DNA of 64,000 nucleotides from an uncultured Thiohalocapsa sp. GTDB taxonomy: Bacteria; Pseudomonadota; Gammaproteobacteria; Chromatiales; Chromatiaceae. Positions 1 to 64,000 of the stretch are shown in pieces. The stretch lies in the NCBI RefSeq assembly GCF_913063425.1, contig NZ_CAJXYK010000023.1:1-64000 (forward strand). The letters run 5' to 3'. Under the pieces are notes generated by a model. That model was not told the origin of the DNA. It saw only the letters and a list, made by a program, of their open reading frames with translations, and ran no database searches. Every line of letters begins with the position of its first letter. Within the stretch, counting starts at the first letter, position 1. The position numbers and the translations under genes are program-made.

Positions 1-301
1 GGCTGCGCGAGCACGCCCTGTGCGCTGCATCGGCCTGCGAAATTCGCCGGCCGAGGGGTTCAACTGCTCTTTTTAGGGTGATGCCGGCCAGCGCCGACGC
101 CACCAGCGCGCCCTCGTTGTAAAGGGGCAGCTGGACCAGCACGGTGGGCAGGTCGGTGTCGGCCGGCAGGGAGGTGGGCCGGGCCCGCGGCGGCAGCAGC
201 AGCCGCAGGGCGGTGAGGGTGGCAAGGTGCAGAGACAACAGCGCCAACAGCACGAGCCCGCAGATCAGGAGGGCCTCCAGCAGCCATCCGAGCCAGCCCA
301 T
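1..301 (-). pseudogene. Family 2 glycosyltransferase, N-terminal fragment (runs off window, probably broken)
   Basis: An open frame begins at ATG 301 with GGAG about 10 bases upstream and stays open to the window edge. Residues 1-36 are a hydrophobic segment rich in Leu and Ala (one membrane helix). Residues 52-63 (PTVLVQLPLYNE) match the first beta strand of membrane-bound family 2 glycosyltransferases. After about residue 74 (position ~80) the frame stops resembling the family: the usual stretch leading to the DxD motif is absent and Arg-rich text follows. I infer that the gene is interrupted near 60-80, possibly by a mobile-element end, but a contig-edge artefact cannot be excluded. Its sugar substrate is unknown. 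Confidence 0.5.
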
Positions 302-786
302 GGCACACACTCCAAAGTCCGATGCGCAAAACGGACATTGGACGGCGCACTTCGCGCTGCGCAAAGGCTTTCCAGCCGAAACGCCGGCTTGGTGGACGTG
401 CGGTGGCGTGCAGCCCCGGGGTGACGATGCTGCCGCGCAGCCGCCGCCCGGATGGAGCCGGATGTATACGGCTGCCGCGCTGTGCAGCACCACCCGCGGG
501 CGCCCTGGACGACGCCACTGTGCTCGGCCCCGGCCGGCGACATGCCTCAGTGTGCCCGCACCGCTTTCAAACGGACGGGGTGCCAGCCACCCCGGGCCGT
601 GCACTCACGACAAGAGGACTGAGGCTCGAGATGGCGATCTGGATCGGGGTGGGGACTGCAACCGGGCGCGACGCCGGAGCCATTGCGGCCCCGGCCCGGC
701 GCCCCAGCCGGCGCGGCGCCCGGCTGGGCGACCGACTGGGCGCCGGCTCAGCCGGCTCTGGTAAGACGAAGCGCCCGACGGATGCG
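302..786. other. Non-coding stretch between the GT2 fragment and the methyltransferase operon
   Basis: No frame here looks like protein. A perfect 9-base inverted repeat with an 8-base spacer lies at 703-728 (CCCAGCCGG and its complement), 59 bases beyond the stop of the SDMT gene on the minus strand. It could form a transcription-stopping hairpin, but no T tract follows it. Confidence 0.4.
703..728 (-). terminator. Possible hairpin terminator after SDMT
   Basis: Nine paired bases with an 8-base loop, very GC-rich, downstream of the minus-strand methyltransferase operon. The missing T run makes a rho-independent terminator uncertain. Confidence 0.3.
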
Positions 787-1650
787 TCAGGCCGGCTTGC
801 GGAAGTGCATCACGCCCCAGGCGAGATAGCCGTTGCTGCCGGCATCCACCCAGTGCTGCAGGCCCTGGAGCATGCGGTCGATGTAGGCATCCGAGACCTT
901 GCCGGCGAGGGACTCGCGCTCGGCCCGGAGCACGGCGGCGACACGGCCGTAGTGATTCACCAGCTGGTGGGTCATGTCGACGATCTCGACTTCCTCCCAG
1001 CCAAGGCGCCGGGCCTGCTCGCGATAGAACGCAAAGGAGCCCAGGCTGGAGAGATGGATGCGGTCCAGCACCGGCTGCAGCACACCCTCGGGGCAGTCGT
1101 CGGCCTGCATGGGGTCGGTGAAGACGAATTCGCCGCCGGGCTTCAGCACCCGGTCCACCTCGCCCATCACCTTGTCCCGATGGCCGGAATGCAGAATCGC
1201 ATCCTGGGACCAGGCGGCGTCGAAGCTGCCGTTCTCGGCCGGCACCTGCTCGAAGCTGCCGTCCACGACCTCGATGAGCTGATCCACGCCCTGCTCGCGG
1301 TTCATCTGGCGGTCGCGCTCGTTCTCGGCCTCGCTCAGGTTCAGCGCCAGCACCCGGCAGCCGAAGCGCTTGGCGAGCCAGCGGGCGGCGCCGCCGTAGC
1401 CGGCGCCCAGGTCCACCAGCCGCGCATCGGGACCGGTGAGCTTGTCCTTGATGCGATCGGCCATGAAGGCGACGGTGCGCTCGGAGGCGTCCTTGATGGC
1501 GTCCTCAGGGCCTTCATACAAGCCGATGTGGATGTCCTCGCCGCCCCAGACGTGGAAGTAGAAATTATCGGCGTCCTCGCTGTTGTAGTAATCGCGGGCG
1601 GTCTGGACGACGTCCGAGTAGCTCTGGGCTGGGCTCGTTTGGGCACTCAT
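787..1650 (-). CDS. sdmt: Sarcosine/dimethylglycine N-methyltransferase (glycine betaine synthesis)
   Basis: Cytoplasmic SAM-dependent methyltransferase that completes glycine betaine synthesis by methylating sarcosine and dimethylglycine. The start is ATG 1650, one base after the stop of the upstream GSMT gene (TGA at 1654-1652), giving 287 residues; the Ectothiorhodospira/Halorhodospira enzymes are about 280. A longer frame exists upstream but lies inside GSMT. The class I motif LVDLGAGYGG is at residues 78-87, and WSQDAILHSGH and a C-terminal HYGRVAAVL segment fit the SDMT family. Near-zero spacing to GSMT implies translational coupling, so the pair makes betaine from glycine with three SAM. 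Confidence 0.93.
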   Translation of the reverse strand: MSAQTSPAQSYSDVVQTARDYYNSEDADNFYFHVWGGEDIHIGLYEGPEDAIKDASERTVAFMADRIKDKLTGPDARLVDLGAGYGGAARWLAKRFGCRVLALNLSEAENERDRQMNREQGVDQLIEVVDGSFEQVPAENGSFDAAWSQDAILHSGHRDKVMGEVDRVLKPGGEFVFTDPMQADDCPEGVLQPVLDRIHLSSLGSFAFYREQARRLGWEEVEIVDMTHQLVNHYGRVAAVLRAERESLAGKVSDAYIDRMLQGLQHWVDAGSNGYLAWGVMHFRKPA

Positions 1651-1651
1651 G

Positions 1652-2476
1652 TCAGGACACCTCCCGGTATTCTTTCTCGGCGACGTGGATGAAGAAGTCC
1701 GGCTCCGCTTCGCGGTAGGTCTCCTGGAAGTCGCCATAGGTATCCACGCGCTGGAAGCCCACCTCGCGCATCAGCCCCTGCACATAGCGCTTGCGCAGCG
1801 GGAACATGTTGAGGTGGAACTCAGAGCCGTCCTGGAAGCTGTACTTGAACCGCGCCAGGCTCTCGTCCACGTGCTCCGGCTCGGCGCGGACGTTGTCGCC
1901 GCAGTAGTAGTAGTTGTGGGTGGGCTGCACCTGGTGGTCCAGCAGGGCGTCGTAGTTACGCTGGTCCAGGATCAGGATGCCGTCGTGCTTCAGCGTGGCA
2001 TAGAACTCCGCCAGCGCCTTGCGCCGATCATTGTCGTCATGCAGGTGCGTGAAGGAGTTGCCGAGGCAGATCACGGCGTCGTAGAGGTCGTGCACGCTGC
2101 GGTTCAGCCAGCGCCAGTCGGCGTGGATGGTGCGCAGGATGTGACCCTGGCGGCGGGCGTTCTCGAAGGCCTTGGCGAGCATCACCGGGCTGCCGTCGGC
2201 GCTGGTGACCTCGAAGCCGGCCTTGAGCAGCTGCACCGAGTGGTAGCCGGTGCCGGTGGCGACGTCCAATACCTTCTGCGCGCCGCGCTCGCGCAGCTGC
2301 TGGATGAAGAACTGGCCCTCGGCGGCGGCGCGGCCGTCCCAGTCGATGAGCTCGTCCCACTTGTCGACGAAGGACTCGACATACTCTTCCTGATATTTTT
2401 CCGATTCGCGCACGGCGAGTGGATCATCGCCGTAGTCCTGGTGTTTGGGGATCTCGGTCCGAAGCGGCGGTTGCAT
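1652..2476 (-). CDS. gsmt: Glycine/sarcosine N-methyltransferase
   Basis: SAM-dependent enzyme that methylates glycine to sarcosine and sarcosine to dimethylglycine, the first steps of de novo betaine synthesis in extreme halophiles. ATG 2476 follows an AGAGGA ribosome site and gives 274 residues, close to the 268 of the Ectothiorhodospira halochloris enzyme; an upstream in-frame extension to 2650 is GC-rich leader and looks untranslated. SAM motif I (VLDVATGTGYHS) is at residues 69-80. VICLGNSFTHL and DQRNYDALL match GSMT rather than animal-type GNMT by eye. First gene of a two-gene operon with SDMT. Confidence 0.93.
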   Translation of the reverse strand: MQPPLRTEIPKHQDYGDDPLAVRESEKYQEEYVESFVDKWDELIDWDGRAAAEGQFFIQQLRERGAQKVLDVATGTGYHSVQLLKAGFEVTSADGSPVMLAKAFENARRQGHILRTIHADWRWLNRSVHDLYDAVICLGNSFTHLHDDNDRRKALAEFYATLKHDGILILDQRNYDALLDHQVQPTHNYYYCGDNVRAEPEHVDESLARFKYSFQDGSEFHLNMFPLRKRYVQGLMREVGFQRVDTYGDFQETYREAEPDFFIHVAEKEYREVS

Positions 2477-2757
2477 GTGGCTCGTCCTCTCGGTGTCGAT
2501 TGGCGGATGGCCGGGCGCCGCGCCCTCGTATGCCGGCGCCTCATGCCGGCGCCGTTTGCCGACACAGGCCTTGGCGCCGGCGGGCTTGAATATCCGATGG
2601 CCTGGGACGCGGCGGAAGCGTCCGGCCGTTCGCGGCGGGCCACGGCTCACACCGGGGTCGACGCGCAGGCCGTGCGGTGCGGGCCGGGCAATGCCCGGGG
2701 ATGTGCGGCGTACAGCGCATGGAACACACGGCCGCCGCCGGGTTGAGATTGCACAGC

Positions 2758-2785
2758 ATACTACTTAGTACCCTAATGAGTGCAA
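2758..2785 (-). promoter_or_regulatory. Sigma-70-type promoter for the GSMT-SDMT operon
   Basis: Reading the minus strand, TTGCAC (2785-2780) and TAGTAT (2763-2758) are separated by 16 bases. These are good -35 and -10 hexamers in an otherwise GC-rich intergenic region. The predicted start point leaves a leader of roughly 275 bases before the GSMT ATG. Confidence 0.5.
2765..2776. promoter_or_regulatory. Operator-like dyad inside the betaine-operon promoter
   Basis: TTAG-TACC-CTAA is a dyad placed exactly between the -35 and -10 boxes of the GSMT promoter and about 120 bases before the divergent MarR gene. MarR proteins commonly bind such short dyads over promoters. That the neighbouring MarR protein binds here is inference. 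Confidence 0.4.
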
Positions 2786-2897
2786 GCCCCATGTGGCCCA
2801 CAACACCCGTAACCTCGCCTGTTTCCGCTATTCTTCGTCAAGCTTTACAGGCACTTGCTGCTTTTCGGCTATCACGCACAATGACCGGGATTATTTT

Positions 2898-3479
2898 GTG
2901 AGCGAAATATTACAGCCCCAGCAGGACCCGCTGCCCGAGGGCGGCGGCGGGCGACGCGACACCGACCGCACCGATGAGGTGCTGGTGGCCCTGCGCCGGG
3001 TGATCCGTGCCGTGGACCTACACTCGCGGGCGCTGGTGCGCAGCCACGGCCTCACGGCCCCCCAAGCCCTGGTGCTGAAGGAGATCGTCGCCGCCGGCGA
3101 GCTGCCGGTGGGCGGCGTCGCGCAGCGGGTCAACCTGAGCCACGCCACCATCACGGATATCGTGAACCGCCTGGAGCGGCGCGGCCTGGTGGCACGCACC
3201 CGCAGCGAGACCGACCGCCGCCGGGTGCTGGTGCGCGCCACACCCGAGGCCGCGCAGACGCTGCGCCGCGCCCCACCGCTGCTGCAGGACGCCTTCGCCG
3301 CGCGCTTCGCCAAGCTGGCGGATTGGGAGCAGACGCTGCTCCTGGCCTCGCTTCAGCGCATCGCCGCACTCATGGACGCCGAGCGGATCGACGCGGCGCC
3401 CGTGCTCGCGGCCGGTACCGTGGAGGATGCGGCGGAAGCGCCGGCGGACGGCGCCGGCGATGAAGGGGATGCGGCGTAG
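2898..3479 (+). CDS. MarR-family transcriptional regulator, probably of the betaine operon
   Basis: Winged-helix DNA-binding protein of 193 residues starting at GTG 2898 (VSEILQPQ). In-frame codons upstream to 2793 give a Cys/Ser-rich stretch unlike a MarR N-terminus. The winged helix spans about residues 45-125: GLTAPQALVLKEI, then recognition region LSHATITDIVNRLERRGLV and wing DRRRVLVRAT. The acidic Ala-rich tail is low complexity. It is divergent from GSMT-SDMT with an operator-like dyad between them. MarR proteins of the EctR/CosR type regulate compatible-solute genes in other halophiles, so control of betaine synthesis is a reasonable inference. Confidence 0.85.
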   Translation: MSEILQPQQDPLPEGGGGRRDTDRTDEVLVALRRVIRAVDLHSRALVRSHGLTAPQALVLKEIVAAGELPVGGVAQRVNLSHATITDIVNRLERRGLVARTRSETDRRRVLVRATPEAAQTLRRAPPLLQDAFAARFAKLADWEQTLLLASLQRIAALMDAERIDAAPVLAAGTVEDAAEAPADGAGDEGDAA

Positions 3480-3612
3480 CCGGGCCTCGATGCCCGGGCC
3501 GGCTGCGTGGGGTGGAAGCTGCGTGTAGGGAGACAAGGAAGGGTTCAAGAACAACCAAACCCGTTATGTCGTCCTCGCCGACTCCGCGTCGTGCCGCAGA
3601 GGAACTAGGAAA

Positions 3613-3678
3613 CACGCGAAAAGCGCGAAAAAGGCCGGCCCTAGGCGCTGCTGGGCCGCCGTTTCGCGCGTTTCGCGT
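3613..3678. repeat. Inverted GCGAAA-rich repeat
   Basis: The left arm (ACGCGAAAAGCGCGAAA, 3613 on) and right arm (TTTCGCGCGTTTCGCGT, 3662 on) are imperfect reverse complements. They flank a GGCCGG/GGGCCG core. The layout suggests a small palindromic intergenic repeat. Confidence 0.45.
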
Positions 3679-3771
3679 CTTTCGTCGCTGAAAAAGGTCG
3701 TACCCCTTGTGCTCGAATCCGCACTCAGTGCCCAGGGCCAGGCCTGCGCACCGTCGCGCAGGGTTGAACGA

Positions 3772-3797
3772 TTAAGTATACCGTCCCCATTTTTTGG
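3772..3797 (+). repeat. RAYT/REP-type repeat end, copy 1
   Basis: TTAAGTATACCGTCCCC followed by a T run. A near-identical motif (TTAAATACACCGTCCCC) is at 5109-5125 in the same orientation. From memory, such motifs lie next to IS200-like (REP-associated) transposases in many proteobacteria; no transposase is present here. Confidence 0.45.
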
Positions 3798-4003
3798 CCG
3801 CCGGCCCTGGGCACACGGACTTGAGTCCGCCGCCGGCAAATCATCGCCGGGGCTCGGGTTTGCAGCGGCGCCGCACCAGCGCTTGCGAGCGTGGCTCATC
3901 CTGCGACCTTTGCGCCGCCGGCGGCGCGCCGCTGACGCGGTTTGGGCTATGTCACGGCGCGGGAGCGCCGTGACGATCAGGCGGTGGAGAGCGTGCCGAG
4001 GCG

Positions 4004-4993
4004 TCAGCGGGCGACCTCACCACCGGGCAGCGAGCGGGCCGCGTCGAGGATCGGGTCGAAGGTCTGCGACATCATGGCCGCGATGTTGCGGGCGTGGTTG
4101 ACCAGCCAGAGGCTGTCGTCGGCGCCGTTCAGGACGATGGGCGGATACAGCTGCGAGACCCGATACAGCTCGTCGATGGCCTCGTCCAGCGCCACCAGCG
4201 CATCCTCTTCGAAGTCGGTGCCGTAGGCGGAGCGGATGACCGCGAGGGTATCCGCCGACACCGCCGACGCGCAGATGGCCGAGTACACCCGCTGGCGGCG
4301 CTCCTTGGCCGGCACCTTGTCGGCGTCGTTCAGGCGCGAGTAGATCTTGTCCATGGCCCCGTTCTGACCGCCGAGCTCGGTGAGCAGGGCTGCAAGATCG
4401 TCCGGGCGCACGTTGCTCACGGCGTCACCGGCGCGCAGGTCGCTGACATAGGCGTCGAAATCCCTGAAGCCGAGGTCATACTCGTGCCCGGAGTCGGCAC
4501 CACCGAGCCAGGAGATGCCCCAGCGCCGCGGGTCATAGTTGAACTTCTTGGCGGCGTTGGTGAGCCGCGGGTCGTCTTGCGAGGAGCCGCCGATGCGCGC
4601 GGTGCGGTCGGCGAAGACCTCGAAGATCTCCGTGGTGACGTACCAGATGCCGCCGGGCTCGCCCTTGATGCCGGCGGCACAGGCGGCGTTGCGGTCGAAG
4701 AAGATGATCAGGTCGTTCGGGACCCAGCTGCCCTGGTCGTTCAGGCGACGCCGGAACTGGTAAGTGATGGCCTCCGCCAGCAGTGCACCCTTCTTGGCGC
4801 GATCAAGCTCTGCGTTGGCCGGGTCCTGGAAGTCCTGGTTGATCTCGGGGGTGTCCCAGATCCAAAACAGAATGCCGATCCAGAGTGCTGCGATGAGCAC
4901 GGGGATGCCGATGATGAGGCCCGACCAGAGTACGGTCTGCTTGGTGAGCCACGTGAGTATCCGCTTGATCGGACTCTTGTTTGCTTCTGCCAT
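4004..4993 (-). CDS. DUF2333-family membrane-anchored protein
   Basis: A 329-residue protein of unknown function, started at ATG 4993 with GGAG about 9 bases upstream. One membrane helix near residues 21-46 (VLWSGLIIGIPVLIAALWIG), then a large soluble part, presumably periplasmic. Segments such as GSWVPNDL, SSQDDPRLTNAAKKF and PPIVLNGADDSLW resemble the DUF2333 family (recalled, not searched). It stands alone between two same-orientation repeat ends (3772 and 5108). No catalytic residues can be assigned. Confidence 0.65.
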   Translation of the reverse strand: MAEANKSPIKRILTWLTKQTVLWSGLIIGIPVLIAALWIGILFWIWDTPEINQDFQDPANAELDRAKKGALLAEAITYQFRRRLNDQGSWVPNDLIIFFDRNAACAAGIKGEPGGIWYVTTEIFEVFADRTARIGGSSQDDPRLTNAAKKFNYDPRRWGISWLGGADSGHEYDLGFRDFDAYVSDLRAGDAVSNVRPDDLAALLTELGGQNGAMDKIYSRLNDADKVPAKERRQRVYSAICASAVSADTLAVIRSAYGTDFEEDALVALDEAIDELYRVSQLYPPIVLNGADDSLWLVNHARNIAAMMSQTFDPILDAARSLPGGEVAR

Positions 4994-5107
4994 GACATGA
5001 TCTCCATGGGTGTTTCGGTGACATCGGGGTCTGCGTCGCCCGGCTTCGCGCTGCCGGAGCCGCGCCACGGTCGCTGCGGCCCGACACAGTGGCGGCGCTC
5101 GGGGCAA

Positions 5108-5150
5108 GTTAAATACACCGTCCCCGAGTTTTGTCCCCAGTTTTGTCCCC
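5108..5150 (+). repeat. RAYT/REP-type repeat end, copy 2, with GTCCCC triplication
   Basis: GTTAAATACACCGTCCCC is followed by two further units of the form GAGTTTTGTCCCC and AGTTTTGTCCCC. It is the second copy of the motif at 3772, same orientation, so the pair brackets the DUF2333 gene. Confidence 0.5.
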
Positions 5151-5191
5151 GAGTTCTTGGGCCGGATTTTTTTCGGACCTGGGGCGGCGGA

Positions 5192-5641
5192 TCACTCGAA
5201 GATCCAGGCGTCCGTGGCGCGCTCCCAGCTCACCAGCTCCTCGGGCTTGAACCAGAGCGCGACCTCGCGGGCGCCGTTCTCGGGTGAGTCGGAGCCGTGC
5301 GCGAGGTTGCGGCCCACGTCCATGCCATAGTCGTGGCGGATGCTGCCGGGGGCGGCCTCGGACGGTTTGGTGGCGCCGAGTGTCTGACGCACGGCGGCGA
5401 CGGCGTTCCTGCCCTCCCAGGCCATGGCCAGCACCGGGGCGCTGGTGATGTAGTCGATGAGGCCGGGGTAGAAGGGCTTGTCCTTGAGCTCGGCGTAGTG
5501 CTCGGCGGCGTGCTCCTGCGACACCTGCATGAACTTGGCGCCGACGAGCTTCAGGCCGCGGCGTTCCAGGCGTGCGACGATCTCGCCGACGAGGCCGCGC
5601 TGGACGCCGTCGGGCTTCACCATGACGAAGGTCTGTTCCAT
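5192..5641 (-). CDS. ndk: Nucleoside diphosphate kinase, archaeal-like
   Basis: Transfers the gamma phosphate of ATP to NDPs through a phospho-histidine. ATG 5641 ([16 protein letters not shown]) gives 149 residues. The active-site His lies in [16 protein letters not shown], and the N-terminal KPDGVQRGL motif is intact. The wording, especially [14 protein letters not shown] and the ending [14 protein letters not shown], is closer to haloarchaeal and Gram-positive Ndk than to the usual gammaproteobacterial enzyme, which ends near FGPDEI. It is monocistronic, outside its common gammaproteobacterial neighbourhood (ndk-rlmN-pilW). Confidence 0.93.
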
Positions 5642-5966
5642 GGGCTGCTCCTGATTGATAAGGGTGGGCCTGTCGGGCGGACAGGCAGGGACGCGAATGG
5701 TGTGCTGCGCGGATGTATCCGCGGGCGGCCCGGATGATAGCCGTCGCGGAAGCGCCTGTCGCGGCAAGCGCGGTCTCCGGCAAATCCACACAAGGCCCTG
5801 TCGCCGTGGCGAGCGGCTGCGCGCCGCCCCGTGCCGTCGACCAACGCGGGCTCTGCTGCACGCGCGCTGACTGATTGCTCAAACCGGGACTGCCGCGCCG
5901 CGTTGGAAGCTGTTGCAATGGGGGCAGGTTTCAGTACCAGTGTCCCAACCCCAGTCAGGAGTCGGC
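5642..5966. other. Divergent intergenic region between ndk and the BCCT carrier
   Basis: Promoters for both directions must lie here, but I could not pick convincing hexamers. The only clear signal is AGGAG five bases before TTG 5967. Confidence 0.35.
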
Positions 5967-7508
5967 TTGTCTTCCAACCCAGCTGCGGCGGCAAAGCCCC
6001 GCAACCCACGCACCGTCGTGGTCATTTCCTTCATCTTGGTGCTCGCCTTCGGCGTCTGGGGGCTGGTCTCGCCGGACAGCATGACGTCCGTCTCCGTCGG
6101 ACTCATGAACTTCGTGCTGGAGAGCGTCGGCTGGTTCTACCTGGCGCTGTGCAGCGGCTTCATCGTGCTCGCCGCCGCGCTCGCGCTCAGCCCCTACGGC
6201 AAGATCCGCCTCGGGCCCGACGACGCGCGCCCGGATTTCACCACTTCGTCATGGATCGCCATGCTCTTCGCCGGCGGCATGGGTGCGGGGCTGGTGTTCT
6301 GGGGCGTCGCCGAGCCCGTGACCCACTTCGCCCACCCGCCCGGCGATGCGCAGGGGCAGACAGCCGCCTCGGCGCGCCTGGCCATGGTGCTCACCAACCT
6401 GCACTGGGGCCTGCACGCCTGGTCCATCTACGGCGTCTGCGCCCTGGTGCTGGCCTACTTCATCTTCCGCCGCGGCATGCCGGGCATGATCTCCACACCC
6501 ATGCGCGCCACGCTGCCGCCGTCTGCGGCCACGCGCAACCTCGGCATCGTCTCCGATGTGATTGCAGTGTTCGCGGTGGTCTTCGGCCTGGCCGGCTCAC
6601 TGGTGATGGGGGTGCTGCAGGTGCGCGCCGGCGTCACCGAGGTCTTCGGCCTTCAGCCCACCACGGCGCTCAGTGTCTTCATCCTGGCGCTGATGGCGGC
6701 GGCCTTCATGATCTCCACCTCGTCGGGGCTGGACAAAGGCATGAAACTGCTGAGCAACCTGAACATGCTGCTGGTGATGGTCCTGCTGGCGGTGGTGCTG
6801 GTGTTCGGCCCGACGGCGTACATCATGGAGGCCTTCGTCAACGGCATCGGCGACTACTTCTCGGCCCTGCCGGCCTACGCCTTCCGGCTGCTCTCCTACG
6901 AGAACCAAATGGACTGGACCAACAACTGGACCCTGACGTATCTCATCTGGTGGGTGGCCTGGGGACCCTTCGTCGGCATCTTCATCGCCCGCATCAGCCG
7001 CGGGCGCACCATCCGCGAGTTCTGCCTCGGCGTCATCGTGGTGCCGAGCATCTTCTCCCTGTTCTGGTTCGCCGCGCTCGGCAGCACCGGCATCTGGGTG
7101 GAGCTGAACGGCAGCGGCGGCCTTGCGGCACTCGTGACGGAGGACGTGGCCAAGGCGCTGTTCGCCTTCCTGGACTACATGCCCGCGGGCATCCTGCTCG
7201 CGAGCATGGCCATCGTGCTGATCTTTCTGTTCCTCGTCACCAGCGCGGACTCCGGCACCTTCGTCATCAGCATGATGACGTCCGAAGGCACGCTGAACCC
7301 CAAGACGGCGCTCAAGCTCGCCTGGGGTGCAACCATCTCCCTGCTGACGCTGGCCATCCTGCTGTCGGGCAGCGTCGAGGTGGCCAAGGCCATGGCGGCC
7401 TTCGGCGCCGTGCCCTTCACCGTGATCCTGGTCCTGCAGATCGTGTCCTTCCTGCGCGCGCTGCGGGAGGAGCCCGTGGGCAAGCGCGCACAGGAGCAGC
7501 CGGCATGA
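5967..7508 (+). CDS. BCCT-family betaine/choline/carnitine transporter
   Basis: Inner-membrane secondary carrier (about 513 residues, 12 predicted helices) that imports betaine-type osmolytes with Na+ or H+. TTG 5967 is preferred because AGGAG lies five bases upstream; an in-frame TTG at 5913 lacks such a site. Family hallmarks are the glycine-rich GMGAGLVFWGVAEP near residues 105-118 and the aromatic box WTLTYLIWWVAWGPF followed by RISRGRT. TSADSGT sits in a late helix. Short hydrophilic tails argue against the long osmosensing tail of BetP. Its stop overlaps the next start (ATGA), so it is coupled to the binding-protein fusion gene. Confidence 0.93.
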   Translation: MSSNPAAAAKPRNPRTVVVISFILVLAFGVWGLVSPDSMTSVSVGLMNFVLESVGWFYLALCSGFIVLAAALALSPYGKIRLGPDDARPDFTTSSWIAMLFAGGMGAGLVFWGVAEPVTHFAHPPGDAQGQTAASARLAMVLTNLHWGLHAWSIYGVCALVLAYFIFRRGMPGMISTPMRATLPPSAATRNLGIVSDVIAVFAVVFGLAGSLVMGVLQVRAGVTEVFGLQPTTALSVFILALMAAAFMISTSSGLDKGMKLLSNLNMLLVMVLLAVVLVFGPTAYIMEAFVNGIGDYFSALPAYAFRLLSYENQMDWTNNWTLTYLIWWVAWGPFVGIFIARISRGRTIREFCLGVIVVPSIFSLFWFAALGSTGIWVELNGSGGLAALVTEDVAKALFAFLDYMPAGILLASMAIVLIFLFLVTSADSGTFVISMMTSEGTLNPKTALKLAWGATISLLTLAILLSGSVEVAKAMAAFGAVPFTVILVLQIVSFLRALREEPVGKRAQEQPA

Positions 7509-9445
7509 GCGCGCTTGGCAACGGACGCATCGGCATCTTGCTCAAAACACCGGCACTGCTTGCGCTGCTGACGCTCGCCCTGCTGCTCGGCGGCTGCGGC
7601 GAGCACCTCAAGCCCGTGCGCATCGGCTCCCAGGACTTCACCGAGCAAAAGCTCCTCGCCGAAATGATGGCCCTGCTCGCCGAAGACGCCGGCGTGCGCG
7701 TGGAGCGCGCGATCCCCTACGGCGACAACCGCAAGAGCCTGCAGGCCATCCAGCGCGGCGTGCTGGACGCCTATCCGGAGTACGACGGCAGCCTGCTCAG
7801 CCTCAGCGGCGTGCCGCGCATCCGCGACCCGCGCACGGCGACGACGGCGGTGCGCGAGCTGGTGACGCCGCTGGGGCTGCGCTGGCTGGAGCCCTTCGGT
7901 GTCGAGGACGGCTTCGCTGTGGCCATCCGCCGGGACCTGGCGCTCCGCGATGATGTCACCACCATCTCCGACCTCGCGGCCCTTCCCGGCGCCATCAGCT
8001 TCGCAGCGGATGAGGGCTACCTCGCCCGACCGGTGGACGGTCTCTACGCGCTGGCCCGGCGCTATGGGCTCAGGCTGGGCCAGGTGGCGCTCTTCCCGGT
8101 GGGCGACCGCAACGCCATCTACAACGCACTGGCCGAACAGCAGGTGAACGCCGCCGAGGTCTTCATGACCGATGCCCGGCTCGACGACTACGGCATCGTG
8201 GCGCTGGAGGACGATCTGGGGTTCTACTCCATCTATCGGCCGGCGCCCCTGGTCCGCGAAGCAATCCTGCAACGGCATCCACAGCTCGAAGCCGCCTGGA
8301 ATAAGCTCGCCGGGCGCATCAGCAGCGACGACATGCGCAGCCTGAACGCCCGCGTGGAGCGCAACGGCGAGGACTATCGCGACGTCGCCAAGCGCCACCT
8401 CGAAGAGCTGGGTCTGCTGCCGGAGGCGCCCGTCGCCCGCGAGCCCCGCGGCACGGTCACACTGGCGGTATCGCCACTGTCGGACATGGGCTACCTGCCC
8501 ATCCGCGCCGCCGAGGCCATCCACGAGGTCATGCCCGCCCGGCGGCTTCAGGTGACCGAGCAGCCCGTGCCGGCGGACGCGGTGCGCGACGGCAGCGCCC
8601 GCTTCGGCCTGCTCGGCGCCGAGGAGCTCTTCGACATCGGCCCCGAAGGCAGCATCACGCGGATACAGGACATCGAGGCCGTGGGGGCGGCGGGCAGCCG
8701 GCTCGCCCATATCATCGCCCGTGACGACGCGACCGACCCCCTTGCTTGGGAGCGTGTCGGCACCGGCACCAAGGGCAGCGGCAGCTGGAAGACGGCTTGG
8801 ATGCTGCTCGACGCCGCCGGCCTGCTGGAGCAGGTGGAGGTGGTGCAGATCCGCAACCCCGCCCAAGCCGGTGAACGACTCGCCGAGGGCGAGCTGGACG
8901 CCCTGGTGGGCATGGTCGAGGAGGGGCATGCCGGCATCGCCAAGCTCCTGGAAGACCCGCGCTTCACGCTGGTGGATATGACGCGCCTCGCCGGGGCCAA
9001 CCTGGCGCTGCGCTACCCCTTCCTGCGCCCGGCGCGCATCCCCGCGGGGAGCTATCCGACGGTGGAGGAAACCCTGAATACCGTCTCCAGCCAAGCGGTC
9101 CTGGCCACCCGCATACCGAAGCGCGAGGACGACGCGCTGCGCGAGTCCGGTCCCGCCTTCGTACCCGGCGTCTTCACCCGGCTGCCCCAACGCCTGCCCT
9201 TCGACACGGCGCTGCGCCTGTCCCTGGCCCTGGACACGCCGGAGACCGTGGACCCGCTGCTGCCGGCCTCCCCCGGGCTGACGCCGGACACACCGCCCAC
9301 CAAGCAGCGCTTCACGGCAGACGTCTTCTCGGCGCTGCTGAACGGGGTGGCCCTGGCCTTTCTGGTGGTGATGGTGCTCCTCTACCTGCGCCCGCTGCCG
9401 GCCAATCCGGAGCTGCGCGGCGGCGAGCAACCGGCGGACGACTGA
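7505..9445 (+). CDS. Lipoprotein fusing OpuAC betaine-binding and TAXI solute-binding domains, with C-terminal membrane helix
   Basis: 646 residues. A lipoprotein signal ends at LLLGGC, with the lipidated Cys at about 31. Residues ~36-300 resemble the OpuAC/ProX glycine betaine-binding domain (VRIGSQDFTEQKLLAEM; AYPEYDGSLL). Residues ~315-545 resemble a TAXI-type binding domain of TRAP transporters (VGTGTKGSGSWKTAWMLLDAAGL; PFLRPARIPAGSYPTVEE). A single helix near 608-628 (LLNGVALAFLVVMVLLYL) precedes a short tail. Start ATG 7505 overlaps the BCCT stop. BCCT carriers are not known to need binding proteins, so a tethered substrate-capture or osmolyte-sensing partner is inferred, not shown. Confidence 0.85.
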   Translation: MSALGNGRIGILLKTPALLALLTLALLLGGCGEHLKPVRIGSQDFTEQKLLAEMMALLAEDAGVRVERAIPYGDNRKSLQAIQRGVLDAYPEYDGSLLSLSGVPRIRDPRTATTAVRELVTPLGLRWLEPFGVEDGFAVAIRRDLALRDDVTTISDLAALPGAISFAADEGYLARPVDGLYALARRYGLRLGQVALFPVGDRNAIYNALAEQQVNAAEVFMTDARLDDYGIVALEDDLGFYSIYRPAPLVREAILQRHPQLEAAWNKLAGRISSDDMRSLNARVERNGEDYRDVAKRHLEELGLLPEAPVAREPRGTVTLAVSPLSDMGYLPIRAAEAIHEVMPARRLQVTEQPVPADAVRDGSARFGLLGAEELFDIGPEGSITRIQDIEAVGAAGSRLAHIIARDDATDPLAWERVGTGTKGSGSWKTAWMLLDAAGLLEQVEVVQIRNPAQAGERLAEGELDALVGMVEEGHAGIAKLLEDPRFTLVDMTRLAGANLALRYPFLRPARIPAGSYPTVEETLNTVSSQAVLATRIPKREDDALRESGPAFVPGVFTRLPQRLPFDTALRLSLALDTPETVDPLLPASPGLTPDTPPTKQRFTADVFSALLNGVALAFLVVMVLLYLRPLPANPELRGGEQPADD

Positions 9446-9450
9446 GCCCC

Positions 9451-9614
9451 GTGGGAGCGGCCTCCGGCCGCGATGACTTCCAGCGCATCGGCAGCATCCG
9501 TCGCGGCAAGGATGCCGCTCCCACAGCCCAGTGCCGCCCGTGGGAGCGGCCTCTGGCCGCGACGTCTTCCAGCGCATCGGCAGCAGTTCGTCGCGGCAAG
9601 GATGCCGCTCCCAC
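9451..9614. repeat. Two tandem REP-like palindromic elements
   Basis: Copies at 9451-9524 and 9540-9614 each run from GTGGGAGCGGCC to GGCAAGGATGCCGCTCCCAC, so each can fold into a long hairpin. A related element is at 60916-61011 and a half element at 52452. The pair may also end transcription of the BCCT operon. Confidence 0.8.
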
Positions 9615-9735
9615 AGCGCCCGGCGAGCTGTCATTGTTCTGCAACCGTCGCAGCCGGCGGGTTGGTTAGACTGCGGCGTCTATGCTGAGCAGCCAGCCGC
9701 CGCCGCATGGGCGCCGGCTCCCGGAGGCCCTTACC

Positions 9736-11865
9736 GTGTCCACCCTCGACCACGCCAAGCTCGATCCAGTCGCTGATCCGGATGACATCCCCGTCAATCC
9801 GGCCACTGAGCCGAGCCTGGACGACCTGATCCAGCGCCGCTTCGGCCGCCGCGACCTGCTGCGCGGAGCGCTCGGCGCCCTGGCCGCCGGTCCGCTGGCA
9901 GGACTCGCCGCGGGCACTGCTGCCGCCGCCACCGCCGAACCGCTGGGGCCTGCATCGTCGTCGCCGGACGACCCCACCCGCTTCGATTTCCCGGAGATCC
10001 CCCGCGGCGTCGACGCCACCCACCACGTGGCCCCCGGCTACAGTGCACAAGTGCTGATCCGCTGGGGCGACCCGCTGCTGCCCGGCGCCCCGCCCTTCGA
10101 CCCGCAGCGCCCGAACGCCGCCGCCCAGCGCCGCCAATTCGGCTACAACAACGACTTCATCGGCTACATCCCGCTGCCGCTCGGCTCCAGCAACAGCGAG
10201 CACGGGCTGCTGTGCGTCAACCACGAATACACCAACACCGGGCTCATGTTCCCCGGCCTCGCCGACGCCGAGGACCCCGCCGCCGCCCTGACCGGCGCCA
10301 TGGTGGACACGGAGCTCGCCGCCCACGGCGGCTCCATCGTCGAGATCCACAAGGCCGGCGGCCAATGGCATCTGGTGCCGGGCAGCCGCTTCAACCGGCG
10401 CATCGAGGCCCTCACCACGCCCATTCGCCTGAGCGGCCCCGCCGCCGGCCACCCACGGCTGCGCACCCGAGCGGACCCCACCGGCACCCGCGTCATCGGC
10501 ACGCTCAACAACTGCGCCGGCGGCATCACGCCCTGGGGCACCTATCTGATGGCGGAGGAGAACTTCCACCTGTACTTCGCGGGCAGCCTGGACGGCCACC
10601 CGGAGCAGCGCAACTACGCCCGCTGCGGCATGCCCGCCGCCCGCTACGCCTGGGCCAGGCACCACCGGCGCTTCGACCTGAACGCCGAGCCCAACGAGGC
10701 CAACCGCTTCGGCTGGGTGGTGGAGGTGGACCCCTTCGACCCGCAGGCCATGCCCGTTAAGCGCACGGCGCTGGGGCGCTTCAAGCACGAGGGCGCCGAG
10801 TGCATCGTCAACGGCGACGGCCGGCTCGTGATCTACTCCGGCGACGACCAGCGCTTCGAGTTCCTGTACAAATTCGTCACCGCCGGCACCGTCACGCCCC
10901 TCCCCAACCCCGCGTCAGCCCCCGCCGAGGCGTCCTATGTCGGACGCATCGACGCGGGTGGACAGGTGCACTTTCGCAAACAGGACATGCGCCGGCGCAT
11001 CGCCGCGGCCCGCGCCGCCAACCGCGACCTGCTGGATCAGGGCACCCTCTTCGTCGCCAGGCTTGGGGACGACGGCGGCCTGCAATGGCTGCCGCTGGTG
11101 CATGGGCACGGCCCGCTCACGGCGGCCAACGGCTTCGACTCCCAGGCCGACGTGCTCATCGAGACCCGCCGCGCCGCCACCCTGCTTGGGGCCACGCCCA
11201 TGGACCGCCCCGAGGACGTCGAGCCCAATCCGCTCACCGGCAAGGTCTACGTCAGCCTCACGAACAACAAGAACCGGGGCAAGGACGGCTATCCGGATAC
11301 GGACCCCGCCAACCCGCGCACCGGCAATCTCTGGGGTCAGGTGCTGGAGATCACCCCGCAGGACGGCGACCACGCCGCCGATACCGCCACCTGGGATCTG
11401 CTGGTGCGCGCCGGCGACCCCACCGACCCAGCCGTCGCCGCGCACTGGAACCCGGCCACCAGCGCGGACGGCTGGTTCGCCTGCCCGGACAACTGCGCCG
11501 TGGATCCGTCCGGGCGGCTCTGGGTCGCCACCGACCAGGGCGGTGGCTGGCCCGTCACCTCCGGCGGCGCCGACGGCATCTATGCACTGGAGACCGAAGG
11601 CCCCGGCCGCGGCACCGCCCGCTGCTTCTTCCGTGTGCCGGTGGGCGCCGAGATGTGCGGCCCCCGCTTCACGCCGGACGGGCGCACGCTGTTCGTCGCC
11701 GTGCAGCACCCAGGCGCCGACGGCACCGAGGCCTACCCGGGCTTCGAGCGCAAATCCACCTTCGAGGACCCCGCCACGCGCTGGCCGGACTTCGCAGACG
11801 GCATCCCACCGCGCCCGAGCGTGCTCGCCATCACCCGCAACGACGGCGGCGTCATCGGCGGCTGA
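9736..11865 (+). CDS. PhoX-family (DUF839) Tat-exported phosphatase-like protein
   Basis: About 709 residues. GTG 9736 has GGAGG 8 bases upstream; an ATG at 9682 has no site. A Tat signal is clear: RRFGRRDLLRGALGALAAG near residues 34-52 with the twin arginine at 38-39, then an Ala-rich stretch. The rest matches the DUF839/PhoX beta-propeller family: NNDFIGYIPL, LCVNHEYTNTGLMFPG, NNCAGGITPWGTYLMAEENF, RPEDVEPNPLTGKVYVSLTNN and PDNCAVDPSGRLWVATDQGG. PhoX enzymes are calcium/iron-dependent periplasmic alkaline phosphatases. Role here is probably phosphate scavenging from phosphoesters; the exact substrate is not visible. Flanked by repeats, likely monocistronic. Confidence 0.88.
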   Translation: MSTLDHAKLDPVADPDDIPVNPATEPSLDDLIQRRFGRRDLLRGALGALAAGPLAGLAAGTAAAATAEPLGPASSSPDDPTRFDFPEIPRGVDATHHVAPGYSAQVLIRWGDPLLPGAPPFDPQRPNAAAQRRQFGYNNDFIGYIPLPLGSSNSEHGLLCVNHEYTNTGLMFPGLADAEDPAAALTGAMVDTELAAHGGSIVEIHKAGGQWHLVPGSRFNRRIEALTTPIRLSGPAAGHPRLRTRADPTGTRVIGTLNNCAGGITPWGTYLMAEENFHLYFAGSLDGHPEQRNYARCGMPAARYAWARHHRRFDLNAEPNEANRFGWVVEVDPFDPQAMPVKRTALGRFKHEGAECIVNGDGRLVIYSGDDQRFEFLYKFVTAGTVTPLPNPASAPAEASYVGRIDAGGQVHFRKQDMRRRIAAARAANRDLLDQGTLFVARLGDDGGLQWLPLVHGHGPLTAANGFDSQADVLIETRRAATLLGATPMDRPEDVEPNPLTGKVYVSLTNNKNRGKDGYPDTDPANPRTGNLWGQVLEITPQDGDHAADTATWDLLVRAGDPTDPAVAAHWNPATSADGWFACPDNCAVDPSGRLWVATDQGGGWPVTSGGADGIYALETEGPGRGTARCFFRVPVGAEMCGPRFTPDGRTLFVAVQHPGADGTEAYPGFERKSTFEDPATRWPDFADGIPPRPSVLAITRNDGGVIGG

Positions 11866-11899
11866 CCCCGGGGCCACCGGCTTTCAGCCCGCCCGCCGC

Positions 11900-11922
11900 G
11901 TGCCCGGCTCAACGCCGGGCAC
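11900..11922. terminator. Hairpin after the PhoX-type gene
   Basis: GTGCCCGG and CCGGGCAC pair perfectly around a 7-base loop, 34 bases beyond the stop. No T run follows, so this may be a rho-dependent or weak terminator. Confidence 0.4.
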
Positions 11923-12632
11923 ACGGCGTCACGGCATCCACCCCGAGCCGAGCCTCGCCGGGGAAATCACCCTGCCGAGCTGCAACGTCTGCCGAGCGCG
12001 CAGACTTCACGCAACGCCACAACGACCGCAAAGTCGGCACGACCTGAATCCTGAGAAAATTGACGCAGCAGGACTCCGGAAACTTCCATGGCGGCCCCGG
12101 CTATACATCGGGCGACCGGAAGATGATCCGATCAAGCCCAATGGACTTCGCCCGCATCGACGCCCCAACGACGGCGAGATCGCGCTCCTGCCCCGGCTGT
12201 TCGGGACCATCAGCGTCGACGCCGTGTGCAGCCCATGCCGCACCCCAATTCCCCCAACCAACCCGGCCGCAATCGTCAGCCTGGTGGCCATCGCCGCGTA
12301 CATTGTGCGCCCTGTCTTCAACAACCGCTGAGCCCGCGCCCCGGCAACCTTTGGTCAGCAGCCACCGCAATGGCGGCCGAGCGGCTCTGACCAGCTGGTT
12401 GCGGTTGCACTGCCCCATCAAAGCACGTTTACTACGGCCCGGAGCCGTGATCTGCCATAGCCTCGGCTTGGCTGACCAGCCCTCCCGCCGCGACACCGCC
12501 AACTCCATATCCGTGAAATCCTTCCCACCTTGCGGGCTCGCAGTATCTATTGTGGATACTGCCCCATAGCCGCCAACGTCTCCCACGACGGCCCCGGCGG
12601 TGCGCTCGCTCATTCAGCCACAAATCGAAGCC
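11923..12632. other. Long stretch without a recognisable gene
   Basis: Frames are open in places but none carries a recognisable domain or a good ribosome site. One frame ending at 12331 (LNPEKIDAAGLRKLPWRPRL) reads like protein but has no start with a ribosome site; it could be a gene relic. A strong dyad lies at 12540-12562. Confidence 0.35.
12540..12562. promoter_or_regulatory. 8-bp dyad upstream of the first PKD gene
   Basis: GCAGTATC and GATACTGC pair perfectly around TATTGTG, 71 bases before ATG 12633, in an AT-richer patch. It could be an operator or the stem of a leader hairpin. No matching sequence precedes the paralogue; a different dyad does. Confidence 0.3.
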
Positions 12633-14567
12633 ATGTCTTACAGACCGCCGCGTCCAAAGCGCGTCTATGTCGCTGAGCACGCCACGTCGCGTCGCTGCGA
12701 ACAGGCGAGGTATGTCGCACTGGCGGTGGCCACCCTGGTTCCCGCCCTCGCGACAAGCGCCGAGCTCACCCTGGCATGGGATCCAGTGGCTGACGACCGC
12801 GTCGCTTACTACGAGCTGCACTACGGCAAGACCAGCACCGAGTACGACCAGGTGCAAGCGTCCACCTCGACCACTGCAACCGTCTCCGCGCTGGATGAAG
12901 GCGTCACCTATTACTTCGCGGCCAAGGCCTGCAATCAGGACGGCACGCTCTGCAGTGCATTCTCCGAGGAGATCTCCACCACCATCGCCTACCGACCGCC
13001 GGAGGCAGACTTCACCGCTGGCGCACAGAGTGGTATCGCGCCCCTGACGGTCACCTTCTCTGACGCCTCCACCGGTGCCGTCGACACCTACGCCTGGGAT
13101 TTCGGCGACGGCAATACCAGCACGCAACGCTCCCCCGTGCACACCTATCCCACTCCGGGCACCTACACCGTGACACTGGCCGTGACCGGCCCGGGGGGAG
13201 CCTCATCCACCATCAAGCAGGATGCGGTCGTCGTCTCCCATGCTCCGCCCACAGCCGACTTCACAGAAAGCACAGCCAATGGCGTCGCCCCGCTGCTCGT
13301 CACGTTCCAGGACCGATCGATAGGCGTGGTGGACAGCTATCGCTGGGACTTCGGCGACGGCGGCACCAGCAGCGGCCAAACCGCAGTGCACACCTATAAC
13401 CAGCCAGGTCTCTATACCGTCGTGCTGGAAGTGACAGGCCCCGGCGGCATCGCGACCAAGACCAAGTCCGATCTGCTGAGCGTAGCACCGCCCGCCCCTG
13501 CTGCGGCGTTCGCGGCTGCGTCCACCACCGGCGCGGCACCACTCACTGTCCAATTCTCCGACGCGTCGCAGGGCCTGATCACGAGCTACGTCTGGCATTT
13601 TGGAGATGGCTCAAGCAGCGCCGAGTCGAGTCCAACGTACACCTACGAAGATCCCGGCATCTTTGACGTCGCGCTGACCGTAACGGGTCCAGGCGGCAGC
13701 GACACCCTCGTGCAGCCAGGGCTCGTCGAAGTCCTGCAGCCGGAGCTCAAGATCGAGGCCGGTGAGCTCACCCTGACCCACGAGCTGCAGCATGTCGACT
13801 TCGCTCAGCAGTTCGCCGATCCGATTGTCATTCTCGGTCCTGCCGAAGGGACCGGTGGGGACCCTGTGACAGTGCGGCTCGACAGCGTGGACGTTGACGG
13901 TTTTTGGGTCCACCTGCAGGAATGGGACTATTTGAACGGCACCCACACCGCCGAGCTCGTCGGGTACGTTGTCCTCGAGCGCGGCGTCCACCAGCTGCCT
14001 GACGGCACCTGGATAGAAGCCGGCCAGACCGTCGCCGACGGTGATGAAAGTTGGGAACTGGGCCTCTTCGACGCGCCGTTCTCGTCTTCACCTGTCGTGC
14101 TCGCCAGCGTCGCAACAGTGAACGGCACAAACGCCGTCACGACCCGTCTCCGAGACATCGATATCGCCGGCTTTCAAGCGCGTTTACAGGCAGAGGAGGC
14201 CAGCACCGTATCGCCCCCCGCGGAAGCGGTGAATTACCTTGCATGGGAGCCATCCTGCGGCGAGGTCAACGGCCTGCTGTTCAAGGTCGGCACCACCGCT
14301 GACGACAGGACACACTCCCCATCTACGCTCGTGTTTTCCGATGCCTGTCCTGCCGCGCACGGGCAGTTCGCTGAGCCGCCCACCCTACTCACCGACATGC
14401 AAACCACCGACGGTCCGGACACTGCGAATGTGCGATGGCTGCACAAGACCCCCGCATCCGTCTCCGTTTGGATCGACGAAGAGACATCTGCCGACTCGGA
14501 GATATCCCACACAACGGAAGGCTTAGGGTATCTCGTGATTGAACCCACCACTGCCGCTGGTCCCTGA
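12633..14567 (+). CDS. Secreted FN3-PKD(x3)-lectin-like protein, copy 1
   Basis: 644 residues with a signal peptide (hydrophobic ARYVALAVATLVPALATSA, cleavage before ELTL) after a basic N-region. A fibronectin III-like domain (~44-120) is followed by three PKD domains with the YAWDFGDG/YRWDFGDG/YVWHFGDG signature (~127-378). The C-terminal ~265 residues hold repeats of the form FADPIVILGP...GFWVHLQEWDY and FSSSPVVLASVATVNG...GFQARLQ, resembling H-type lectin domains. It probably binds polysaccharide outside the cell. It has no membrane anchor and no PEP-CTERM-like tail. The adjacent gene is a paralogue of nearly the same length and layout. ATG 12633 has only a weak ribosome site; GTG 12600 is an alternative. 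Confidence 0.85.
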   Translation: MSYRPPRPKRVYVAEHATSRRCEQARYVALAVATLVPALATSAELTLAWDPVADDRVAYYELHYGKTSTEYDQVQASTSTTATVSALDEGVTYYFAAKACNQDGTLCSAFSEEISTTIAYRPPEADFTAGAQSGIAPLTVTFSDASTGAVDTYAWDFGDGNTSTQRSPVHTYPTPGTYTVTLAVTGPGGASSTIKQDAVVVSHAPPTADFTESTANGVAPLLVTFQDRSIGVVDSYRWDFGDGGTSSGQTAVHTYNQPGLYTVVLEVTGPGGIATKTKSDLLSVAPPAPAAAFAAASTTGAAPLTVQFSDASQGLITSYVWHFGDGSSSAESSPTYTYEDPGIFDVALTVTGPGGSDTLVQPGLVEVLQPELKIEAGELTLTHELQHVDFAQQFADPIVILGPAEGTGGDPVTVRLDSVDVDGFWVHLQEWDYLNGTHTAELVGYVVLERGVHQLPDGTWIEAGQTVADGDESWELGLFDAPFSSSPVVLASVATVNGTNAVTTRLRDIDIAGFQARLQAEEASTVSPPAEAVNYLAWEPSCGEVNGLLFKVGTTADDRTHSPSTLVFSDACPAAHGQFAEPPTLLTDMQTTDGPDTANVRWLHKTPASVSVWIDEETSADSEISHTTEGLGYLVIEPTTAAGP

Positions 14568-14986
14568 CCGCGACCACCTGTCACGACCCTGCCCACTCGC
14601 CCGCCAGCGCTGTTCTGGCGTAGCAACTCGTCACGACTGCGCGGCGCGGCTTGCCGATGATCGAAGCATCGGCTGCAGCGCAGACGCCATCTTCACCACG
14701 CTCGCGAAACACAGCCGAAGGCTCGCATGAGGCGCTTCGTCCTCGTAGCGTGCTTGCCCCTCAGCGTCTGACACGCCTTCACTGGCCAGGCGTCCCTGGC
14801 CGCCTGACGCGGCGCGGCTTCGAACTGTTGATCCGAAGATGCAACAAGGGTCACACATATTCAGAGTCAATGCATTACCCTGCCCTTCACTAAGCGTTTC
14901 CCTTAGTTGACTGAAAGCGGTTTCTGATCTTCCTGGCGGCGCACAGCTCGCCATGCGGGACGGAAATTCGCGGGACAGCAAGAGAC
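14568..14986. other. Spacer between the PKD paralogues
   Basis: No gene. An AT-richer patch at 14840-14910 is the likely promoter zone of copy 2. It contains the dyad ACTAAG-(7)-CTTAGT at 14889-14907. Confidence 0.4.
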
Positions 14987-16924
14987 ATGACCCCTGGACT
15001 CTCTGCGTGGTGCGACTTCTGCAACACTTCGAAGCCTGTGGTGGTGTGCACGAAACCCTCGACAGTGGCTCTGGCCCTCGCCGCGTGTATCCTGTTTCCG
15101 AAACTCGCGCCGAGTGCCGAAGTCACCCTCGAATGGGACGCGGTCAATGACCCACGCGTTGCCTCCTATTCGGTATACATCGGGAAGGAGGCTGGCGTCT
15201 ACGACGAGGCGAGACAATCCCCCTCCACAAGACTTACTGTCGACGGACTGGACGAAGGCGCCACTTACCACTTCGCGGTCAAGGCCTGCAACCTGGACGA
15301 GACGCTTTGCAGTGAATTTTCCGAGGAAATAGCGACGACCATCACATACGCAACGCCCAGCGCAGCGTTCACAATCGCTGGAGCCACCGGCGTTGCGCCC
15401 CTGGACGTGGCATTCACTGATGCCTCCACCGGGGTGATCGAGGCATACGCCTGGGACTTTGGCGACGGCGGCAGCAGCTCGCAACGATCGCCCTCCCATA
15501 CTTATGCGTCTCCTGGGACGTACACGATCAGCCTCGATGTCACCGGCCCCGGGGGTACCTCCAGAGCAACCAGGCCTGCTGCGATCGTCGTCTCCCATGC
15601 ACCGCCGATCGCCGACTTCACGGCAAGCAGCAGCACTGGCCCAGCCCCGCTCATTGTGACCTTCAAGGACAGCTCGGCCGGCGCGGTAGACACCTACGGC
15701 TGGGATTTCGGCGACGGCAACACCAGCACGGGTCAAACCGCGGTGCATGCCTACCGTGACGCAGGTGTCTACACCGTCGATCTCACAGTGACAGGCCCGG
15801 GAGGCAGCTCCAACGAGACCAAGCCGGACCTCGTCAGCGTATTGCCGTCTCCGCCCACCGCCGACTTCACCGCCGGCACGACATTCGGCCCAGCCCCGTT
15901 TGCGGTTCACTTCTCGGACGCCTCCACCGGAGACATCACCACCTATCATTGGAACTTCGGCGACGGCGCGACGAGCGCCGCGCGGGACCCGGTCCACACC
16001 TATAACGATCCCGGGACCTTCGACGTCGAGCTCACAGTCACAGGCCCCGGTGGAAACGACACACTGACGCGCCCGGACTACGTTGAAATACTCCCGTCCG
16101 AGCTCCGAATCGAGGCTGGCCAGCTCACCCTGAACCACAGGCCGCAGCGTGTCGACTTCACCAGGACGTTCCAGGACCCGATCATCATTCTTGGCCCCGC
16201 CAGCACCAACGGCGGACAGCCTGTCACTGCAAGAATCGAGTCCCTCGACGACGATGGCTTTTGGGTCTGGCTACAGGAATGGGACTATCTCGATGGCTGG
16301 CACGCGAACGAGACTGTTGGCTATGTCGTATTGGAACGCGGCGTTCATCAGTTGCCTGGCGGGACCCTGCTCGAGGCGGGACGAACCGAGGTTGACAACG
16401 ACAGCACGGCCGAGCTGGTGCTGTTCGAAGCTGAGTTTTCCACACCACCAGTGGTACTGAGCAGCGTGACGACCGTCAACGATCCGGCCCCCATCACAAC
16501 GCGCCTCCGGGGTATCGATGTCGCCGGCTTCGAAGCCCAATTGCAGCGGGAAGAAGCCAACAAAGGCGCCCATCCCTCTGAGACGGTGACCTACCTGGCC
16601 TGGGAACCCGGCTGCGGCAAGATCGACGGCATGCCCTACGCAGTCGGGGCGACCGCCGACGACAGGACCCACACGCCGTCTGCAATCGACTTCTCTACCA
16701 CATGTGCAGACGGACAAAGCCAGTTCGCTGAGCTCCCTGTCCTGCTCGCGGACATGCAGACGAGGGACGGAGGAGACACCGCTAACCTCCGATGGAACCA
16801 CAAAACCCGGGACTCCGTCTCCATCTGGGTGGACGAGGAACAGTCACGCGATTCCGAGACCCGCCACACCACGGAAGCGGTGGGCTACCTCGCCATTGGT
16901 CACACCGACACTGCTGACCCCTAA
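14987..16924 (+). CDS. Secreted FN3-PKD(x3)-lectin-like protein, copy 2
   Basis: 645 residues from ATG 14987 (weak AAGAGA site). The signal peptide ends LAACILFPKLAPSA before EVTLEW. It repeats the layout of copy 1: FN3-like domain, three PKD domains (YAWDFGDG, YGWDFGDG, YHWNFGDG) and a C-terminal pair of H-lectin-like repeats (FQDPIIILGP...GFWVWLQEWDY; FSTPPVVLSSVTTVND...GFEAQLQ). Conserved paired cysteines such as ACNLDETLC and EPGCGKIDG occur in both copies. It arose by tandem duplication. Location next to an exosortase and an EPS cluster suggests a matrix or sheath protein, by inference. Confidence 0.85.
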   Translation: MTPGLSAWCDFCNTSKPVVVCTKPSTVALALAACILFPKLAPSAEVTLEWDAVNDPRVASYSVYIGKEAGVYDEARQSPSTRLTVDGLDEGATYHFAVKACNLDETLCSEFSEEIATTITYATPSAAFTIAGATGVAPLDVAFTDASTGVIEAYAWDFGDGGSSSQRSPSHTYASPGTYTISLDVTGPGGTSRATRPAAIVVSHAPPIADFTASSSTGPAPLIVTFKDSSAGAVDTYGWDFGDGNTSTGQTAVHAYRDAGVYTVDLTVTGPGGSSNETKPDLVSVLPSPPTADFTAGTTFGPAPFAVHFSDASTGDITTYHWNFGDGATSAARDPVHTYNDPGTFDVELTVTGPGGNDTLTRPDYVEILPSELRIEAGQLTLNHRPQRVDFTRTFQDPIIILGPASTNGGQPVTARIESLDDDGFWVWLQEWDYLDGWHANETVGYVVLERGVHQLPGGTLLEAGRTEVDNDSTAELVLFEAEFSTPPVVLSSVTTVNDPAPITTRLRGIDVAGFEAQLQREEANKGAHPSETVTYLAWEPGCGKIDGMPYAVGATADDRTHTPSAIDFSTTCADGQSQFAELPVLLADMQTRDGGDTANLRWNHKTRDSVSIWVDEEQSRDSETRHTTEAVGYLAIGHTDTADP

Positions 16925-17485
16925 TACGTCTGGGGAGTAAGCGCTTGAGGTCATCTGCTTGCCGCAAGCTGCGGCCCCGCAATCATGTGCTCGCTCCCGT
17001 AGACGCCGCGTGAGAGCAGGCGCACGCCAAGGCGAGGACAAACCTCTTCCGCCGCAGGATAAGGCGCGCGCACAGAAGCAGAGGAGCAAAGGGCAGAAGC
17101 GAGAATGCACCCGAGGCACTGATCATCCTCCCGGCCAAGCGGCCTGCACCGCGTCGCCGTCGAACGGGCTCACACAGAGGCAGTGACCCACGGAGACCGG
17201 GACTGCTTCCGGACGCTCTCCGTGGCTCTGTGGCACGGGTGATTGTGTCCCGCCCCCGCGGCAGATCACGGGCGCATGCTGACGGGTGCTGGCGGGCTCG
17301 ACCATGGTCGATGTGAGCGAACGCCGCCGGGACGATAGTCAACGCCGAGCCCGGCAAGGCTTGGCGGCTTCCGCTCTACCTGCGTGATCTCCCTTCTTCT
17401 CTGCGACTTTGCGTCTCTGCGCGAGCTATCTTTCTCGCCGCCGTGCACTCGTCACTCGTCCAGCCTGTTAACGCAGCGGACGACC
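16925..17485. other. Intergenic region with a CTCTGCG-type tandem repeat
   Basis: No gene. Near 17396-17425 the sequence repeats an 8-base theme (CTCTGCG, ACTTTGCG, TCTCTGCG), a widespread intergenic motif of unknown function. Convergent ends of the PKD gene (plus) and exosortase (minus) meet here. Confidence 0.4.
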
Positions 17486-19054
17486 TCACCGAGGAATGTA
17501 CGGTTCCAACGACCCGGCGGTGGACCGTGCAAACAACTCCAACACAGCATCAGCCGCGACCGCATCCTCACCGATGCCGACTGATGTTGTAAGTCGCACC
17601 AACGCCCCGTCTGTCCGGTTCTTGAGCAAGGCGTCCCAGAACAGGAACCATTTCACCGCATACTCGTTCGTCATCAACCGTCCCCGCTGCTGAAACCAGT
17701 AATAGACAAGTTGTCGCTCTTCGCCGAGCTGGATCAGCGCACGATTGACTCTTAACGGCTGACCTGCGATAGACACGCCTTCCAGCCTGCGCTGCGAGAA
17801 CTCCTGCAGCCGCCAGCCACCCCCCGGGAGGCACGTCTTCGGCGAGTGCACGGATGCGCCTTTGCGTTGCGTCGCGTAGTACGCCACATACAGGTTCACC
17901 GATCCAGCGAGGGGATCCCGGAAATCCGCAAGCAGATAGTCGTCCAGCTTGAGGGCATCAAGATACTTCTGCCCCATATGCGTCTTCGTACCTGTCCAGC
18001 CCCCTACCTCGGTGGGAAAGAACAGAAAGTCCCGCCGGTCTGGAATCACCTCGGCACGACTCGGCAGCACAGACGCCACGACCGCACCGGAGCACAGCAG
18101 CAAGGACGCTGCAACAAACGAGCGCGGAATGTTTCTATATCGGCGCTCCGCCCCTGCAGGCAGCGGACCGGGACCTTCGAGCGAAAATGCATCCATCAGT
18201 GACCGGCGATCCTTTCCAACACGGGACAACCCCCACATCTCCAGCACAAGCAGCGCACCGCAGGCCATGAAGATGATCCAACCCTCGAAGTCGTGCAAAA
18301 ATCCCTCAGCCATCTCGATGCCCCAGTATTCGACCAGCACCCCGATCACCCCGATCCGAAAGCTGTTCATCAGGATTGTGATGGGGATGGTCGAAAGGAA
18401 CAGCACCACCTTCTTCCAAAGCGCGCCCTTGAAAATCACCGCGGCAATAAAGCCCAGCGCAGTCAACGGAAACAGATAGCGCAGCCCGCTGCAAGCGTCC
18501 ACCACCTGAAGCTGATAGTTCCCAAGGTCGATCACATTTCCCTCGAGGAACACACTGATCCCGAACAGCCGGATGAGCCATACACCCAGCTCCGAGGAAA
18601 TCAACTGGAGTTGTGCCGATAGATTGTGGTACAGAAAATCCGGCAATGGCACCATAAAGAACAGCAACAGATAGGCCGGCAATATGACAGTGAAAGCGCG
18701 CCACCCTAGAAATGCGAGCAACAGTCCCCCTAAGGTAACCAAGAACCCATACTGCACCACCGTATAAATTGTTCCAAGCTCCCCTGCCAAGAAAGCGAAG
18801 AGACCGAATGCCGCCAGCGCAACCCCCCACCATGATCCAGTGAACGGCATCTGACGCAGCGTCGCAGCTCGTTGCCATACCAGAAAGAGCGCGACAAACG
18901 GCAGCATAAAGCCATGGCTGTACTCGTCAGCGTTCCATGATGTAGCCATATGCTGGAGGCCGTCACGAAACGTCAGGTAGGCCAGGACCGCCAAAACGGG
19001 GACGAGCATCAGTTGCCAATATTCATGCTTCCATACGACCGTTTGCTGGGACAT
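17486..19054 (-). CDS. xrtD: Exosortase of the XrtD type fused to an EpsI domain
   Basis: Inner-membrane cysteine transpeptidase that cleaves PEP-CTERM-like sorting tails. 522 residues from ATG 19054; an in-frame GTG at 19129 would add Cys-rich sequence. The N-terminal part has about eight helices and the catalytic triad: Cys188 in [12 protein letters not shown], Arg233 in NSFRIGVIG, His254 in FLHDFEGW. The C-terminal part (~325-522) is EpsI-like, with [14 protein letters not shown] holding Cys408. This fused layout and length match, from memory, the VPLPA-CTERM-specific XrtD family. Encoded beside the EPS genes, as is usual for exosortases. The only candidate substrate I see in the window is at 57251. 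Confidence 0.85.
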
Positions 19055-19130
19055 ATTCTTCAGGCCTCGCTGCGCGTTGCACGCACACTGATGAAATAAA
19101 GCTCGCCTTGAACACGGATGAGCGCACAAA

Positions 19131-19150
19131 CAAAGGCGTACGCGCCTTTG
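19131..19150 (-). terminator. Hairpin between the AAA-ATPase gene and the exosortase
   Basis: CAAAGGCG and CGCCTTTG pair perfectly around 4 bases. On the minus strand the stem is followed by TTTGTTTG. It fits a terminator for the AAA-ATPase gene ending at 19297, or a leader hairpin of xrtD. Confidence 0.5.
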
Positions 19151-19296
19151 ACGACCAACCCAAGACGCTTACCACAGCAGCATTGAGGGTATGGGTCGTT
19201 GAGCAGGCCGCAAGGACGGCGAAGCCAGAGGGCTGAGACGAAACGGCGTTGCGCCGGGGATTGACAAGCTGTTCCTAACCCAGCCCGGAGCCCACG

Positions 19297-20841
19297 TCAC
19301 CCCTGAGTCTCCACTTCAAACCCCACCACACTGCGCCGCTCGCGGCTGAACTCCACGCCGATCAGGTGGATCGGCTCCCCGCCGGCACGGTAGCGCTCGG
19401 CGTAGCCGCGCGCCTTGATCTGCTCCAGCGCCCGTCCCTCGGGGGCGAGCTCCACCACCTTGAACTCGAACAGATACACATGCCCGTTGAACCGCAGCGC
19501 CAGGTCGAGCCGTCCGGCGTTGCTGCTCTCCTCCGGCGTCAGGTCCAGACCCAGGCTCGCGAAGTAGGCATAGAAGACGCTCGCATAGTAGCCCTCGTAC
19601 TCGGCGATGGGATTATTGCGGTACCAGTCGGTCGGGATACTGGCGAAGAAGGCGGTGAACAGCTGCTCCAGGCCGGCAAAGTCGTTGGCCAGCAGCAGCT
19701 CGCCAAGCCGCGCCTTATGGCCGAGCGTCTCCTGACCGTTGGGTGTCCAGGCCTTCAGCAGGCTGTTGCTGAGGCTCTGGTAGACCTCCCGGTTGGGGAA
19801 GCGCAGGCGGTAGCGGTACTCGCCGAAGCACTCCTCCTCTTCGGCGATGGTGAGGTAGCCGGTCTGCCACAGCAGTGCCTCGGTGCTGATGCGCCCGACG
19901 TCAAACGCCGACAGCAGCTCGGCGTCGGCACGCAACTGCCCGAGCTGGGGCAGCCACACCCGCCGCTGCGTGAGCATATCGACCACGAAGGTCGGCGTCG
20001 CCGTCTCGAACCACCAGGCGCGAAACTGCCGCTCCTGAAACAGCAGCAGGACATCGAACGGGTTGTAGACCGCCTCGCCGGTCCAGTTGTAGCCGTTGTA
20101 CCAGGCGCGGATCTGCTCGCGATCAAGCCCCTCGAGCTCTGGGGCAAAGACGGTGTCCAGGTCCGCCTCGGTGTAGCCACAGAGCACGGAATACTCACGC
20201 GAGACGGTGATGTCTCGGAGATTGTTCAGCCCCGAGAACAGGCTGACCTTGCTGAACTTGCTCACGCCGGTGAGGAAGGCAAAGCGGATGTGGGCATCGG
20301 CACCCTTGATCACCGAGTAGAGGTTCCGCAGCCCGTCGCGCAGCGCTCGCGCCGTGTCGGGATCTGTGAGGTTATCGAGGATCGGTTTGTCGTATTCGTC
20401 CACCAGCACGACCACCCGCTCGCCATGGGCGGCGTGGGCAGCGGCAATGAGCCCTTGGAAGCGTCCCGGCAGGCTGCGGTGTGGGCTCGCCACGTTGAGC
20501 CTGGCCTCGTTGTCCGCCAGCACCTCCCCGATCCGCTGGTCGAGATCGGCACGCGAGCGCAGCACCCCCTCGGCAAAACTCAGCCGGACTACCGGGAAGC
20601 GCCGCCCCCAGTCCCACCGCCCGTGCGCCGCAAGCCCTCGGAACAAGGCCTCGTTGCCGGCAAAGAGCTCCGCGAGGGTGTCCAGGAACAGCGACTTGCC
20701 GAAGCGCCGGGGGCGGGAGAGAAAGTAGTACTTGCCCTCCTCAATCAGACGCAGCGCAAAGCCGGTCTTGTCGACATAGTAGTACTCCCCCTCGCGGATC
20801 TCGCGGAAGGTCTGGATGCCGATGGGCAGGCGGCGGGGCAT
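19297..20841 (-). CDS. AAA-ATPase-like / PD-(D/E)XK nuclease superfamily protein
   Basis: 514 residues, full length for the AAA-ATPase-like (PF09820) plus DUF1703/PD-(D/E)XK family. The N-terminus (LPIGIQTFREIREGEYYYVDKT) and the P-loop SRPRRFGKSLFLDTL (~42-56) are diagnostic, and VVLVDEYDKPI is the Walker B region. Near residues 455-475, GRLDLALRF followed by YLFEFKV supplies the D and ExK of the nuclease-like fold. Such proteins are abundant, often mobile, and of unknown role. It is flanked by hairpins and sits as an apparent insertion between the glycosyltransferase block and xrtD. Confidence 0.9.
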   Translation of the reverse strand: MPRRLPIGIQTFREIREGEYYYVDKTGFALRLIEEGKYYFLSRPRRFGKSLFLDTLAELFAGNEALFRGLAAHGRWDWGRRFPVVRLSFAEGVLRSRADLDQRIGEVLADNEARLNVASPHRSLPGRFQGLIAAAHAAHGERVVVLVDEYDKPILDNLTDPDTARALRDGLRNLYSVIKGADAHIRFAFLTGVSKFSKVSLFSGLNNLRDITVSREYSVLCGYTEADLDTVFAPELEGLDREQIRAWYNGYNWTGEAVYNPFDVLLLFQERQFRAWWFETATPTFVVDMLTQRRVWLPQLGQLRADAELLSAFDVGRISTEALLWQTGYLTIAEEEECFGEYRYRLRFPNREVYQSLSNSLLKAWTPNGQETLGHKARLGELLLANDFAGLEQLFTAFFASIPTDWYRNNPIAEYEGYYASVFYAYFASLGLDLTPEESSNAGRLDLALRFNGHVYLFEFKVVELAPEGRALEQIKARGYAERYRAGGEPIHLIGVEFSRERRSVVGFEVETQG

Positions 20842-21150
20842 GATTGTACTCGGTGCTGCACTTCAGTGGTTCTCAGTGGTTCAGGCAAGTGTAGCGGAAC
20901 CGCTGCCACGACCGCGTCCACGGAGATCGTCTCCTCCAGCGGCACCACGGGACAGGGGCGCTTCATCCAGACGGTGAGCGGACTCCGACCCCCGGTCTTT
21001 GGCGCCCGCCGTGAGCGCCCATGACAGCCAGCACTGGCCGGTCAGGATTCAGTCTCGCTGAGAGGGCGACCGAGAGACATTGCCTGACTAACCTCGTGGA
21101 CCGACCAGTCAGAGACTCCCCGCCACCAGGGCATAGAGCACCGCCGGTGT
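20842..21150. other. Intergenic region upstream of the AAA-ATPase gene
   Basis: No gene recognised. A 10-base tandem repeat (CAGTGGTTCT, CAGTGGTTCA) is at 20864-20883, just upstream of the AAA-ATPase start. Confidence 0.4.
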
Positions 21151-22428
21151 TCAATGGCCGGCAGTCCCGACTCCCCCCGACTGGGTCCGGGTTCTTGCAA
21201 GCGCGATCGTGTCCAAAAGCACCCTCTGATAGCGGTCGGCCAGCACTGCCCGGTCGAAATGCTGCTGCACGTACCTCCGGCCGCTCCCGCCCAGCCGTTG
21301 GGCGAGGGCGCCATCCTCGTAGAGCATTCGAACACTCTCGGCGAGCCGTTCCGCGTTCTCCGGTTCGATGCAGATGCCCGCCCCCGCCTGTTCGATAATC
21401 GTCTGTGCCTCACCCTCGACACCCAGGATGATCGGCACCCGCATCGCCATGCTCTCGAAGATCTTGGACGGGATCACGGTCTTGAACAGGTCCGACTTCT
21501 TCAGCAGCACAAGGCTCACGTCGGTCAGAGACCACAGCGCCGGCATGCTTGCCTTCGGCAGCTGGTCCAGCATCACGACGTTGTTGAGTCCCATCTCGGA
21601 GCGCTTGGCCGCCAGCCTGTCCCGCTCGGCGCCATCGCCGACCATGACGAACAGGATGTCGTCGTTGTCCATGAGGGCGGCCGCTTCCAGGATCGTCTCC
21701 AAGTGGTGCGCCATCCCGTGCGTGCCGACATAGGCCGCGATAAACCGACCTTCTGCACCCAACTGCCGCGCCAACGCCTGCGCCTCCGGTGTCGCCGGGT
21801 CGCGCTCCTGGAACAGCCGCAGATTCACGCCGTTCTTCAGCACCGACATCTTGCGCGCGTCGATCCCCTTGCCAATCATGTACCGCTTGAAGGCATCGGT
21901 CACCGGGACGATCACATCCGCGTTGTGATAGGCGAACAGCTCCAGCCGCTCCAATGCCCGGATGATCAGCGGATTCTTGATCGCCCCGACGGTGACGATG
22001 GATTCCGGCCAAAGATCGCGGATCTCCAGCGCCCAGGGCACGCGCTTGAGGCGACTGACGAACCAGCCGGCGAGGCCATTGAAGAACTGCGGCGAGGTCG
22101 AGATCACGATGTCCGGCTTGGGGAGTCGCGGCGTCGCCACAATCGCGGCGAACATATAGGAGACATAATTCAGCGTCCGCCGCAAGAAGCCCTCGTTGGC
22201 CGAGAGGTAGGTCCACAGGCGAATGACGTGAATGCCGTCCATCTCCTCGGTCTGAAACCATCGGTTCCGGTACCCCTCGTAAAGCACCCCGCGAGGATGA
22301 TTCGGCGCACAGGTCACCACCGTCACCTCATGACCGGAGCGTACCCATTCGACGCAATGCTCATAGGTACGCGACGCCGGGGCATTGACCTCGGGCGGAA
22401 AGTAATGGGACAAGAACAAGATCCGCAT
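21151..22428 (-). CDS. GT4 glycosyltransferase, WbuB/WcaI-like
   Basis: 425-residue cytoplasmic GT-B glycosyltransferase, probably adding a sugar to the lipid-linked EPS repeat. The N-terminal MRILFLSHYFPPEVNAPASRTYEHC is characteristic of the WbuB family. The C-terminal half has AAYVGTHGMAHHLETIL and FVMVGDGAERDRL, plus SKIFESMAMRVPIILGV, the donor-binding region. GGAGG lies 12 bases before ATG 22428. It follows the heparinase-family gene by 45 bases and is the last gene of the minus-strand EPS block. Confidence 0.9.
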   Translation of the reverse strand: MRILFLSHYFPPEVNAPASRTYEHCVEWVRSGHEVTVVTCAPNHPRGVLYEGYRNRWFQTEEMDGIHVIRLWTYLSANEGFLRRTLNYVSYMFAAIVATPRLPKPDIVISTSPQFFNGLAGWFVSRLKRVPWALEIRDLWPESIVTVGAIKNPLIIRALERLELFAYHNADVIVPVTDAFKRYMIGKGIDARKMSVLKNGVNLRLFQERDPATPEAQALARQLGAEGRFIAAYVGTHGMAHHLETILEAAALMDNDDILFVMVGDGAERDRLAAKRSEMGLNNVVMLDQLPKASMPALWSLTDVSLVLLKKSDLFKTVIPSKIFESMAMRVPIILGVEGEAQTIIEQAGAGICIEPENAERLAESVRMLYEDGALAQRLGGSGRRYVQQHFDRAVLADRYQRVLLDTIALARTRTQSGGVGTAGH

Positions 22429-22473
22429 CGTACCTACTGACCTCCCTGATTGATTATTGACCCAGCAAGGCTC

Positions 22474-24204
22474 TCAGACCGCCGCCGCGCCGGCCTTTCG
22501 GATCGCGTAGCCAAGCGCTATGGGCAGCGGGCCGCGCACACTCAAACGAACGACCTGTTTGAGCAACTTCGTCCCGAAGTACGGAAAGTACTGTCCCGCC
22601 TCTATACAAACAGCGACGCCGGGCTGCGGGTCAATCACCGCAATCACCGTGCCCGCACGGTCCGCAACCACTATCGACCCGCCTTTGATCTCGGCCGACC
22701 AATCGGGGTGTAGGTGTATCCAGGAGTCCACGTCGTGGCGCCCGGAGCCCGAGACGCGATCCTCAACGCGCCAGGCCGCCGGCGGCTCATAAATCACCTC
22801 GCGCCGGTGGCGGATACATCCGGTGACCAACGGAAAGCCCTCCAGCTCTCCGACGAACCGGACACCCTGGCCAGTATGCGGCGCGAGTTCGGCGAGACAG
22901 GGCCGCGCCCGCCGCGCCACGCGGAACACCCCCCAAATCTCCGACTGTTCTGCACCGTCGACGCCCACCGTGTTGTGCGCCCGGGTGCTGCGGCTCAAGG
23001 CGCGCTCGGCGCTTGGCTCATAGTCGTAGACACCGGTGTCGACGACGATCGGTCGGCCATCGAGCGCCAGCTCGTAGCTCAACACGTCGCAGTGGGTGTG
23101 GCCCGGCTGGTAGGACGGGCTCACCGGCCCGCAATCGATGATCATCCGATCGGGCCCGTCGCCCAACCGGAAATAGCCGGAGTCGATCAATGCGCGTGGC
23201 AGGTCGTCAGGCCGCTCATAGCGGAAGAGCCGCTCGGCATAGCCGAACAGCGCCGCGGGCGTAGGGGCGATCCCAACGGCAGAGTCGTTGAACAACGGAA
23301 TGTCCCCATTGGGCATCAGGATCGCAGCCAAAAAATCCAGCGCCCGCCACGCTGTGCCCTCGATCTCCCTACGCAGCTCCTGGTCCAGCCCCGGCTCAGA
23401 GCCCTGGGCCAGGTTCCAGACATCGAGCAAGTCCTCCAGGCAGAGAGCGTGATACATGGGGCTCAACTCATAGTGCCCCCCATCGGGCAGGAACTGCTCG
23501 CGGATCTGCTCCCGAAGGATCCGGCTGCCCAACTGGAGCCATCCATCCGCGTCACGCCCCCGGAAGAAGAGTCCGGCGAACAGGAGTGCCTTGCCGTTCT
23601 TCAAGTAGTGATTGGCGAGGATGTGGTACTCCAGATTCCGCGCCAGCCAGGCCGCCTGATCCGCCAGGCTGTCAAGCCAGCCCTGGGCGACCTGCTCTCG
23701 CCACTTGGGCTGCATGAAGAGTCTTACCCAGTTCGCGATGCGCAGCGACACTGTATAAGGCTCCCACGCATCCGGCGTCCCGGGCGGGTTCTCAGCGATC
23801 CAACTCGCGATCAGCTCCGCCTTGCGGCCCTCGCTCACCCCCGGCCAATGCAGGTAGTCGAAGTAATGCAGGTTGTAGCGCCAAAGCTTTGGCATCGCCG
23901 CCGCCCGCCAGTCCATCGGGCCGGCGCCAAAGGCGCGAAACCGATTCAGAAACGCAACGCCCTCAACCAAGTCTTGCCCAGTCTCTGGCTCGATGAACGC
24001 TGTACGGCTCGCGATGCCCCGCACCCAAAGCGGCCCCCGCCGGATAGCGCCTCCCCCAACCCCGAGCCCCCGCCGCAGCACGTACCACGCAATCTGCCCG
24101 GGCCGCATGTACCGGATCGTATGAAATGCCGTATAAAACCCTCGGAGCGCTTTCACATCAAAGACATCGTAAACCGATCGCGCGCCTATCCGGCCCTTGA
24201 CCAC
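22474..24204 (-). CDS. Heparinase II/III-family (alginate lyase-like) protein
   Basis: 576 residues if started at GTG 24204, which has GGAG five bases upstream; an in-frame GTG at 24156 fits the family N-terminus (VKALRGFYTAFHTIRYMRPGQIAW) but lacks a ribosome site. An (alpha/alpha) toroid (~100-380, with LEYHILANHYLKNGKAL and GGHYELSPMYHALCLEDLLD) is followed by the beta-sheet heparinase domain with GHTHCDVLSYELALDGRP. Members of this type are common in EPS and exosortase loci and are thought to cleave or edit uronate-containing polymer. There is no obvious signal peptide. The bases upstream of 24204 abut an IS remnant, so the original 5' end may have changed. Confidence 0.85.
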   Translation of the reverse strand: MVKGRIGARSVYDVFDVKALRGFYTAFHTIRYMRPGQIAWYVLRRGLGVGGGAIRRGPLWVRGIASRTAFIEPETGQDLVEGVAFLNRFRAFGAGPMDWRAAAMPKLWRYNLHYFDYLHWPGVSEGRKAELIASWIAENPPGTPDAWEPYTVSLRIANWVRLFMQPKWREQVAQGWLDSLADQAAWLARNLEYHILANHYLKNGKALLFAGLFFRGRDADGWLQLGSRILREQIREQFLPDGGHYELSPMYHALCLEDLLDVWNLAQGSEPGLDQELRREIEGTAWRALDFLAAILMPNGDIPLFNDSAVGIAPTPAALFGYAERLFRYERPDDLPRALIDSGYFRLGDGPDRMIIDCGPVSPSYQPGHTHCDVLSYELALDGRPIVVDTGVYDYEPSAERALSRSTRAHNTVGVDGAEQSEIWGVFRVARRARPCLAELAPHTGQGVRFVGELEGFPLVTGCIRHRREVIYEPPAAWRVEDRVSGSGRHDVDSWIHLHPDWSAEIKGGSIVVADRAGTVIAVIDPQPGVAVCIEAGQYFPYFGTKLLKQVVRLSVRGPLPIALGYAIRKAGAAAV

Positions 24205-24307
24205 AGAAGCTCCGTCGCCTCCACGTGCGTAGAAGCCACAGTCCTCATCGACTCGGCCGCAGGATGCCTAGTGCCGCGCTGTGAAAATGCCGAGGCCATG
24301 TAACAAT

Positions 24308-25049
24308 TCACGCCGCCAGCGGCTTGCCTGTGTAGGTCCAGCGAAACGGCTTGGCCAACGTCTCGTTGAAGGTATCGATGAACGAGGTGAGCTTCTGATG
24401 CAGGTCGTCGAGGGAGCGGAAATTCCCGCGGCGGATGACTTTGCGCGCGAGGATGGAGAACCACATCTCGATCTGGTTGAGCCAGGACGCATGCTTGGGC
24501 GTGAAGTGGCAGACGATGCGGTGGCTGGGATCGCGCAGGAAGCGCTCGCGCGTGGCCATGGATTTGAGGATGCCGCGCTTGCCCTTGATGCCGAGGTCGA
24601 TGTCGAGCCCGCAGGCGTCGGCGACGAGGCGCACCACCGCTTCCGAGCAGTGGATGTTGAGGTTGTCCATGATCAGGTGCCACGGTGTGTCGGCACTGCG
24701 CTGTGCCAGCATGTCGGCCAACCACTGCGCGAAGTCCTGCTCGGTGCGGGTCGGGCCGAGGTGGTAGCTGACCTTGCCGGTGACGACATCGAAGGCGGCG
24801 ATCAGGGTCAGGGTGCCATGGCGGATGTACTCGAACTCGCGCCGCTCGATCAGGCCGGGGCGCATGGGCAAGCTCGCCGCGCTGCGCTCGAGCGCCTGCA
24901 CGCCGGTCATCTCGTCAATGCTGCGTGTCTCGATGCCGGCGGCGGCGCGTTCCGGCGCCAGCCGGTACGTCTCGCAGACATCCTGGCACTTCTCGTCGAA
25001 CTGGTCATCGCGCGGCGTGTTGATCCAGCCGCGGGTGCGGTGCGGAACA
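24308..25049 (-). pseudogene. IS630-family transposase, 5' truncated
   Basis: The C-terminal catalytic part of an IS630/Tc1-like DDE transposase. Readable from [15 protein letters not shown] (near 25015) through [11 protein letters not shown] (24910) to GKPLAA* (24308). Catalytic Asp in [12 protein letters not shown] and Glu in [11 protein letters not shown] are present. The N-terminal helix-turn-helix half is missing: the frame meets TGA exactly at the left end of the IS3 element (25050). The missing half is not found beyond the IS3 element at 26962, so a deletion accompanied or followed IS3 insertion. Non-functional. Confidence 0.85.
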
Positions 25050-25203
25050 TGTCAACCTGTTTCCGACACTCGCCGGTGTGATTGCTAGTTCGATATGGCG
25101 CGTGCTCGCTGCTGGTGGGGGGCGGAGTCGATGACGGGCGAGACGCGCGGCAGCGCGGTCGCTCGGCCACTTCGCACTCCGCCCAGTCTCCCTCCGCCGC
25201 GAC

Positions 25204-25257
25204 CCGTGTCAAGGCGCAGCGCCCGCGCTGCGCTGCGGGCGCTGCGCCTTGACACGG
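25204..25257. repeat. 23-bp perfect hairpin inside the IS3 element
   Basis: Arms 25204-25226 and 25235-25257 are perfect reverse complements around an 8-base loop (GCTGCGCT). Weaker pairing extends outward to about 25145 and 25320: both flanks carry TTCGCAC, CGCCC/GCCCA and CCGCGG-like blocks in opposite orientation. Position is downstream of orfB, before the left inverted repeat. Confidence 0.85.
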
Positions 25258-25439
25258 CCCGCGGCTCCGGGCGATGGGCTGCGTGCGAAGCGACCGACCG
25301 ACCGAGGATGGCCACCGGGCCAAGGTCTGTGCTGGGAACAGCACCCAGGTGGCAAGAGGGTGCTCGCTCCCTCCCTCCCAAGGATGGCCGGGGTGGCGCA
25401 AGTCACAGGACCGCCGGAACGCGTTGGCGTACATCGTGT

Positions 25440-26504
25440 TCAAGTCGGCTCACCGCTCGGCAGGCTGACGGGCGTGGCGCTGATGGGTTCAGGTGGGGCT
25501 GTGGCGCCGATCTCGCCGAGGGCTGCGAGGCCGTCCTGGGGGTTGATCGCCATGACCGCGGGCGGTCGCTTTGCCTTGGGCACGCCGTTGGGGTAGCGCT
25601 CGGGGTGGGCGGCGAAGTGGGCGTCGAGTGCGCCCTGGCGGCGGTCGTAGATCGGCTCGATGCGGCCGTGGAAGACGTCGGCCGGGGTGTAGAAGGCAAT
25701 GCCCTCGTGCGGGCGTCGTTGGTAGTGCTCGATGAATCCGGTCATCCACCTGCGGGCGTCGTCGAGGTCGGCGAAGCGGCCCGGATAGCCGGGGCTGTAC
25801 TTCAGCGTCTTGAACATCGACTCGCTGACAGCGTTGTCGTTGCTCACGCGCGGGCGCGAATAGCTGGGCTCGACGCCGAAGGCGGCGAGCAGGTCGCGGT
25901 AGGTCTCGGCGATCATCGGCGCCCCGCGGTCCTGATGCACCGTGAGCTGGCCGCCGCGGATGTCGTAGTGGGTCAGGGCGTGCTGGAACAGGTGCTGGGC
26001 CAGCGCGCCGTTCTCCTTGGCGCTGATCATCCAGGCGATGACGTAGCGGCTGTACAGATCGAGGATCAGGTACAGGTTCAGTCAGCGGCGTGGCTCGAGC
26101 GTCGGCAGCTTGGAGATGTCCCAGCTCCAGCAGGCATGCGGTCGGTCGGCGAGGAGGTGCGGCACCGCATGCTTGCCGGGCGCGCGTTGCGCACGGCGCT
26201 CGCGGGCCTCGCCGTCGGCGCGCAGGACGCGGTAGAACGTGGACAGGGAGGCGATGATCCACCCGGCGTTGAGCTCCGTGGCGTGGATGACGGGCAGGCT
26301 CGCGTCGCGGTACTCATCACTGTGGGCCAGATCGCGGATCTGTTGGCGCTCCGGCTCACTCAGCGCACGCGGCTGCACCGCCGCCGTCTGAGGCTCGCTG
26401 CGGCGCCGACGCGCGCGCGGATAGGTGCCGGTGCGCGAGAGCCCCAGCGCCGCGCAGGCGCGACTGCGCGGCACATGCGCCGGGCGTTCGGCGAGCGCGC
26501 TCAT
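25440..26504 (-). pseudogene. IS3-family transposase OrfB with internal stop
   Basis: The DDE integrase-type transposase frame runs from ATG 26504 to 25440 (354 codons) but has one in-frame TGA at 26084-26082 (LEPRR*LNLYLILDLYSRYV). The flanking codons are the same frame on both sides, so this is a nonsense change, likely TGG to TGA. Catalytic residues are visible: CWSWDISKL (Asp), HQDRGAPM (Asp) and SNDNAVSESMFKTLKY (Glu). ATG 26504 overlaps the orfA stop (ATGA). Transposition is presumably abolished unless complemented. Confidence 0.88.
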
Positions 26505-26884
26505 GGCGCGGGCTCGCTGCGGACCTGTTCGAGCAGGTCCGAGAGTTTTTTTTGGAGCGCGACCAGATCCTCGGCCACCTGCGCGCGACGCTCCAGGCGG
26601 GCGTTCTCGCGACGCAAGCGCTCGATCTCGCGATCCCGCGGGTCGGCCGGTTGGCGCCCGCCGCGCTTGGGCTCCAGGCCCTGCGTGCCCTGCTCGGCGA
26701 GCGCCTTGCGCCACTGGCTGAGCTGTGCGGCATACAGGCCGTTGCGCCGCAGCCAGGCGCCTTGCTCGCCATGCGGTAAGGCATCGGCCTCGGCCAGCAG
26801 GCGTTGCTTCTCGGCAGCGGAGAACCGTCGCCGGGTGCGTCGCTCCAGCTTCGGCTCGGTCAGGACTTCGGTGGACTCGCTCAC
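26501..26884 (-). CDS. IS3-family transposase OrfA
   Basis: 127 residues with a helix-turn-helix of the Tnp_IS3 type (RRFSAAEKQRLLAEAD; LRRNGLYAAQLSQWRKAL) and a leucine-zipper-like coiled coil (DREIERLRRENARLERRAQ). It binds the IS ends and provides the N-terminal half of the OrfAB fusion made by -1 frameshifting. It ends in a -1 overlap with orfB. Confidence 0.92.
   Translation of the reverse strand: MSESTEVLTEPKLERRTRRRFSAAEKQRLLAEADALPHGEQGAWLRRNGLYAAQLSQWRKALAEQGTQGLEPKRGGRQPADPRDREIERLRRENARLERRAQVAEDLVALQKKLSDLLEQVRSEPAP
26520..26553 (-). promoter_or_regulatory. Programmed -1 frameshift signal of the IS3 element
   Basis: On the minus strand an A8 run (26553-26546) is followed after four bases by a perfect 8-bp hairpin (CGGACCTG/CAGGTCCG, 26541-26520, loop of 6). 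orfB is in the -1 frame and open through the A run. This is the classical IS3 arrangement for making OrfAB. Confidence 0.75.
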
Positions 26885-26961
26885 GCTTGGTGCCTCCTCG
26901 GCTGGCCCTGGGATTCTTTATACAAGAATCCGGAAGGCGACTGTCGGCCTTGAGGTTGACA

Positions 26962-27420
26962 CGTAGGGAGGGGCGAGAGACCCAGCGTGAAAAAAGTGAA
27001 CACAACCGACCCGCCCCAGGCGACATCCGGCTCCTCTTCAGCATATACCGCGGCAACCCCGTCGCCGTCCTTTACGACTACCGACGTCCAGGCCTCTCCG
27101 ACTCCGTGGAGTTCACTTCGGTCAAGACCACGCGTATCGACCGCGTAAGAGTTATCGAAGACGCAACGATCGCCATCCGGCGCGGCAGAGCCCACTACGT
27201 GTTAAGGGCCGCCGTGCCTCTTGCCGCGCTGGATGGTTGGACGCCCAAACCGGGCACAACCTACCCGGGCGACTTCGGGGTCGTCTACTCGGACGCCGCG
27301 GGGGCAACAAACATGCTCCGCATGCACTGGTCGAATACGGCAACGGCAATCGTGAACGATCTTTCCTTTGAGGCTGACATCCAGCCCGACCGTTGGGGCG
27401 CTCTCTTATCGCGCCCTGAG
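26962..27420 (+). pseudogene. C-terminal remnant of a carbohydrate-binding (CBM9-like) domain protein
   Basis: An open frame enters from the IS3 end, with recognisable protein from about 27008 to 27405: APGDIRLLFSIYRGNPVAVLYD, then RIDRVRVIEDATIAIRRG, YVLRAAVPLAALDG, YPGDFGVVYSD and MHWSNTATAIVNDLSFEADI then WGALL. The pattern matches the C-terminal sugar-binding-like domain seen in large secreted planctomycete and verrucomicrobial proteins. There is no start, and the frame runs on past the usual end (WG..) into the antisense of the next gene, so the stop is also lost. It lies opposite to all neighbouring EPS genes. A broken passenger, function unknown. Confidence 0.6.
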
Positions 27421-27610
27421 CAGGCCAAGCGTCACGACGGGGAAACCGAGAACCCCCGTAAACTGACTTTCCAGCCTTATCCACGGTCACCAACGGCAGG
27501 CTTGCTTCATCGCGACGCTTCAATCGAGGATCTTCAAACGCCGCTAGGCAATAGCGATCATCCTATGGAGGCGCTGCTCATTTTCATCCCAGCGCTCAGA
27601 ACGGCTGCGC

Positions 27611-28807
27611 TTACGCCGCATCCACCGGAGGCTCGCCCCGCGCCAGCGCTTCGTAGACCCGATCGAGCTCGTCGACGATGTTCTCCCAAGAAAACTGTTC
27701 CTTCGCCGCTGCGCGGCCAGCAGCGCCCATTCGGGCAGCGGCTTGCCGATCCCTTAGAACGCGCAGCAAGGCGTCACTGATCTTATTGAGTTCCAGAGGA
27801 ATCACGACACCAGCACCCGCTTCGTCGACCACCGGCCAAATGTTCACCTGATCCGAGATTACCACGGGACACCCGCAGGCCATGGCCTCGACCACCGTCA
27901 TCCCGGTGTTTTCTGTGTATGAAGTCAGGGCAAAGACGTCCGCGTCCGCGTACGCCTGGCGTGTCTTTTTCGGCGGGATGTGGTCGACGAAGGCAACTTG
28001 CTGCTCAACGCCATTGTCGATGCACCATTGCCGCACCTTGGCGCCAAAGCCCTCGTTGTCCGGCCCGACGATCGCCAAGCACGCATCGGGCAGTGAGCGG
28101 AGTACTTGCCCAAACGCCGGAATCAACAAGTCCAGCCCTTTCTTGAAGTTGAGTCGGCCGAGGAACAGGATCAGCGGTTGATCTGGCCGCAGGCCCAGTT
28201 GGTCACGGAAGAGACCTCGCCGCGGCAACGACACATACTCCTCCCAGTCGACACCGGAGCGAACCACAACCTTTGGAGCACGTAACCCCAGAAATGCTGC
28301 CCGCGCCGCCTCCTCGTCTGTTGTGTAGTGTATCGCCCCGGCGTGATTGAGGTTTCGGAAGTCGAAAAGGCGCTCATAAAGCCGCTTGAGCGGTACACTG
28401 CAGCCGCTCTGCTTGTACATGTACGGATCAAGCGATCCATGCGGCTTGATCAAATACGGCACCCCCTTCTGCCGCGCAACAGCGGCAGCGAACGTCGGGG
28501 GAAAGCGATACAATCCATGCACATGCATTACATCGTACTCGGCGACGTAGGTCAGTAGCCATTTTCCTAACGCTACGGACAAATGTAGCGGCCGAAAATG
28601 CAGTTTGTGGTGCCAGATAGCGACTCCGTTCTCACACACTGCCTCGTGCGTCGCGACATCTAGGATGCCCTTCGGGTAGTCCAGATTGGTCGCGCAGATC
28701 GTAACCTCGTGTCCTCTCCTTACCTGCTCTTGCGCAAGCGAGCGCAAAACAGTGACAGGACCCCCATAGCGATCCGCCATTGTGGAAATGACGTGCAAGA
28801 TCTTCAC
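27611..28807 (-). CDS. GT4 glycosyltransferase
   Basis: About 398 residues from GTG 28807, which puts the first beta strand (VKILHVISTMADRYGGPVTVLRSLA) at the N-terminus as usual; a TTG at 28867 inside the upstream gene is the alternative. GT-B fold: acceptor domain with YDVMHVHGLYRFPPTFAA and KPHGSLDPYMYKQ, donor domain with ILFLGRLNFKKGLDLLI and ENTGMTVVEAMACGCPVV (the E-x7-E motif). Likely cytoplasmic membrane-associated, building the EPS repeat unit. The gene ends near the IS-damaged segment. Confidence 0.88.
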   Translation of the reverse strand: MKILHVISTMADRYGGPVTVLRSLAQEQVRRGHEVTICATNLDYPKGILDVATHEAVCENGVAIWHHKLHFRPLHLSVALGKWLLTYVAEYDVMHVHGLYRFPPTFAAAVARQKGVPYLIKPHGSLDPYMYKQSGCSVPLKRLYERLFDFRNLNHAGAIHYTTDEEAARAAFLGLRAPKVVVRSGVDWEEYVSLPRRGLFRDQLGLRPDQPLILFLGRLNFKKGLDLLIPAFGQVLRSLPDACLAIVGPDNEGFGAKVRQWCIDNGVEQQVAFVDHIPPKKTRQAYADADVFALTSYTENTGMTVVEAMACGCPVVISDQVNIWPVVDEAGAGVVIPLELNKISDALLRVLRDRQAAARMGAAGRAAAKEQFSWENIVDELDRVYEALARGEPPVDAA

Positions 28808-28845
28808 CGTAGACGTCGCCGCAAGAATGCTCCAGCGTCCCGGAC

Positions 28846-29739
28846 TCAGATTGAAACGTTTCGCCAAAGAATGGGATGCGCTTCCTTCAGTCTGATGTCG
28901 ACTTCGGATGATCGCCGGAGGTAAAGCGTGTTTACCTTTGGATTGTGGTGGTCAAGACGCGTTGTGCGTCGCTGGAAAGGATCGTAACTTACGGGATGAA
29001 ATCCCCGTGACACAAGATTCAAGTGGATCTCCGAATCATTGTATCCGTAGCGAGCACCAAGGCCGTTGAGTTCGATCAAGAGCGCCAGGAGGGAGGCTTG
29101 GGAGAGGGTTGCGGTCGCGCCTTCTATGACCGCGGCTTCGAATCCCTCGACGTCGATCTTGATCATCGTGGGCGGCGTGTACTCCGCTATCCGATCAAGC
29201 GTGTCGACTGCAGCAGCGATCGTGCCCTCAACGGGTGCTCCAGCGGGAACCACATGGTTGGTTGGCCCGCCGGATGTGGAGAACTCAAGTTTGCCGCGCT
29301 TGCCGCCGACGCCGAGATTCCTGGCGTCTATCCGCGCTTGAAGGCGGTTGAGGTTCACATTGTCGAGCAGAGCCTCATAGCTTCCCGGTACCGGCTCCAT
29401 TGCGATGACCCGCGCTCCCCTGCTCGCGGCAAGCAGACTGTAGGTCCCAACGTTGGCACCGATATCCAGAAAAACGTCATCCTCACGCAGAAGGTGCGCC
29501 ACAAAGGCCATATCGTTGAACTCCATCAAGCCCACATAGGCATTGCCGGTTGCGCCGTGCATGCCGGTTTCGACAACCAGGCGCAGGTCATCCACATAGG
29601 GCATGATGGCCGGCGCCTTGAGCATCCGACTTCCGAGCTGCCAGCGAAGGATTCGCGCCATCGTTCCGGCACGGTCCAAACGACCCATCGGATGGTTGAG
29701 GTAGTGGAGCAGCATGTGCCAGGGGGCACCCAATCTCAT
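28846..29739 (-). CDS. FkbM-family SAM-dependent methyltransferase
   Basis: 297 residues. FkbM signature: VFLDIGANVGTYSLLAA (SAM motif I, ~91-107), RVIAMEPVPGSYEALLDNVNLN, and PPTMIKIDVEGFEAAVIEGA. Such enzymes O-methylate sugars or lipids in EPS and LPS clusters. ATG 29739 overlaps the stop of the preceding glycosyltransferase (ATGA), so expression is coupled. Substrate unknown; probably a sugar of the repeat unit. Confidence 0.9.
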   Translation of the reverse strand: MRLGAPWHMLLHYLNHPMGRLDRAGTMARILRWQLGSRMLKAPAIMPYVDDLRLVVETGMHGATGNAYVGLMEFNDMAFVAHLLREDDVFLDIGANVGTYSLLAASRGARVIAMEPVPGSYEALLDNVNLNRLQARIDARNLGVGGKRGKLEFSTSGGPTNHVVPAGAPVEGTIAAAVDTLDRIAEYTPPTMIKIDVEGFEAAVIEGATATLSQASLLALLIELNGLGARYGYNDSEIHLNLVSRGFHPVSYDPFQRRTTRLDHHNPKVNTLYLRRSSEVDIRLKEAHPILWRNVSI

Positions 29740-30938
29740 TGACTTTCTCGCTCAAGTAGGGTGTTCACGATTTCCTCGAAATCCTCCGCCCATTGTTCTG
29801 GGGTGTGATCGCGTATTCTTTCTGAGGAAACTTTGCCCATTCGCAGGCGCAGATCAAGATTCTCCCCAAGTTCGAGCATCCGGGTCGCCAAAGCCGCGCT
29901 GTCCTCCGGCGGCACGATGTAGCCATTCACACCGTCTTGAATGCGCACTCGGATCTCACCGGCTGCGCTGGTGCTGATGACAGGAAGTGAAAACGCCATG
30001 GCCTCGTCTACGACTAAGCCGTAAGGATCGCCTAGCGTCGGAAAGACAAACACGTCGGACACGGCATAGTACCTCGGTAGTTCGCGCTTTTGCTTGTAAC
30101 CAGCGAATACGACGTTGCGTATGCCGCGTTCTTTGCAAACGCGCTTGAGGTAACCTTCTTCGGCGCCATCGCCAACCAAGAGGAGACTCACCTCATGCGT
30201 CGCTTCCCGCTGCACGCGCTCGAAGGCCTCCAGCAGAACCCGAACACCTTTACCCCACCAGAGCCGTCCGACGTAAATGAATGTCGGCCCGAAGAGACCA
30301 AGCGCGGATCTGACCTGCTCACGTTTCGCTTGGAGGCGGAAATCACCGGACTCGAAAAATGGGCGACAGACGGTATGGGTTGCGAAAAACACACGCTCCG
30401 GCGGCGTGCCATAAGACATCGCATACTGCCTACCGTCCGGACCAGGTGTCTCCACTGCATCCACGTGATGGAACAGGAATCTCTTGAGCCACTCTTTGCC
30501 TGGATGCCTGGGAACCCAACGATCAAAAGTTTTAAGTACCCGAAAGCCGGTTTTGGCACCGCGGAGCTTTGCGATAGCCCAACCGACTACGAATGCCGGT
30601 TGGGCGTGTAGACTGAAAAGGACATCGGGCCTACGGCCGAACAAGAGCCATGGCCAGTGTTGTATTCGTCCAAGAAGCATTGTCCTTGGCAAGTAGCGGT
30701 ACCGAAACCGCCAGTCGGATTCTTTGACCTCCCAGCTTCGGTCTGTTTCTGTGCGGTCGTTGAACCACGCTTCGAATTCGAAAGCGCCACGAGCCTCGAC
30801 GGCATTGAATCGCTCAACCATATAGGGAGACGGAATATTGTTCCAATAGACCACGAAAGGCTTCCTGGTAACAGTCGATCTACCATGCTCCGAATCACTC
30901 CTTCGTTTCGGTCCACAGCCCCTATTCCTAGCTGGCAT
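29736..30938 (-). CDS. GT4 glycosyltransferase
   Basis: 400 residues from ATG 30938, overlapping the upstream gene by 11 bases; the recognisable domain starts at KPFVVYWNNIPSPYMVERFNAV. The acceptor domain has GRRPDVLFSLHAQPAFVVGW; the donor domain has PTFIYVGRLWWGKGVRVLLEAF, LLLVGDGAEEGYLKRV and GDPYGLVVDEAMAFSLPVIST. The first half is only loosely typical, so it may belong to a less common GT4 subgroup. Coupled to the FkbM gene downstream. Base composition looks less GC-rich than the 40-60 kb region. Confidence 0.85.
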   Translation of the reverse strand: MPARNRGCGPKRRSDSEHGRSTVTRKPFVVYWNNIPSPYMVERFNAVEARGAFEFEAWFNDRTETDRSWEVKESDWRFRYRYLPRTMLLGRIQHWPWLLFGRRPDVLFSLHAQPAFVVGWAIAKLRGAKTGFRVLKTFDRWVPRHPGKEWLKRFLFHHVDAVETPGPDGRQYAMSYGTPPERVFFATHTVCRPFFESGDFRLQAKREQVRSALGLFGPTFIYVGRLWWGKGVRVLLEAFERVQREATHEVSLLLVGDGAEEGYLKRVCKERGIRNVVFAGYKQKRELPRYYAVSDVFVFPTLGDPYGLVVDEAMAFSLPVISTSAAGEIRVRIQDGVNGYIVPPEDSAALATRMLELGENLDLRLRMGKVSSERIRDHTPEQWAEDFEEIVNTLLERESQ

Positions 30939-32223
30939 GGCCACGACTGGTCCCAGCGCTGTTGCAATCTTCCTGTTCAAGGTCGCGGAGCCAGGTCTTT
31001 AGATGCGCTACGACACGTTGACCATAGGAGTTCCAGGTAAAGGATTGCGCTCGATTGCGGGCGTTGCGACCCATTTCATACCTCATCTCGGTATCCTGCC
31101 TGAGCCAATTCACTCGGGTCGCAATTGCGTCCGCGTCTCGCGGCGGAACAAGAAAGCCGTCTATGCCATCCCGCACAATATCTCCGGGACCGTTCGGGGT
31201 CGTGACGACGGGGAGTCCGCTTGCCATTGCTTCGAGTACGACCAATGGCATCCCTTCAACGATCGTTGGAAAGACAAAGACATCCGACTGTTGATAAATC
31301 ACCCGGAGTTCCGGTCGGGGCAATTGCCGCACGTGGCGGAACAAGTGGCGGTAGGGCTCGAAAGCCGTTCCATCTCCCTGGATCTCACCGACAAGCGTGA
31401 GCGATATGCCCGGGCCCGCGATCTTATCTACCGCCTCGAACAGATACGAGATTCCCTTACGCTGGCCGATTTGGCCAACGAACAAAAGTCGAAAGTCGCT
31501 TGTCTTCCTGGTGCTCGGTTCCGCGGGAGAGAATAGACCTGTATCGGCGCCATAGGGAATCACGACAAGCTTCTCGCTCGGTATTCCCTCCGAAATAAAG
31601 GATTCTTGGACGAAGGTGGAACCGACAAGGATGTAATCTGCCATATCGATTTCCGCATCGAAGCGTTCTTGCAGCCAAGGAGGACGGTCGTGGCCGGTCA
31701 ACGTGTCGGCCAACTCCGGATGTAGCTCAGACTCCTCCGCCAGCACTCGGCGTGTGAATCGATGATGTGCGAGCGGATAGCTGAGGACACAGAGTGCGCC
31801 GCGCGCCTGGGCAAGGCGGAACACTGGCTCGGCTGTGCCCCAGCTGGAGACCACCGCGCGCTCGCCGGTAAATGCTTTCACGGCGGCATGTGCGACGGAC
31901 GCCGTGCGGGCATGCATCAGCGATTGGCGTATTGACTTGTGTGCGCCAAGCCTGGCGGGGAATCGCTGATGCGCTGCCATCAGGAAGTCCGGGATCCGGC
32001 CCGACTCGCGGATATTCACGAGGGTCAATGGTTCGGGCATGGTACGTCTTCCGACCGTACGCTTATACGTTCGGCCCAGAACGGGGAGCTGGGAAACTCG
32101 TCGCTCCCAGACTCTGTCCATGTTCGCGTAAGGACGCACATACTTGGATAACAGCCCCGCTCTGGCCAAACCGGCGGCTATGTGGTTCATCGCATTGGAG
32201 GACGTGTTCACCGCAAGAATCAT
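30928..32223 (-). CDS. GT4 glycosyltransferase
   Basis: 431 residues from ATG 32223 (MILAVNTSSNAMNHIAAGLARAGL), chosen because the fold begins there; an ATG at 32250 adds nine residues. FRLLFVGQIGQRKGISYLFEAV, LTLVGEIQGDG and VFVFPTIVEGMPLVVLEAMASGLPVVTT are donor-domain hallmarks. PYGADTGLFSP is the common GT4 loop. Transcribed after the Wzy-like gene with about 100 bases between, and overlapping the next glycosyltransferase. Confidence 0.88.
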   Translation of the reverse strand: MILAVNTSSNAMNHIAAGLARAGLLSKYVRPYANMDRVWERRVSQLPVLGRTYKRTVGRRTMPEPLTLVNIRESGRIPDFLMAAHQRFPARLGAHKSIRQSLMHARTASVAHAAVKAFTGERAVVSSWGTAEPVFRLAQARGALCVLSYPLAHHRFTRRVLAEESELHPELADTLTGHDRPPWLQERFDAEIDMADYILVGSTFVQESFISEGIPSEKLVVIPYGADTGLFSPAEPSTRKTSDFRLLFVGQIGQRKGISYLFEAVDKIAGPGISLTLVGEIQGDGTAFEPYRHLFRHVRQLPRPELRVIYQQSDVFVFPTIVEGMPLVVLEAMASGLPVVTTPNGPGDIVRDGIDGFLVPPRDADAIATRVNWLRQDTEMRYEMGRNARNRAQSFTWNSYGQRVVAHLKTWLRDLEQEDCNSAGTSRGHAS

Positions 32224-32323
32224 AAAATAGGCTCGCTCAGGGCATGGCATTCCTGCCGCGCGCGTGTGCAGTTTGCGCCGGGGGGGGATGATGGGTCATG
32301 CTATTGAATTGCTGCGCCAGCAA

Positions 32324-33745
32324 TCAACCGCTGGGCGCGCCCGGGCCTGTGCGACCGGTAGCGGTTTTGGCGGCCGCGAGGCAGAATCCGAGAAAGATCC
32401 AGACATATCCGTTGAGTGTCCCCTGGCCCTGGATCTGCCCATAGAGAATCTGAAGGAAAATGAATCCGCACAGGGCGAAGGGCAGCACGTCTCCCGTTTG
32501 GAGCGTGGCGCGCAGGGTCGTGAGCGCGAGCCAGGCGGAAAGCGCGATACGGCCGAGGATTGTCACAATGCCCATCAAAATGCCTAAGTCGATGATGTGC
32601 CGGCTCCAAGAGTCCTCAGACCACCCACCGTATCCTTGCCAAGCGTAGAACGCAGGTGGTAACTGAACCCAGGAAAGCTGCTGTGCAGCGTTGCCGCCAA
32701 TGCCGAGGAGGTAACCCTGTATCGGCGTGTCGGATAGATGGAACACAAACGCGTAAAACCCCCAGAGCACCCTGCCAAAAAACCCGTACTCGAATACGTG
32801 GGTTTCGCTTTCCCAGGCTCCTTGCCACCGAGCCATGAAGACCTCGAACCCCTCCGGCAAAAAAATCGGCCAAAGAATCGCCGCGGCAACCACGAGCAGA
32901 AAAGGAATAACACCGGCCTTGAAGGCGATGCTGCGCTGCCCAGTCAGGAGTCCGGCGAAGGCGGTTGCGCCCAGAATGACCGCGACGCTCGCAAACATCC
33001 CCCGGCTGCCGCTAACAGCAAGCATCGCGAAAACAGCGATGGCACTGGTCCAGACTAGCCGCGGGCCGGTAGCCCGCAACCGCCAAGACTGTATCAAGGA
33101 AACGACGACGAAGGCTGCGGCGCTCGCGACGAACAGCACCTGTCCCTTCGTGGCAGTAAAGAAACCGGTTGGTCGCACGTATCCTAAAGCGGCGCCGAGG
33201 TTCTTGAACTGCGTATCCTCGGACAGGCCTGAGCCCAGGTTTAAGACACTGTCTTTCGGTGCGAAGAACTGAAGGAGGACCAGCGGCGCAGCGGCTACTG
33301 CCAGCCAAAGTGTAAAGCGTATTATCTGATCCAGGTCCTCGCGCCGAAACTGTTCACCTATGAGGAAGGCGAGCGGGATGTAAAAGAAGTACATGATCCA
33401 GCCGTACGCGGCGAGCATGATGTGGCGCTCGCTGTACTCCCCCACAAAAAACTGAACGGGTAGCAGGAAGATCGAAGCAGCCATGACGATGTAAACAAAA
33501 AAAAGCGGCGGTACCGTGCGCGGCCAGCGCCGGTAGTAGAACGCAAGCCAATACAAAAGCAGCGTAAACGGGACGCGGATGAAAAACAGCGCCTGCCCCG
33601 CCTCCGGCAGCACCCACTTGCGGATTGCGCCCTCGAAAATCAGCAAGCCGTAGATCACGAACACCAGCGCGACCAGGCGCCGACGCCTGACGTCGCGGCG
33701 CGCGAGTTCCTGTGTGATCGGAAAAGTGCCGAAGACCGTGGACAT
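32324..33745 (-). CDS. Wzy-like O-antigen/EPS polymerase
   Basis: 473 residues with about 12 hydrophobic helices and a large loop near ~300-370, the layout of Wzy/O-antigen ligase proteins. The N-terminal RRRRLVALVFVIYGLLIFEGAIRKWVLP resembles a polymerase subgroup found in EPS loci. It would link lipid-borne repeat units at the periplasmic face. A second, unrelated Wzy-type gene is at 43586. ATG 33745 is preceded by two direct 13-base repeats (33749 and 33766) covering the ribosome-site position. Confidence 0.8.
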   Translation of the reverse strand: MSTVFGTFPITQELARRDVRRRRLVALVFVIYGLLIFEGAIRKWVLPEAGQALFFIRVPFTLLLYWLAFYYRRWPRTVPPLFFVYIVMAASIFLLPVQFFVGEYSERHIMLAAYGWIMYFFYIPLAFLIGEQFRREDLDQIIRFTLWLAVAAAPLVLLQFFAPKDSVLNLGSGLSEDTQFKNLGAALGYVRPTGFFTATKGQVLFVASAAAFVVVSLIQSWRLRATGPRLVWTSAIAVFAMLAVSGSRGMFASVAVILGATAFAGLLTGQRSIAFKAGVIPFLLVVAAAILWPIFLPEGFEVFMARWQGAWESETHVFEYGFFGRVLWGFYAFVFHLSDTPIQGYLLGIGGNAAQQLSWVQLPPAFYAWQGYGGWSEDSWSRHIIDLGILMGIVTILGRIALSAWLALTTLRATLQTGDVLPFALCGFIFLQILYGQIQGQGTLNGYVWIFLGFCLAAAKTATGRTGPGAPSG

Positions 33746-33748
33746 GCG

Positions 33749-33778
33749 TCATTTACTACCCGTTCTCATTTACTACCC
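33749..33778. repeat. Two direct 13-bp repeats just upstream of the Wzy-like start
   Basis: TCATTTACTACCC occurs at 33749-33761 and 33766-33778, a 17-base period, ending four bases before ATG 33745 on the minus strand. On the transcript each copy reads GGGTAGTAAATGA. It may be a binding site for a protein or a duplicated start region. Confidence 0.6.
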
Positions 33779-33884
33779 TTTCGAAGATGCGAAAGCCTTC
33801 CGTGTACGCCCCGCTCCATTCGAGCGCCGATCTCTCTGCACACCGCGCAAGCCTTGCAGCATGGCAAGTTGAGCGCGCAGTCGA

Positions 33885-34781
33885 TCAACTTGGCGCTGTC
33901 GGTTTCCACGCGCTCAAGTTCCAGCCGAGAAGGTTCTCCAACTTGGATATCTCATGCGCGAACTCTCGGCTCAGAAATGCTCGTGTCTCACTCGACATCA
34001 CCAGGTCAGGTCGTCCGAAGCTTAGTGTCTTAATACCAAGGGTCTGCTTCAGGGATTTCGCGGCCGCTATCGCAGTCCGTGTACGCGCGATTTTCACGAT
34101 GAAGGAGTTCTTGAGCTTTCGTCCTTCATTAGTTCTCGGGAAGGTCGCTCGCAGATCGTCCGACACCCCTAGAAAACCAAGGGCTCGCTGATAAACTCGC
34201 TTTGTGTTCTCCCTCATGTCGTCCTGCGACAGGACCAGAACCCGGTCCGGTGGAACCGTGTCGTAGAGCCGTTCAAGTTGACTGCCGAGACTGCACACGT
34301 CCTTGTACAACAACACACTGATGTCGGACCAGTTACCGGGCGGATTGATGCCGCTCCGCCTCCGGATGTCCTGCAGTTCCCAAGCGTTTCTGAAGGTCGG
34401 CTGGTCCTCTTGTCCTTGAAAGCTCAACATGGAATAGAGCGAGAAGGCCATATCCGCGGGATTGCGAATCATGACGATAAAGCGTGCATCCGGGTTGAAG
34501 CGGAGAATTCTCTTCGCCGCATGGGTCGAATAGAGATTCCAGACGGACGCCTCACCGATGGCCTTTTCCCTTGCATCTTCGATTCCAGGAAAAAACCGAT
34601 TCAGATATGCCTGATCCGAGTCTATTCTTGACGAACGAACGGGGGCGATATCCTTGCAGAAGTAATTCGGTTCTTTGTCGCTCGAGAACCTGATGTCCCA
34701 ATGTTCCGATAAGTACCTCGCGAGGGCGGTGGTGCCACACTTTGGCCCCCCGACGATGAAGAAGTCTGGTTTTCTGCTCAT
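33885..34781 (-). CDS. Sulfotransferase (PAPS-dependent, carbohydrate type)
   Basis: 298 residues. The 5'-phosphosulfate loop FFIVGGPKCGTTALARYL is at residues 7-24 and the 3'-phosphate motif RFIVMIRNPADMAFSLYSM at about 95-113. Both PAPS-binding motifs are intact. It should transfer sulfate from PAPS to a hydroxyl of the EPS sugar or of another glycan. It lies 10 bases after the Wzx gene and before Wzy, so sulfation is probably part of this polymer's synthesis. Together with the sulfoquinovose module it points to an anionic sulfur-bearing polysaccharide. Confidence 0.88.
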   Translation of the reverse strand: MSRKPDFFIVGGPKCGTTALARYLSEHWDIRFSSDKEPNYFCKDIAPVRSSRIDSDQAYLNRFFPGIEDAREKAIGEASVWNLYSTHAAKRILRFNPDARFIVMIRNPADMAFSLYSMLSFQGQEDQPTFRNAWELQDIRRRSGINPPGNWSDISVLLYKDVCSLGSQLERLYDTVPPDRVLVLSQDDMRENTKRVYQRALGFLGVSDDLRATFPRTNEGRKLKNSFIVKIARTRTAIAAAKSLKQTLGIKTLSFGRPDLVMSSETRAFLSREFAHEISKLENLLGWNLSAWKPTAPS

Positions 34782-34791
34782 TCCTTACGGT

Positions 34792-36192
34792 CTACCTGAC
34801 ACCGGCCGGACGAACGTGAAGAAAGCGTCGCACCTCGGAGACCAAGAAAAAGGGCGGTTGGCCGACCGACCGTGCCCAAGTGACGAGATTCAGGCCAGAA
34901 AAACGTAGGGATAGGGTCAAGATGACCGACCCCGCGATCAGTTCCGTGAGAACGGCCGACCAACCCACACCGGAAATTCCGATGGTGGTCGCGAGAATGT
35001 ACGTCAAGCCGAGCGAGCCGAAACCGTAGATCGTTACATAGTATGCCGCCGCGGTCATGTGCTGGTTCGTCGCGATCAGAGGCGCCAAAGAGGTAAACCA
35101 GGTGGCGTTGATGACCGAAGCAATGAGCAGCAAATAGAACAACGGAGCATCTAGATCTAACTGCGCGTTGGTCCAAACGTGAAAAATTGCTTCACCGGCG
35201 AAGAGTATGAGCAGGGCCGCGAACAACGACATCCAGAGTACGACCTGGCTGGCCCGCAACAACAGACGCCGAAAGAGGGCCGCGTCTGTACTGCCGTAGA
35301 TGCGGCTCAGTTCGGGCAAGAGGACTTGGTTTACAGCTACCCGCACCTTAGAGATTAGGCGCGAAAGGGTGGTAACCGCAGCCACAAGCGCAAGGATCGG
35401 CGGACCAAGCACCAGGCCCACCACTATTCGGGTGCCCTGGACGTTCAGGGCATTTCCCAGGGGGAACGCCATGCTGGAGACAGATGGCTTGAACAACCGG
35501 CGGATTTCGGCGATTTCTGCGTATCGGATGCCGTACCGCGGCCTGATACCATGCAGGAGCAGGACAGTGAGTAAGCACAGGAAACCGAAACACCTTCCGA
35601 TGAGCATTGCCGCGGCAGCCGCGACATAGCCGCCCCCGTTCAGCACGATGAACAGCAGGAGTAGGAACTCGATAAGGGCGGTCAGTCCCGTTAGAAAGAG
35701 GGCGGTCGGATAGCGAGAAACGATCCAGAAGTTCGCCGTGAGCAACCCGATCTGGAAGCCCACCAGGACGTACAGCAGCAGAAAGACCGCTACGATACGA
35801 AATGAATCGTTCCCAATCTCCTTGAATGAGAGAAGTTCACTCAAGTTTACACTGTAGACAGCGGCCGGCACGAGGGCAATAAGGGCGAGAGAGACGAACA
35901 GGAGAAGCATCCAGGCGCTCTGGAAGACACGCCTTACACCGGTCTTGTCTTCCGCGCCCGCCAACATGCTCATCTTGCGGCGTGCGGCGCCTGCAAATCC
36001 GCCATCAGCCAGGAGCAGGTAGGCTGGGATTGTCGAGACCATGAGCCACTCACCATAACCCTGCGGTCCCCAGGCCCCGAGCAAGAGCGGCACTTCGCCC
36101 AAGCGCACAACTATCTGGACCAACTGGCCGAAACCCTGCGCCCCGAGGCCCCTCGCCAGCCGGCTCTTTAACGCGCTTATCTGGCAAGACAT
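34792..36192 (-). CDS. wzx: Wzx-type polysaccharide flippase
   Basis: 466 residues with 12-14 predicted helices; MATE/MOP superfamily polysaccharide biosynthesis protein. The N-terminus SRLARGLGAQGFGQLVQIVVRLGEVPLLLGAWGPQGYGEWLMV is typical. It would flip the lipid-linked repeat across the inner membrane. It is followed at 10 bases by the sulfotransferase. A second flippase at 41590 is frameshifted, so this one may be the working copy. Confidence 0.87.
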   Translation of the reverse strand: MSCQISALKSRLARGLGAQGFGQLVQIVVRLGEVPLLLGAWGPQGYGEWLMVSTIPAYLLLADGGFAGAARRKMSMLAGAEDKTGVRRVFQSAWMLLLFVSLALIALVPAAVYSVNLSELLSFKEIGNDSFRIVAVFLLLYVLVGFQIGLLTANFWIVSRYPTALFLTGLTALIEFLLLLFIVLNGGGYVAAAAAMLIGRCFGFLCLLTVLLLHGIRPRYGIRYAEIAEIRRLFKPSVSSMAFPLGNALNVQGTRIVVGLVLGPPILALVAAVTTLSRLISKVRVAVNQVLLPELSRIYGSTDAALFRRLLLRASQVVLWMSLFAALLILFAGEAIFHVWTNAQLDLDAPLFYLLLIASVINATWFTSLAPLIATNQHMTAAAYYVTIYGFGSLGLTYILATTIGISGVGWSAVLTELIAGSVILTLSLRFSGLNLVTWARSVGQPPFFLVSEVRRFLHVRPAGVR

Positions 36193-36431
36193 AGCAGGAT
36201 TTCGCTTCGGAGCGAGCCGGCAGTCTTCCCGCAGGGATTCACAGGCATACGTTACGGCTTTCTGAATCGGCTCGGTGGTTGTGGTTTCGGGTTCACTCGG
36301 CTAGGACACAGCTTGTGCCTGTTTTGGCTGGGGTCCAAGGAAACCCCTGTCCGGCTGGCGAGAGAACAACAATTTGCGAGCGAGGTCGCGTCGGTTGCGC
36401 GTTGGGTTGACGGTGGTGAGACGAAGGCTGG
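36193..36431. other. Short intergenic region
   Basis: No gene; no convincing terminator or promoter seen between the epimerase stop and the flippase start. Confidence 0.4.
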
Positions 36432-37400
36432 TTAGGCTTTGCCGGATGGGTCGGCGGCACCCTCGTTCGCCATCCACCGCCATGTTTCTGCCAAGGCCTC
36501 TTCAAGCCGATAAGCAGGCGAGAACCCCAACGACGTGCGCGCGGATTCGAAGGACGCGAAGTTCCGCTCCACCTCGCCGGCGCGCTTGTCTTTGCGCTCT
36601 ATCAGGTGGTCCGGTTTGCCGGCCGTTTCGCACATAATACGGGCCAGCTCGGCGACGGAGACCTCGCGCCCGGACGCCAAGTGGAAGACGTTGAAGCCGG
36701 GTAGGTTCGCTGTCAGACCGCGTCGGATTCCGTCGCAGAGGTCGTCCGCCATGAGGAAGTCCCGGGTGGCCGAGCCATCGCCGTAGATGATGATCGGGCG
36801 GTCTTCAAGGATGGCCTTTGCGAAAGTAGTGACGGCGCCCTTTTTGTGCCAGCTCCAGAGGCCGATGACGTTCGCGAATCGTAGGGCGGTGATGCTCATA
36901 CCGTAAGCAGCGGCGAAGGAGCTGCAGTAGGCCTCGCCGCAGAGCTTACTCGACCCGTAGGGCGAGATGGGGCGGGGCAGGGATGTTTCGTCGACCGGTG
37001 GCTCGGCGTTGCCGATCAGGGCGCCGCCGGTGGATGCGAAGATGAACTGCGAGATCCCTGCCTTGCGGGTTTCGTCCAGCATCACGAAGGTGCCGCGGGC
37101 GTTGACGTCGAAGTTGTCTTCCGGGTCCGCAACGGATTCGACCACGGAGCCGTATGCGGCGAGGTGGATCACGGCGTCAATGCCCTCGAGGGCTGCGGCA
37201 ACGGCAGCTCGGTCGCGGATATCGCCAATGCGGATGTCTGCGGTGGAGCCCTCAAGGTAATCGGTGCTGCCCTTGGAGAGATTGTCGAGCACGCGAACGG
37301 CGTAGCCGGAGGACTCCAGCATCGGCACCAGGTTGGCACCGATGAAGCCGCAGCCGCCGGTGACGAGGATGTGTTTTGCAGAGGGCGTATCGGTCATCAT
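36432..37400 (-). CDS. NAD-dependent nucleotide-sugar epimerase/dehydratase (extended SDR)
   Basis: 322 residues from ATG 37400 (a second ATG follows directly). Rossmann motif ILVTGGCGFIGANLV near residues 12-26; active-site Ser and Tyr-x3-Lys in ASTGGALIG and SPYGSSKLCGEAY. Resembles UDP-glucose 4-epimerase/WbpP-like enzymes that supply nucleotide sugars for EPS. First gene of the long minus-strand EPS block. The precise reaction (C4 epimerase or other) cannot be settled by eye. Confidence 0.88.
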   Translation of the reverse strand: MMTDTPSAKHILVTGGCGFIGANLVPMLESSGYAVRVLDNLSKGSTDYLEGSTADIRIGDIRDRAAVAAALEGIDAVIHLAAYGSVVESVADPEDNFDVNARGTFVMLDETRKAGISQFIFASTGGALIGNAEPPVDETSLPRPISPYGSSKLCGEAYCSSFAAAYGMSITALRFANVIGLWSWHKKGAVTTFAKAILEDRPIIIYGDGSATRDFLMADDLCDGIRRGLTANLPGFNVFHLASGREVSVAELARIMCETAGKPDHLIERKDKRAGEVERNFASFESARTSLGFSPAYRLEEALAETWRWMANEGAADPSGKA

Positions 37401-37451
37401 GATGGGGCCACGTGGGATTCGGCGCGCTGTCGCGTCGGTCGTCTTCTTCAA

Positions 37452-37902
37452 ATGTGGGTGTTAGTCTCTCTGGATGACTTCGCCTCCTTTTGTCACTGTC
37501 ACCAGTCGCCCCAGCAACTACCGGGCAGCGTGTCCGTTGCGCGGTTACGTGCATGCATCCCGGCAGGAGCTGTGCTGGTCAGCCTGACACGGGAGAGTAT
37601 ACGGCTTGGCATTTGCGGTGTCCCGTGCTCCAGATCGCTCGCGGCATTGCCCCTTGGGACGCAGGTCCGCCGGCGTATAAACCCCCCGGACTTTACAGAA
37701 CTTTTCGTTCGAGGGTGAAGTGCTGTCAAGCGCCCTACTCCGGCTAGAATGCGCAGCGTTGATGCGAATCGCACTGGCCGGTGCCACGCCGCAACCGGCG
37801 GCTGCCTGTGTGGTGGCGGCATTCTTGCCGCGACTGGTGCTGCTTGACGGTCTGGAACTCGTGGCGGGGATGCCGTTGCCATACTTCCGGCGGTTGGTCA
37901 TG
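37452..37902. other. Intergenic region upstream of the EPS block
   Basis: No gene recognised. The likely promoter of the minus-strand EPS operon should lie in 37410-37700, but I see no strong hexamer pair. Confidence 0.35.
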
Positions 37903-38148
37903 TCAAAAAAAGCTCTTCAGCACTAGGGCGGCAACGCCTCCAAGCAGGAGGCCCAGCATCCACTTGACTACCGTCAGGTCGCTTTTGATCGGCGCGAGCT
38001 CGATCTGCAAATCCTTGCGGGTAACGAGCTCCGAATATTCAAGAGCGAAGCGAAGGGCCTCAATGAGAGCCTCCGCCTGATTCTCTTGGAAACCGGCTTC
38101 GCGGAGTCGGCGGACGACCTTGTGAGTATGGAACGTGACACTGGCCAT
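37903..38148 (-). CDS. DUF1640-like small coiled-coil membrane protein
   Basis: 81 residues. An N-terminal basic helix (THKVVRRLREAGFQENQAEALIEAL) is followed by a heptad-like region (VTRKDLQIELAPIKSDLTVVKW) and one C-terminal membrane helix (MLGLLLGGVAALVLKSFF). This matches the short DUF1640/CCDC90-like bacterial proteins. Function unknown. It stands alone between the EPS block and the sqdB group and has no clear ribosome site. Confidence 0.7.
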   Translation of the reverse strand: MASVTFHTHKVVRRLREAGFQENQAEALIEALRFALEYSELVTRKDLQIELAPIKSDLTVVKWMLGLLLGGVAALVLKSFF

Positions 38149-38187
38149 ATTGGAGGCGATCTTATAGTTCTCCCCCGTTTGCTAAAT

Positions 38188-38364
38188 GTTTGCTAAACGG
38201 CCGCCCTCAGCACACAAGATGCCGCGACGCTAGACCGTCGGTAAGCTGGTGGACTACGCTTCGCTTGTCCACCCTACGCCCTGCGCCTGCCCGAGTGGTC
38301 GGAGTTGTGATCGAGGCAGTTTGCTAAACGGGCGCCCTCAACCCACATGATGCCGCGACGCTAG
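38188..38364. repeat. Direct 46-bp repeat pair around a hairpin
   Basis: Copies at 38188-38233 and 38319-38364 share GTTTGCTAAACGG, CGCCCTCA and GATGCCGCGACGCTAG, with only a few mismatches. Between them lies GTGGAC-(12)-GTCCAC (38249-38272), a common intergenic hairpin of proteobacteria. The period is 131 bases. No coding frame; a mobile or recombinogenic intergenic repeat is likely. Confidence 0.75.
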
Positions 38365-38507
38365 CCCCAAAACAAGTTTCTGCGAGGGCTCATGACCCCG
38401 AAAAGTCCGCCTTCTCGCCAACCCCTTCCGCCCGCGGCGATGCGCCTTCTGGCTCTGCCTCTTACGCTGGCCCCCTCGTCGGCGGCAGACGGGGCGAAAC
38501 GTTGGCG

Positions 38508-39761
38508 TTACTTATGCTTCGCCTCACGGATCTGCACCGGGTCGTGCTGCTCGGCGGCATCGGCAGCGTGGGCACTCTCGCGACGGTTCGTGTTCCAGTA
38601 GGACTCACAGGGGATCTTGGTGCGGTCGCAGCGCCCGGCGTATTTGCGGGCGATGTCGGTCACCTCTTCCATTAGGCCGCCCTCAAGGGTAATGGGCTTG
38701 AGGCCGTGACTCAGGAATTTGTCGTTGGCGACAAAGAGGTCGTTCTCGTCGTCCTCTTGGCGCGGGTTGGAGACGAAGCTGATGTCGGCGCCGGTCATGT
38801 CGGCAACCAGTTTGGCGAGGTCGCGCACGCGGTGCGTCTCGGTCATCTGGTTGAAGATCTGCACCTTGTCGCCCTTTTCGGGTGGGTGCTCCACGGCAAT
38901 CTGGATACAGCGGACCATGTCCTGGATGTGGATGAAAGCGCGGGTCTGACCGCCGGTGCCGTGCACGGTGAGCGGAAAATCCACGGCGGCTTGCATCAGG
39001 AAGCGGTTGAGCACGGTGCCGTAGTCGCCGTCGTAGTCGAAGCGGTTGATCAGGCGCTCGTCCTGCTTGGTCTCGGCGGTCTGGGTGCCCCAGACGATGC
39101 CCTGGTGCAGGTCGGTTACGCGCACCTTATCGTTCTTGTTGTAGTACGCGAAAAAGAGCTGATCCTGCGTCTTGGTCATGTGGTAGACGCTGCCCGGGTT
39201 GACCGGATAGAGCACCTCTTTTTCGACCATCTCGCCGTCGTCGGTCTTGAGGTGAACCTTGAGGTAGCCCTCCGGGATCTTCATGCCGGCGGTGCCGTAC
39301 CCGTAAACGCCCATGGTGCCGAGGTGCACCACGTGGGTATCGAGCCCGGCCTCGACGATGGCGGCGAGCAGGTTGTGCGTGGCGTTGAGGTTGTTGTCGA
39401 CGGTGTAGCGCTTGTGGAATGAGCTCTTCATCGAGTACGGCGCGGCGCGCTGCTCGGCGAAGTGGATGACGGCGTCCGGCTGATAGTCCATCAACAGATC
39501 CAGCAGGCGGACGTAGTTGCGGCTGACGTCGAAGTTGTAGAACTCGATGTTGCGGCCGGTAAGCTCCTTCCAGGCCTGGGTGCGCACACCCATGGGCTTG
39601 ATCGGCGTGAGGCTTTCTGCCTCCAGCTCGTTGTCGATGTTGCGGCGGGACAGGTTGTCGACGATGACGACGTCGTGCCCGAGCGCAGAGAGGTGCAACG
39701 AGGTGGGCCAGCCGCAGAAGCCGTCGCCACCGAGGACAATGATCTTTTTGGAATCAGACAT
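38508..39761 (-). CDS. sqdB: UDP-sulfoquinovose synthase
   Basis: 417 residues from ATG 39761 (MSDSKKIIVLGGDGFCGWPTSLHLS). Converts UDP-glucose plus sulfite to UDP-sulfoquinovose with bound NAD. The family signature is strong: GGDGFCGWPT dinucleotide motif, HFAEQRAAPYSM, LGTMGVYGYG, Tyr-x3-Lys in YHMTKTQDQLFF and LHQGIVWGTQT. In phototrophs the product feeds sulfolipid; here no sqdC/sqdX is adjacent and the gene lies in an EPS locus, so a sulfoquinovose residue in the polymer is also possible. Downstream of the PAPS-reductase-like gene on the same strand. Confidence 0.95.
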   Translation of the reverse strand: MSDSKKIIVLGGDGFCGWPTSLHLSALGHDVVIVDNLSRRNIDNELEAESLTPIKPMGVRTQAWKELTGRNIEFYNFDVSRNYVRLLDLLMDYQPDAVIHFAEQRAAPYSMKSSFHKRYTVDNNLNATHNLLAAIVEAGLDTHVVHLGTMGVYGYGTAGMKIPEGYLKVHLKTDDGEMVEKEVLYPVNPGSVYHMTKTQDQLFFAYYNKNDKVRVTDLHQGIVWGTQTAETKQDERLINRFDYDGDYGTVLNRFLMQAAVDFPLTVHGTGGQTRAFIHIQDMVRCIQIAVEHPPEKGDKVQIFNQMTETHRVRDLAKLVADMTGADISFVSNPRQEDDENDLFVANDKFLSHGLKPITLEGGLMEEVTDIARKYAGRCDRTKIPCESYWNTNRRESAHAADAAEQHDPVQIREAKHK

Positions 39762-39872
39762 GGGACCTTTACGCGTTGTGGCCTTTGGGCTGGGCATGCG
39801 GCGCGCAGTGTTGCCGGGCCGCGCGGCACTGCAGAACTGGGTGGAGGTTGGGGGTTGCTGTCGCCCTGCTGG

Positions 39873-40499
39873 TCATTGGTCTGCGGCCTTGACGCCGCAA
39901 TTGTCGCCGATGAGGCATTCGCCGCGCTGATCGCGACCCTTGGTGGGATCCCAGTGATCCTCGTTGATCGGCAAGGCGTGCACGCTAAGATAGCCCAGCA
40001 TGGTGTCGCGGGACCAGTCCAGGATGGGGTGCACCTGGTAAATGCCGTTTTTGTACTGCACCAGCTGGGCCGCCTGCCGTTCCGGAGTCTCGTGGCGCAT
40101 GATACCGCGAATCCAGGCCTTAGGTTGCAGCTCCGCGAAGGCGCGGTTCAAGGGAGCGTGCTTGATTTTGCGCACCACGGCGGAGAAGAGCGGGCTGCGC
40201 GGGTCGCACCAGCCGGAGTAGTCGCGCTCGATCTCGCCCGGGGTCAGCTCGCTGCGGTAGACCTTGAGGCGGTAGCCGGCGTCGCGAAAGTAGTCGATCA
40301 TCCGATAGGTGGCGGAGGTGTAGAAGCCATGATCGACAAACACCAGCGGGAAGTCCCGGCTGCCGAGGGCGGCGGCGACCAGATGCGGCATGGCGGCGGA
40401 GGTTTCGCCGCCGGACGTGGTCAGGATCACCTGGCCGCCGAAGCGCGCGTAGGCGTTGCGGATACGCTCGACGGGCGTGAGTGACTGATGATCGACCAT
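39873..40499 (-). CDS. PAPS reductase (CysH)-like protein
   Basis: 208 residues from ATG 40499. An ATP-pyrophosphatase-like P-loop, VILTTSGGETSAAMPHLVAAA (~24-44), followed by FPLVFVDHGF and RGIMRHETPERQA. The Cys pair at the end (GECLIGDNCG) differs from the ECGLH motif of standard PAPS reductases. It may produce sulfite for the adjacent UDP-sulfoquinovose synthase, which requires sulfite; this is inference from gene order. Eight bases after the NUDIX-like gene. Confidence 0.75.
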   Translation of the reverse strand: MVDHQSLTPVERIRNAYARFGGQVILTTSGGETSAAMPHLVAAALGSRDFPLVFVDHGFYTSATYRMIDYFRDAGYRLKVYRSELTPGEIERDYSGWCDPRSPLFSAVVRKIKHAPLNRAFAELQPKAWIRGIMRHETPERQAAQLVQYKNGIYQVHPILDWSRDTMLGYLSVHALPINEDHWDPTKGRDQRGECLIGDNCGVKAADQ

Positions 40500-40507
40500 C
40501 GGCTGGC

Positions 40508-41041
40508 CTAGAGCGCGCGCTGCTGCCACTCGTGCAGCACGGCGCGGCATTGCAGGCAGTCGAGCTGCGCGAGCAAGGCGGCGATGCCGGCGACATCGGC
40601 CGCTGCTTTGGCGCCGACCATGGCTTGGGGTATCGCGAAGGCCGGGTCGATCTCGGCGACAAAGGCCCAGAGGCCTTGGTTGGAGAATGCGCTGTTGACG
40701 ATCCATTTGGCGTCGTTCAGCGGCTCGGTGCGGCGGATGGCCTCGGGGGCGATGCCGAGCTCCCGCTGCAGCAGGAAAGGGACGACCTCGTGCGGGGCCT
40801 TGTCGGCCGGCAGCCGCCCGCCGGGGAGGTCGAGCGTGGCACGGCCGATGCCGGGCCGAAAGGTCGGTGCGACGCAGAAGATGTGTCCGGCCTGCAGCGG
40901 CAGGACGATCACCGAGTCGGCCTTCTCGACACGCCAGTATTCGAGTTCTTTGCCCTTGTCGCAGAGCCAGCGCTCGCCGATGAGCGTGACCCATTGCGAG
41001 GTGACACGGACGCATTCCGACAGGCGTTTCCAGTCAGTCAT
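40508..41041 (-). CDS. Divergent NUDIX-fold hydrolase-like protein
   Basis: 177 residues from ATG 41041. Overall layout is that of ADP-sugar-type NUDIX proteins (EYWRVEKADSVIVLPLQ; FRPGIGRATLDLPGGRLPADKAP; GLWAFVAEI). The NUDIX box is degraded: after PGGRLPAD the expected REUxEE glutamates are replaced (VVPFLLQREL), so classical metal-dependent hydrolysis is doubtful. It precedes the PAPS-reductase-like gene with 8 bases between. It might bind or cleave a nucleotide of the PAPS/sulfite or nucleotide-sugar pathway. Confidence 0.65.
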   Translation of the reverse strand: MTDWKRLSECVRVTSQWVTLIGERWLCDKGKELEYWRVEKADSVIVLPLQAGHIFCVAPTFRPGIGRATLDLPGGRLPADKAPHEVVPFLLQRELGIAPEAIRRTEPLNDAKWIVNSAFSNQGLWAFVAEIDPAFAIPQAMVGAKAAADVAGIAALLAQLDCLQCRAVLHEWQQRAL

Positions 41042-41589
41042 GGCGGCGCGGGCTGGTTTTGGAGGCGAGGGGTAGAGCCTCAGGGGCTTGGGATTTCCGC
41101 TGCATGCGCGCCTGTAGCGCACAGTCGGCGTTCTCCGAAGCGCCGTAGTCTACTCGAGTTTTTAATCGCGGGGGCACAGCGATTTCAAGGGTCCCAAGTT
41201 TACCGGGTCCTGCGGCGTTATGGGGATGTGGCACGGGCGGGCGGCGTGTTGGGGTGTCTGACCGCGTTTGTCGTGGCGGCATTCTTTCAGGTTCACGAAG
41301 CAGCGCTTCAGCGTTGGGGTCGCGAAGCTGGCGCTTCGCAACCAGTCAAACCCCAGCGTTGACAACCGGGGGCCGCTAGTGGATCGAGTTGAAGGTGCTC
41401 CTTTCCCTCGCAGTCCGCCACTAACGGCGTTTATAATGTTAACGCGCTAAGCCCAGCCGTTCCAGGCGACGGCCGGGGCGTCGATCAAGCGAGACCTCTA
41501 CCCGTGCCCCCCCGCCACCCGGCTGCTTTCACCAGCGCAGACGCCTCAACGCGAATGTTATCCCGCTCGCAGCCGAGCAAGACACCATC
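41042..41589. other. Intergenic region with a hairpin and a TATAAT box
   Basis: No gene. It holds GCGAAGC-TGGC-GCTTCGC (41322-41339) and TATAAT at 41432-41437, about 150 bases before the second flippase. The latter may be its promoter, but no good -35 box is at the right distance. Confidence 0.45.
41322..41339. repeat. GCGAAGC hairpin, copy 1
   Basis: Seven-base stem with loop TGGC. The same stem recurs at 43402-43419 with loop TGGA, so the second flippase gene is bracketed by them. Adjacent text (CG[T]GGCGGCATTCTTTCAGG and CGTGACAGCGTTCTTTCGG) is also related. Confidence 0.6.
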
Positions 41590-43052
41590 ATGACAGTCAG
41601 CCTCCGCGCCCGGCTGCTTCGCGGCGGCGCCGGCAGCTTGGCGATCAAGTTGGGCAGCGTCGGCCTGCAGTTCGCGGTGGCGGTGCAGCTGGCGCGCGTG
41701 CTCGGCCCTGACGGCTACGGAGTGTACGCACTGGTGCTCGCCATCGTCACCATCCTCGCCGTGCCGACCCAGCTCGGCCTGCCGCCATTGGTCACTCGTG
41801 AGACGGCGCGCGCCCAGGTCGGCGAGCACTGGGGCCGGATGCGCGGGCTCTGGCGGTGGAGCAACCTCCTGGTCTGGGCGTCCTCGGGCGGCATCGCTCT
41901 GCTCGGCCTCGCGGTGGTTTGGACCTTTTACGAGCACATCAGCCAGCCGATCATTCACACGCTCATCGCCGGCTTCGCGCTGATCCCCCTCATCGCCCTC
42001 GGCAACCTGCGCAGTGCCGCGCTGCGCGGCCTGCGCCACGTCGTTGCCGCGCCGCTGCCGGAGCAGATCCTGCGCCCGGGCTGCTCGTGCTGCTGGTCTT
42101 TGCGGCGTTGGCGCTGTTCCCGACCCAGCCGTTCACGCCGGCGATGGCGATGGCCCTGCACGCCCTGGCCGCCGCACTGGCCTTCGCGGTCGGCGCCGCG
42201 ATGCTGGGGCTGCTGCGGCCGCGCCCGCTCGCCCGGCGCCCGCGGTTGGAGTATGCGCTGGTCTTCTTCGCGCTGGCCCTCTATCCCATCCAACCGCTGA
42301 CGCCGGTGGTGACCGCCCTGCATATCCTGACCTTCGCGGCGGGCGCCGGGGTGCTTTACTTGATGCGCTCCCGCCCGCGGACTCAGCTGCCGCAGCCAGC
42401 ATATGAAACGCGGGCCTGGCTGGGCTCGATTATCCCGCTGGCGCTCACTGCCGGCCTGCAGGTGATCAATGCGCAAGCGGACATCCTGGTCCTTGGCCTG
42501 TTCCGCCCGTCCGACGACGTCGGCGTCTACAAGGTCGCCGTGCAGGCGGCGATGCTGATCCCCTTCGGACTGCAGGCCGTCAATGTGGTGATCATGCCTT
42601 ACGTCGCCCGGCTCCACGTCGAGGGTGATCATCGCCGACTGCAGCGCCTGGTCACGCAGAGCGCACGCGCCATACTTGCGCTGGCCCTGCCCCTGGTGCT
42701 CGTCTTCGTCTTCTTCGGGGAAGCGATCCTTGGCTTGGCCTTTGGGCCGGGGTACACGCGCGGCCAGACGGCGCTGATGCTGCTGTCGCTGGGCCAGCTG
42801 GTCAAGGCCGGTATGGGCTCGGTCGGCGTCCTGCTCAATATGACCGGCCACGAGCGCGACACCCTGCGGGGCGTTGCCATCGCCGCCCTGGCCAACCTCG
42901 TCCTGAACTTTGTGCTCATCCCGCCGTTTAGCCTGGTGGGCGCTGCCGCCGCCACCGCCTGCACCTTCATCATCTGGAATCTGCTGCTGCGGCGCGCCGT
43001 GTGGCAGCGCATTCAGATCGAGACCATGGCCTTTCCAATCCGCACCGCATAG
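41590..43052 (+). pseudogene. wzx: Second Wzx-type flippase, frameshifted and with an internal duplication
   Basis: MOP-superfamily flippase. The first frame (ATG 41590) gives LARVLGPDGYGVYALVLAIVTILAVPTQLGLPPLVTRE to LPEQILRPG at ~42080; the rest continues in the +1 frame (LLVLLVFAALALF) to TAG 43052. A one-base loss near 42076-42083 explains the break. The second frame holds LGSIIPLALTAGLQVINAQADILVLGLF, the normal middle helix. Between them a ~40-residue unit occurs twice (ALALFPTQPFTPAMAMALHAL and ALALYPIQPLTPVVTALHIL). Either a pseudogene or a sequencing error in an active gene. Confidence 0.8.
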
Positions 43053-43585
43053 GTCCTGACCAATCGCCCGCCCCAGTCACGCGGACGCCGCCAGCGCAAA
43101 TCGAAGTCTGTCGCCAAGCCTTACCCTGCGCACGTTGACAGGTTTCTGCAAGCACCGCGGACGGTCACAGTGTCATGGGCAATGCGCAGGCCTTGCTGCA
43201 TCCGCAAAAGCGGAGGCTTTCCTGCGGAGCGTTTTGCGCAGCTTTGCTTCACGAGCGTGGAGGTACCTCAAGCGCCCTGCCCTTGCCGCTGAGCGGTGTG
43301 CGCCGCTTTGGCACTGCTGGGCAACGCGTCTTGGTTTCTGGTTGCGCGTGTCGTGACAGCGTTCTTTCGGACTCGCGAAGGAGAGATTCCGCACTGGGCT
43401 CGCGAAGCTGGAGCTTCGCGCCCAGGGCACAGCGCCGCATCTCAATCCGTACGTGGACCCTCGTATCGAAGCTGGCGCCTCGCGACCGGTTAGACAGTGC
43501 TTTCGACCCTGCCCTTGTGAACCGAGGTACCGGAATGATTGAGCCCGAAGCAGTGCAGGGCCGCATCCGCCTGTCATTCTTACAC
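43053..43585. other. Intergenic region with REP-like hairpin
   Basis: No gene. A strong hairpin at 43394-43425 (CTGGGC, bulge, GCGAAGC / GCTTCGC, GCCCAG) lies between convergent genes and may act as a two-way terminator. Confidence 0.45.
43394..43425. repeat. GCGAAGC hairpin, copy 2
   Basis: Two stems (7 and 6 bp) separated by a 2-base bulge on one side, loop TGGA. Related to 41322-41339. Confidence 0.6.
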
Positions 43586-45166
43586 TCACCGGCTCAGGAA
43601 CGGGTTCTCGATCTGGTCAGACGGTGGCCCAGACGACATTGGCTCGGGTTGCGCTCGGGGGAGCAGGTCCGGTGTCCGACGCGTTCGGCGATGCGAACGC
43701 GCGGCCGTGGCCAGCAAACGCTCAGGCGGGTACAGGAAGACCGAGAGCGCAAAGGCGAACACAAGCTGGTTGGCCGGCGTGTAGAGGTTGTAGTCCACAA
43801 GCTCATGAATCCCGAGGAGAAGCACGCCGATGCCGCAGCCGATCTGAATAGAGCGAAGTCTGGTCTCACCCCCGGTACGCAGGATGCGGCCCCATTGCCA
43901 CAGGTAGATCAGCAGGACCAGGGCTGTGAGCAGCAAGCCGGCGGCACCCAGGTCGAACATCCACTCAAGGTAGTCATTGTGAGCACGGTTGATGAAGGCC
44001 CAACCCAAATCGAGCGACTGATACGCCGGAAACGCGAAGGGAAAGGCACCTGGGCCGGCGCCGACCGGAAACATCGCGCCGATGCCGATCATGGTGTCGT
44101 TGAAGATCTGCCACCGGGCATCGCTTTCCAGCCCGGTGGCCGAGAACCGATCCAGCACCGGCGCCAGTCCAATGCTGACCCCCGCCGCCAACGCGAGAAC
44201 AAGGATGACCCCGGCAGGACCCAGTGCGCTCTTGCGGCCGATCTGCCGGGCAAATACCCCGGTCGTGAGCAGAATGCCGAGGATGGTCAGCGCGATACCG
44301 GTGCGCGACCGGGTAAAAACAACGCCGACGATCAGAAGCAGTGCAATGGCGGCATACAGGATGACGCTGGTGCCGGATCGCGAGCCGAGCTTGATGACGC
44401 TGCGCTTGATGGCGTTGCCCTTGTGCTCGCGCGACTGTAGGCGGCTCAGCGCGTAGAACAGGAGGGCCAGCGTGATGGGCAAGACCATCTCGATGAGACC
44501 AGCCAAGTGGTTGCGGTTGGCGTAGGTGCCGACAGCGGACAGGCGGTGCGACCCCTCCACGGCAAGCGGCGTGCCGCCGCCCTGGCCTGTGCCGTACTGC
44601 AGGAGACCCAGCAGCGCCTGCAGCGAAGCGACGACGATGAGTAAGCCGACCAGGGCCTCCAGTTGTTGGTGCCGGAGGACGCGCACGCCGAGGAAGACGC
44701 TGACGGGCAGGACCAGGGAAAGCACGGCGCTGGTCGCCGCGCTGGGGATCACGGCCAATGTGGCGCTGTGCGCGTCCGGGAGCGTCGGCAGGTAGCCGCT
44801 CGCCTCCCGGTAGAGATCTCGCCCGGGGAGCCAATCTGCGACCACCGCCGGAAGCGGCAGCAGGTACAGGGCGGGCAGTACGACCAGCATCACGAGCGTC
44901 GCCGCCTGCAGCCGGTCGATCTTGATGCGGTGCGGCGACCACAGCGTGGCGCTCACAAGCGCCAGCCCCAACAGTTGGCTGACGAGCGCGGCGAGCGGCG
45001 TCGCGCCCGCCCGAAAAAGGGGCGTGAACGCCATGATGGCCAACAGCAGGGTAAACGCAATGCCCGCCTGGGCTGCGCTGTCCTGCCCGCTTGAGGGAGG
45101 GCTGGCTGGCACGGTCGGCGATCTCCAAGAATCACTGCGCGCGGGCGCGAGCGGGCTGCGGGACAT
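43586..45166 (-). CDS. O-antigen ligase / EPS polymerase (Wzy_C family)
   Basis: 526 residues from ATG 45166 with about 12 helices. Wzy_C hallmarks: GTYANRNHLAGLIEMVLP and, in the periplasmic loop, GAGPGAFPFAFPAYQSLDLGWAFINRAHNDYLEWMFDLG (YxxxHNDYLE-type). Such proteins join O-antigen or EPS chains. Differs clearly from the 32324 polymerase, so one may polymerise and the other ligate, or they may serve two polymers. The Arg-rich C-tail is unusual. Follows the CpsB-like gene on the same strand. Confidence 0.85.
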   Translation of the reverse strand: MSRSPLAPARSDSWRSPTVPASPPSSGQDSAAQAGIAFTLLLAIMAFTPLFRAGATPLAALVSQLLGLALVSATLWSPHRIKIDRLQAATLVMLVVLPALYLLPLPAVVADWLPGRDLYREASGYLPTLPDAHSATLAVIPSAATSAVLSLVLPVSVFLGVRVLRHQQLEALVGLLIVVASLQALLGLLQYGTGQGGGTPLAVEGSHRLSAVGTYANRNHLAGLIEMVLPITLALLFYALSRLQSREHKGNAIKRSVIKLGSRSGTSVILYAAIALLLIVGVVFTRSRTGIALTILGILLTTGVFARQIGRKSALGPAGVILVLALAAGVSIGLAPVLDRFSATGLESDARWQIFNDTMIGIGAMFPVGAGPGAFPFAFPAYQSLDLGWAFINRAHNDYLEWMFDLGAAGLLLTALVLLIYLWQWGRILRTGGETRLRSIQIGCGIGVLLLGIHELVDYNLYTPANQLVFAFALSVFLYPPERLLATAARSHRRTRRTPDLLPRAQPEPMSSGPPSDQIENPFLSR

Positions 45167-45417
45167 CTCAGCTTACGCGCGCTCTCGGCCGATGGCGCCT
45201 GTATGGCTTCAGCCCCGGAGGCTCGGGCTCACGGTGCTGACGCGCCGCTGCTTCCTTGCGGGGGCTCATGTTCGGTGGGTGATTGTATCCGCGAGCGCTC
45301 AATGGTTGCAGCGGTTTCCGGCGGAATTGTGGCGCCCACGGCTTATGGGTCGCCGGGGCGAAGGCGCTTGGTGGCTGCCGCAGGTGCGCGGGCGGCGGTC
45401 GCCTCGCTCGGGGCAGT

Positions 45418-46242
45418 TCACGCCTCGTCCTCACCGGCGAACAGGCGGCTGAGCCAGCCTCGGCGCCGCTGCGGCCGACCGATCGGGGCTCCTGCGCGCC
45501 CTGCCGGCGGCGGGACGATGCTGTTGGCGGGCTGATCTGCGAGCACAGCCCGCGGCCGTTCATCCACCATGCGCTTAGCCTCCTCAGGGCCAACCCAATG
45601 CGCGGCAGCATCGCGGCCTGCGGAGAGGATGGGCGGGCGATGTGCGGGATCATGCGAGTCCGTGGCCAGGATGTGCACAATGCCGTCGTCCAACATCCGC
45701 TCGCTCCAGTAGCGCGCCCGGCGACCGAAGTCGCCGGTCACGGCGCCCGCTGTGAGTTGAATCCAGGCACCATCCGCGACCGCGTCCACGAACCAGCCGT
45801 AGTGGTCATCGTCCAGCCACGTGAGCCGCTCGGGATGGGTGATGACCGGGGTGTAGCCGGCAGCCATGGTGTCGAACAGGGTCTCGGCGAAGCGCACAGG
45901 AACCGTATGGTGGGGCGGCTCGAACAGGAAGTACCTGGAGCCGTGCAGCGTCGGGTGCGTTCCGCGGCGCAGACCGGCAAGGAGCTCGGGGACGATCTGA
46001 ATGTCTGCTCCGAACGTCAGCTCCAAGGGGATGCCGGCCTCCGCCACCGCGCTGCGGAAGGCGTCGACCGCGGCGCTGATGTTGTCTGTGGCGTTCTCGT
46101 ACAGGCCCGGATAGATGTGCGGCGTACATGCGGTCACTTCGATGCCGTCATCCGCCGCGACACGGGCCATCGCCAGCGCGGTCGCGAGGTCATGCGCACC
46201 GTCGTCGATGCCGGGCAGCATGTGGCAGTGCAGGTCGATCAC
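45418..46242 (-). CDS. CpsB/YwqE-like PHP-domain tyrosine-protein phosphatase
   Basis: 274 residues. PHP metal ligands in MIDLHCHMLPGIDDGA, CTPHIYP, THPERL and ATDSHD. Family members remove phosphate from tyrosines of BY-kinases and thereby reset polysaccharide synthesis. Divergent from the operon containing the BY-kinase at 47575, so a kinase/phosphatase pair is likely. The C-terminal ~35 residues (PPPAGRAG... RRGWLSRLFAGEDEA) are a non-family basic/amphipathic tail that might bind the membrane. Confidence 0.9.
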   Translation of the reverse strand: MIDLHCHMLPGIDDGAHDLATALAMARVAADDGIEVTACTPHIYPGLYENATDNISAAVDAFRSAVAEAGIPLELTFGADIQIVPELLAGLRRGTHPTLHGSRYFLFEPPHHTVPVRFAETLFDTMAAGYTPVITHPERLTWLDDDHYGWFVDAVADGAWIQLTAGAVTGDFGRRARYWSERMLDDGIVHILATDSHDPAHRPPILSAGRDAAAHWVGPEEAKRMVDERPRAVLADQPANSIVPPPAGRAGAPIGRPQRRRGWLSRLFAGEDEA

Positions 46243-46808
46243 GGGACAGTCTCCCAGAGCTTAGGGTGGTCAACGGAGTCCGCACACAGGCCCAAATCCC
46301 AAGTCATACGCCCAAGCGCCGATCCGCTGACTTCTGCGGCAAGCGACGCGGTGGCTGGATGCAGGCTCGAGATCCATGCCTGGACACAGTCTGAACATCG
46401 CCAGTGGCGAACGGTCGCACGCTTGGGGCATCCGGCCGGATCATGGCAGTACTGTCATCCAGAAGCCTGCACCGGCGGCGAAACTTGGCCTCGCTGGGCT
46501 TGTTCCGCCTGGCACATGGGCCTGACCTGCGCGCGTGGCACAGCAGGAACGAAGCGGCGTCGGCGCGTCCTCGCCTGGGCCCGAGATGGGACTGCAAAGC
46601 CGCGATTTCGAGCGATGATGGCCGTTGTTGCCCCATCTGCCGCTCCGACCGTTGAGCCGCGCACCGGTTGCGATCAACCCTTCCGCGGCTTGAACGACCG
46701 GTCGTCGGGTCTCTCTCCGGCTCCCGCTTGCAGGCCGGCTGCGCATGTTGCCAGTACAGCGGCCGTCCGGCATCATCCCCAGGTTTTCGTTGGGCTTGGA
46801 ACTGACCG
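46243..46808. other. Divergent control region of the Wza/Wzc and CpsB operons
   Basis: No coding frame recognised. Promoters for both operons must be here; no convincing sigma-70 or sigma-54 (GG-N10-GC) pair was found. Confidence 0.4.
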
Positions 46809-47570
46809 ATGACGTACACAGTGCACTCCGTCGCTTGGCTCGCAGTCGGCGCTGTTCTCCTCTCCGGCTGTGCGGGAGACCCGGCGATCCCTAACGCCCA
46901 GCCATTGCCGGGGAGCGGACCAAGAACGGTGGAGGCAACCGCCCAGGCGTCGGCGCAGCAACTGGTGCCAGCGATGGTCGGCGTTCCGAGCGACCCGACT
47001 GTGGACACCAATCACCGCATCACCGCCGGGGATGTCCTCGAAATTCAGGTCTTCCAAGCGGAGGAGCTTGGCAGCACAGAGCGCGTGGGCGACGGCGGCG
47101 CCATCGCACTGCCGCTGGTGGGTGCGGTGTCTGTTGCCGGTCTTACCGCCGCCGAGGCAGAGCAGCGTATCGCAGCAGCGCTGGCGAAGGACTACTTACA
47201 GGACCCGCAGGTCAACGTCTTCGTCTCGGAGTATGCGGACCTGGAGGTCGCCATCGGCGGCGAAGTCAACAAGCCCGGGGTGTTCCCAATCCGCGGCCGG
47301 ACCACCCTTCTCGAAGGGATTGCCTTGGCGGGCGGCACCACCAGACGCGCCAAAGACGAGCAGGTCATTGTGTTCAGGGCGAAGCCATCGAATTCCGGCG
47401 TCAGCGCCTACGTCGTCGATCTGAAGAAGGTTCAGCGAGGCGAGCTGCGGGACCCCCTGCTCGCCGCAAACGACAAGATCGTGGTGCCGAAGTCGGGCTC
47501 CCGCGTCTTCCTGGAGGATGTCAGAGACACGCTGCGCGGTTTCGTAAACTTCAATCCGCTTCTCTACTGA
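46809..47570 (+). CDS. Polysaccharide export lipoprotein (Wza/EpsE-like)
   Basis: 253 residues. Lipobox LLSGC puts the lipidated Cys at about 21. Poly_export domain: YRITAGD-like HRITAGDVLEIQVFQAEELGS, then DGGAIALPLVGAVSVAGLTAAEAE. SLBB domain: VAIGGEVNKPGVFPIRGRTTLLEGIALAGG. It forms or feeds the outer-membrane export channel. It is shorter than E. coli Wza (379) and lacks its C-terminal barrel helix, like many EpsE-type exporters. Four bases before the Wzc-like gene. Confidence 0.92.
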   Translation: MTYTVHSVAWLAVGAVLLSGCAGDPAIPNAQPLPGSGPRTVEATAQASAQQLVPAMVGVPSDPTVDTNHRITAGDVLEIQVFQAEELGSTERVGDGGAIALPLVGAVSVAGLTAAEAEQRIAAALAKDYLQDPQVNVFVSEYADLEVAIGGEVNKPGVFPIRGRTTLLEGIALAGGTTRRAKDEQVIVFRAKPSNSGVSAYVVDLKKVQRGELRDPLLAANDKIVVPKSGSRVFLEDVRDTLRGFVNFNPLLY

Positions 47571-47574
47571 CAGC

Positions 47575-49938
47575 ATGTCTGCGATGAACGATCGCCCGCC
47601 CGTCCCAACAGCGGCGCCCCCGAACGCGGCGGGCAACCAACTTGCGTACTGGGACGGTGCCAGACCGCCGGATTTGGGCTATCCCACCGGGTCCGCAACG
47701 GACCAGCCCGATGCAGACATCATCGATCTGCGCGAATACTGGCGCCTGCTCATGCGCCGGCGGGCGACGATCCTGCTGGTGGTGGTCCTCGCAACGGTGC
47801 TCGCGCTCGTCGCGACATTCAACGCAACGCCCATCTACAGGAGCACCGCGCTCCTGCAGATCGACCGCACCGCAAACAAGGTCGTCGAGTACGGCAGCGT
47901 ATCCTCAGAAGAGCGGAGCTGGTTCGGCGACCAGGAGTTCTATTCCACGCAGTACGAGCTGCTGCGCAGCCGCACCCTCGCCCGGCGCGTCATCGATCAG
48001 GTGGGTCTCGGGCCCAGCGAGAACGAGCAACCTGAAGAGCCGTCGTTCGCCAGCGGGGTCAAGGCCGCCATTAAGGGCGTCGTCGTAAACCTGACCGGGG
48101 GCACGCAGTCCCAGGCGTCCGCCGAGCCGGTGGACCCCGCGGCTGCTGAGCGCATTGCGGAAGAGAACCTCTTTCTCAACAGTTTGACCATTTCCCCGGT
48201 GCCTGACTCTCGGCTGGTGCGCGTGTCCTTTGAGAGCCCCAGTCCGGAGGAAGCGGCAGCGGTCGCCAACGCCATCGCGGCGAACTTCATCAGCATGAAC
48301 CTGGAGCGGCGTTATGACGCCTCTTCCTATGCAAAGGAGTTCCTTCAGGACCAGCTGGAACAGATGCGAGTGACATTGGAGGAGTCGGAGCAGCGCTTCG
48401 TCGCCTATGCAAGGGAAAGAGAAATCGTCAACCTCGATGACCGCCTCGAAATCGTTCTGAACAAGCTGCGAACCATGAACGAGACCCTCGTCAAGGCCGA
48501 GGCGGAGCGGTTCGCGGCGGAGGCGGCATGGCTGGAGTTCCAGGAAGCGAGCGATGGCGGTGCACCGGGCGTGCTGGACAGCGAGGTCATTCAGTCCCTG
48601 AAGACCCGCCTCAGCAACCTGCAAGCCGAGTATGAGCAGAACCTCCAAGTCTACAAGCCCGGGTATCCCAAGATGCAGCGCCTCCAGCGCCAGATCGACG
48701 AGCTGCGCGAGGAAGTCGCCCGGGAGACCGCTGCCATCGCAGCCTCGGTCAAGGCCGAATACGAGGCAGACCTGCGTAAGGAGCAGTCCGTCCGGCAGCG
48801 CCTGCGTGAGCTGAAGGACGAGGCGTTGGCACTTCAGGATCGCAGCACCGACTACGAGACCCTGCGCCGGGAGGTGGAGACCAACCGCGAGCTCTACGAC
48901 GGGCTGCTTCAACGCATGAAGGAGGTCGGCGTCGCCGCCGGTGTGGGCGAGAACAATGTATCGGTGGTCGATGCGGCGCAGACTCCGCTGGCGCCCTACA
49001 AGCCGAGCCTCACCAAGAACCTCGCCATTGCCATCGCCCTGGGCCTCTTCGCCGGCGTGGGCCTGGCCTTCCTGCTGGAAATGCTGGACGACAGCATCAA
49101 GGCGACCGACGACGTTGAGCGACGTGTCGGCGCACCCGTGTTGAGCTTGGTGCCCTATGCGTCGGCGCGCCAACATGGCCTGAGCGACGCAGAAGTGCCT
49201 TTGATTGCGTTCCGCGATCCCAAGAGCGCGGTGGCGGAGGCTGTGCGCTCGCTGCGCACTTCGCTCCTGTTCTCCACTTCAGAAGGGGCGCCGAAGATCC
49301 TCCACTTCACCAGCGCAAGCCCCACCGAGGGCAAGACGACCACTGCGGTGAGCACCGCCATCGCCTTTGCTCAAGCCGGCGGCAAGGTGCTGTTGGTCGA
49401 CTGCGATCTGCGCAACCCATCCCTGCACCGTTCGTTTTCGCTGCCGAATGCGCAGGGCCTGACCAATCACTTGGCCGGCAATGCTGATCCGGCAGAGATC
49501 GCGCAGGCGAGCATGGTGAAGAATCTCTTCGTCATCACCAGCGGTCCACTGCCTCCCAACCCGGTGGAGCTGCTGTCCACCCCCAAGATGGCGGACCTGC
49601 TGAGCCTGGCGGTGGAGCGCTTCGACCACGTCATCATCGATGGCCCGCCGGTGATCGGCCTTGCAGACGCACTGGTGTTGGCCAACCTCTCCCGCGCGTC
49701 GATCTTCGTCGCCGAGCCGGGAACGACCCGCAAGCACGACATCGACGGCGCCGTGCGCCGGCTCCAGCAGGCGAACGCGCGCATCATTGGAGCCGTGCTC
49801 ACCAAAGTCGGCCGGTCCGGAAAAGGCTATGGTTACGGCTATGGCTATGGCTACGGGTACGGCTACAGTTACAACTATCTGTACAGCTACGGTGGCAAAG
49901 GCCGTGATGCACAATCGCCTGAGCAGGTCGATGCCTGA
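47575..49938 (+). CDS. Wzc-like polysaccharide co-polymerase / tyrosine autokinase
   Basis: 787 residues. Wzz domain with first helix (~65-85, TILLVVVLATVLALVATF), long coiled coil (~225-450), GNVR motif region, second helix (~482-500) and BY-kinase domain. Walker A SPTEGKTTT at ~582-590, Walker A' VLLVDCDLRNP at ~606-616, Walker B VIIDGPPV at ~686-693. The tail carries 11 tyrosines in GY/SY/NY/LY pairs at ~753-775, the autophosphorylation cluster. It controls EPS chain length and export by phosphorylation cycling, opposed by the CpsB-like protein. Confidence 0.94.
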   Translation: MSAMNDRPPVPTAAPPNAAGNQLAYWDGARPPDLGYPTGSATDQPDADIIDLREYWRLLMRRRATILLVVVLATVLALVATFNATPIYRSTALLQIDRTANKVVEYGSVSSEERSWFGDQEFYSTQYELLRSRTLARRVIDQVGLGPSENEQPEEPSFASGVKAAIKGVVVNLTGGTQSQASAEPVDPAAAERIAEENLFLNSLTISPVPDSRLVRVSFESPSPEEAAAVANAIAANFISMNLERRYDASSYAKEFLQDQLEQMRVTLEESEQRFVAYAREREIVNLDDRLEIVLNKLRTMNETLVKAEAERFAAEAAWLEFQEASDGGAPGVLDSEVIQSLKTRLSNLQAEYEQNLQVYKPGYPKMQRLQRQIDELREEVARETAAIAASVKAEYEADLRKEQSVRQRLRELKDEALALQDRSTDYETLRREVETNRELYDGLLQRMKEVGVAAGVGENNVSVVDAAQTPLAPYKPSLTKNLAIAIALGLFAGVGLAFLLEMLDDSIKATDDVERRVGAPVLSLVPYASARQHGLSDAEVPLIAFRDPKSAVAEAVRSLRTSLLFSTSEGAPKILHFTSASPTEGKTTTAVSTAIAFAQAGGKVLLVDCDLRNPSLHRSFSLPNAQGLTNHLAGNADPAEIAQASMVKNLFVITSGPLPPNPVELLSTPKMADLLSLAVERFDHVIIDGPPVIGLADALVLANLSRASIFVAEPGTTRKHDIDGAVRRLQQANARIIGAVLTKVGRSGKGYGYGYGYGYGYGYSYNYLYSYGGKGRDAQSPEQVDA
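49826..49884 (+). repeat. GGNTAY hexanucleotide repeat encoding the tyrosine-rich tail
   Basis: Seven consecutive Gly-Tyr codon pairs, then Ser-Tyr, Asn-Tyr, Leu-Tyr, Ser-Tyr. The 6-base unit (GGC TAT and variants) could change length by slippage and so alter the number of phosphorylatable tyrosines. Confidence 0.75.
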
Positions 49939-49962
49939 GCCCTGACGTGACCCTTCGCCGCC

Positions 49963-51138
49963 ATGATCCCGCCGTTGGTCGAGCTGGCGCTCGACTATTA
50001 TCGTACCCCTCTCGCCTACAGACACCTCGCGGACATCTCCTTTCCACTGCCACGGGGCTTTGGCGAGCAGTTCTCGGCGCTGTGCTCGGCGCTTGCGCCG
50101 TTGCACATCGACGCGACGGCCCGGGCGCTCGACTGCTCACCGAGCGAGCTTGAGGCCGCAGTCAGGTTCTTCGCCCGCCATGTGCTGCTCGATCCAGGCG
50201 CCGACCACTACCGCGCGCTCGGCGTGTCGCCGCGGGCAACACCCTCGCTCATCCGAGGGCACTACCTGTGCCTGATCAAGCTCTTCCATCCCGATCGGTT
50301 GCCCGAGGCGACGGCGGCCGATATCGCCTGCTCAAGGCGGCTCAATGCGGCTTATCACGTCTTGGCCGCCCCTGAGCAGCGGGCGTGCTACGACCGCACG
50401 CATCCAGGGCGCAAGCGTCGCATACGTTCCAGCGATCCGCGCGATTTCTACGGACACCACTGGGTCCCTCTGGAGATGGGCGAAGCACCCGCGCGGACCG
50501 GTTTCGCCGCAAATCCCTGGCTCTGGAGCGGCAGCATCGGCGTCCTCGGTCTGCTGCTGGGCGGGATCGTCATCCTGCTCTGGCAGGCCGAAGGGCCGCG
50601 ATCGCTGCGGGCAAACGGCCCGCTGGCCATGACCGCCGCGCCGCCGCGCCCCTACTACCTACAGGGCACCGGCACCACCCGTACGACGCAAAGCCAGGCC
50701 GCAGTACAGCGCCCCGTTGCAGCAGACGCGCCTGCATCCTCCCACGCTCCCACGAACAATGCCGATATCGACCGCAGGGCCGCCCTGATCGGGCGACGCA
50801 TTGCAAACGAGCTGCAGATCGCTTTCCGCCGTGGAGACAGGGCGCAGTTGGCGGCGCTCTTCGTGGAGGCATCATGGACGGCTCTCCGCCATTCCGACGA
50901 CCTGAGTTCAAAGGAAGCCGACCGTCCAGCCCAAAGCCGACGCAAGCTTTGGCTCACGTTCCAAGACATGGCTTGGCGAAGCAGCCCCGACGGGCGCATC
51001 AACGGCAGCGGCCGCATCATTGTCGCCAGAGAAGGCCCCAACGGAGCAACGCGGGAGGTTCATGGCTCTGTGGACTTGGAGCTGGTGCCGACGGACGCTG
51101 ATTACCGGGTCCGCCGTTTTCGCATCCAGGAAGACTGA
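49963..51138 (+). CDS. Membrane-anchored J-domain protein of the EPS operon
   Basis: 391 residues. An N-terminal region (1-80) of unknown fold, then a J domain at ~81-145 with the HPD motif at 109-111 (LIKLFHPDRLPEAT) and LNAAYHVLAAPEQRACYDR. A basic linker and a single helix near 187-207 (WLWSGSIGVLGLLLGGIVILLW) follow, then a soluble C-terminal domain of ~180 residues with an Ala/Thr/Pro-rich linker. The J domain should face the cytoplasm and recruit DnaK; the C-terminal domain would be periplasmic. Lies 24 bases after the Wzc-like gene and 6 before the TPR gene, so it is part of the export operon. Confidence 0.85.
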   Translation: MIPPLVELALDYYRTPLAYRHLADISFPLPRGFGEQFSALCSALAPLHIDATARALDCSPSELEAAVRFFARHVLLDPGADHYRALGVSPRATPSLIRGHYLCLIKLFHPDRLPEATAADIACSRRLNAAYHVLAAPEQRACYDRTHPGRKRRIRSSDPRDFYGHHWVPLEMGEAPARTGFAANPWLWSGSIGVLGLLLGGIVILLWQAEGPRSLRANGPLAMTAAPPRPYYLQGTGTTRTTQSQAAVQRPVAADAPASSHAPTNNADIDRRAALIGRRIANELQIAFRRGDRAQLAALFVEASWTALRHSDDLSSKEADRPAQSRRKLWLTFQDMAWRSSPDGRINGSGRIIVAREGPNGATREVHGSVDLELVPTDADYRVRRFRIQED

Positions 51139-51144
51139 CAAACC

Positions 51145-52434
51145 GTGTCCCGTATGATCTTGACCCTGTGGCGGGCGCTGCTGCTCCTGTTCGCGGCGTT
51201 GGTCGCATGGCGCATCCTCACAGCAGGCCTGGCCGGTCACTACGCTGATCGCATGCCGGGGGATCCGAATGCGCTGGAGCAGGTAATGACTTGGGCGCCA
51301 GATCACCCTCTGGCGCTGTATACAAAAGGCGTTGACATTCTGGAGGACGACAGCGACAGCGCTCGCGCGCTGTTCGTGCGTGCCTATGCCGCCAATCCCA
51401 CCGATGCCCGTCCCCTGCTCGCCATCGCCGCGCTGGACGCGGAAGCCAACCGCAGTGAAAATGCCGACGCACTGATACGCAGCGCAGACCGCCTACAACC
51501 GGCCAACCCAAGCATTCAGCAGCGCATCGCGCTGTACTGGGACCAACGCGGCGATACGCCCACCGCGTTGCAGCATCTCAGCAAGGCCATGACCGCGGAT
51601 CGCCGCATCAGAAGGCAAAGCTTTCCCGTCATTCTGCAGCTCGCGGAAAATCCAGCCAGCCGGGCTCTGCTGCAGCCCATTGTGGCGCAGGCTCCCCCGT
51701 GGTGGCCGGGCTTCTTCAGCTACGCCGCAGCACGCGCCGACAGCACCGAGGTCGTACGCGGTCTCATGGCGCTGCGGCGGGAAACGGATGGTGCCACCGT
51801 CAGTGAAGCAGAGCGCGTCGCATACCAGAACCGCCTGCTGCGGGACAACTACCCGGCCGAGGCCTACCTGTCCTGGCTGAACACCCTGGAGCGGGAGGCC
51901 CGCGAAGAGCTGGGGCTGCTGTTCAACGGCGGTTTCGAGCTGCCGTTGCGCAACTCGGGCTTCGGCTGGCGAACAAGAACGCACCAGCAGCTCAACATTC
52001 GCCCTCTACGCACATTGGGCAGCAAGGGCTCCCAGTCCCTGATGGTGCGGTTCAACAACTACGAGGGGCGCTTCCACCACCTCGCGCAGCGCTTGTTCCT
52101 TCAGCCCGGCACCTATCGCCTCATGGGCGTGGCCCGGGTGGATGGACTCAAGACCGAGGGCGGTGTCCGCTGGCGCCTTGCCTGTCTTGGCGACAGCCGC
52201 GAGGTGCTCGGGCAGAGCAAGATCTTTCTCGGCCGCTCCGAGTGGGAGGACTTCTCCTTCGACTTCGCCGTCCCCGACAGCGGCTGCGAGACCCAGGACC
52301 TGCGCCTGGTGTCTGCGGGCCGACACGCCTTCGAGCTCGATTTCGACGGACTGCTCTGGTTCGACAATCTGCGCATCGAGCGCACCGAGGGGCTCGATGC
52401 CGCCGCCCGCGCCGAGGCGCTGCGCGAGCCCTGA
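51145..52434 (+). CDS. TPR-like membrane protein with C-terminal carbohydrate-binding-like domain
   Basis: 429 residues from GTG 51145 (ATG 51154 is possible). One N-terminal helix (LTLWRALLLLFAALVAWRIL). Residues ~40-260 contain TPR-like helical pairs (APDHPLALYTKGVDILEDDSDSARALF; DARPLLAIAALDAEA). Residues ~270-415 form a beta-rich jelly-roll-like domain (LLFNGGFELPLRNSGFGWRT; YRLMGVARVDGL; FELDFDGLLWFDNLRIER), resembling galactose-binding/CBM domains. It could scaffold the export machinery and touch the polymer. Last gene of the wza-wzc operon; a REP half element follows. Confidence 0.75.
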   Translation: MSRMILTLWRALLLLFAALVAWRILTAGLAGHYADRMPGDPNALEQVMTWAPDHPLALYTKGVDILEDDSDSARALFVRAYAANPTDARPLLAIAALDAEANRSENADALIRSADRLQPANPSIQQRIALYWDQRGDTPTALQHLSKAMTADRRIRRQSFPVILQLAENPASRALLQPIVAQAPPWWPGFFSYAAARADSTEVVRGLMALRRETDGATVSEAERVAYQNRLLRDNYPAEAYLSWLNTLEREAREELGLLFNGGFELPLRNSGFGWRTRTHQQLNIRPLRTLGSKGSQSLMVRFNNYEGRFHHLAQRLFLQPGTYRLMGVARVDGLKTEGGVRWRLACLGDSREVLGQSKIFLGRSEWEDFSFDFAVPDSGCETQDLRLVSAGRHAFELDFDGLLWFDNLRIERTEGLDAAARAEALREP

Positions 52435-52451
52435 GCCCGCCCGGCTCGGCT

Positions 52452-52474
52452 GTGGGAGCGGCATCCCTGCCGCG
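52452..52474. repeat. REP half element
   Basis: GTGGGAGCGGCATCCCTGCC is the same sequence family as the elements at 9451 and 60916. It lies between convergent genes. Confidence 0.7.
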
Positions 52475-52529
52475 CCGGGCACGCTTCTGCCGGATGGTCC
52501 TCGGCCCCTGTGTCAGGCTGGTTGTCGTC

Positions 52530-55211
52530 TCAAAGCACCTTGGTCACCAGCTTGATGCTGGTGTCGTGCGGGTCCGTCTCGATGCGAAAGCCGAGTGACT
52601 TCACCAGCGCCAGCATGCGCGTGTTGGCGGAGAGGACTTCCCCCTCCATGATGCGCAGGCCCCGGGCCCTGGCATTGCTCATCAGCGAGCTCATCAGCCG
52701 GGCACCGATGCCGCGACTGCGCACACCGTCGGCGACCACGATGGCGAACTCACAGCTTTCGCCGCCGGGGCGGGTCATGTAGCGGGCGACACCCACCTGC
52801 AGCTCCCGCCCGTTCTCCTGCACGACGCCGATGAGCGCCATCTCCCGGTCATAGTCGATCTGGGTGAAGCGCACCAGCATCTCGGGCGAGAGCTCCTTGA
52901 TGGCCTGCATGAAGCGGAAGTACTTGGTCTGCTCCGACAGCCCGCGGACGAAGGCCTGCTCCATCTCGGCGTCCTCGGGCCGGATGGGGCGGATGGTCAG
53001 GTCCGTGCCGTCCGGCAGCGGCACCCGCTCGATCAGATGCTGCGGATAGGGGTGGATGGCCATGTGTCCGTACAGCGACTGCTGCGGCGGGCGGTACTCG
53101 ACCCGGATGCGGGCATCCACGGCGATGACTTCGAGATCGTTGCCGATGAGCGGATTGATCTCCATGGACATGATCTCCGGCACCTCACAGACCATCTCGG
53201 ACACGCGTTGCAGAATGCGCGCCAGGGCCTGGCGATTCATGGGCGGCTTGTTGCTGTAGGCCTCCATCAGGCGCGCCACCCGGGTGTGGGCGATCATGGT
53301 CTGAATGATGAACGTATTCAGCGGCGGCAGCCCCAGCGCACGGTCCAGCATCAGCTCCATGTCCGTACCGCCGGCGCCGAAGCTGATGACAGGCCCGAAC
53401 ACCGGGTCCCGCGACACACCCACCATCAGCTCCCGGGCGGCACGCGCCGGCACCATGTGCTCCACGGTGACACCCTCGATGTGCGCATCCGGGCGCAGCT
53501 TGGCGGCACGCTCGGTGAGCTCCGAGTAGGCGCGGCGAATGGTTTGAGCATCGCTCAGGTTCAGGCGCACGCCATCCACGTCGGATTTGTGCTCGAGGTC
53601 CGGCGAGTTGATCTTCAGGACCACCGGGAATCCCAGGGCCTCCGCCGCCATCAGCGCCTCGTTCGGGCTGCGGGTCATCACCGCCTGGGTGGTGGGGATG
53701 CGAAAGGCCGAGAGCACCGCTTTGGCCTCGATGGCGCCCAGCGTCTTGCGCCCTTCGGCCATGACGCCCTCGATGATGAGCCGCGCACCCTCCACGTCCG
53801 GTGCGCTCTGCTGCGACAGCGGGCCGGGCGACTGCACCAGCAGCTTCTGGTTGCGGGTCTGCTCGGCGAGGTAGGACATGGCGTCCACCGCCACCTCCGG
53901 CGACTCGAAGTGCGGCACCCCCGCCTCCGAGAACAGGCCGTGCGCGTCCGCGACGCTCGACTGCCCCATCCAGCAGGTCAGCACCGGCTTGCGCGTCTGC
54001 TTGGCCGCGGCAATGACCTCCTCCGCACTCGCGGTGGGATCACCGCAGTCCGCCAGCGGCGCCAGCAGCACCAGCACGCCATCGACGTTCTCGTCCTTCA
54101 GGCAGGCGTCCAGCGCCGCGCGGTAGCGGCCCTCGCCGGCATCGCCGATGACGTCCACCGGATTGTTGTGGGACCAATGCCTGGGCAGCGCCTGCTCCAG
54201 GGCTGCCCGGGTGGCGTCGCCGAAGGTGGCGAGCCTGAGCCCACGCTCCACCGCCCGATCCGCCGCCAGCACGCCCGGGCCGCCGCCGTTGGTGATGATG
54301 GCGATGCGGTTGCCGGCGAGCCTGCGCCCGGTACCGAACACCTGTGCCGCGGCGAAGAGCTGCCACAGACGCTCCACCTGTACCGCACCGCTGCGCTCCA
54401 TGGCCGCAGAGAAGACCTGGGACGAGCCGACCCAGGCCCCGGTATGCGACAGGGCCGCACGGGAGCCGGCCGGGTGCCGCCCGCTCTTCACCACCACCAC
54501 CGGCTTCAGGCGCGCCGCCGCGCGCAGAGCGCTCATGAAGCGGCGGGCATCGCGAATGCCCTCCACGTAGAGCAGAATGCTCTGGGTCTTGGGATCCAGC
54601 GCGAGGTAATCCAGCACGTCGCCGAAGTCCACGTCCGCGCCCGCCCCCAGGGAGACCACAGCCGAGTAGCCCAACCGGCGCGGCCCGGCCCAATCCACCA
54701 TGGCGCTGCACACGGCCCCGGACTGAGACACCAGCGCCACGCGCCCATCGCGCACCAGCGTCGGGCCGAAGGCCGCATTCAGCCCGTTGGACGGGCGCAT
54801 CACGCCCAGGCAATTCGGTCCCAGCACGCGGATGCGGTTGCGTCGCGCCGCCTCCACCATGCGCTCCTGCAGCACCCCGCCGCGCTCGTCCTTCTCGGCG
54901 AAGCCCGCCGAGTGCACCACGGCTGCCCGCACGCCATAGCCGCCGCACTGGTCCAGGATGCTCGGCACCGTCTCGGCGGGCGTGGCGATGAGCGCCAGGT
55001 CAATGTGCTTGTCCAGGGCCGCCAGATTCGGCCAGCAGGGATGCCCCTGCACCTGCTCATGCTTGGGATTGATCGCGTAACAGGGGCCTTTGAAGCCCGT
55101 GGCGAGGAGGTTGCGGAACACCGTGGTGCCGAGCGCGCCCTCACGCTCGCTGGCGCCGAAGACGGCCACCGCATCGGGCAGGAACAACTGATCGACATCG
55201 GACAGCCGCAT
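52530..55211 (-). CDS. Pat-type protein lysine acetyltransferase (NDP-forming acyl-CoA synthetase fused to GNAT)
   Basis: 893 residues from ATG 55211 (GGGAGG ten bases upstream). Order: CoA-binding (VAVFGASEREGALGTTVFRNL), succinyl-CoA ligase-like (GPNCLGVMRP; SLGAGADVDFGDVL), ATP-grasp (~490-705, ALGFPVVLKINSPDLEHKSDVDGV; VSRDPVFGPVISFGAGG), and C-terminal GNAT (~725-893, VVADGVRSRGIGARLMSSLM, the acetyl-CoA loop). Same architecture as Salmonella Pat/PatZ, which acetylates Acs and other proteins. Whether the ligase half is active is unclear; the expected catalytic His was not identified. Divergent from a deacetylase gene. Confidence 0.92.
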   Translation of the reverse strand: MRLSDVDQLFLPDAVAVFGASEREGALGTTVFRNLLATGFKGPCYAINPKHEQVQGHPCWPNLAALDKHIDLALIATPAETVPSILDQCGGYGVRAAVVHSAGFAEKDERGGVLQERMVEAARRNRIRVLGPNCLGVMRPSNGLNAAFGPTLVRDGRVALVSQSGAVCSAMVDWAGPRRLGYSAVVSLGAGADVDFGDVLDYLALDPKTQSILLYVEGIRDARRFMSALRAAARLKPVVVVKSGRHPAGSRAALSHTGAWVGSSQVFSAAMERSGAVQVERLWQLFAAAQVFGTGRRLAGNRIAIITNGGGPGVLAADRAVERGLRLATFGDATRAALEQALPRHWSHNNPVDVIGDAGEGRYRAALDACLKDENVDGVLVLLAPLADCGDPTASAEEVIAAAKQTRKPVLTCWMGQSSVADAHGLFSEAGVPHFESPEVAVDAMSYLAEQTRNQKLLVQSPGPLSQQSAPDVEGARLIIEGVMAEGRKTLGAIEAKAVLSAFRIPTTQAVMTRSPNEALMAAEALGFPVVLKINSPDLEHKSDVDGVRLNLSDAQTIRRAYSELTERAAKLRPDAHIEGVTVEHMVPARAARELMVGVSRDPVFGPVISFGAGGTDMELMLDRALGLPPLNTFIIQTMIAHTRVARLMEAYSNKPPMNRQALARILQRVSEMVCEVPEIMSMEINPLIGNDLEVIAVDARIRVEYRPPQQSLYGHMAIHPYPQHLIERVPLPDGTDLTIRPIRPEDAEMEQAFVRGLSEQTKYFRFMQAIKELSPEMLVRFTQIDYDREMALIGVVQENGRELQVGVARYMTRPGGESCEFAIVVADGVRSRGIGARLMSSLMSNARARGLRIMEGEVLSANTRMLALVKSLGFRIETDPHDTSIKLVTKVL

Positions 55212-55453
55212 GGACGCTTGGCCTCCCGGGTGCAAAAGGGATTAAGCTTTGGTGACAGACGGACGGCGAGCGCGGCGCCTCCCGGCTGCCGAGCAGCCAG
55301 CGGTCTGCGACCTGCCCAGCGCAGCACCGCCGGACCGGGGCGCCGCGCATCGCCCGACATCCTCTCACAGGCGCCGCGCGTCGGCAGCCGCGACCCGGGC
55401 TTTGGGCGCGTGCGCAGTCCGGGTCAAGAGTGCATCACCACGGGGCCGCCACC

Positions 55454-56386
55454 ATGAACCTCGCCTTCATCTCCCACGAAGACTGCCGGCTGCACCAGAT
55501 GGGTGCGCACCACGTGGAGGTGCCCGAGCGCCTGCACGCCATCACGGACCGGCTCATTGCCGCGGGACTGGAGATGCTGGTCTCGCATTATGACGCGCCC
55601 AAGGCCACCCGGGAGCAGTTGCTGCGGGTGCACCACCAGGGCTACGTGGACGCCGTCGTCGGCGCCGCCCCCAGTGCCGAGGACGTGCTGGTGTGGCTCG
55701 ACGGCGACACGGCCATGAACCACGGCACCCTGGACGCCGCCCTGCGCGCCGCCGGAGCGGCCGCACACGCCGTGGACCTGGTGATGGGCGAGCGCCATCA
55801 CGCCGCCTTCTGCGCCGTGCGACCGCCGGGCCACCACGCCGAGCGCAAGGCCGCCATGGGCTTCTGTTTTTTCAACAACGTCGCCGTGGGCGCCGCCCAT
55901 GCCATGGCGGAGCACGGCATCGAGCGCGTTGCCATCGTGGACTTCGACGTCCACCACGGCAATGGTACCGAGGACATCTTCGCCGGCGACGAGCGGGTGC
56001 TGTTCTGCTCCAGCTTCCAGCACCCCTTCTACCCGGGCACCGGCGCCGACAGCCGGGCGCCGAATGTGCTCAACATCCCGCTGCCCGCCCGCACCGACGG
56101 CGCGGCCTTCCGCAGCGCCGTCGAGATGCACTGGCTGCCGCGGCTGGAGGCCTTCGCCCCGCAGCTGGTGATGATCTCCGCCGGCTTCGACGGCCATGCC
56201 GAGGACGACATGGCGCACTTCAATCTGCGCGAGCCGGACTACGCCTGGGTCACCAAGCAGCTGCACGACCTCGCCGAGCGCCATGCCGGCGGGCGCGTCG
56301 TCTCCTGTCTGGAAGGCGGCTACAACCTCTCCGCCCTCGGGCGCAGCGTCGCCGTGCACCTGGATGAGCTGATCGGCCACGGCTGA
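55454..56386 (+). CDS. Histone deacetylase-family (AcuC-like) deacetylase
   Basis: 310 residues from ATG 55454 (MNLAFISHEDCRLHQMG). Class II HDAC-like zinc enzyme. Active-site landmarks: RPPGHHAERKAAMGFCFFNNVAVGA, metal ligands in VDFDVHHGNGTED, and SAGFDGHAEDD; catalytic Tyr region LEGGYNLSAL. Removes acetyl groups from proteins or small amines. Divergent from the Pat-type acetyltransferase with about 240 bases between starts, suggesting an opposed pair acting on reversible lysine acetylation. Confidence 0.93.
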   Translation: MNLAFISHEDCRLHQMGAHHVEVPERLHAITDRLIAAGLEMLVSHYDAPKATREQLLRVHHQGYVDAVVGAAPSAEDVLVWLDGDTAMNHGTLDAALRAAGAAAHAVDLVMGERHHAAFCAVRPPGHHAERKAAMGFCFFNNVAVGAAHAMAEHGIERVAIVDFDVHHGNGTEDIFAGDERVLFCSSFQHPFYPGTGADSRAPNVLNIPLPARTDGAAFRSAVEMHWLPRLEAFAPQLVMISAGFDGHAEDDMAHFNLREPDYAWVTKQLHDLAERHAGGRVVSCLEGGYNLSALGRSVAVHLDELIGHG

Positions 56387-56466
56387 CGGCGGCCGCCGCC
56401 GACACCGGCGCCCAGGATCGCTGCGCGGCCCGCCCAGCGGCCCGGCAGCGCCCCGCAGTGTGCGGG

Positions 56467-56967
56467 TCAATCGACGGCGAGGCGCTGTTCCAAAAACAGA
56501 TACTGCACCCGCTGCCCGGCGCTCTCACCGGGGCCGAACCCGAGCCGACGGTAGAGGGTCATCGCACCCGCGTTGTCCTCACGCACCTCCAGCGTCACCT
56601 TGCAGTGGCCGCGCTCACGGGCCAGAGCGACCACCGCCTCCAGCAGCCGTGTGCCGATGCCGCGCCCACGCCAGGCCGGGTCCACGGCCAGGTCATGCAC
56701 ATTGGTGAGCGCTCGGGCCCGGAAGGTGGAGAAGCCCGTAAAGCACACGGCCACCCCCACCGGCACCGCCGCAACCCAAGCAAGCAGTACCGTGGCCCCT
56801 GGGAAATCCCGCAGCGCCGGCGCCAGGCTCGCCCGCGTGGCGGCCGGCAACGGCGTGCCGCCGCCCATGGGGTCCGCGGCGTAGCTGTCGAGCAGGCTCA
56901 CGACAGCGGCGGCATCGCCGGGATCGCCCAAGTCCGCGCGGCGGATGTCGACAAATTGCTGGGTCAC
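56467..56967 (-). CDS. GNAT-family N-acetyltransferase
   Basis: 166 residues. Acetyl-CoA-binding motif A LAVDPAWRGRGIGTRLLEAVV (~90-110) and the motif B region DNAGAMTLYRRLGF are clear. GNAT substrates cannot be read from sequence. It is convergent with the deacetylase gene. Confidence 0.88.
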   Translation of the reverse strand: MTQQFVDIRRADLGDPGDAAAVVSLLDSYAADPMGGGTPLPAATRASLAPALRDFPGATVLLAWVAAVPVGVAVCFTGFSTFRARALTNVHDLAVDPAWRGRGIGTRLLEAVVALARERGHCKVTLEVREDNAGAMTLYRRLGFGPGESAGQRVQYLFLEQRLAVD

Positions 56968-57021
56968 TGGCGAGAGTCCTTACGAGGGTTTATCGGAACC
57001 GGCCGGCAGCGGGCCTCACAC

Positions 57022-57065
57022 AGTGCCCCACCCAGTGCCGCACCCAGTGCTCCACCCAGCGCTGG
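57022..57065. repeat. 12-bp tandem repeat, about 3.5 units
   Basis: AGTGCCCCACCC, AGTGCCGCACCC, AGTGCTCCACCC and a partial unit. It lies in the intergenic region before the PEP-CTERM-like gene and reads as repeated VPHP in one open frame, which I regard as non-coding. Confidence 0.7.
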
Positions 57066-57250
57066 CCGCAGGCGACCGCCGCGGGCTGCCGCCGCACACC
57101 GGCCCGCGCGGGCGCCGACAGCGCCCGCACCGTTTACGGCGCCGCACCAGTTGCCAGCCCATCCCCGATCAACTGCAGGATCGCTGCCCCATCCACAGAT
57201 GGGCGAAACACGTATATCCACTCGGCACCGGCGACGCGCAGACTGCTGTC

Positions 57251-58111
57251 ATGAATTTCCTGTGGGCAGCATTCATCGCCCGGACGCGCCCTGTGCGCTT
57301 GCTGCTCTTGCTGCTGCTTTTCGGCCAGGGTGCCGCGCAGGCGTCGCTGATCGTCCTCTACGACAGCACTCAGTCGACGCTGCCCCAGGCACAGCCCTGG
57401 CTCGACTATGCCGCATCGCCGGGTGTCACGCCAACACTCACCGGCAGCGGGACAGCGGTGGACACCCGCGACGATCCTGGCGCCTTCGCCGGCTTCTCCA
57501 CCCACAGCTTCGCGCCCACACACCCGACCTCCGCCTGGCAGCCCAAGCATCCGAGTCTGCCGGCGCTGGATGCGCGGGAAAACATCGGCCTGGCCTTCGA
57601 GCTGGCACTGCTGGACGAAGCGCGCCTGCGCGACGACCGCGCCGGCTTCACGCTGTTGCTGCTGGACCGGCGCGCCTTGGGCGTCGAGCTCAACTTCTGG
57701 GATGACGCCATCTGGGCCCAGGGCGCCGACCACGATGGACCCGCAGAGCTCGCGTCGTTCGCCACCATCGCAGGCAGCATCCTCTACGAGCTCAGCGTCA
57801 CCGCTGACGGTTACGACCTCTGGGCCGACGGCACACGTCTCATGGGCGGGCCGCTGCGCCGATTCGACGCCGATGCGCTGCTGCCCGGCCTGCATGGGAC
57901 CCCGAGCATCATCTACCTCGGCGACGCCTCCACCGATGCGGCGTCCAGCTACGCAATGGGTGACGTTCTGCTGGCACCCAGGCTCTTCACCACCACGCCG
58001 AGTCCGGCGACTGCTGCACTGCTGCTCGCAGGCCTGCTGGGGATGCCGCTCGTCGCGCGACTGCGGCGACGCTCCCTGCGCGATCGAGCGCACCGAGCCG
58101 CCTGCACCTAG
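57251..58111 (+). CDS. PEP-CTERM-like exported protein, candidate exosortase substrate
   Basis: 286 residues from ATG 57251. Signal peptide: VRLLLLLLLFGQGAAQASL. The body (SLIVLYDSTQSTLPQAQPWL; GVELNFWDDAIWAQ; IIYLGDASTDAASSYAMGDV) resembles the choice-of-anchor Y type of domain, recalled from PEP-CTERM proteins. The C-terminus has the three-part sorting signal: TPSPATAALLL, a hydrophobic helix to about LVARL, then RRRS plus a basic tail. TPSPA differs from VPEPA and VPLPA. It is the only tail of this kind I found in the window and is 38 kb from xrtD. Confidence 0.75.
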   Translation: MNFLWAAFIARTRPVRLLLLLLLFGQGAAQASLIVLYDSTQSTLPQAQPWLDYAASPGVTPTLTGSGTAVDTRDDPGAFAGFSTHSFAPTHPTSAWQPKHPSLPALDARENIGLAFELALLDEARLRDDRAGFTLLLLDRRALGVELNFWDDAIWAQGADHDGPAELASFATIAGSILYELSVTADGYDLWADGTRLMGGPLRRFDADALLPGLHGTPSIIYLGDASTDAASSYAMGDVLLAPRLFTTTPSPATAALLLAGLLGMPLVARLRRRSLRDRAHRAACT

Positions 58112-58340
58112 GAGCGATCCGGGTCGGCCGGCGCCGCGGCTGTGCGCTCGGCGCCGCTTGGCGCTCGGCGCGGCTTGGCTCGGGGCCGCGCGCCCCGACC
58201 TACCCCACCTGAGCGGCGGCGCAATCCGTCTGCCGCATCCCAGCAGGCGGACGCCCCGGCCTGTTCGAGTCCGAGCCGCCGCGAGTCCAAGCCGCCGGCA
58301 GTGCGCCGGCCGCCACCAGCCACGCTCCACCACCAAGCCC

Positions 58341-59798
58341 ATGCCGCCATCTGTGCCCAGCACGGCCATCGTCTGGCTTCGCCGTGATCTCCGCCTCGCC
58401 GACAACCCCGCCCTCACCACCGCCCTGGAACGCTGTGAGCGGGTGCTCCCCGTGTACATCCACGCACCCGACGAGGAGGCCCCCTGGCAGCCGGGCGGCG
58501 CCGCGCGCTGGTGGCTGCACCACAGCCTGACGGCGCTGGCCGCGGAGCTCGCCGCCACCGGCTCCCGGCTCATCGTGGCGCAGGGCGAGTCATTGTCCAC
58601 CCTGCGCCGACTCATCGAGGCCACCGGTGCCGGCGAATGCCATTGGAACCGGCTCTACGAGCCCGCCACCATCGCCCGGGACACCGCCGTCAAGACGGCC
58701 CTGCGCGCCGAAGGGATCCACTGCGAGAGCCACAACGCTGCCATGCTCTTCGAGCCCTGGACACTCAAGACCGGTGCCGGGGAGCCCTACCGCGTGTTCA
58801 GCCCCTACTGGCGGCGCTGCGAGCCACGACTCGCGCAGGTGCCGCCCCCCTGCCCGGCACCTGCGAGCCTGCCGGCACCGCCGACGGCGCTGGAGAGCCT
58901 GCCCATCGATGCCCTGGAGCTCCTGCCCCGCATCCGCTGGGATCAGGGCCTCGCCGACACCTGGCGGCCCGGCAGCGCCGGCGCCGACACACGCCTGCGC
59001 AGCTTTCTCGACGGCGCCATGCAGCAGTACACGCAAGGCCGCGAGCTCCCCGCCGAGGCCGGCACCTCCGGCCTGTCGCCGCACCTGCACTGGGGCGAGC
59101 TCGGCCCGCGGCAGGTGCTGGCGGCGGTGCGCGATGCGGTTGCGGACATCACCGCCGGCGGTGCCGGCCATTTCGTGCGCGAGCTCGGCTGGCGGGAGTT
59201 CAGCATGCAGATGCTGTATCACTTTCCCGAGACCCCAATGCAGCCGCTGGACCCCAAGTTCGCGGATTTCCCCTGGCGCCGCGATGACGACGACGCCCTG
59301 CTCACCGCCTGGCAGCAGGGGCGCACCGGTATCCCCATCGTCGATGCCGGCATGCGCCAGCTCTGGCACAGCGGCTGGATGCACAACCGGGTGCGGATGG
59401 TGGTGGCTTCCTTCCTCACCAAGAACCTGCGCCTGCCCTGGCAGCACGGCGCCCGCTGGTTCTGGGACACGCTGGTGGACGCCGACCTCGGCAGCAACAC
59501 CCAGGGCTGGCAGTGGGCGGCCGGCAGCGGTGCCGACGCGGCGCCCTACTTCCGCATCTTCAATCCGGTGCGCCAGGGCGAGCGCTTCGATGCCGACGGC
59601 GCCTATGTGCGCCGCTGGTGTCCGGAGCTTGAGGCCCTGCCGAACAAGCTGGTCCACCAGCCCTGGGCCGCCAGGCCCGCGGAGCTGGACGCCCTCGGTG
59701 TGCGGCTCGGCGACGACTACCCGGCGCCGGTGGTGGACCTGAAGACCTCGCGTGAGGAGGCGCTGGCGGCCTTCGAGCAGATCAAGCGCCCCGCCTGA
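58341..59798 (+). CDS. phrB: Deoxyribodipyrimidine photolyase (class I)
   Basis: 485 residues from ATG 58341 (a GTG four codons later is possible). The photolyase N-terminal domain begins STAIVWLRRDLRLADNPAL. FAD-binding region: LGWREFSMQMLYHFPETPMQPL, GIPIVDAGMRQLWHSGWMHNRVRMVVASFLTKNL, and DLGSNTQGWQWAAGSGADAAPYFRIFNP. Uses blue light to split cyclobutane pyrimidine dimers; consistent with an organism exposed to sunlight. The preceding 230 bases are GC-rich without a clear promoter. Confidence 0.96.
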   Translation: MPPSVPSTAIVWLRRDLRLADNPALTTALERCERVLPVYIHAPDEEAPWQPGGAARWWLHHSLTALAAELAATGSRLIVAQGESLSTLRRLIEATGAGECHWNRLYEPATIARDTAVKTALRAEGIHCESHNAAMLFEPWTLKTGAGEPYRVFSPYWRRCEPRLAQVPPPCPAPASLPAPPTALESLPIDALELLPRIRWDQGLADTWRPGSAGADTRLRSFLDGAMQQYTQGRELPAEAGTSGLSPHLHWGELGPRQVLAAVRDAVADITAGGAGHFVRELGWREFSMQMLYHFPETPMQPLDPKFADFPWRRDDDDALLTAWQQGRTGIPIVDAGMRQLWHSGWMHNRVRMVVASFLTKNLRLPWQHGARWFWDTLVDADLGSNTQGWQWAAGSGADAAPYFRIFNPVRQGERFDADGAYVRRWCPELEALPNKLVHQPWAARPAELDALGVRLGDDYPAPVVDLKTSREEALAAFEQIKRPA

Positions 59799-59986
59799 GC
59801 CGGGCCGCCGCCGCTCACGGATGCCTGTCCGGCAGCTCAGCAATCTGCCGGCGCCGCCCGAACCCGGCGTCGCGTTGACGGCGGCCATCGCCGGCGGGCG
59901 CAAGGCGCGGTACCCTGCACCCGTTGCCCTGCCCGTCCTTACATAAGGACTGGCCCTTCAGCCGACCAATCCGCCGCCGTACGCCC

Positions 59987-60619
59987 ATGGCCCAGCAAGT
60001 CCTCAAGGTCCCGCCCACCAAGAACACGCTGCTGACGCTCAAGAAACAGGTCAAGTTCCTCGAAGAGGGCCACGACCTGCTGGAGCGCAAGCGCGAGCTC
60101 CTGACGCGCCTCGTCTACGAGCGCATCGGCGAATACCGCCGCCTGCGCGAAGAGAGCCGCCAGGCACTGGACGAGGCCTACCGCTGCCTCGGCATCACCC
60201 ACCTGCGCATGGGCAGCCGGGGCCTGCATCAGGCCGCCCTGGGGGCCCCGGCGGCGCTCAGTGTGGAGATCCTGCCGCGGCGCTCCCTGGGCGTCGAATA
60301 CCCGGCGGTCACGGCCGAGCGCCGCCCCATCGAGCCGGTGGGGCTGCTCGGCAGCGACGCGAGCTTCGACAACACCCGTGAGCGTCTCGCCGACGCCGCC
60401 GTGGTGCTGGCGCGCCTGGGCGAAGTGGAGATCGCCCTGCACCGGCTCATGGAAGAGCAGCGCAAGGCGCAGAAGCGCGTCAACGCGCTCAAGTACAACA
60501 TCATTCCGCTCTACCGGCGCACCATCCACTTCATCCAGTCGGCCCTGGAAGAAGAAGAGCGCAATACCCTGTTCCAGGTCAAGGTACTGCGCGAGCGCCA
60601 GCAGGCGGCGGCCGGCTGA
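59987..60619 (+). CDS. V-type ATP synthase subunit D, orphan
   Basis: 210 residues from ATG 59987. The ATP-synt_D family is obvious: PTKNTLLTLKKQVKFLEEGHDLLERKRELL at the start, long central helices, and VNALKYNIIPLYRRTIHFIQSALEEEERNTLFQVKVLR near the end, together forming the coiled-coil rotor shaft. Subunit D normally lies in an operon with A, B, F, I and K; none is here. Upstream is phrB, downstream a 54-residue membrane protein. Either a displaced part of a V-ATPase encoded elsewhere or a co-opted coiled-coil protein. Confidence 0.9.
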   Translation: MAQQVLKVPPTKNTLLTLKKQVKFLEEGHDLLERKRELLTRLVYERIGEYRRLREESRQALDEAYRCLGITHLRMGSRGLHQAALGAPAALSVEILPRRSLGVEYPAVTAERRPIEPVGLLGSDASFDNTRERLADAAVVLARLGEVEIALHRLMEEQRKAQKRVNALKYNIIPLYRRTIHFIQSALEEEERNTLFQVKVLRERQQAAAG

Positions 60620-60737
60620 GCCCGGGGCGGCCGACAATGCCCCAACGGGTTGATGCGGCGGCGCGCCGCCGTCATTGCGCGGTGCGTGCGGCAACGCCAC
60701 CGTCGCCACCCGACCAACCACCCGGAGGATCAAGACC

Positions 60738-60902
60738 ATGGACTCAAGCTCCCTGAAGGGCCTCGAATTCCTCGTCATCATCGGCGCCGTCGTCTGGTTC
60801 TACGTCTCCCAGCAGAACAAGCTGAAGCGGCTCAAGGCGGAGCGGGAAGCCAAGACAGAGCAGGCCGCCCCGAAGGCAGAGACCAAGGCCGGCGACGACT
60901 GA
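60738..60902 (+). CDS. Small single-helix membrane protein
   Basis: 54 residues; GGAGG lies nine bases before ATG 60738. One helix (FLVIIGAVVWFYVSQQ) follows a short N-tail, then a charged Lys/Glu/Ala tail (RLKAEREAKTEQAAPKAETKAGDD). No family recognised. The good ribosome site and position 118 bases after the subunit D gene suggest a real gene, possibly co-transcribed. Confidence 0.7.
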   Translation: MDSSSLKGLEFLVIIGAVVWFYVSQQNKLKRLKAEREAKTEQAAPKAETKAGDD

Positions 60903-60915
60903 AGAGATTGGCCCT

Positions 60916-61011
60916 GTGGGAGCGCCCCTCTGGCCGCGACAGCCCGGCTGAGTGAGTCGCGGCAAGGATGCCGCTGCCACAACGGCGTCGCGGCAGGAAT
61001 GCCGCTCCCAC
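60916..61011. repeat. REP-like element
   Basis: GTGGGAGCGCCCCTCTGGCC to GGCAAGGATGCCGCTGCCAC, followed by an extra half copy ending GCCGCTCCCAC. Lies between convergent genes and may terminate both. Related to 9451-9614. Confidence 0.8.
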
Positions 61012-61016
61012 GGGCG

Positions 61017-62417
<1,401 letters not shown>

Positions 62418-62551
62418 TCAGTGGCCCGTTGTCAGCGCGCCGCGCCGTGTCGATTGCTCGGGGCCGGCCTCAGCGCGACGCGACGCTTGGCACCAAAGTC
62501 TGCCGGGGGCAGCGGATCTGATGCCATCCAGGCCACGGCGCGGCCCGCGCA

Positions 62552-62959
62552 TCATGAGCGCCGGCGCCGGCGATGGTTGCCCTCGACCTCGACCCCCCAG
62601 GACACCACGTGCCCCGGCTCGACGAAGTCCTTGATGCGCTCGATGGCGGCGCGTGCACGCTCGGGGCGGTCAAAGAACTCCAGCACCAGCGGCAGGTCCG
62701 ACGACAGGTCCACCAGGCCGGTGCCGTGCACCACCCCGGAGGCGCCGAAGCCGGCCACGCCGCGCGTCACCGTGGCACCGCACACCCGAAGCTCATCGTG
62801 CAGGCACTTGAGCAGCGGCTTCAGCTCGTGATCCGACTCGCTGAGATACACCCGTACCATGGTGGCCGAAAACGGCTTGGCGGAAGACGGGGTGGCGGCG
62901 TACGGCGCCTCGTCGTCTGCAGCGGCGTCGGCGGCGGTGTCGGATTGCGGCTCGGTCAT
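62552..62959 (-). CDS. DUF190 family protein
   Basis: 135 residues from ATG 62959, which overlaps the crcB stop (ATGA). A disordered acidic N-terminus (~1-30), then the DUF190 ferredoxin-like fold: MVRVYLSESD, LLKCLHDELRVCGATVTRGVAGFGASGVVHG, DLPLVLEFFDRPERARAAIERI. DUF190 genes often accompany crcB and are thought to modulate fluoride export; mechanism unknown. Arg-rich end (NHRRRRRS). Confidence 0.88.
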   Translation of the reverse strand: MTEPQSDTAADAAADDEAPYAATPSSAKPFSATMVRVYLSESDHELKPLLKCLHDELRVCGATVTRGVAGFGASGVVHGTGLVDLSSDLPLVLEFFDRPERARAAIERIKDFVEPGHVVSWGVEVEGNHRRRRRS

Positions 62960-63330
62960 AGGGCCCTCGCGGCGAGGATGCCGGCCCAGCAGGCGGCGAT
63001 GCAGACCAGCACGCTCGCGGCAATGTTGAGCAGGGCCCGCAGCATCTCCCCCTGCTCCACCAGCGTCAAGGTCTCCAGCGAGAAGGTGGAGAAGGTGGTG
63101 AAGGAGCCGAGAAAGCCGATGAGAATCGCCGCCCGCAGCTCCGCCGCGAGCAGACTGCGCTCCAGCAGCAGCACGAACAACAGCCCCATGGCGAAGGACC
63201 CGAGCACATTGACGCTCAGCGTGCCCCAGGGGAAGTCCCGCCCCAGCAGGCGGTACACGCCGGTGGAGACGAAGAACCGCGCCAGCGCACCGAGCGCGCC
63301 ACCGCCCGCGATGGCCAGGACCTGCAGCAA
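62956..63330 (-). CDS. crcB: Fluoride channel CrcB/Fluc
   Basis: 124 residues, four helices. Motifs: GGALGALARFFVS at the N-terminus, GTLSVNVLGSFAMG, and GFLGSFTTFSTFSLET with the Phe and Ser/Thr residues that line the fluoride pore. Dual-topology dimers export F-. Overlaps DUF190. No fluoride riboswitch was recognised upstream. Confidence 0.95.
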   Translation of the reverse strand: MLQVLAIAGGGALGALARFFVSTGVYRLLGRDFPWGTLSVNVLGSFAMGLLFVLLLERSLLAAELRAAILIGFLGSFTTFSTFSLETLTLVEQGEMLRALLNIAASVLVCIAACWAGILAARAL

Positions 63331-63673
63331 GGGTGCACCCCCGGTGTTGGATCAGGGGCGGATTGTAAGCCAGCCGGGCGGGAGCACAACAAGCCGACAG
63401 GACCCAGGCGGCTCGGCCTGCACCCGGCTGCCGCGTTGCATCGGTTCCCAGAACAGCGGCGCCGAAGTGTGGCGAACAATCGGGATCGATTCCGATCCCG
63501 ATACCGACACCGATACCGATTCCGACGCTGATTCCGACGCCCATTCCGACGCGGAGGCGGGCTTCGCAGTGCGCAGGACGCGCTGGCGTCCCTTCGGCGC
63601 AGCTGTGCTGGGGCGCAGACCCATGCGCGGATCAGGCTGTCCGGGATTGTCGCGGGCCGCCCAATGAAGCTTG
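63331..63673. other. Intergenic region with CCGATA-type hexamer repeats
   Basis: No gene. Hairpin ATCGGGATCG-(4)-CGATCCCGAT at 63479-63502 runs into a degenerate 6-base tandem repeat to about 63552. Confidence 0.6.
63479..63552. repeat. Hairpin plus degenerate hexamer tandem repeat
   Basis: Units such as CCGATT, CCGATC, CCGATA, CCGACA and CCGACG follow each other about ten times after a perfect 10-bp hairpin. Reads as alternating Asp-Ser/Asp-Thr or Gly-Ile pairs in open frames that lack coding support. Confidence 0.75.
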
Positions 63674-64000
63674 ATGCCGTCACCCGAAAAACCACAGGGC
63701 ATCCCCGACAGCCCGGCACAGCCGCCGACCGCAGAACCCCCAGTTGCGCCCCGAACCGACCTCACAACCCAAGCCCAGCGCCTCACGGCGCCATCCGGCG
63801 CCGTGTGGCCGCTGCTGCTGCTGATTCTCGCCGCCAACGGCGCACCGCTGCTGCTGCGGCAGCTCTGCCGTAACCGCTGGGCGGCGCCCGTGGATCTGGG
63901 CCTGCGGCTGGCGGACGGCCGGCGGCTCTTCGGCGCCACCAAGACCTGGCGCGGCATCGGCGTCGCGCTCGTCGCCGGCATGGCCCTGGCACCGCTGCTC
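63674..64000 (+). CDS. CDP-archaeol synthase-like (CarS/DUF46) protein, 5' part
   Basis: 109 codons from ATG 63674 to the window edge, still open. A Pro-rich N-tail (~40 residues) precedes a first helix (AVWPLLLLILAANGAPLLL) and the motif LADGRRLFGATKTWRG, then another helix. This is the CarS/DUF46 signature (related to CdsA); bacterial members probably make CDP-activated lipids but the substrate is unknown. Confidence 0.82.
   Translation, partial: MPSPEKPQGIPDSPAQPPTAEPPVAPRTDLTTQAQRLTAPSGAVWPLLLLILAANGAPLLLRQLCRNRWAAPVDLGLRLADGRRLFGATKTWRGIGVALVAGMALAPLL

Follow-up and report, generated by a model that had tools for sequence, protein, structure and literature searches.

The BCCT and lipoprotein genes

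The window, a stretch of 64,000 nucleotides from an uncultured Thiohalocapsa sp., carries two overlapping genes on its forward strand. The first (5913..7508) encodes a BCCT family carrier and is a complete open frame, with three in-frame start codons (TTG 5913, GTG 5940 and TTG 5967) that leave its start uncertain. Its product matches the Pfam BCCT profile PF02028 along its entire length (positions 1-485 of 485; 545.6 bits, E 1e-163) and exceeds the cut-off of TIGR00842; against NF047988, the glycine betaine BCCT profile, it reaches 516 bits, which is below the cut-off of 650. BCCT carriers are textbook single-protein carriers of LeuT-type fold, not elevators, and BetP is a model osmosensing transporter. 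Using the TM4 and TM8 substrate-box numbering that we take to be that of BetP, equivalents of W189, W194, Y197, W373, W374 and W377 are all present, and the W371 position is Leu. The protein is predicted to be a secondary carrier for a betaine-like osmolyte.

The second gene (7505..9445) encodes a lipoprotein of 646 aa, publicly annotated as an ABC transporter substrate-binding protein. Its ATG at 7505 overlaps the BCCT stop codon (TGA, 7506-7508) by four bases, and this ATGA overlap (7505..7508), which the first-pass annotation had pointed out, can be read directly in the sequence. The protein begins with a signal sequence and lipobox ending at Cys31 (7505..7597), followed by an OpuAC domain (residues 36-301; 7610..8407), a TAXI domain (residues 312-606 as modelled; 8438..9322) and a C-terminal membrane helix (residues 607-628; 9323..9388) with a short tail. 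AlphaFold models both domains with high confidence and places a helix at 607-628, and the hydropathy maximum of this helix is 2.54. The two distinct solute-binding-type domains and terminal helix noticed in the first pass are thus borne out by profiles, AlphaFold and Foldseek.

The OpuAC domain is recognised by PF04069 (150.7 bits, cut-off 21.2, E 7e-44), and in Foldseek its model groups with EgtUC, OpuBC, OpuCC and ProX (TM to target 0.89-0.93, taking the best-scoring chain of each protein). The TAXI domain is more divergent. TIGR02122 matches residues 387-542 with 54.8 bits (E 6.6e-15), below its cut-off of 84.35, and Pfam NMT1_3 matches above its cut-off (E 2e-8). The model of this domain (pLDDT 88.2, pTM 0.85) finds as its seven best chains those of six entries titled TAXI, VcGluP, VCA0144, immunogenic protein or, for 1us4, putative GluR0 ligand binding core (TM 0.64-0.67; 0.51-0.55 for VCA0144). 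The first-pass description of this domain needs correction, as it is complete in the model (approximately residues 315-605) although the sequence scores only in its later part.

Both ends of the protein are conserved. The lipobox Cys and a C-terminal hydrophobic helix occur in 33/33 full-length fusion proteins, supporting the earlier suggestion that the protein is tethered at both ends. The 33-row alignment used here omits L003, L004, L005 and L020 (fusion proteins identical to L021, L033, L030 and L050, respectively), the partial L010 and L053, the truncated L049 (the same as L017) and L041, whose contig begins at the fusion. Among the full-length loci, the four-base overlap is found in 19/33 (the window and 18 of the 32 others).

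Pairing of the two genes across genomes

The BCCT-fusion pair is found again in numerous halophilic and marine bacteria. Of 128 confirmed loci the best 80 were taken. A BCCT gene lies directly upstream of 35 of 37 distinct OpuAC-TAXI fusions; one of the other two is untestable and one is a truncated remnant. All full-length distinct fusions have this arrangement (33/33), including one with a frame-broken BCCT gene (L031) and one with a large internal deletion (L021), as do both partial fusions at contig ends (2/2), and the pair is also present in 2/2 plasmid records. In contrast, a BCCT gene was found beside none of the 47 loci with OpuAC alone; in 40 of these, 1.5 kb or more of upstream sequence is available. 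Fusions thus do not lie mostly away from BCCT genes, the observation that the first-pass annotation had named as one that would refute its reading. A chance or local accident is rejected by these counts, and a dedicated partnership is therefore well supported; we regard it as highly probable. Moreover, binding protein and carrier are genetically coupled, as is expected of a binding-protein-dependent secondary transporter.

The pairing is reciprocal. In the genomes sampled, each of the eight distinct matches of this BCCT subfamily has the partner gene (8/8), and eight more distant BCCTs are unpaired. The window's genome has six BCCTs, of which the two members of the subfamily are paired and the remaining four are unpaired. 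Within the family of G720 (295 genomes) we also scored the best 3-4 BCCT candidates per genome. All six matches above 590 bits are followed by an OpuAC domain, with TAXI also visible in five, whereas none of four matches at 407-417 bits is followed by OpuAC. The window pair's 70% relative (L021) lacks approximately 283 BCCT codons beside an intact lipoprotein gene, which would be unexpected in a strict pair, barring an error of assembly. As to a possible phage origin, 14 phage records match, none of which covers 80% of the query; the five listed match the OpuAC part only.

The two proteins have also diverged in parallel (Mantel r 0.93 across 30 loci, against a maximum of 0.29 in 2000 permutations), which may reflect only shared descent. 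In a quick tree, 37 of 38 linked BCCT rows form one group apart from the 11 others compared (support 86). The exception, L102 (G155), sits on a long branch outside this group, and a grouping of all 38 is not rejected (p 0.433). The frame-broken L031 and L141 and the deleted L021 were left out of the BCCT set, as were rows of 400 aa or less (L039) from the tree, and over-long open frames were trimmed at their N-termini. The linked BCCTs share with BetP, OpuD and other BCCTs what we take, by site numbering, to be the Thr-Ser of the Na2 site; the positions that presumably form the Na1-type site, T246 and T250, are not Thr in the linked BCCTs.

OpuAC domains ordinarily work with ABC importers and TAXI domains with TRAP transporters, so the lipoprotein might instead serve a permease in trans, the BCCT neighbour being incidental. 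The public annotation agrees with such a role, three scanned neighbours match ABC_tran and two match SBP_bac_3, and the window's genome holds two DctM genes together with one other TAXI-like match (contig 19) that is as strong as the window's own. However, both DctM genes are on other contigs and no TAXI match in that genome passes the family cut-off. No relative of the EgtU-type permease was found in 42 stretches searched, and for 98 neighbouring frames (of 127 listed) from 17 loci, the 25 families listed, out of 152, include no ABC or TRAP permease. No ABC permease and ATPase genes were found beside the fusion, where a BCCT gene adjoins in every testable full-length case, and the operon holds this BCCT gene rather than a TRAP membrane component. 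Together with the near-exclusive BCCT pairing, this makes service in trans extremely improbable.

Binding sites, gene neighbours and mode of action

Using cage positions mapped from PMC9732360, we find all four cage aromatics in the window OpuAC domain (Y93, F137, F220 and Y244, with D135), and a full cage in 21 of 33 fusion proteins including that of the window. As ProX-type betaine binders use four Tyr, the two Phe in the window cage constitute a difference. The OpuAC model lies closest to ligand-bound entries, such as EgtUC with ergothioneine and ProX with proline betaine, with TM to target of 0.90-0.93. Entries whose titles call them apo or open are more distant (4wep, 0.68-0.71; 4nd9, 0.71), but 4ne4, which was co-crystallised with a ligand, also reaches only 0.71.

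These observations would fit delivery, whereby OpuAC would bind betaine and pass it on to the carrier in the manner of TRAP binding proteins, making this a binding-protein-dependent carrier of LeuT-type fold. The full cages fit delivery as well as they fit control of the carrier. BCCT carriers are not elevators. According to PMC12344293, known binding-protein-dependent secondary carriers appear to be elevators, although the same source also offers delivery a precedent in the TAXI protein proposed to supply GltS, to which it is translationally coupled. The glutamate-binding Gln of TAXI proteins (Q93 of VcGluP, Q78 of TtGluBP) is replaced by G, S or P in 31/31 fusion proteins, and this too argues against delivery. 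Furthermore, nine fusion proteins have lost at least three of the four cage aromatics, and yet retain both the BCCT pairing and the carrier's own substrate box, which argues against OpuAC delivery as a universal mode. The first-pass annotation had proposed a carrier assisted or regulated by a binding protein, or a betaine sensor controlling it; this reading is partly supported, a dedicated partnership well and OpuAC delivery as a universal mode less so. We consider delivery possible but doubtful.

The nine cage-less proteins appear to form a single lineage and may represent one event with a changed ligand. Six are near MscS-type genes (L038, L040, L042, L044, L051 and L073) and eight, all but L039, are near a META-type lipoprotein gene. 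Such a setting would suit a scaffold or assembly factor that stabilises or places the carrier, possibly with MscS-type channels and other envelope proteins, its ligand binding being vestigial; the occurrence of invariant positions in both the OpuAC and TAXI domains is compatible with this. On the other hand, drift would not preserve all four cage aromatics in 21/33 proteins, and we judge a scaffold role unlikely.

Gene neighbours suggest osmotic control. A UspA gene lies approximately 40 bases or less downstream in 12 loci and MscS-type channels are found within approximately 6 kb in 11 others, so that an osmotic-stress neighbourhood occurs in 23 loci other than the window, where neither UspA nor MscS is nearby. 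The window pair is instead near two minus-strand genes for betaine synthesis, a glycine/sarcosine N-methyltransferase (glycine betaine synthesis; 1652..2650; NF051855 494 bits, cut-off 350; PDB 5gwx, E 1e-121) and a sarcosine/dimethylglycine N-methyltransferase-like protein (787..1737; NF041675 427 bits, below the cut-off of 550; PDB 2o57, E 1e-70). Betaine-synthesis genes also lie near its 70% relative; among the other pairs searched, they were found only near that of G002.

The UspA gene directly downstream in 12 loci, and a C-terminal helix common to every full-length fusion, might point to a stand-alone osmolyte sensor that signals through the helix, for instance to UspA, and does not act directly on the carrier. 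However, the predicted cytoplasmic tails are short, with 24 residues or fewer after the hydropathy window, and leave no room for an output domain, and UspA was not found in 28 of 40 distinct stretches searched, several of which end near the fusion. We regard this arrangement as very improbable.

The reading that we favour, at even probability and with delivery as its main rival, is that of a dedicated subunit which senses an osmolyte and controls the carrier. The two genes would form one transport unit, a BCCT carrier and an accessory subunit, the latter probably made in step with the carrier through overlapping translation. The subunit would be lipid-anchored at its N-terminus and cross the inner membrane at its C-terminus, and this double anchoring would keep its two binding domains beside the outer face of the carrier, presumably in physical contact. 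The OpuAC domain of the window protein most likely closes around a periplasmic quaternary ammonium osmolyte, and the closed state would gate or activate the carrier without being obligatory for substrate loading. The TAXI domain, its glutamate determinant gone, is most likely a docking or coupling module, or may read a second solute. Control is preferred to loading because the TM4 box is intact in all 38 linked BCCT rows that hold the region and the nine cage-less proteins stay paired. As nine unpaired BCCT rows, those other than E. coli BetT and CaiT, likewise have the TM4 box, its presence would say only that the carrier can still bind. We give gating or activation roughly a one-in-two chance as the mode.

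Comparison with known systems

The closest parallel is the TAXI-GltS system of Bordetella pertussis (BP0403/BP0402), as far as it is set out in the portions of PMC12344293 drawn on here. In both systems the gene for a predicted TAXI lipoprotein shares a few bases with that of a secondary carrier which normally acts by itself, and in both the functional coupling is inferred. However, the carrier there is GltS, elevator-type by modelling, rather than a BCCT; the extra domain is PilO-like rather than OpuAC; the glutamate-binding Y and Q are kept, whereas Q is lost here; and those portions mention no C-terminal membrane helix such as is present here. They add that more TAXI than DctP-type binding proteins, by share, appear to be lipoproteins. 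Its authors suggest there that binding proteins may be usable only by carriers with an elevator mechanism, and that further classes would allow a test of this idea (PMC12344293).

A BCCT with its own binding protein would be such a test case. We found no description of one in the literature searched, which lay mostly outside subscription journals. A carrier class regarded as self-sufficient probably has a dedicated partner on the outside, and if so, a widespread subfamily with an outside subunit would represent a second way to control osmolyte uptake. If transport depends on the lipoprotein, the proposed link between binding proteins and elevator-type carriers breaks. If its role is purely regulatory, the same domains have changed from feeders into sensors, a step that the cage-less clade may show. 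A bolder possibility, which we hold only tentatively, is that a LeuT-fold BCCT is a true binding-protein-dependent secondary transporter, the first outside the elevator class, fed or licensed by a doubly tethered two-domain protein and in one gammaproteobacterial lineage forming an osmolyte uptake-and-release module with MscS channels of the same gene cluster.

The TAXI fold is shared with the binding proteins of TRAP transporters (VcGluP, TtGluBP); unlike in those systems, the partner beside the fusion is a BCCT and a TRAP permease was not found there. With OpuBC, OpuCC, ProX and EgtUC (subcluster F-III) the OpuAC domain has its fold in common and, in the full-cage proteins, the four aromatics. 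F-III proteins serve ABC importers, whereas in the present case the domain is joined to TAXI and a membrane helix, with a BCCT as partner. The carrier resembles BetP, OpuD and other BCCTs in fold family and TM4 aromatic box, and to our knowledge none of these has a binding protein. In the sections of PMC6207618 that concern them, GbsU lipoproteins are likewise osmolyte-binding-type proteins with an aromatic cage and with no ABC transporter genes in the vicinity; they are associated with gbsR-gbsA-gbsB rather than a BCCT, and no TAXI domain is mentioned in those sections. Lastly, TeaD, a universal stress protein encoded by an adjacent gene, is, going by a reference title in PMC9453808, a reported regulator of TeaABC. 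The combination of osmolyte carrier, binding protein and adjacent Usp gene is thus similar (PMC9453808), although TeaABC is a TRAP system for ectoine and the carrier here is a BCCT.

The carrier-lipoprotein gene pair of the window

The BCCT carrier gene is a complete open frame on the forward strand (5913-7508, with possible starts at 5913, 5940 and 5967), and its product matches Pfam BCCT across its whole length. Its stop is overlapped by four bases by the gene of a 646-residue lipoprotein (7505-9445, forward strand) that carries a lipobox cysteine (Cys31), an OpuAC domain (residues 36-301) followed by a TAXI domain and, at the C-terminus, a membrane helix. The whole lipoprotein was modelled with AlphaFold from a 31-sequence alignment (mean pLDDT 84.8, pTM 0.58), which placed the helix at 607-628, and the TAXI part alone (312-606) reached a pLDDT of 88.2 and a pTM of 0.85. 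The TAXI domain is complete in the model, and by sequence search only its later part is recognised. Foldseek grouped the OpuAC part with EgtUC, OpuBC, OpuCC and ProX. For the TAXI part, the seven best chains came from six entries (TM 0.51-0.67) titled TAXI, VcGluP, VCA0144, immunogenic protein or, for 1us4, putative GluR0 ligand binding core. The first-pass annotation, which had described a BCCT gene overlapping that of a lipoprotein with two binding-type domains and a membrane helix, was right. The evidence throughout consists of sequence and models.

Another TAXI-like match in the window's genome (contig 19, 75368-75967; L160) falls below the cut-off at 56.4 bits, in a 492-aa open frame, and scores as well as the window's TAXI.

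Pairing across genomes

Relatives were drawn from the genus, from 369 genomes of the class and from a scan of one species-genome collection (best 80 of 128 confirmed loci), giving 37 distinct OpuAC-TAXI fusion loci, with identical copies checked. A search for BCCT genes adjoining such fusions, proposed in the first-pass annotation as a check on its coupled pair, came out in favour of the pairing: a BCCT gene lies directly upstream, on the same strand, of all 33 full-length fusions and of both partial fusions at contig ends (L010, L053), and beside 0 of 47 OpuAC-only loci, 40 of which include 1.5 kb or more of upstream sequence. The upstream BCCT is frame-broken in L031, carries a large internal deletion in L021 and is cut by the contig start in L026 and L039. 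With starts chosen by script, the two genes are -8 to +27 bases apart in 32 of the 33 loci, L031 being the exception, and the exact four-base overlap occurs in 19. The fusion of L041 begins at a contig end, so the upstream side is absent from its record, and one of the 37 loci, a truncated copy (L049, the same as L017), has no BCCT. Both plasmid records examined carry the BCCT gene ahead of the fusion; it is annotated in Martelella sp. NC18, and unannotated and split over two frames in Paracoccus aminovorans; public annotation in the plasmid records names the fusion gene a glycine betaine ABC transporter substrate-binding protein. A third plasmid, of Martelella sp. NC20, is listed among the fusion matches.

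Several loci depart from the simple arrangement. The truncated copy (L017 1450-2835; L049 1724-3109) also lacks a signal sequence and, by eye, follows a GGDEF-like gene and precedes an MscK-like frame; its genome has intact pairs too. In L027, a second BCCT of the unpaired type (2610-4205), ~38% identical to the window's, lies directly upstream of the paired one. In a Thiohalocapsa sp. MAG (G002; L003 3438-4259; L021 4982-5884) the BCCT has an in-frame loss of ~283 codons beside an intact lipoprotein, a loss that could reflect faulty assembly or real decay.

The reverse comparison started from the carrier. The window's genome holds six BCCT matches; both members of the subfamily, scoring 1140 and 605 bits against the window protein, are paired, and the remaining four (331-394 bits) unpaired. 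Among 398 genomes of the phylum, E 1e-130 was reached only by these two and one in genome G720 (record L043, titled Rhodobacteraceae), all three paired. The family of G720 was sampled with 295 genomes: an OpuAC domain follows all six matches at 598-654 bits, two of which are L043 and L034 again, and none of four matches at 407-417 bits; TAXI is visible in five of the six before the fetched stretch ends. With the best three to four candidates per genome scored in the phylum and family samples, there are eight distinct paired subfamily matches and eight distinct, lower-scoring unpaired ones. As the genome samples are thin, the subfamily may have unpaired members.

A tree of 49 BCCTs places 37 of 38 paired rows together (support 86) and leaves L102, a deep member, outside that group; monophyly of all 38 was not rejected (p 0.433). 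Pairwise distances of BCCT and fusion correlate at 0.93 over 30 loci (maximum of 2000 permutations, 0.29). This shows that the pair travels together; it is no proof of touching, because shared descent alone could produce it. We regard a dedicated partnership of BCCT and fusion as highly probable.

Some record names call for caution. L034, recorded as Oceanobacillus sp. HTM 045, is probably a mislabelled or contaminated assembly: its sequence is shared by L152, which comes from the family of G720. Given this doubtful title, those of L023 (Phycisphaerales) and L022 (Verrucomicrobiia) should be read with care too.

Ligand sites and mode of action

The four aromatic ligand positions of OpuAC, the cage, were taken from passages of the EgtUC/ProX literature (PMC9732360) and mapped onto the family via an EgtU-like protein in L091. 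They are Tyr93, Phe137, Phe220 and Tyr244 in the window. Tyr or Phe fills all four in 21 of 33 proteins, three in L031 and L032 and two in L033; at most one is aromatic in nine (L038, L039, L040, L042, L044, L045, L046, L051, L073), from records titled Thioalkalivibrio, Wenzhouxiangella or Wenzhouxiangellaceae, Pseudohaliea or a gammaproteobacterium. The carrier's own substrate box, placed by BetP numbering, is intact: the TM4 residues (W, W, Y) occur in all 38 of 39 linked BCCT rows that span the region, and TM8 has two tryptophans in 39/39, with Trp (37) or Phe (2) at the third position. Leaving aside E. coli BetT and CaiT, the nine unpaired BCCT rows have the same box, and it is therefore informative only on the carrier's own binding; judged from these residues, the linked carrier retains a binding capacity of its own, also in pairs whose OpuAC domain is cage-less. 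In the TAXI domain, the position of a Gln critical for glutamate in VcGluP, according to passages of PMC11574862, is G, S or P in 31/31, with a nearby Arg invariant. The lipobox cysteine and a C-terminal hydrophobic helix with a short tail are found in all 33 proteins.

We put at roughly even the chances that the fusion protein would act by controlling the BCCT carrier. Control seems better supported than obligate delivery of substrate, because the carrier has retained a site of its own and a lineage that lost the cage still has the pair, although the latter argument is not strong since the cage-less proteins are a single lineage. Obligate delivery is rather unlikely, yet still viable for the cage-bearing majority.

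Gene neighbourhood, likely osmolyte and known systems

In 12 distinct loci (L024-L029, L034-L037, L043, L141) a UspA gene follows the fusion within ~40 bases, and in L141 the two overlap as annotated. Eleven carry alphaproteobacterial titles; the twelfth, L034, is titled Oceanobacillus. MscS-/MscK-type channel genes occur within ~6 kb in 11 other loci (L030, L033, L038, L040, L042, L044, L048, L051, L073, L142, L145); the second pair of the window's genome is among them. In L038, L042 and L073 mscS, a META/NlpE-type lipoprotein gene, BCCT and fusion follow one another on one strand, and in L044 the first start codon of the mscS frame is at the fusion's stop. The UspA and MscS sets are disjoint; neither gene occurs in 17 of 40 distinct stretches, some too short to tell, and neither was found near the window pair. 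An MscS-type channel adjoining a META-type lipoprotein gene recurs around the BCCT pair (L038, L040, L042, L044, L051, L073, L142), and the grouping resembles a separate osmotic gene cluster; META, NlpE and YscW domains were found in the one such lipoprotein scanned.

On the reverse strand the window encodes a glycine/sarcosine N-methyltransferase (1652-2650, above the NCBIfam cut-off) and a sarcosine/dimethylglycine N-methyltransferase-like protein (787-1737, below it), enzymes of de novo glycine betaine synthesis, beside a MarR-type regulator (2793-3479, forward strand). A similar cluster lies ~7 kb from the pair in G002, a 70% relative, and neither methyltransferase gene was found at the other searched loci. 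Because betaine-synthesis genes are nearby, glycine betaine is by inference the likeliest osmolyte of the window pair. Two tandem, similar-looking proteins are also encoded on the forward strand (12600-14567 and 14987-16924); fn3 and PKD repeats were found in the first, together with a sub-threshold H-type lectin match, and the second was read from sequence alone. Among 98 neighbouring frames (17 loci), ABC ATPase matches occur in three and an SBP_bac_3 domain in two, and the 25 of 152 families shown include no ABC or TRAP permease.

Since BCCT carriers have a LeuT-type fold, the pair is a direct test of a proposed elevator requirement. That proposal comes from the authors of the TAXI-GltS paper (PMC12344293), who suggest that such carriers may need an elevator mechanism. 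A BCCT carrier with a binding protein was described in no title or abstract start in our literature search, nor mentioned in passages of PMC6207618, PMC5818414, PMC7876524 and PMC13342039. TAXI-GltS (PMC12344293) is the nearest precedent: its TAXI lipoprotein gene overlaps the gene of a carrier that ordinarily functions without a partner. Binding-protein-coupled secondary carriers are a kind already known, and there is a real chance that the BCCT pair is the first example among non-elevator carriers.
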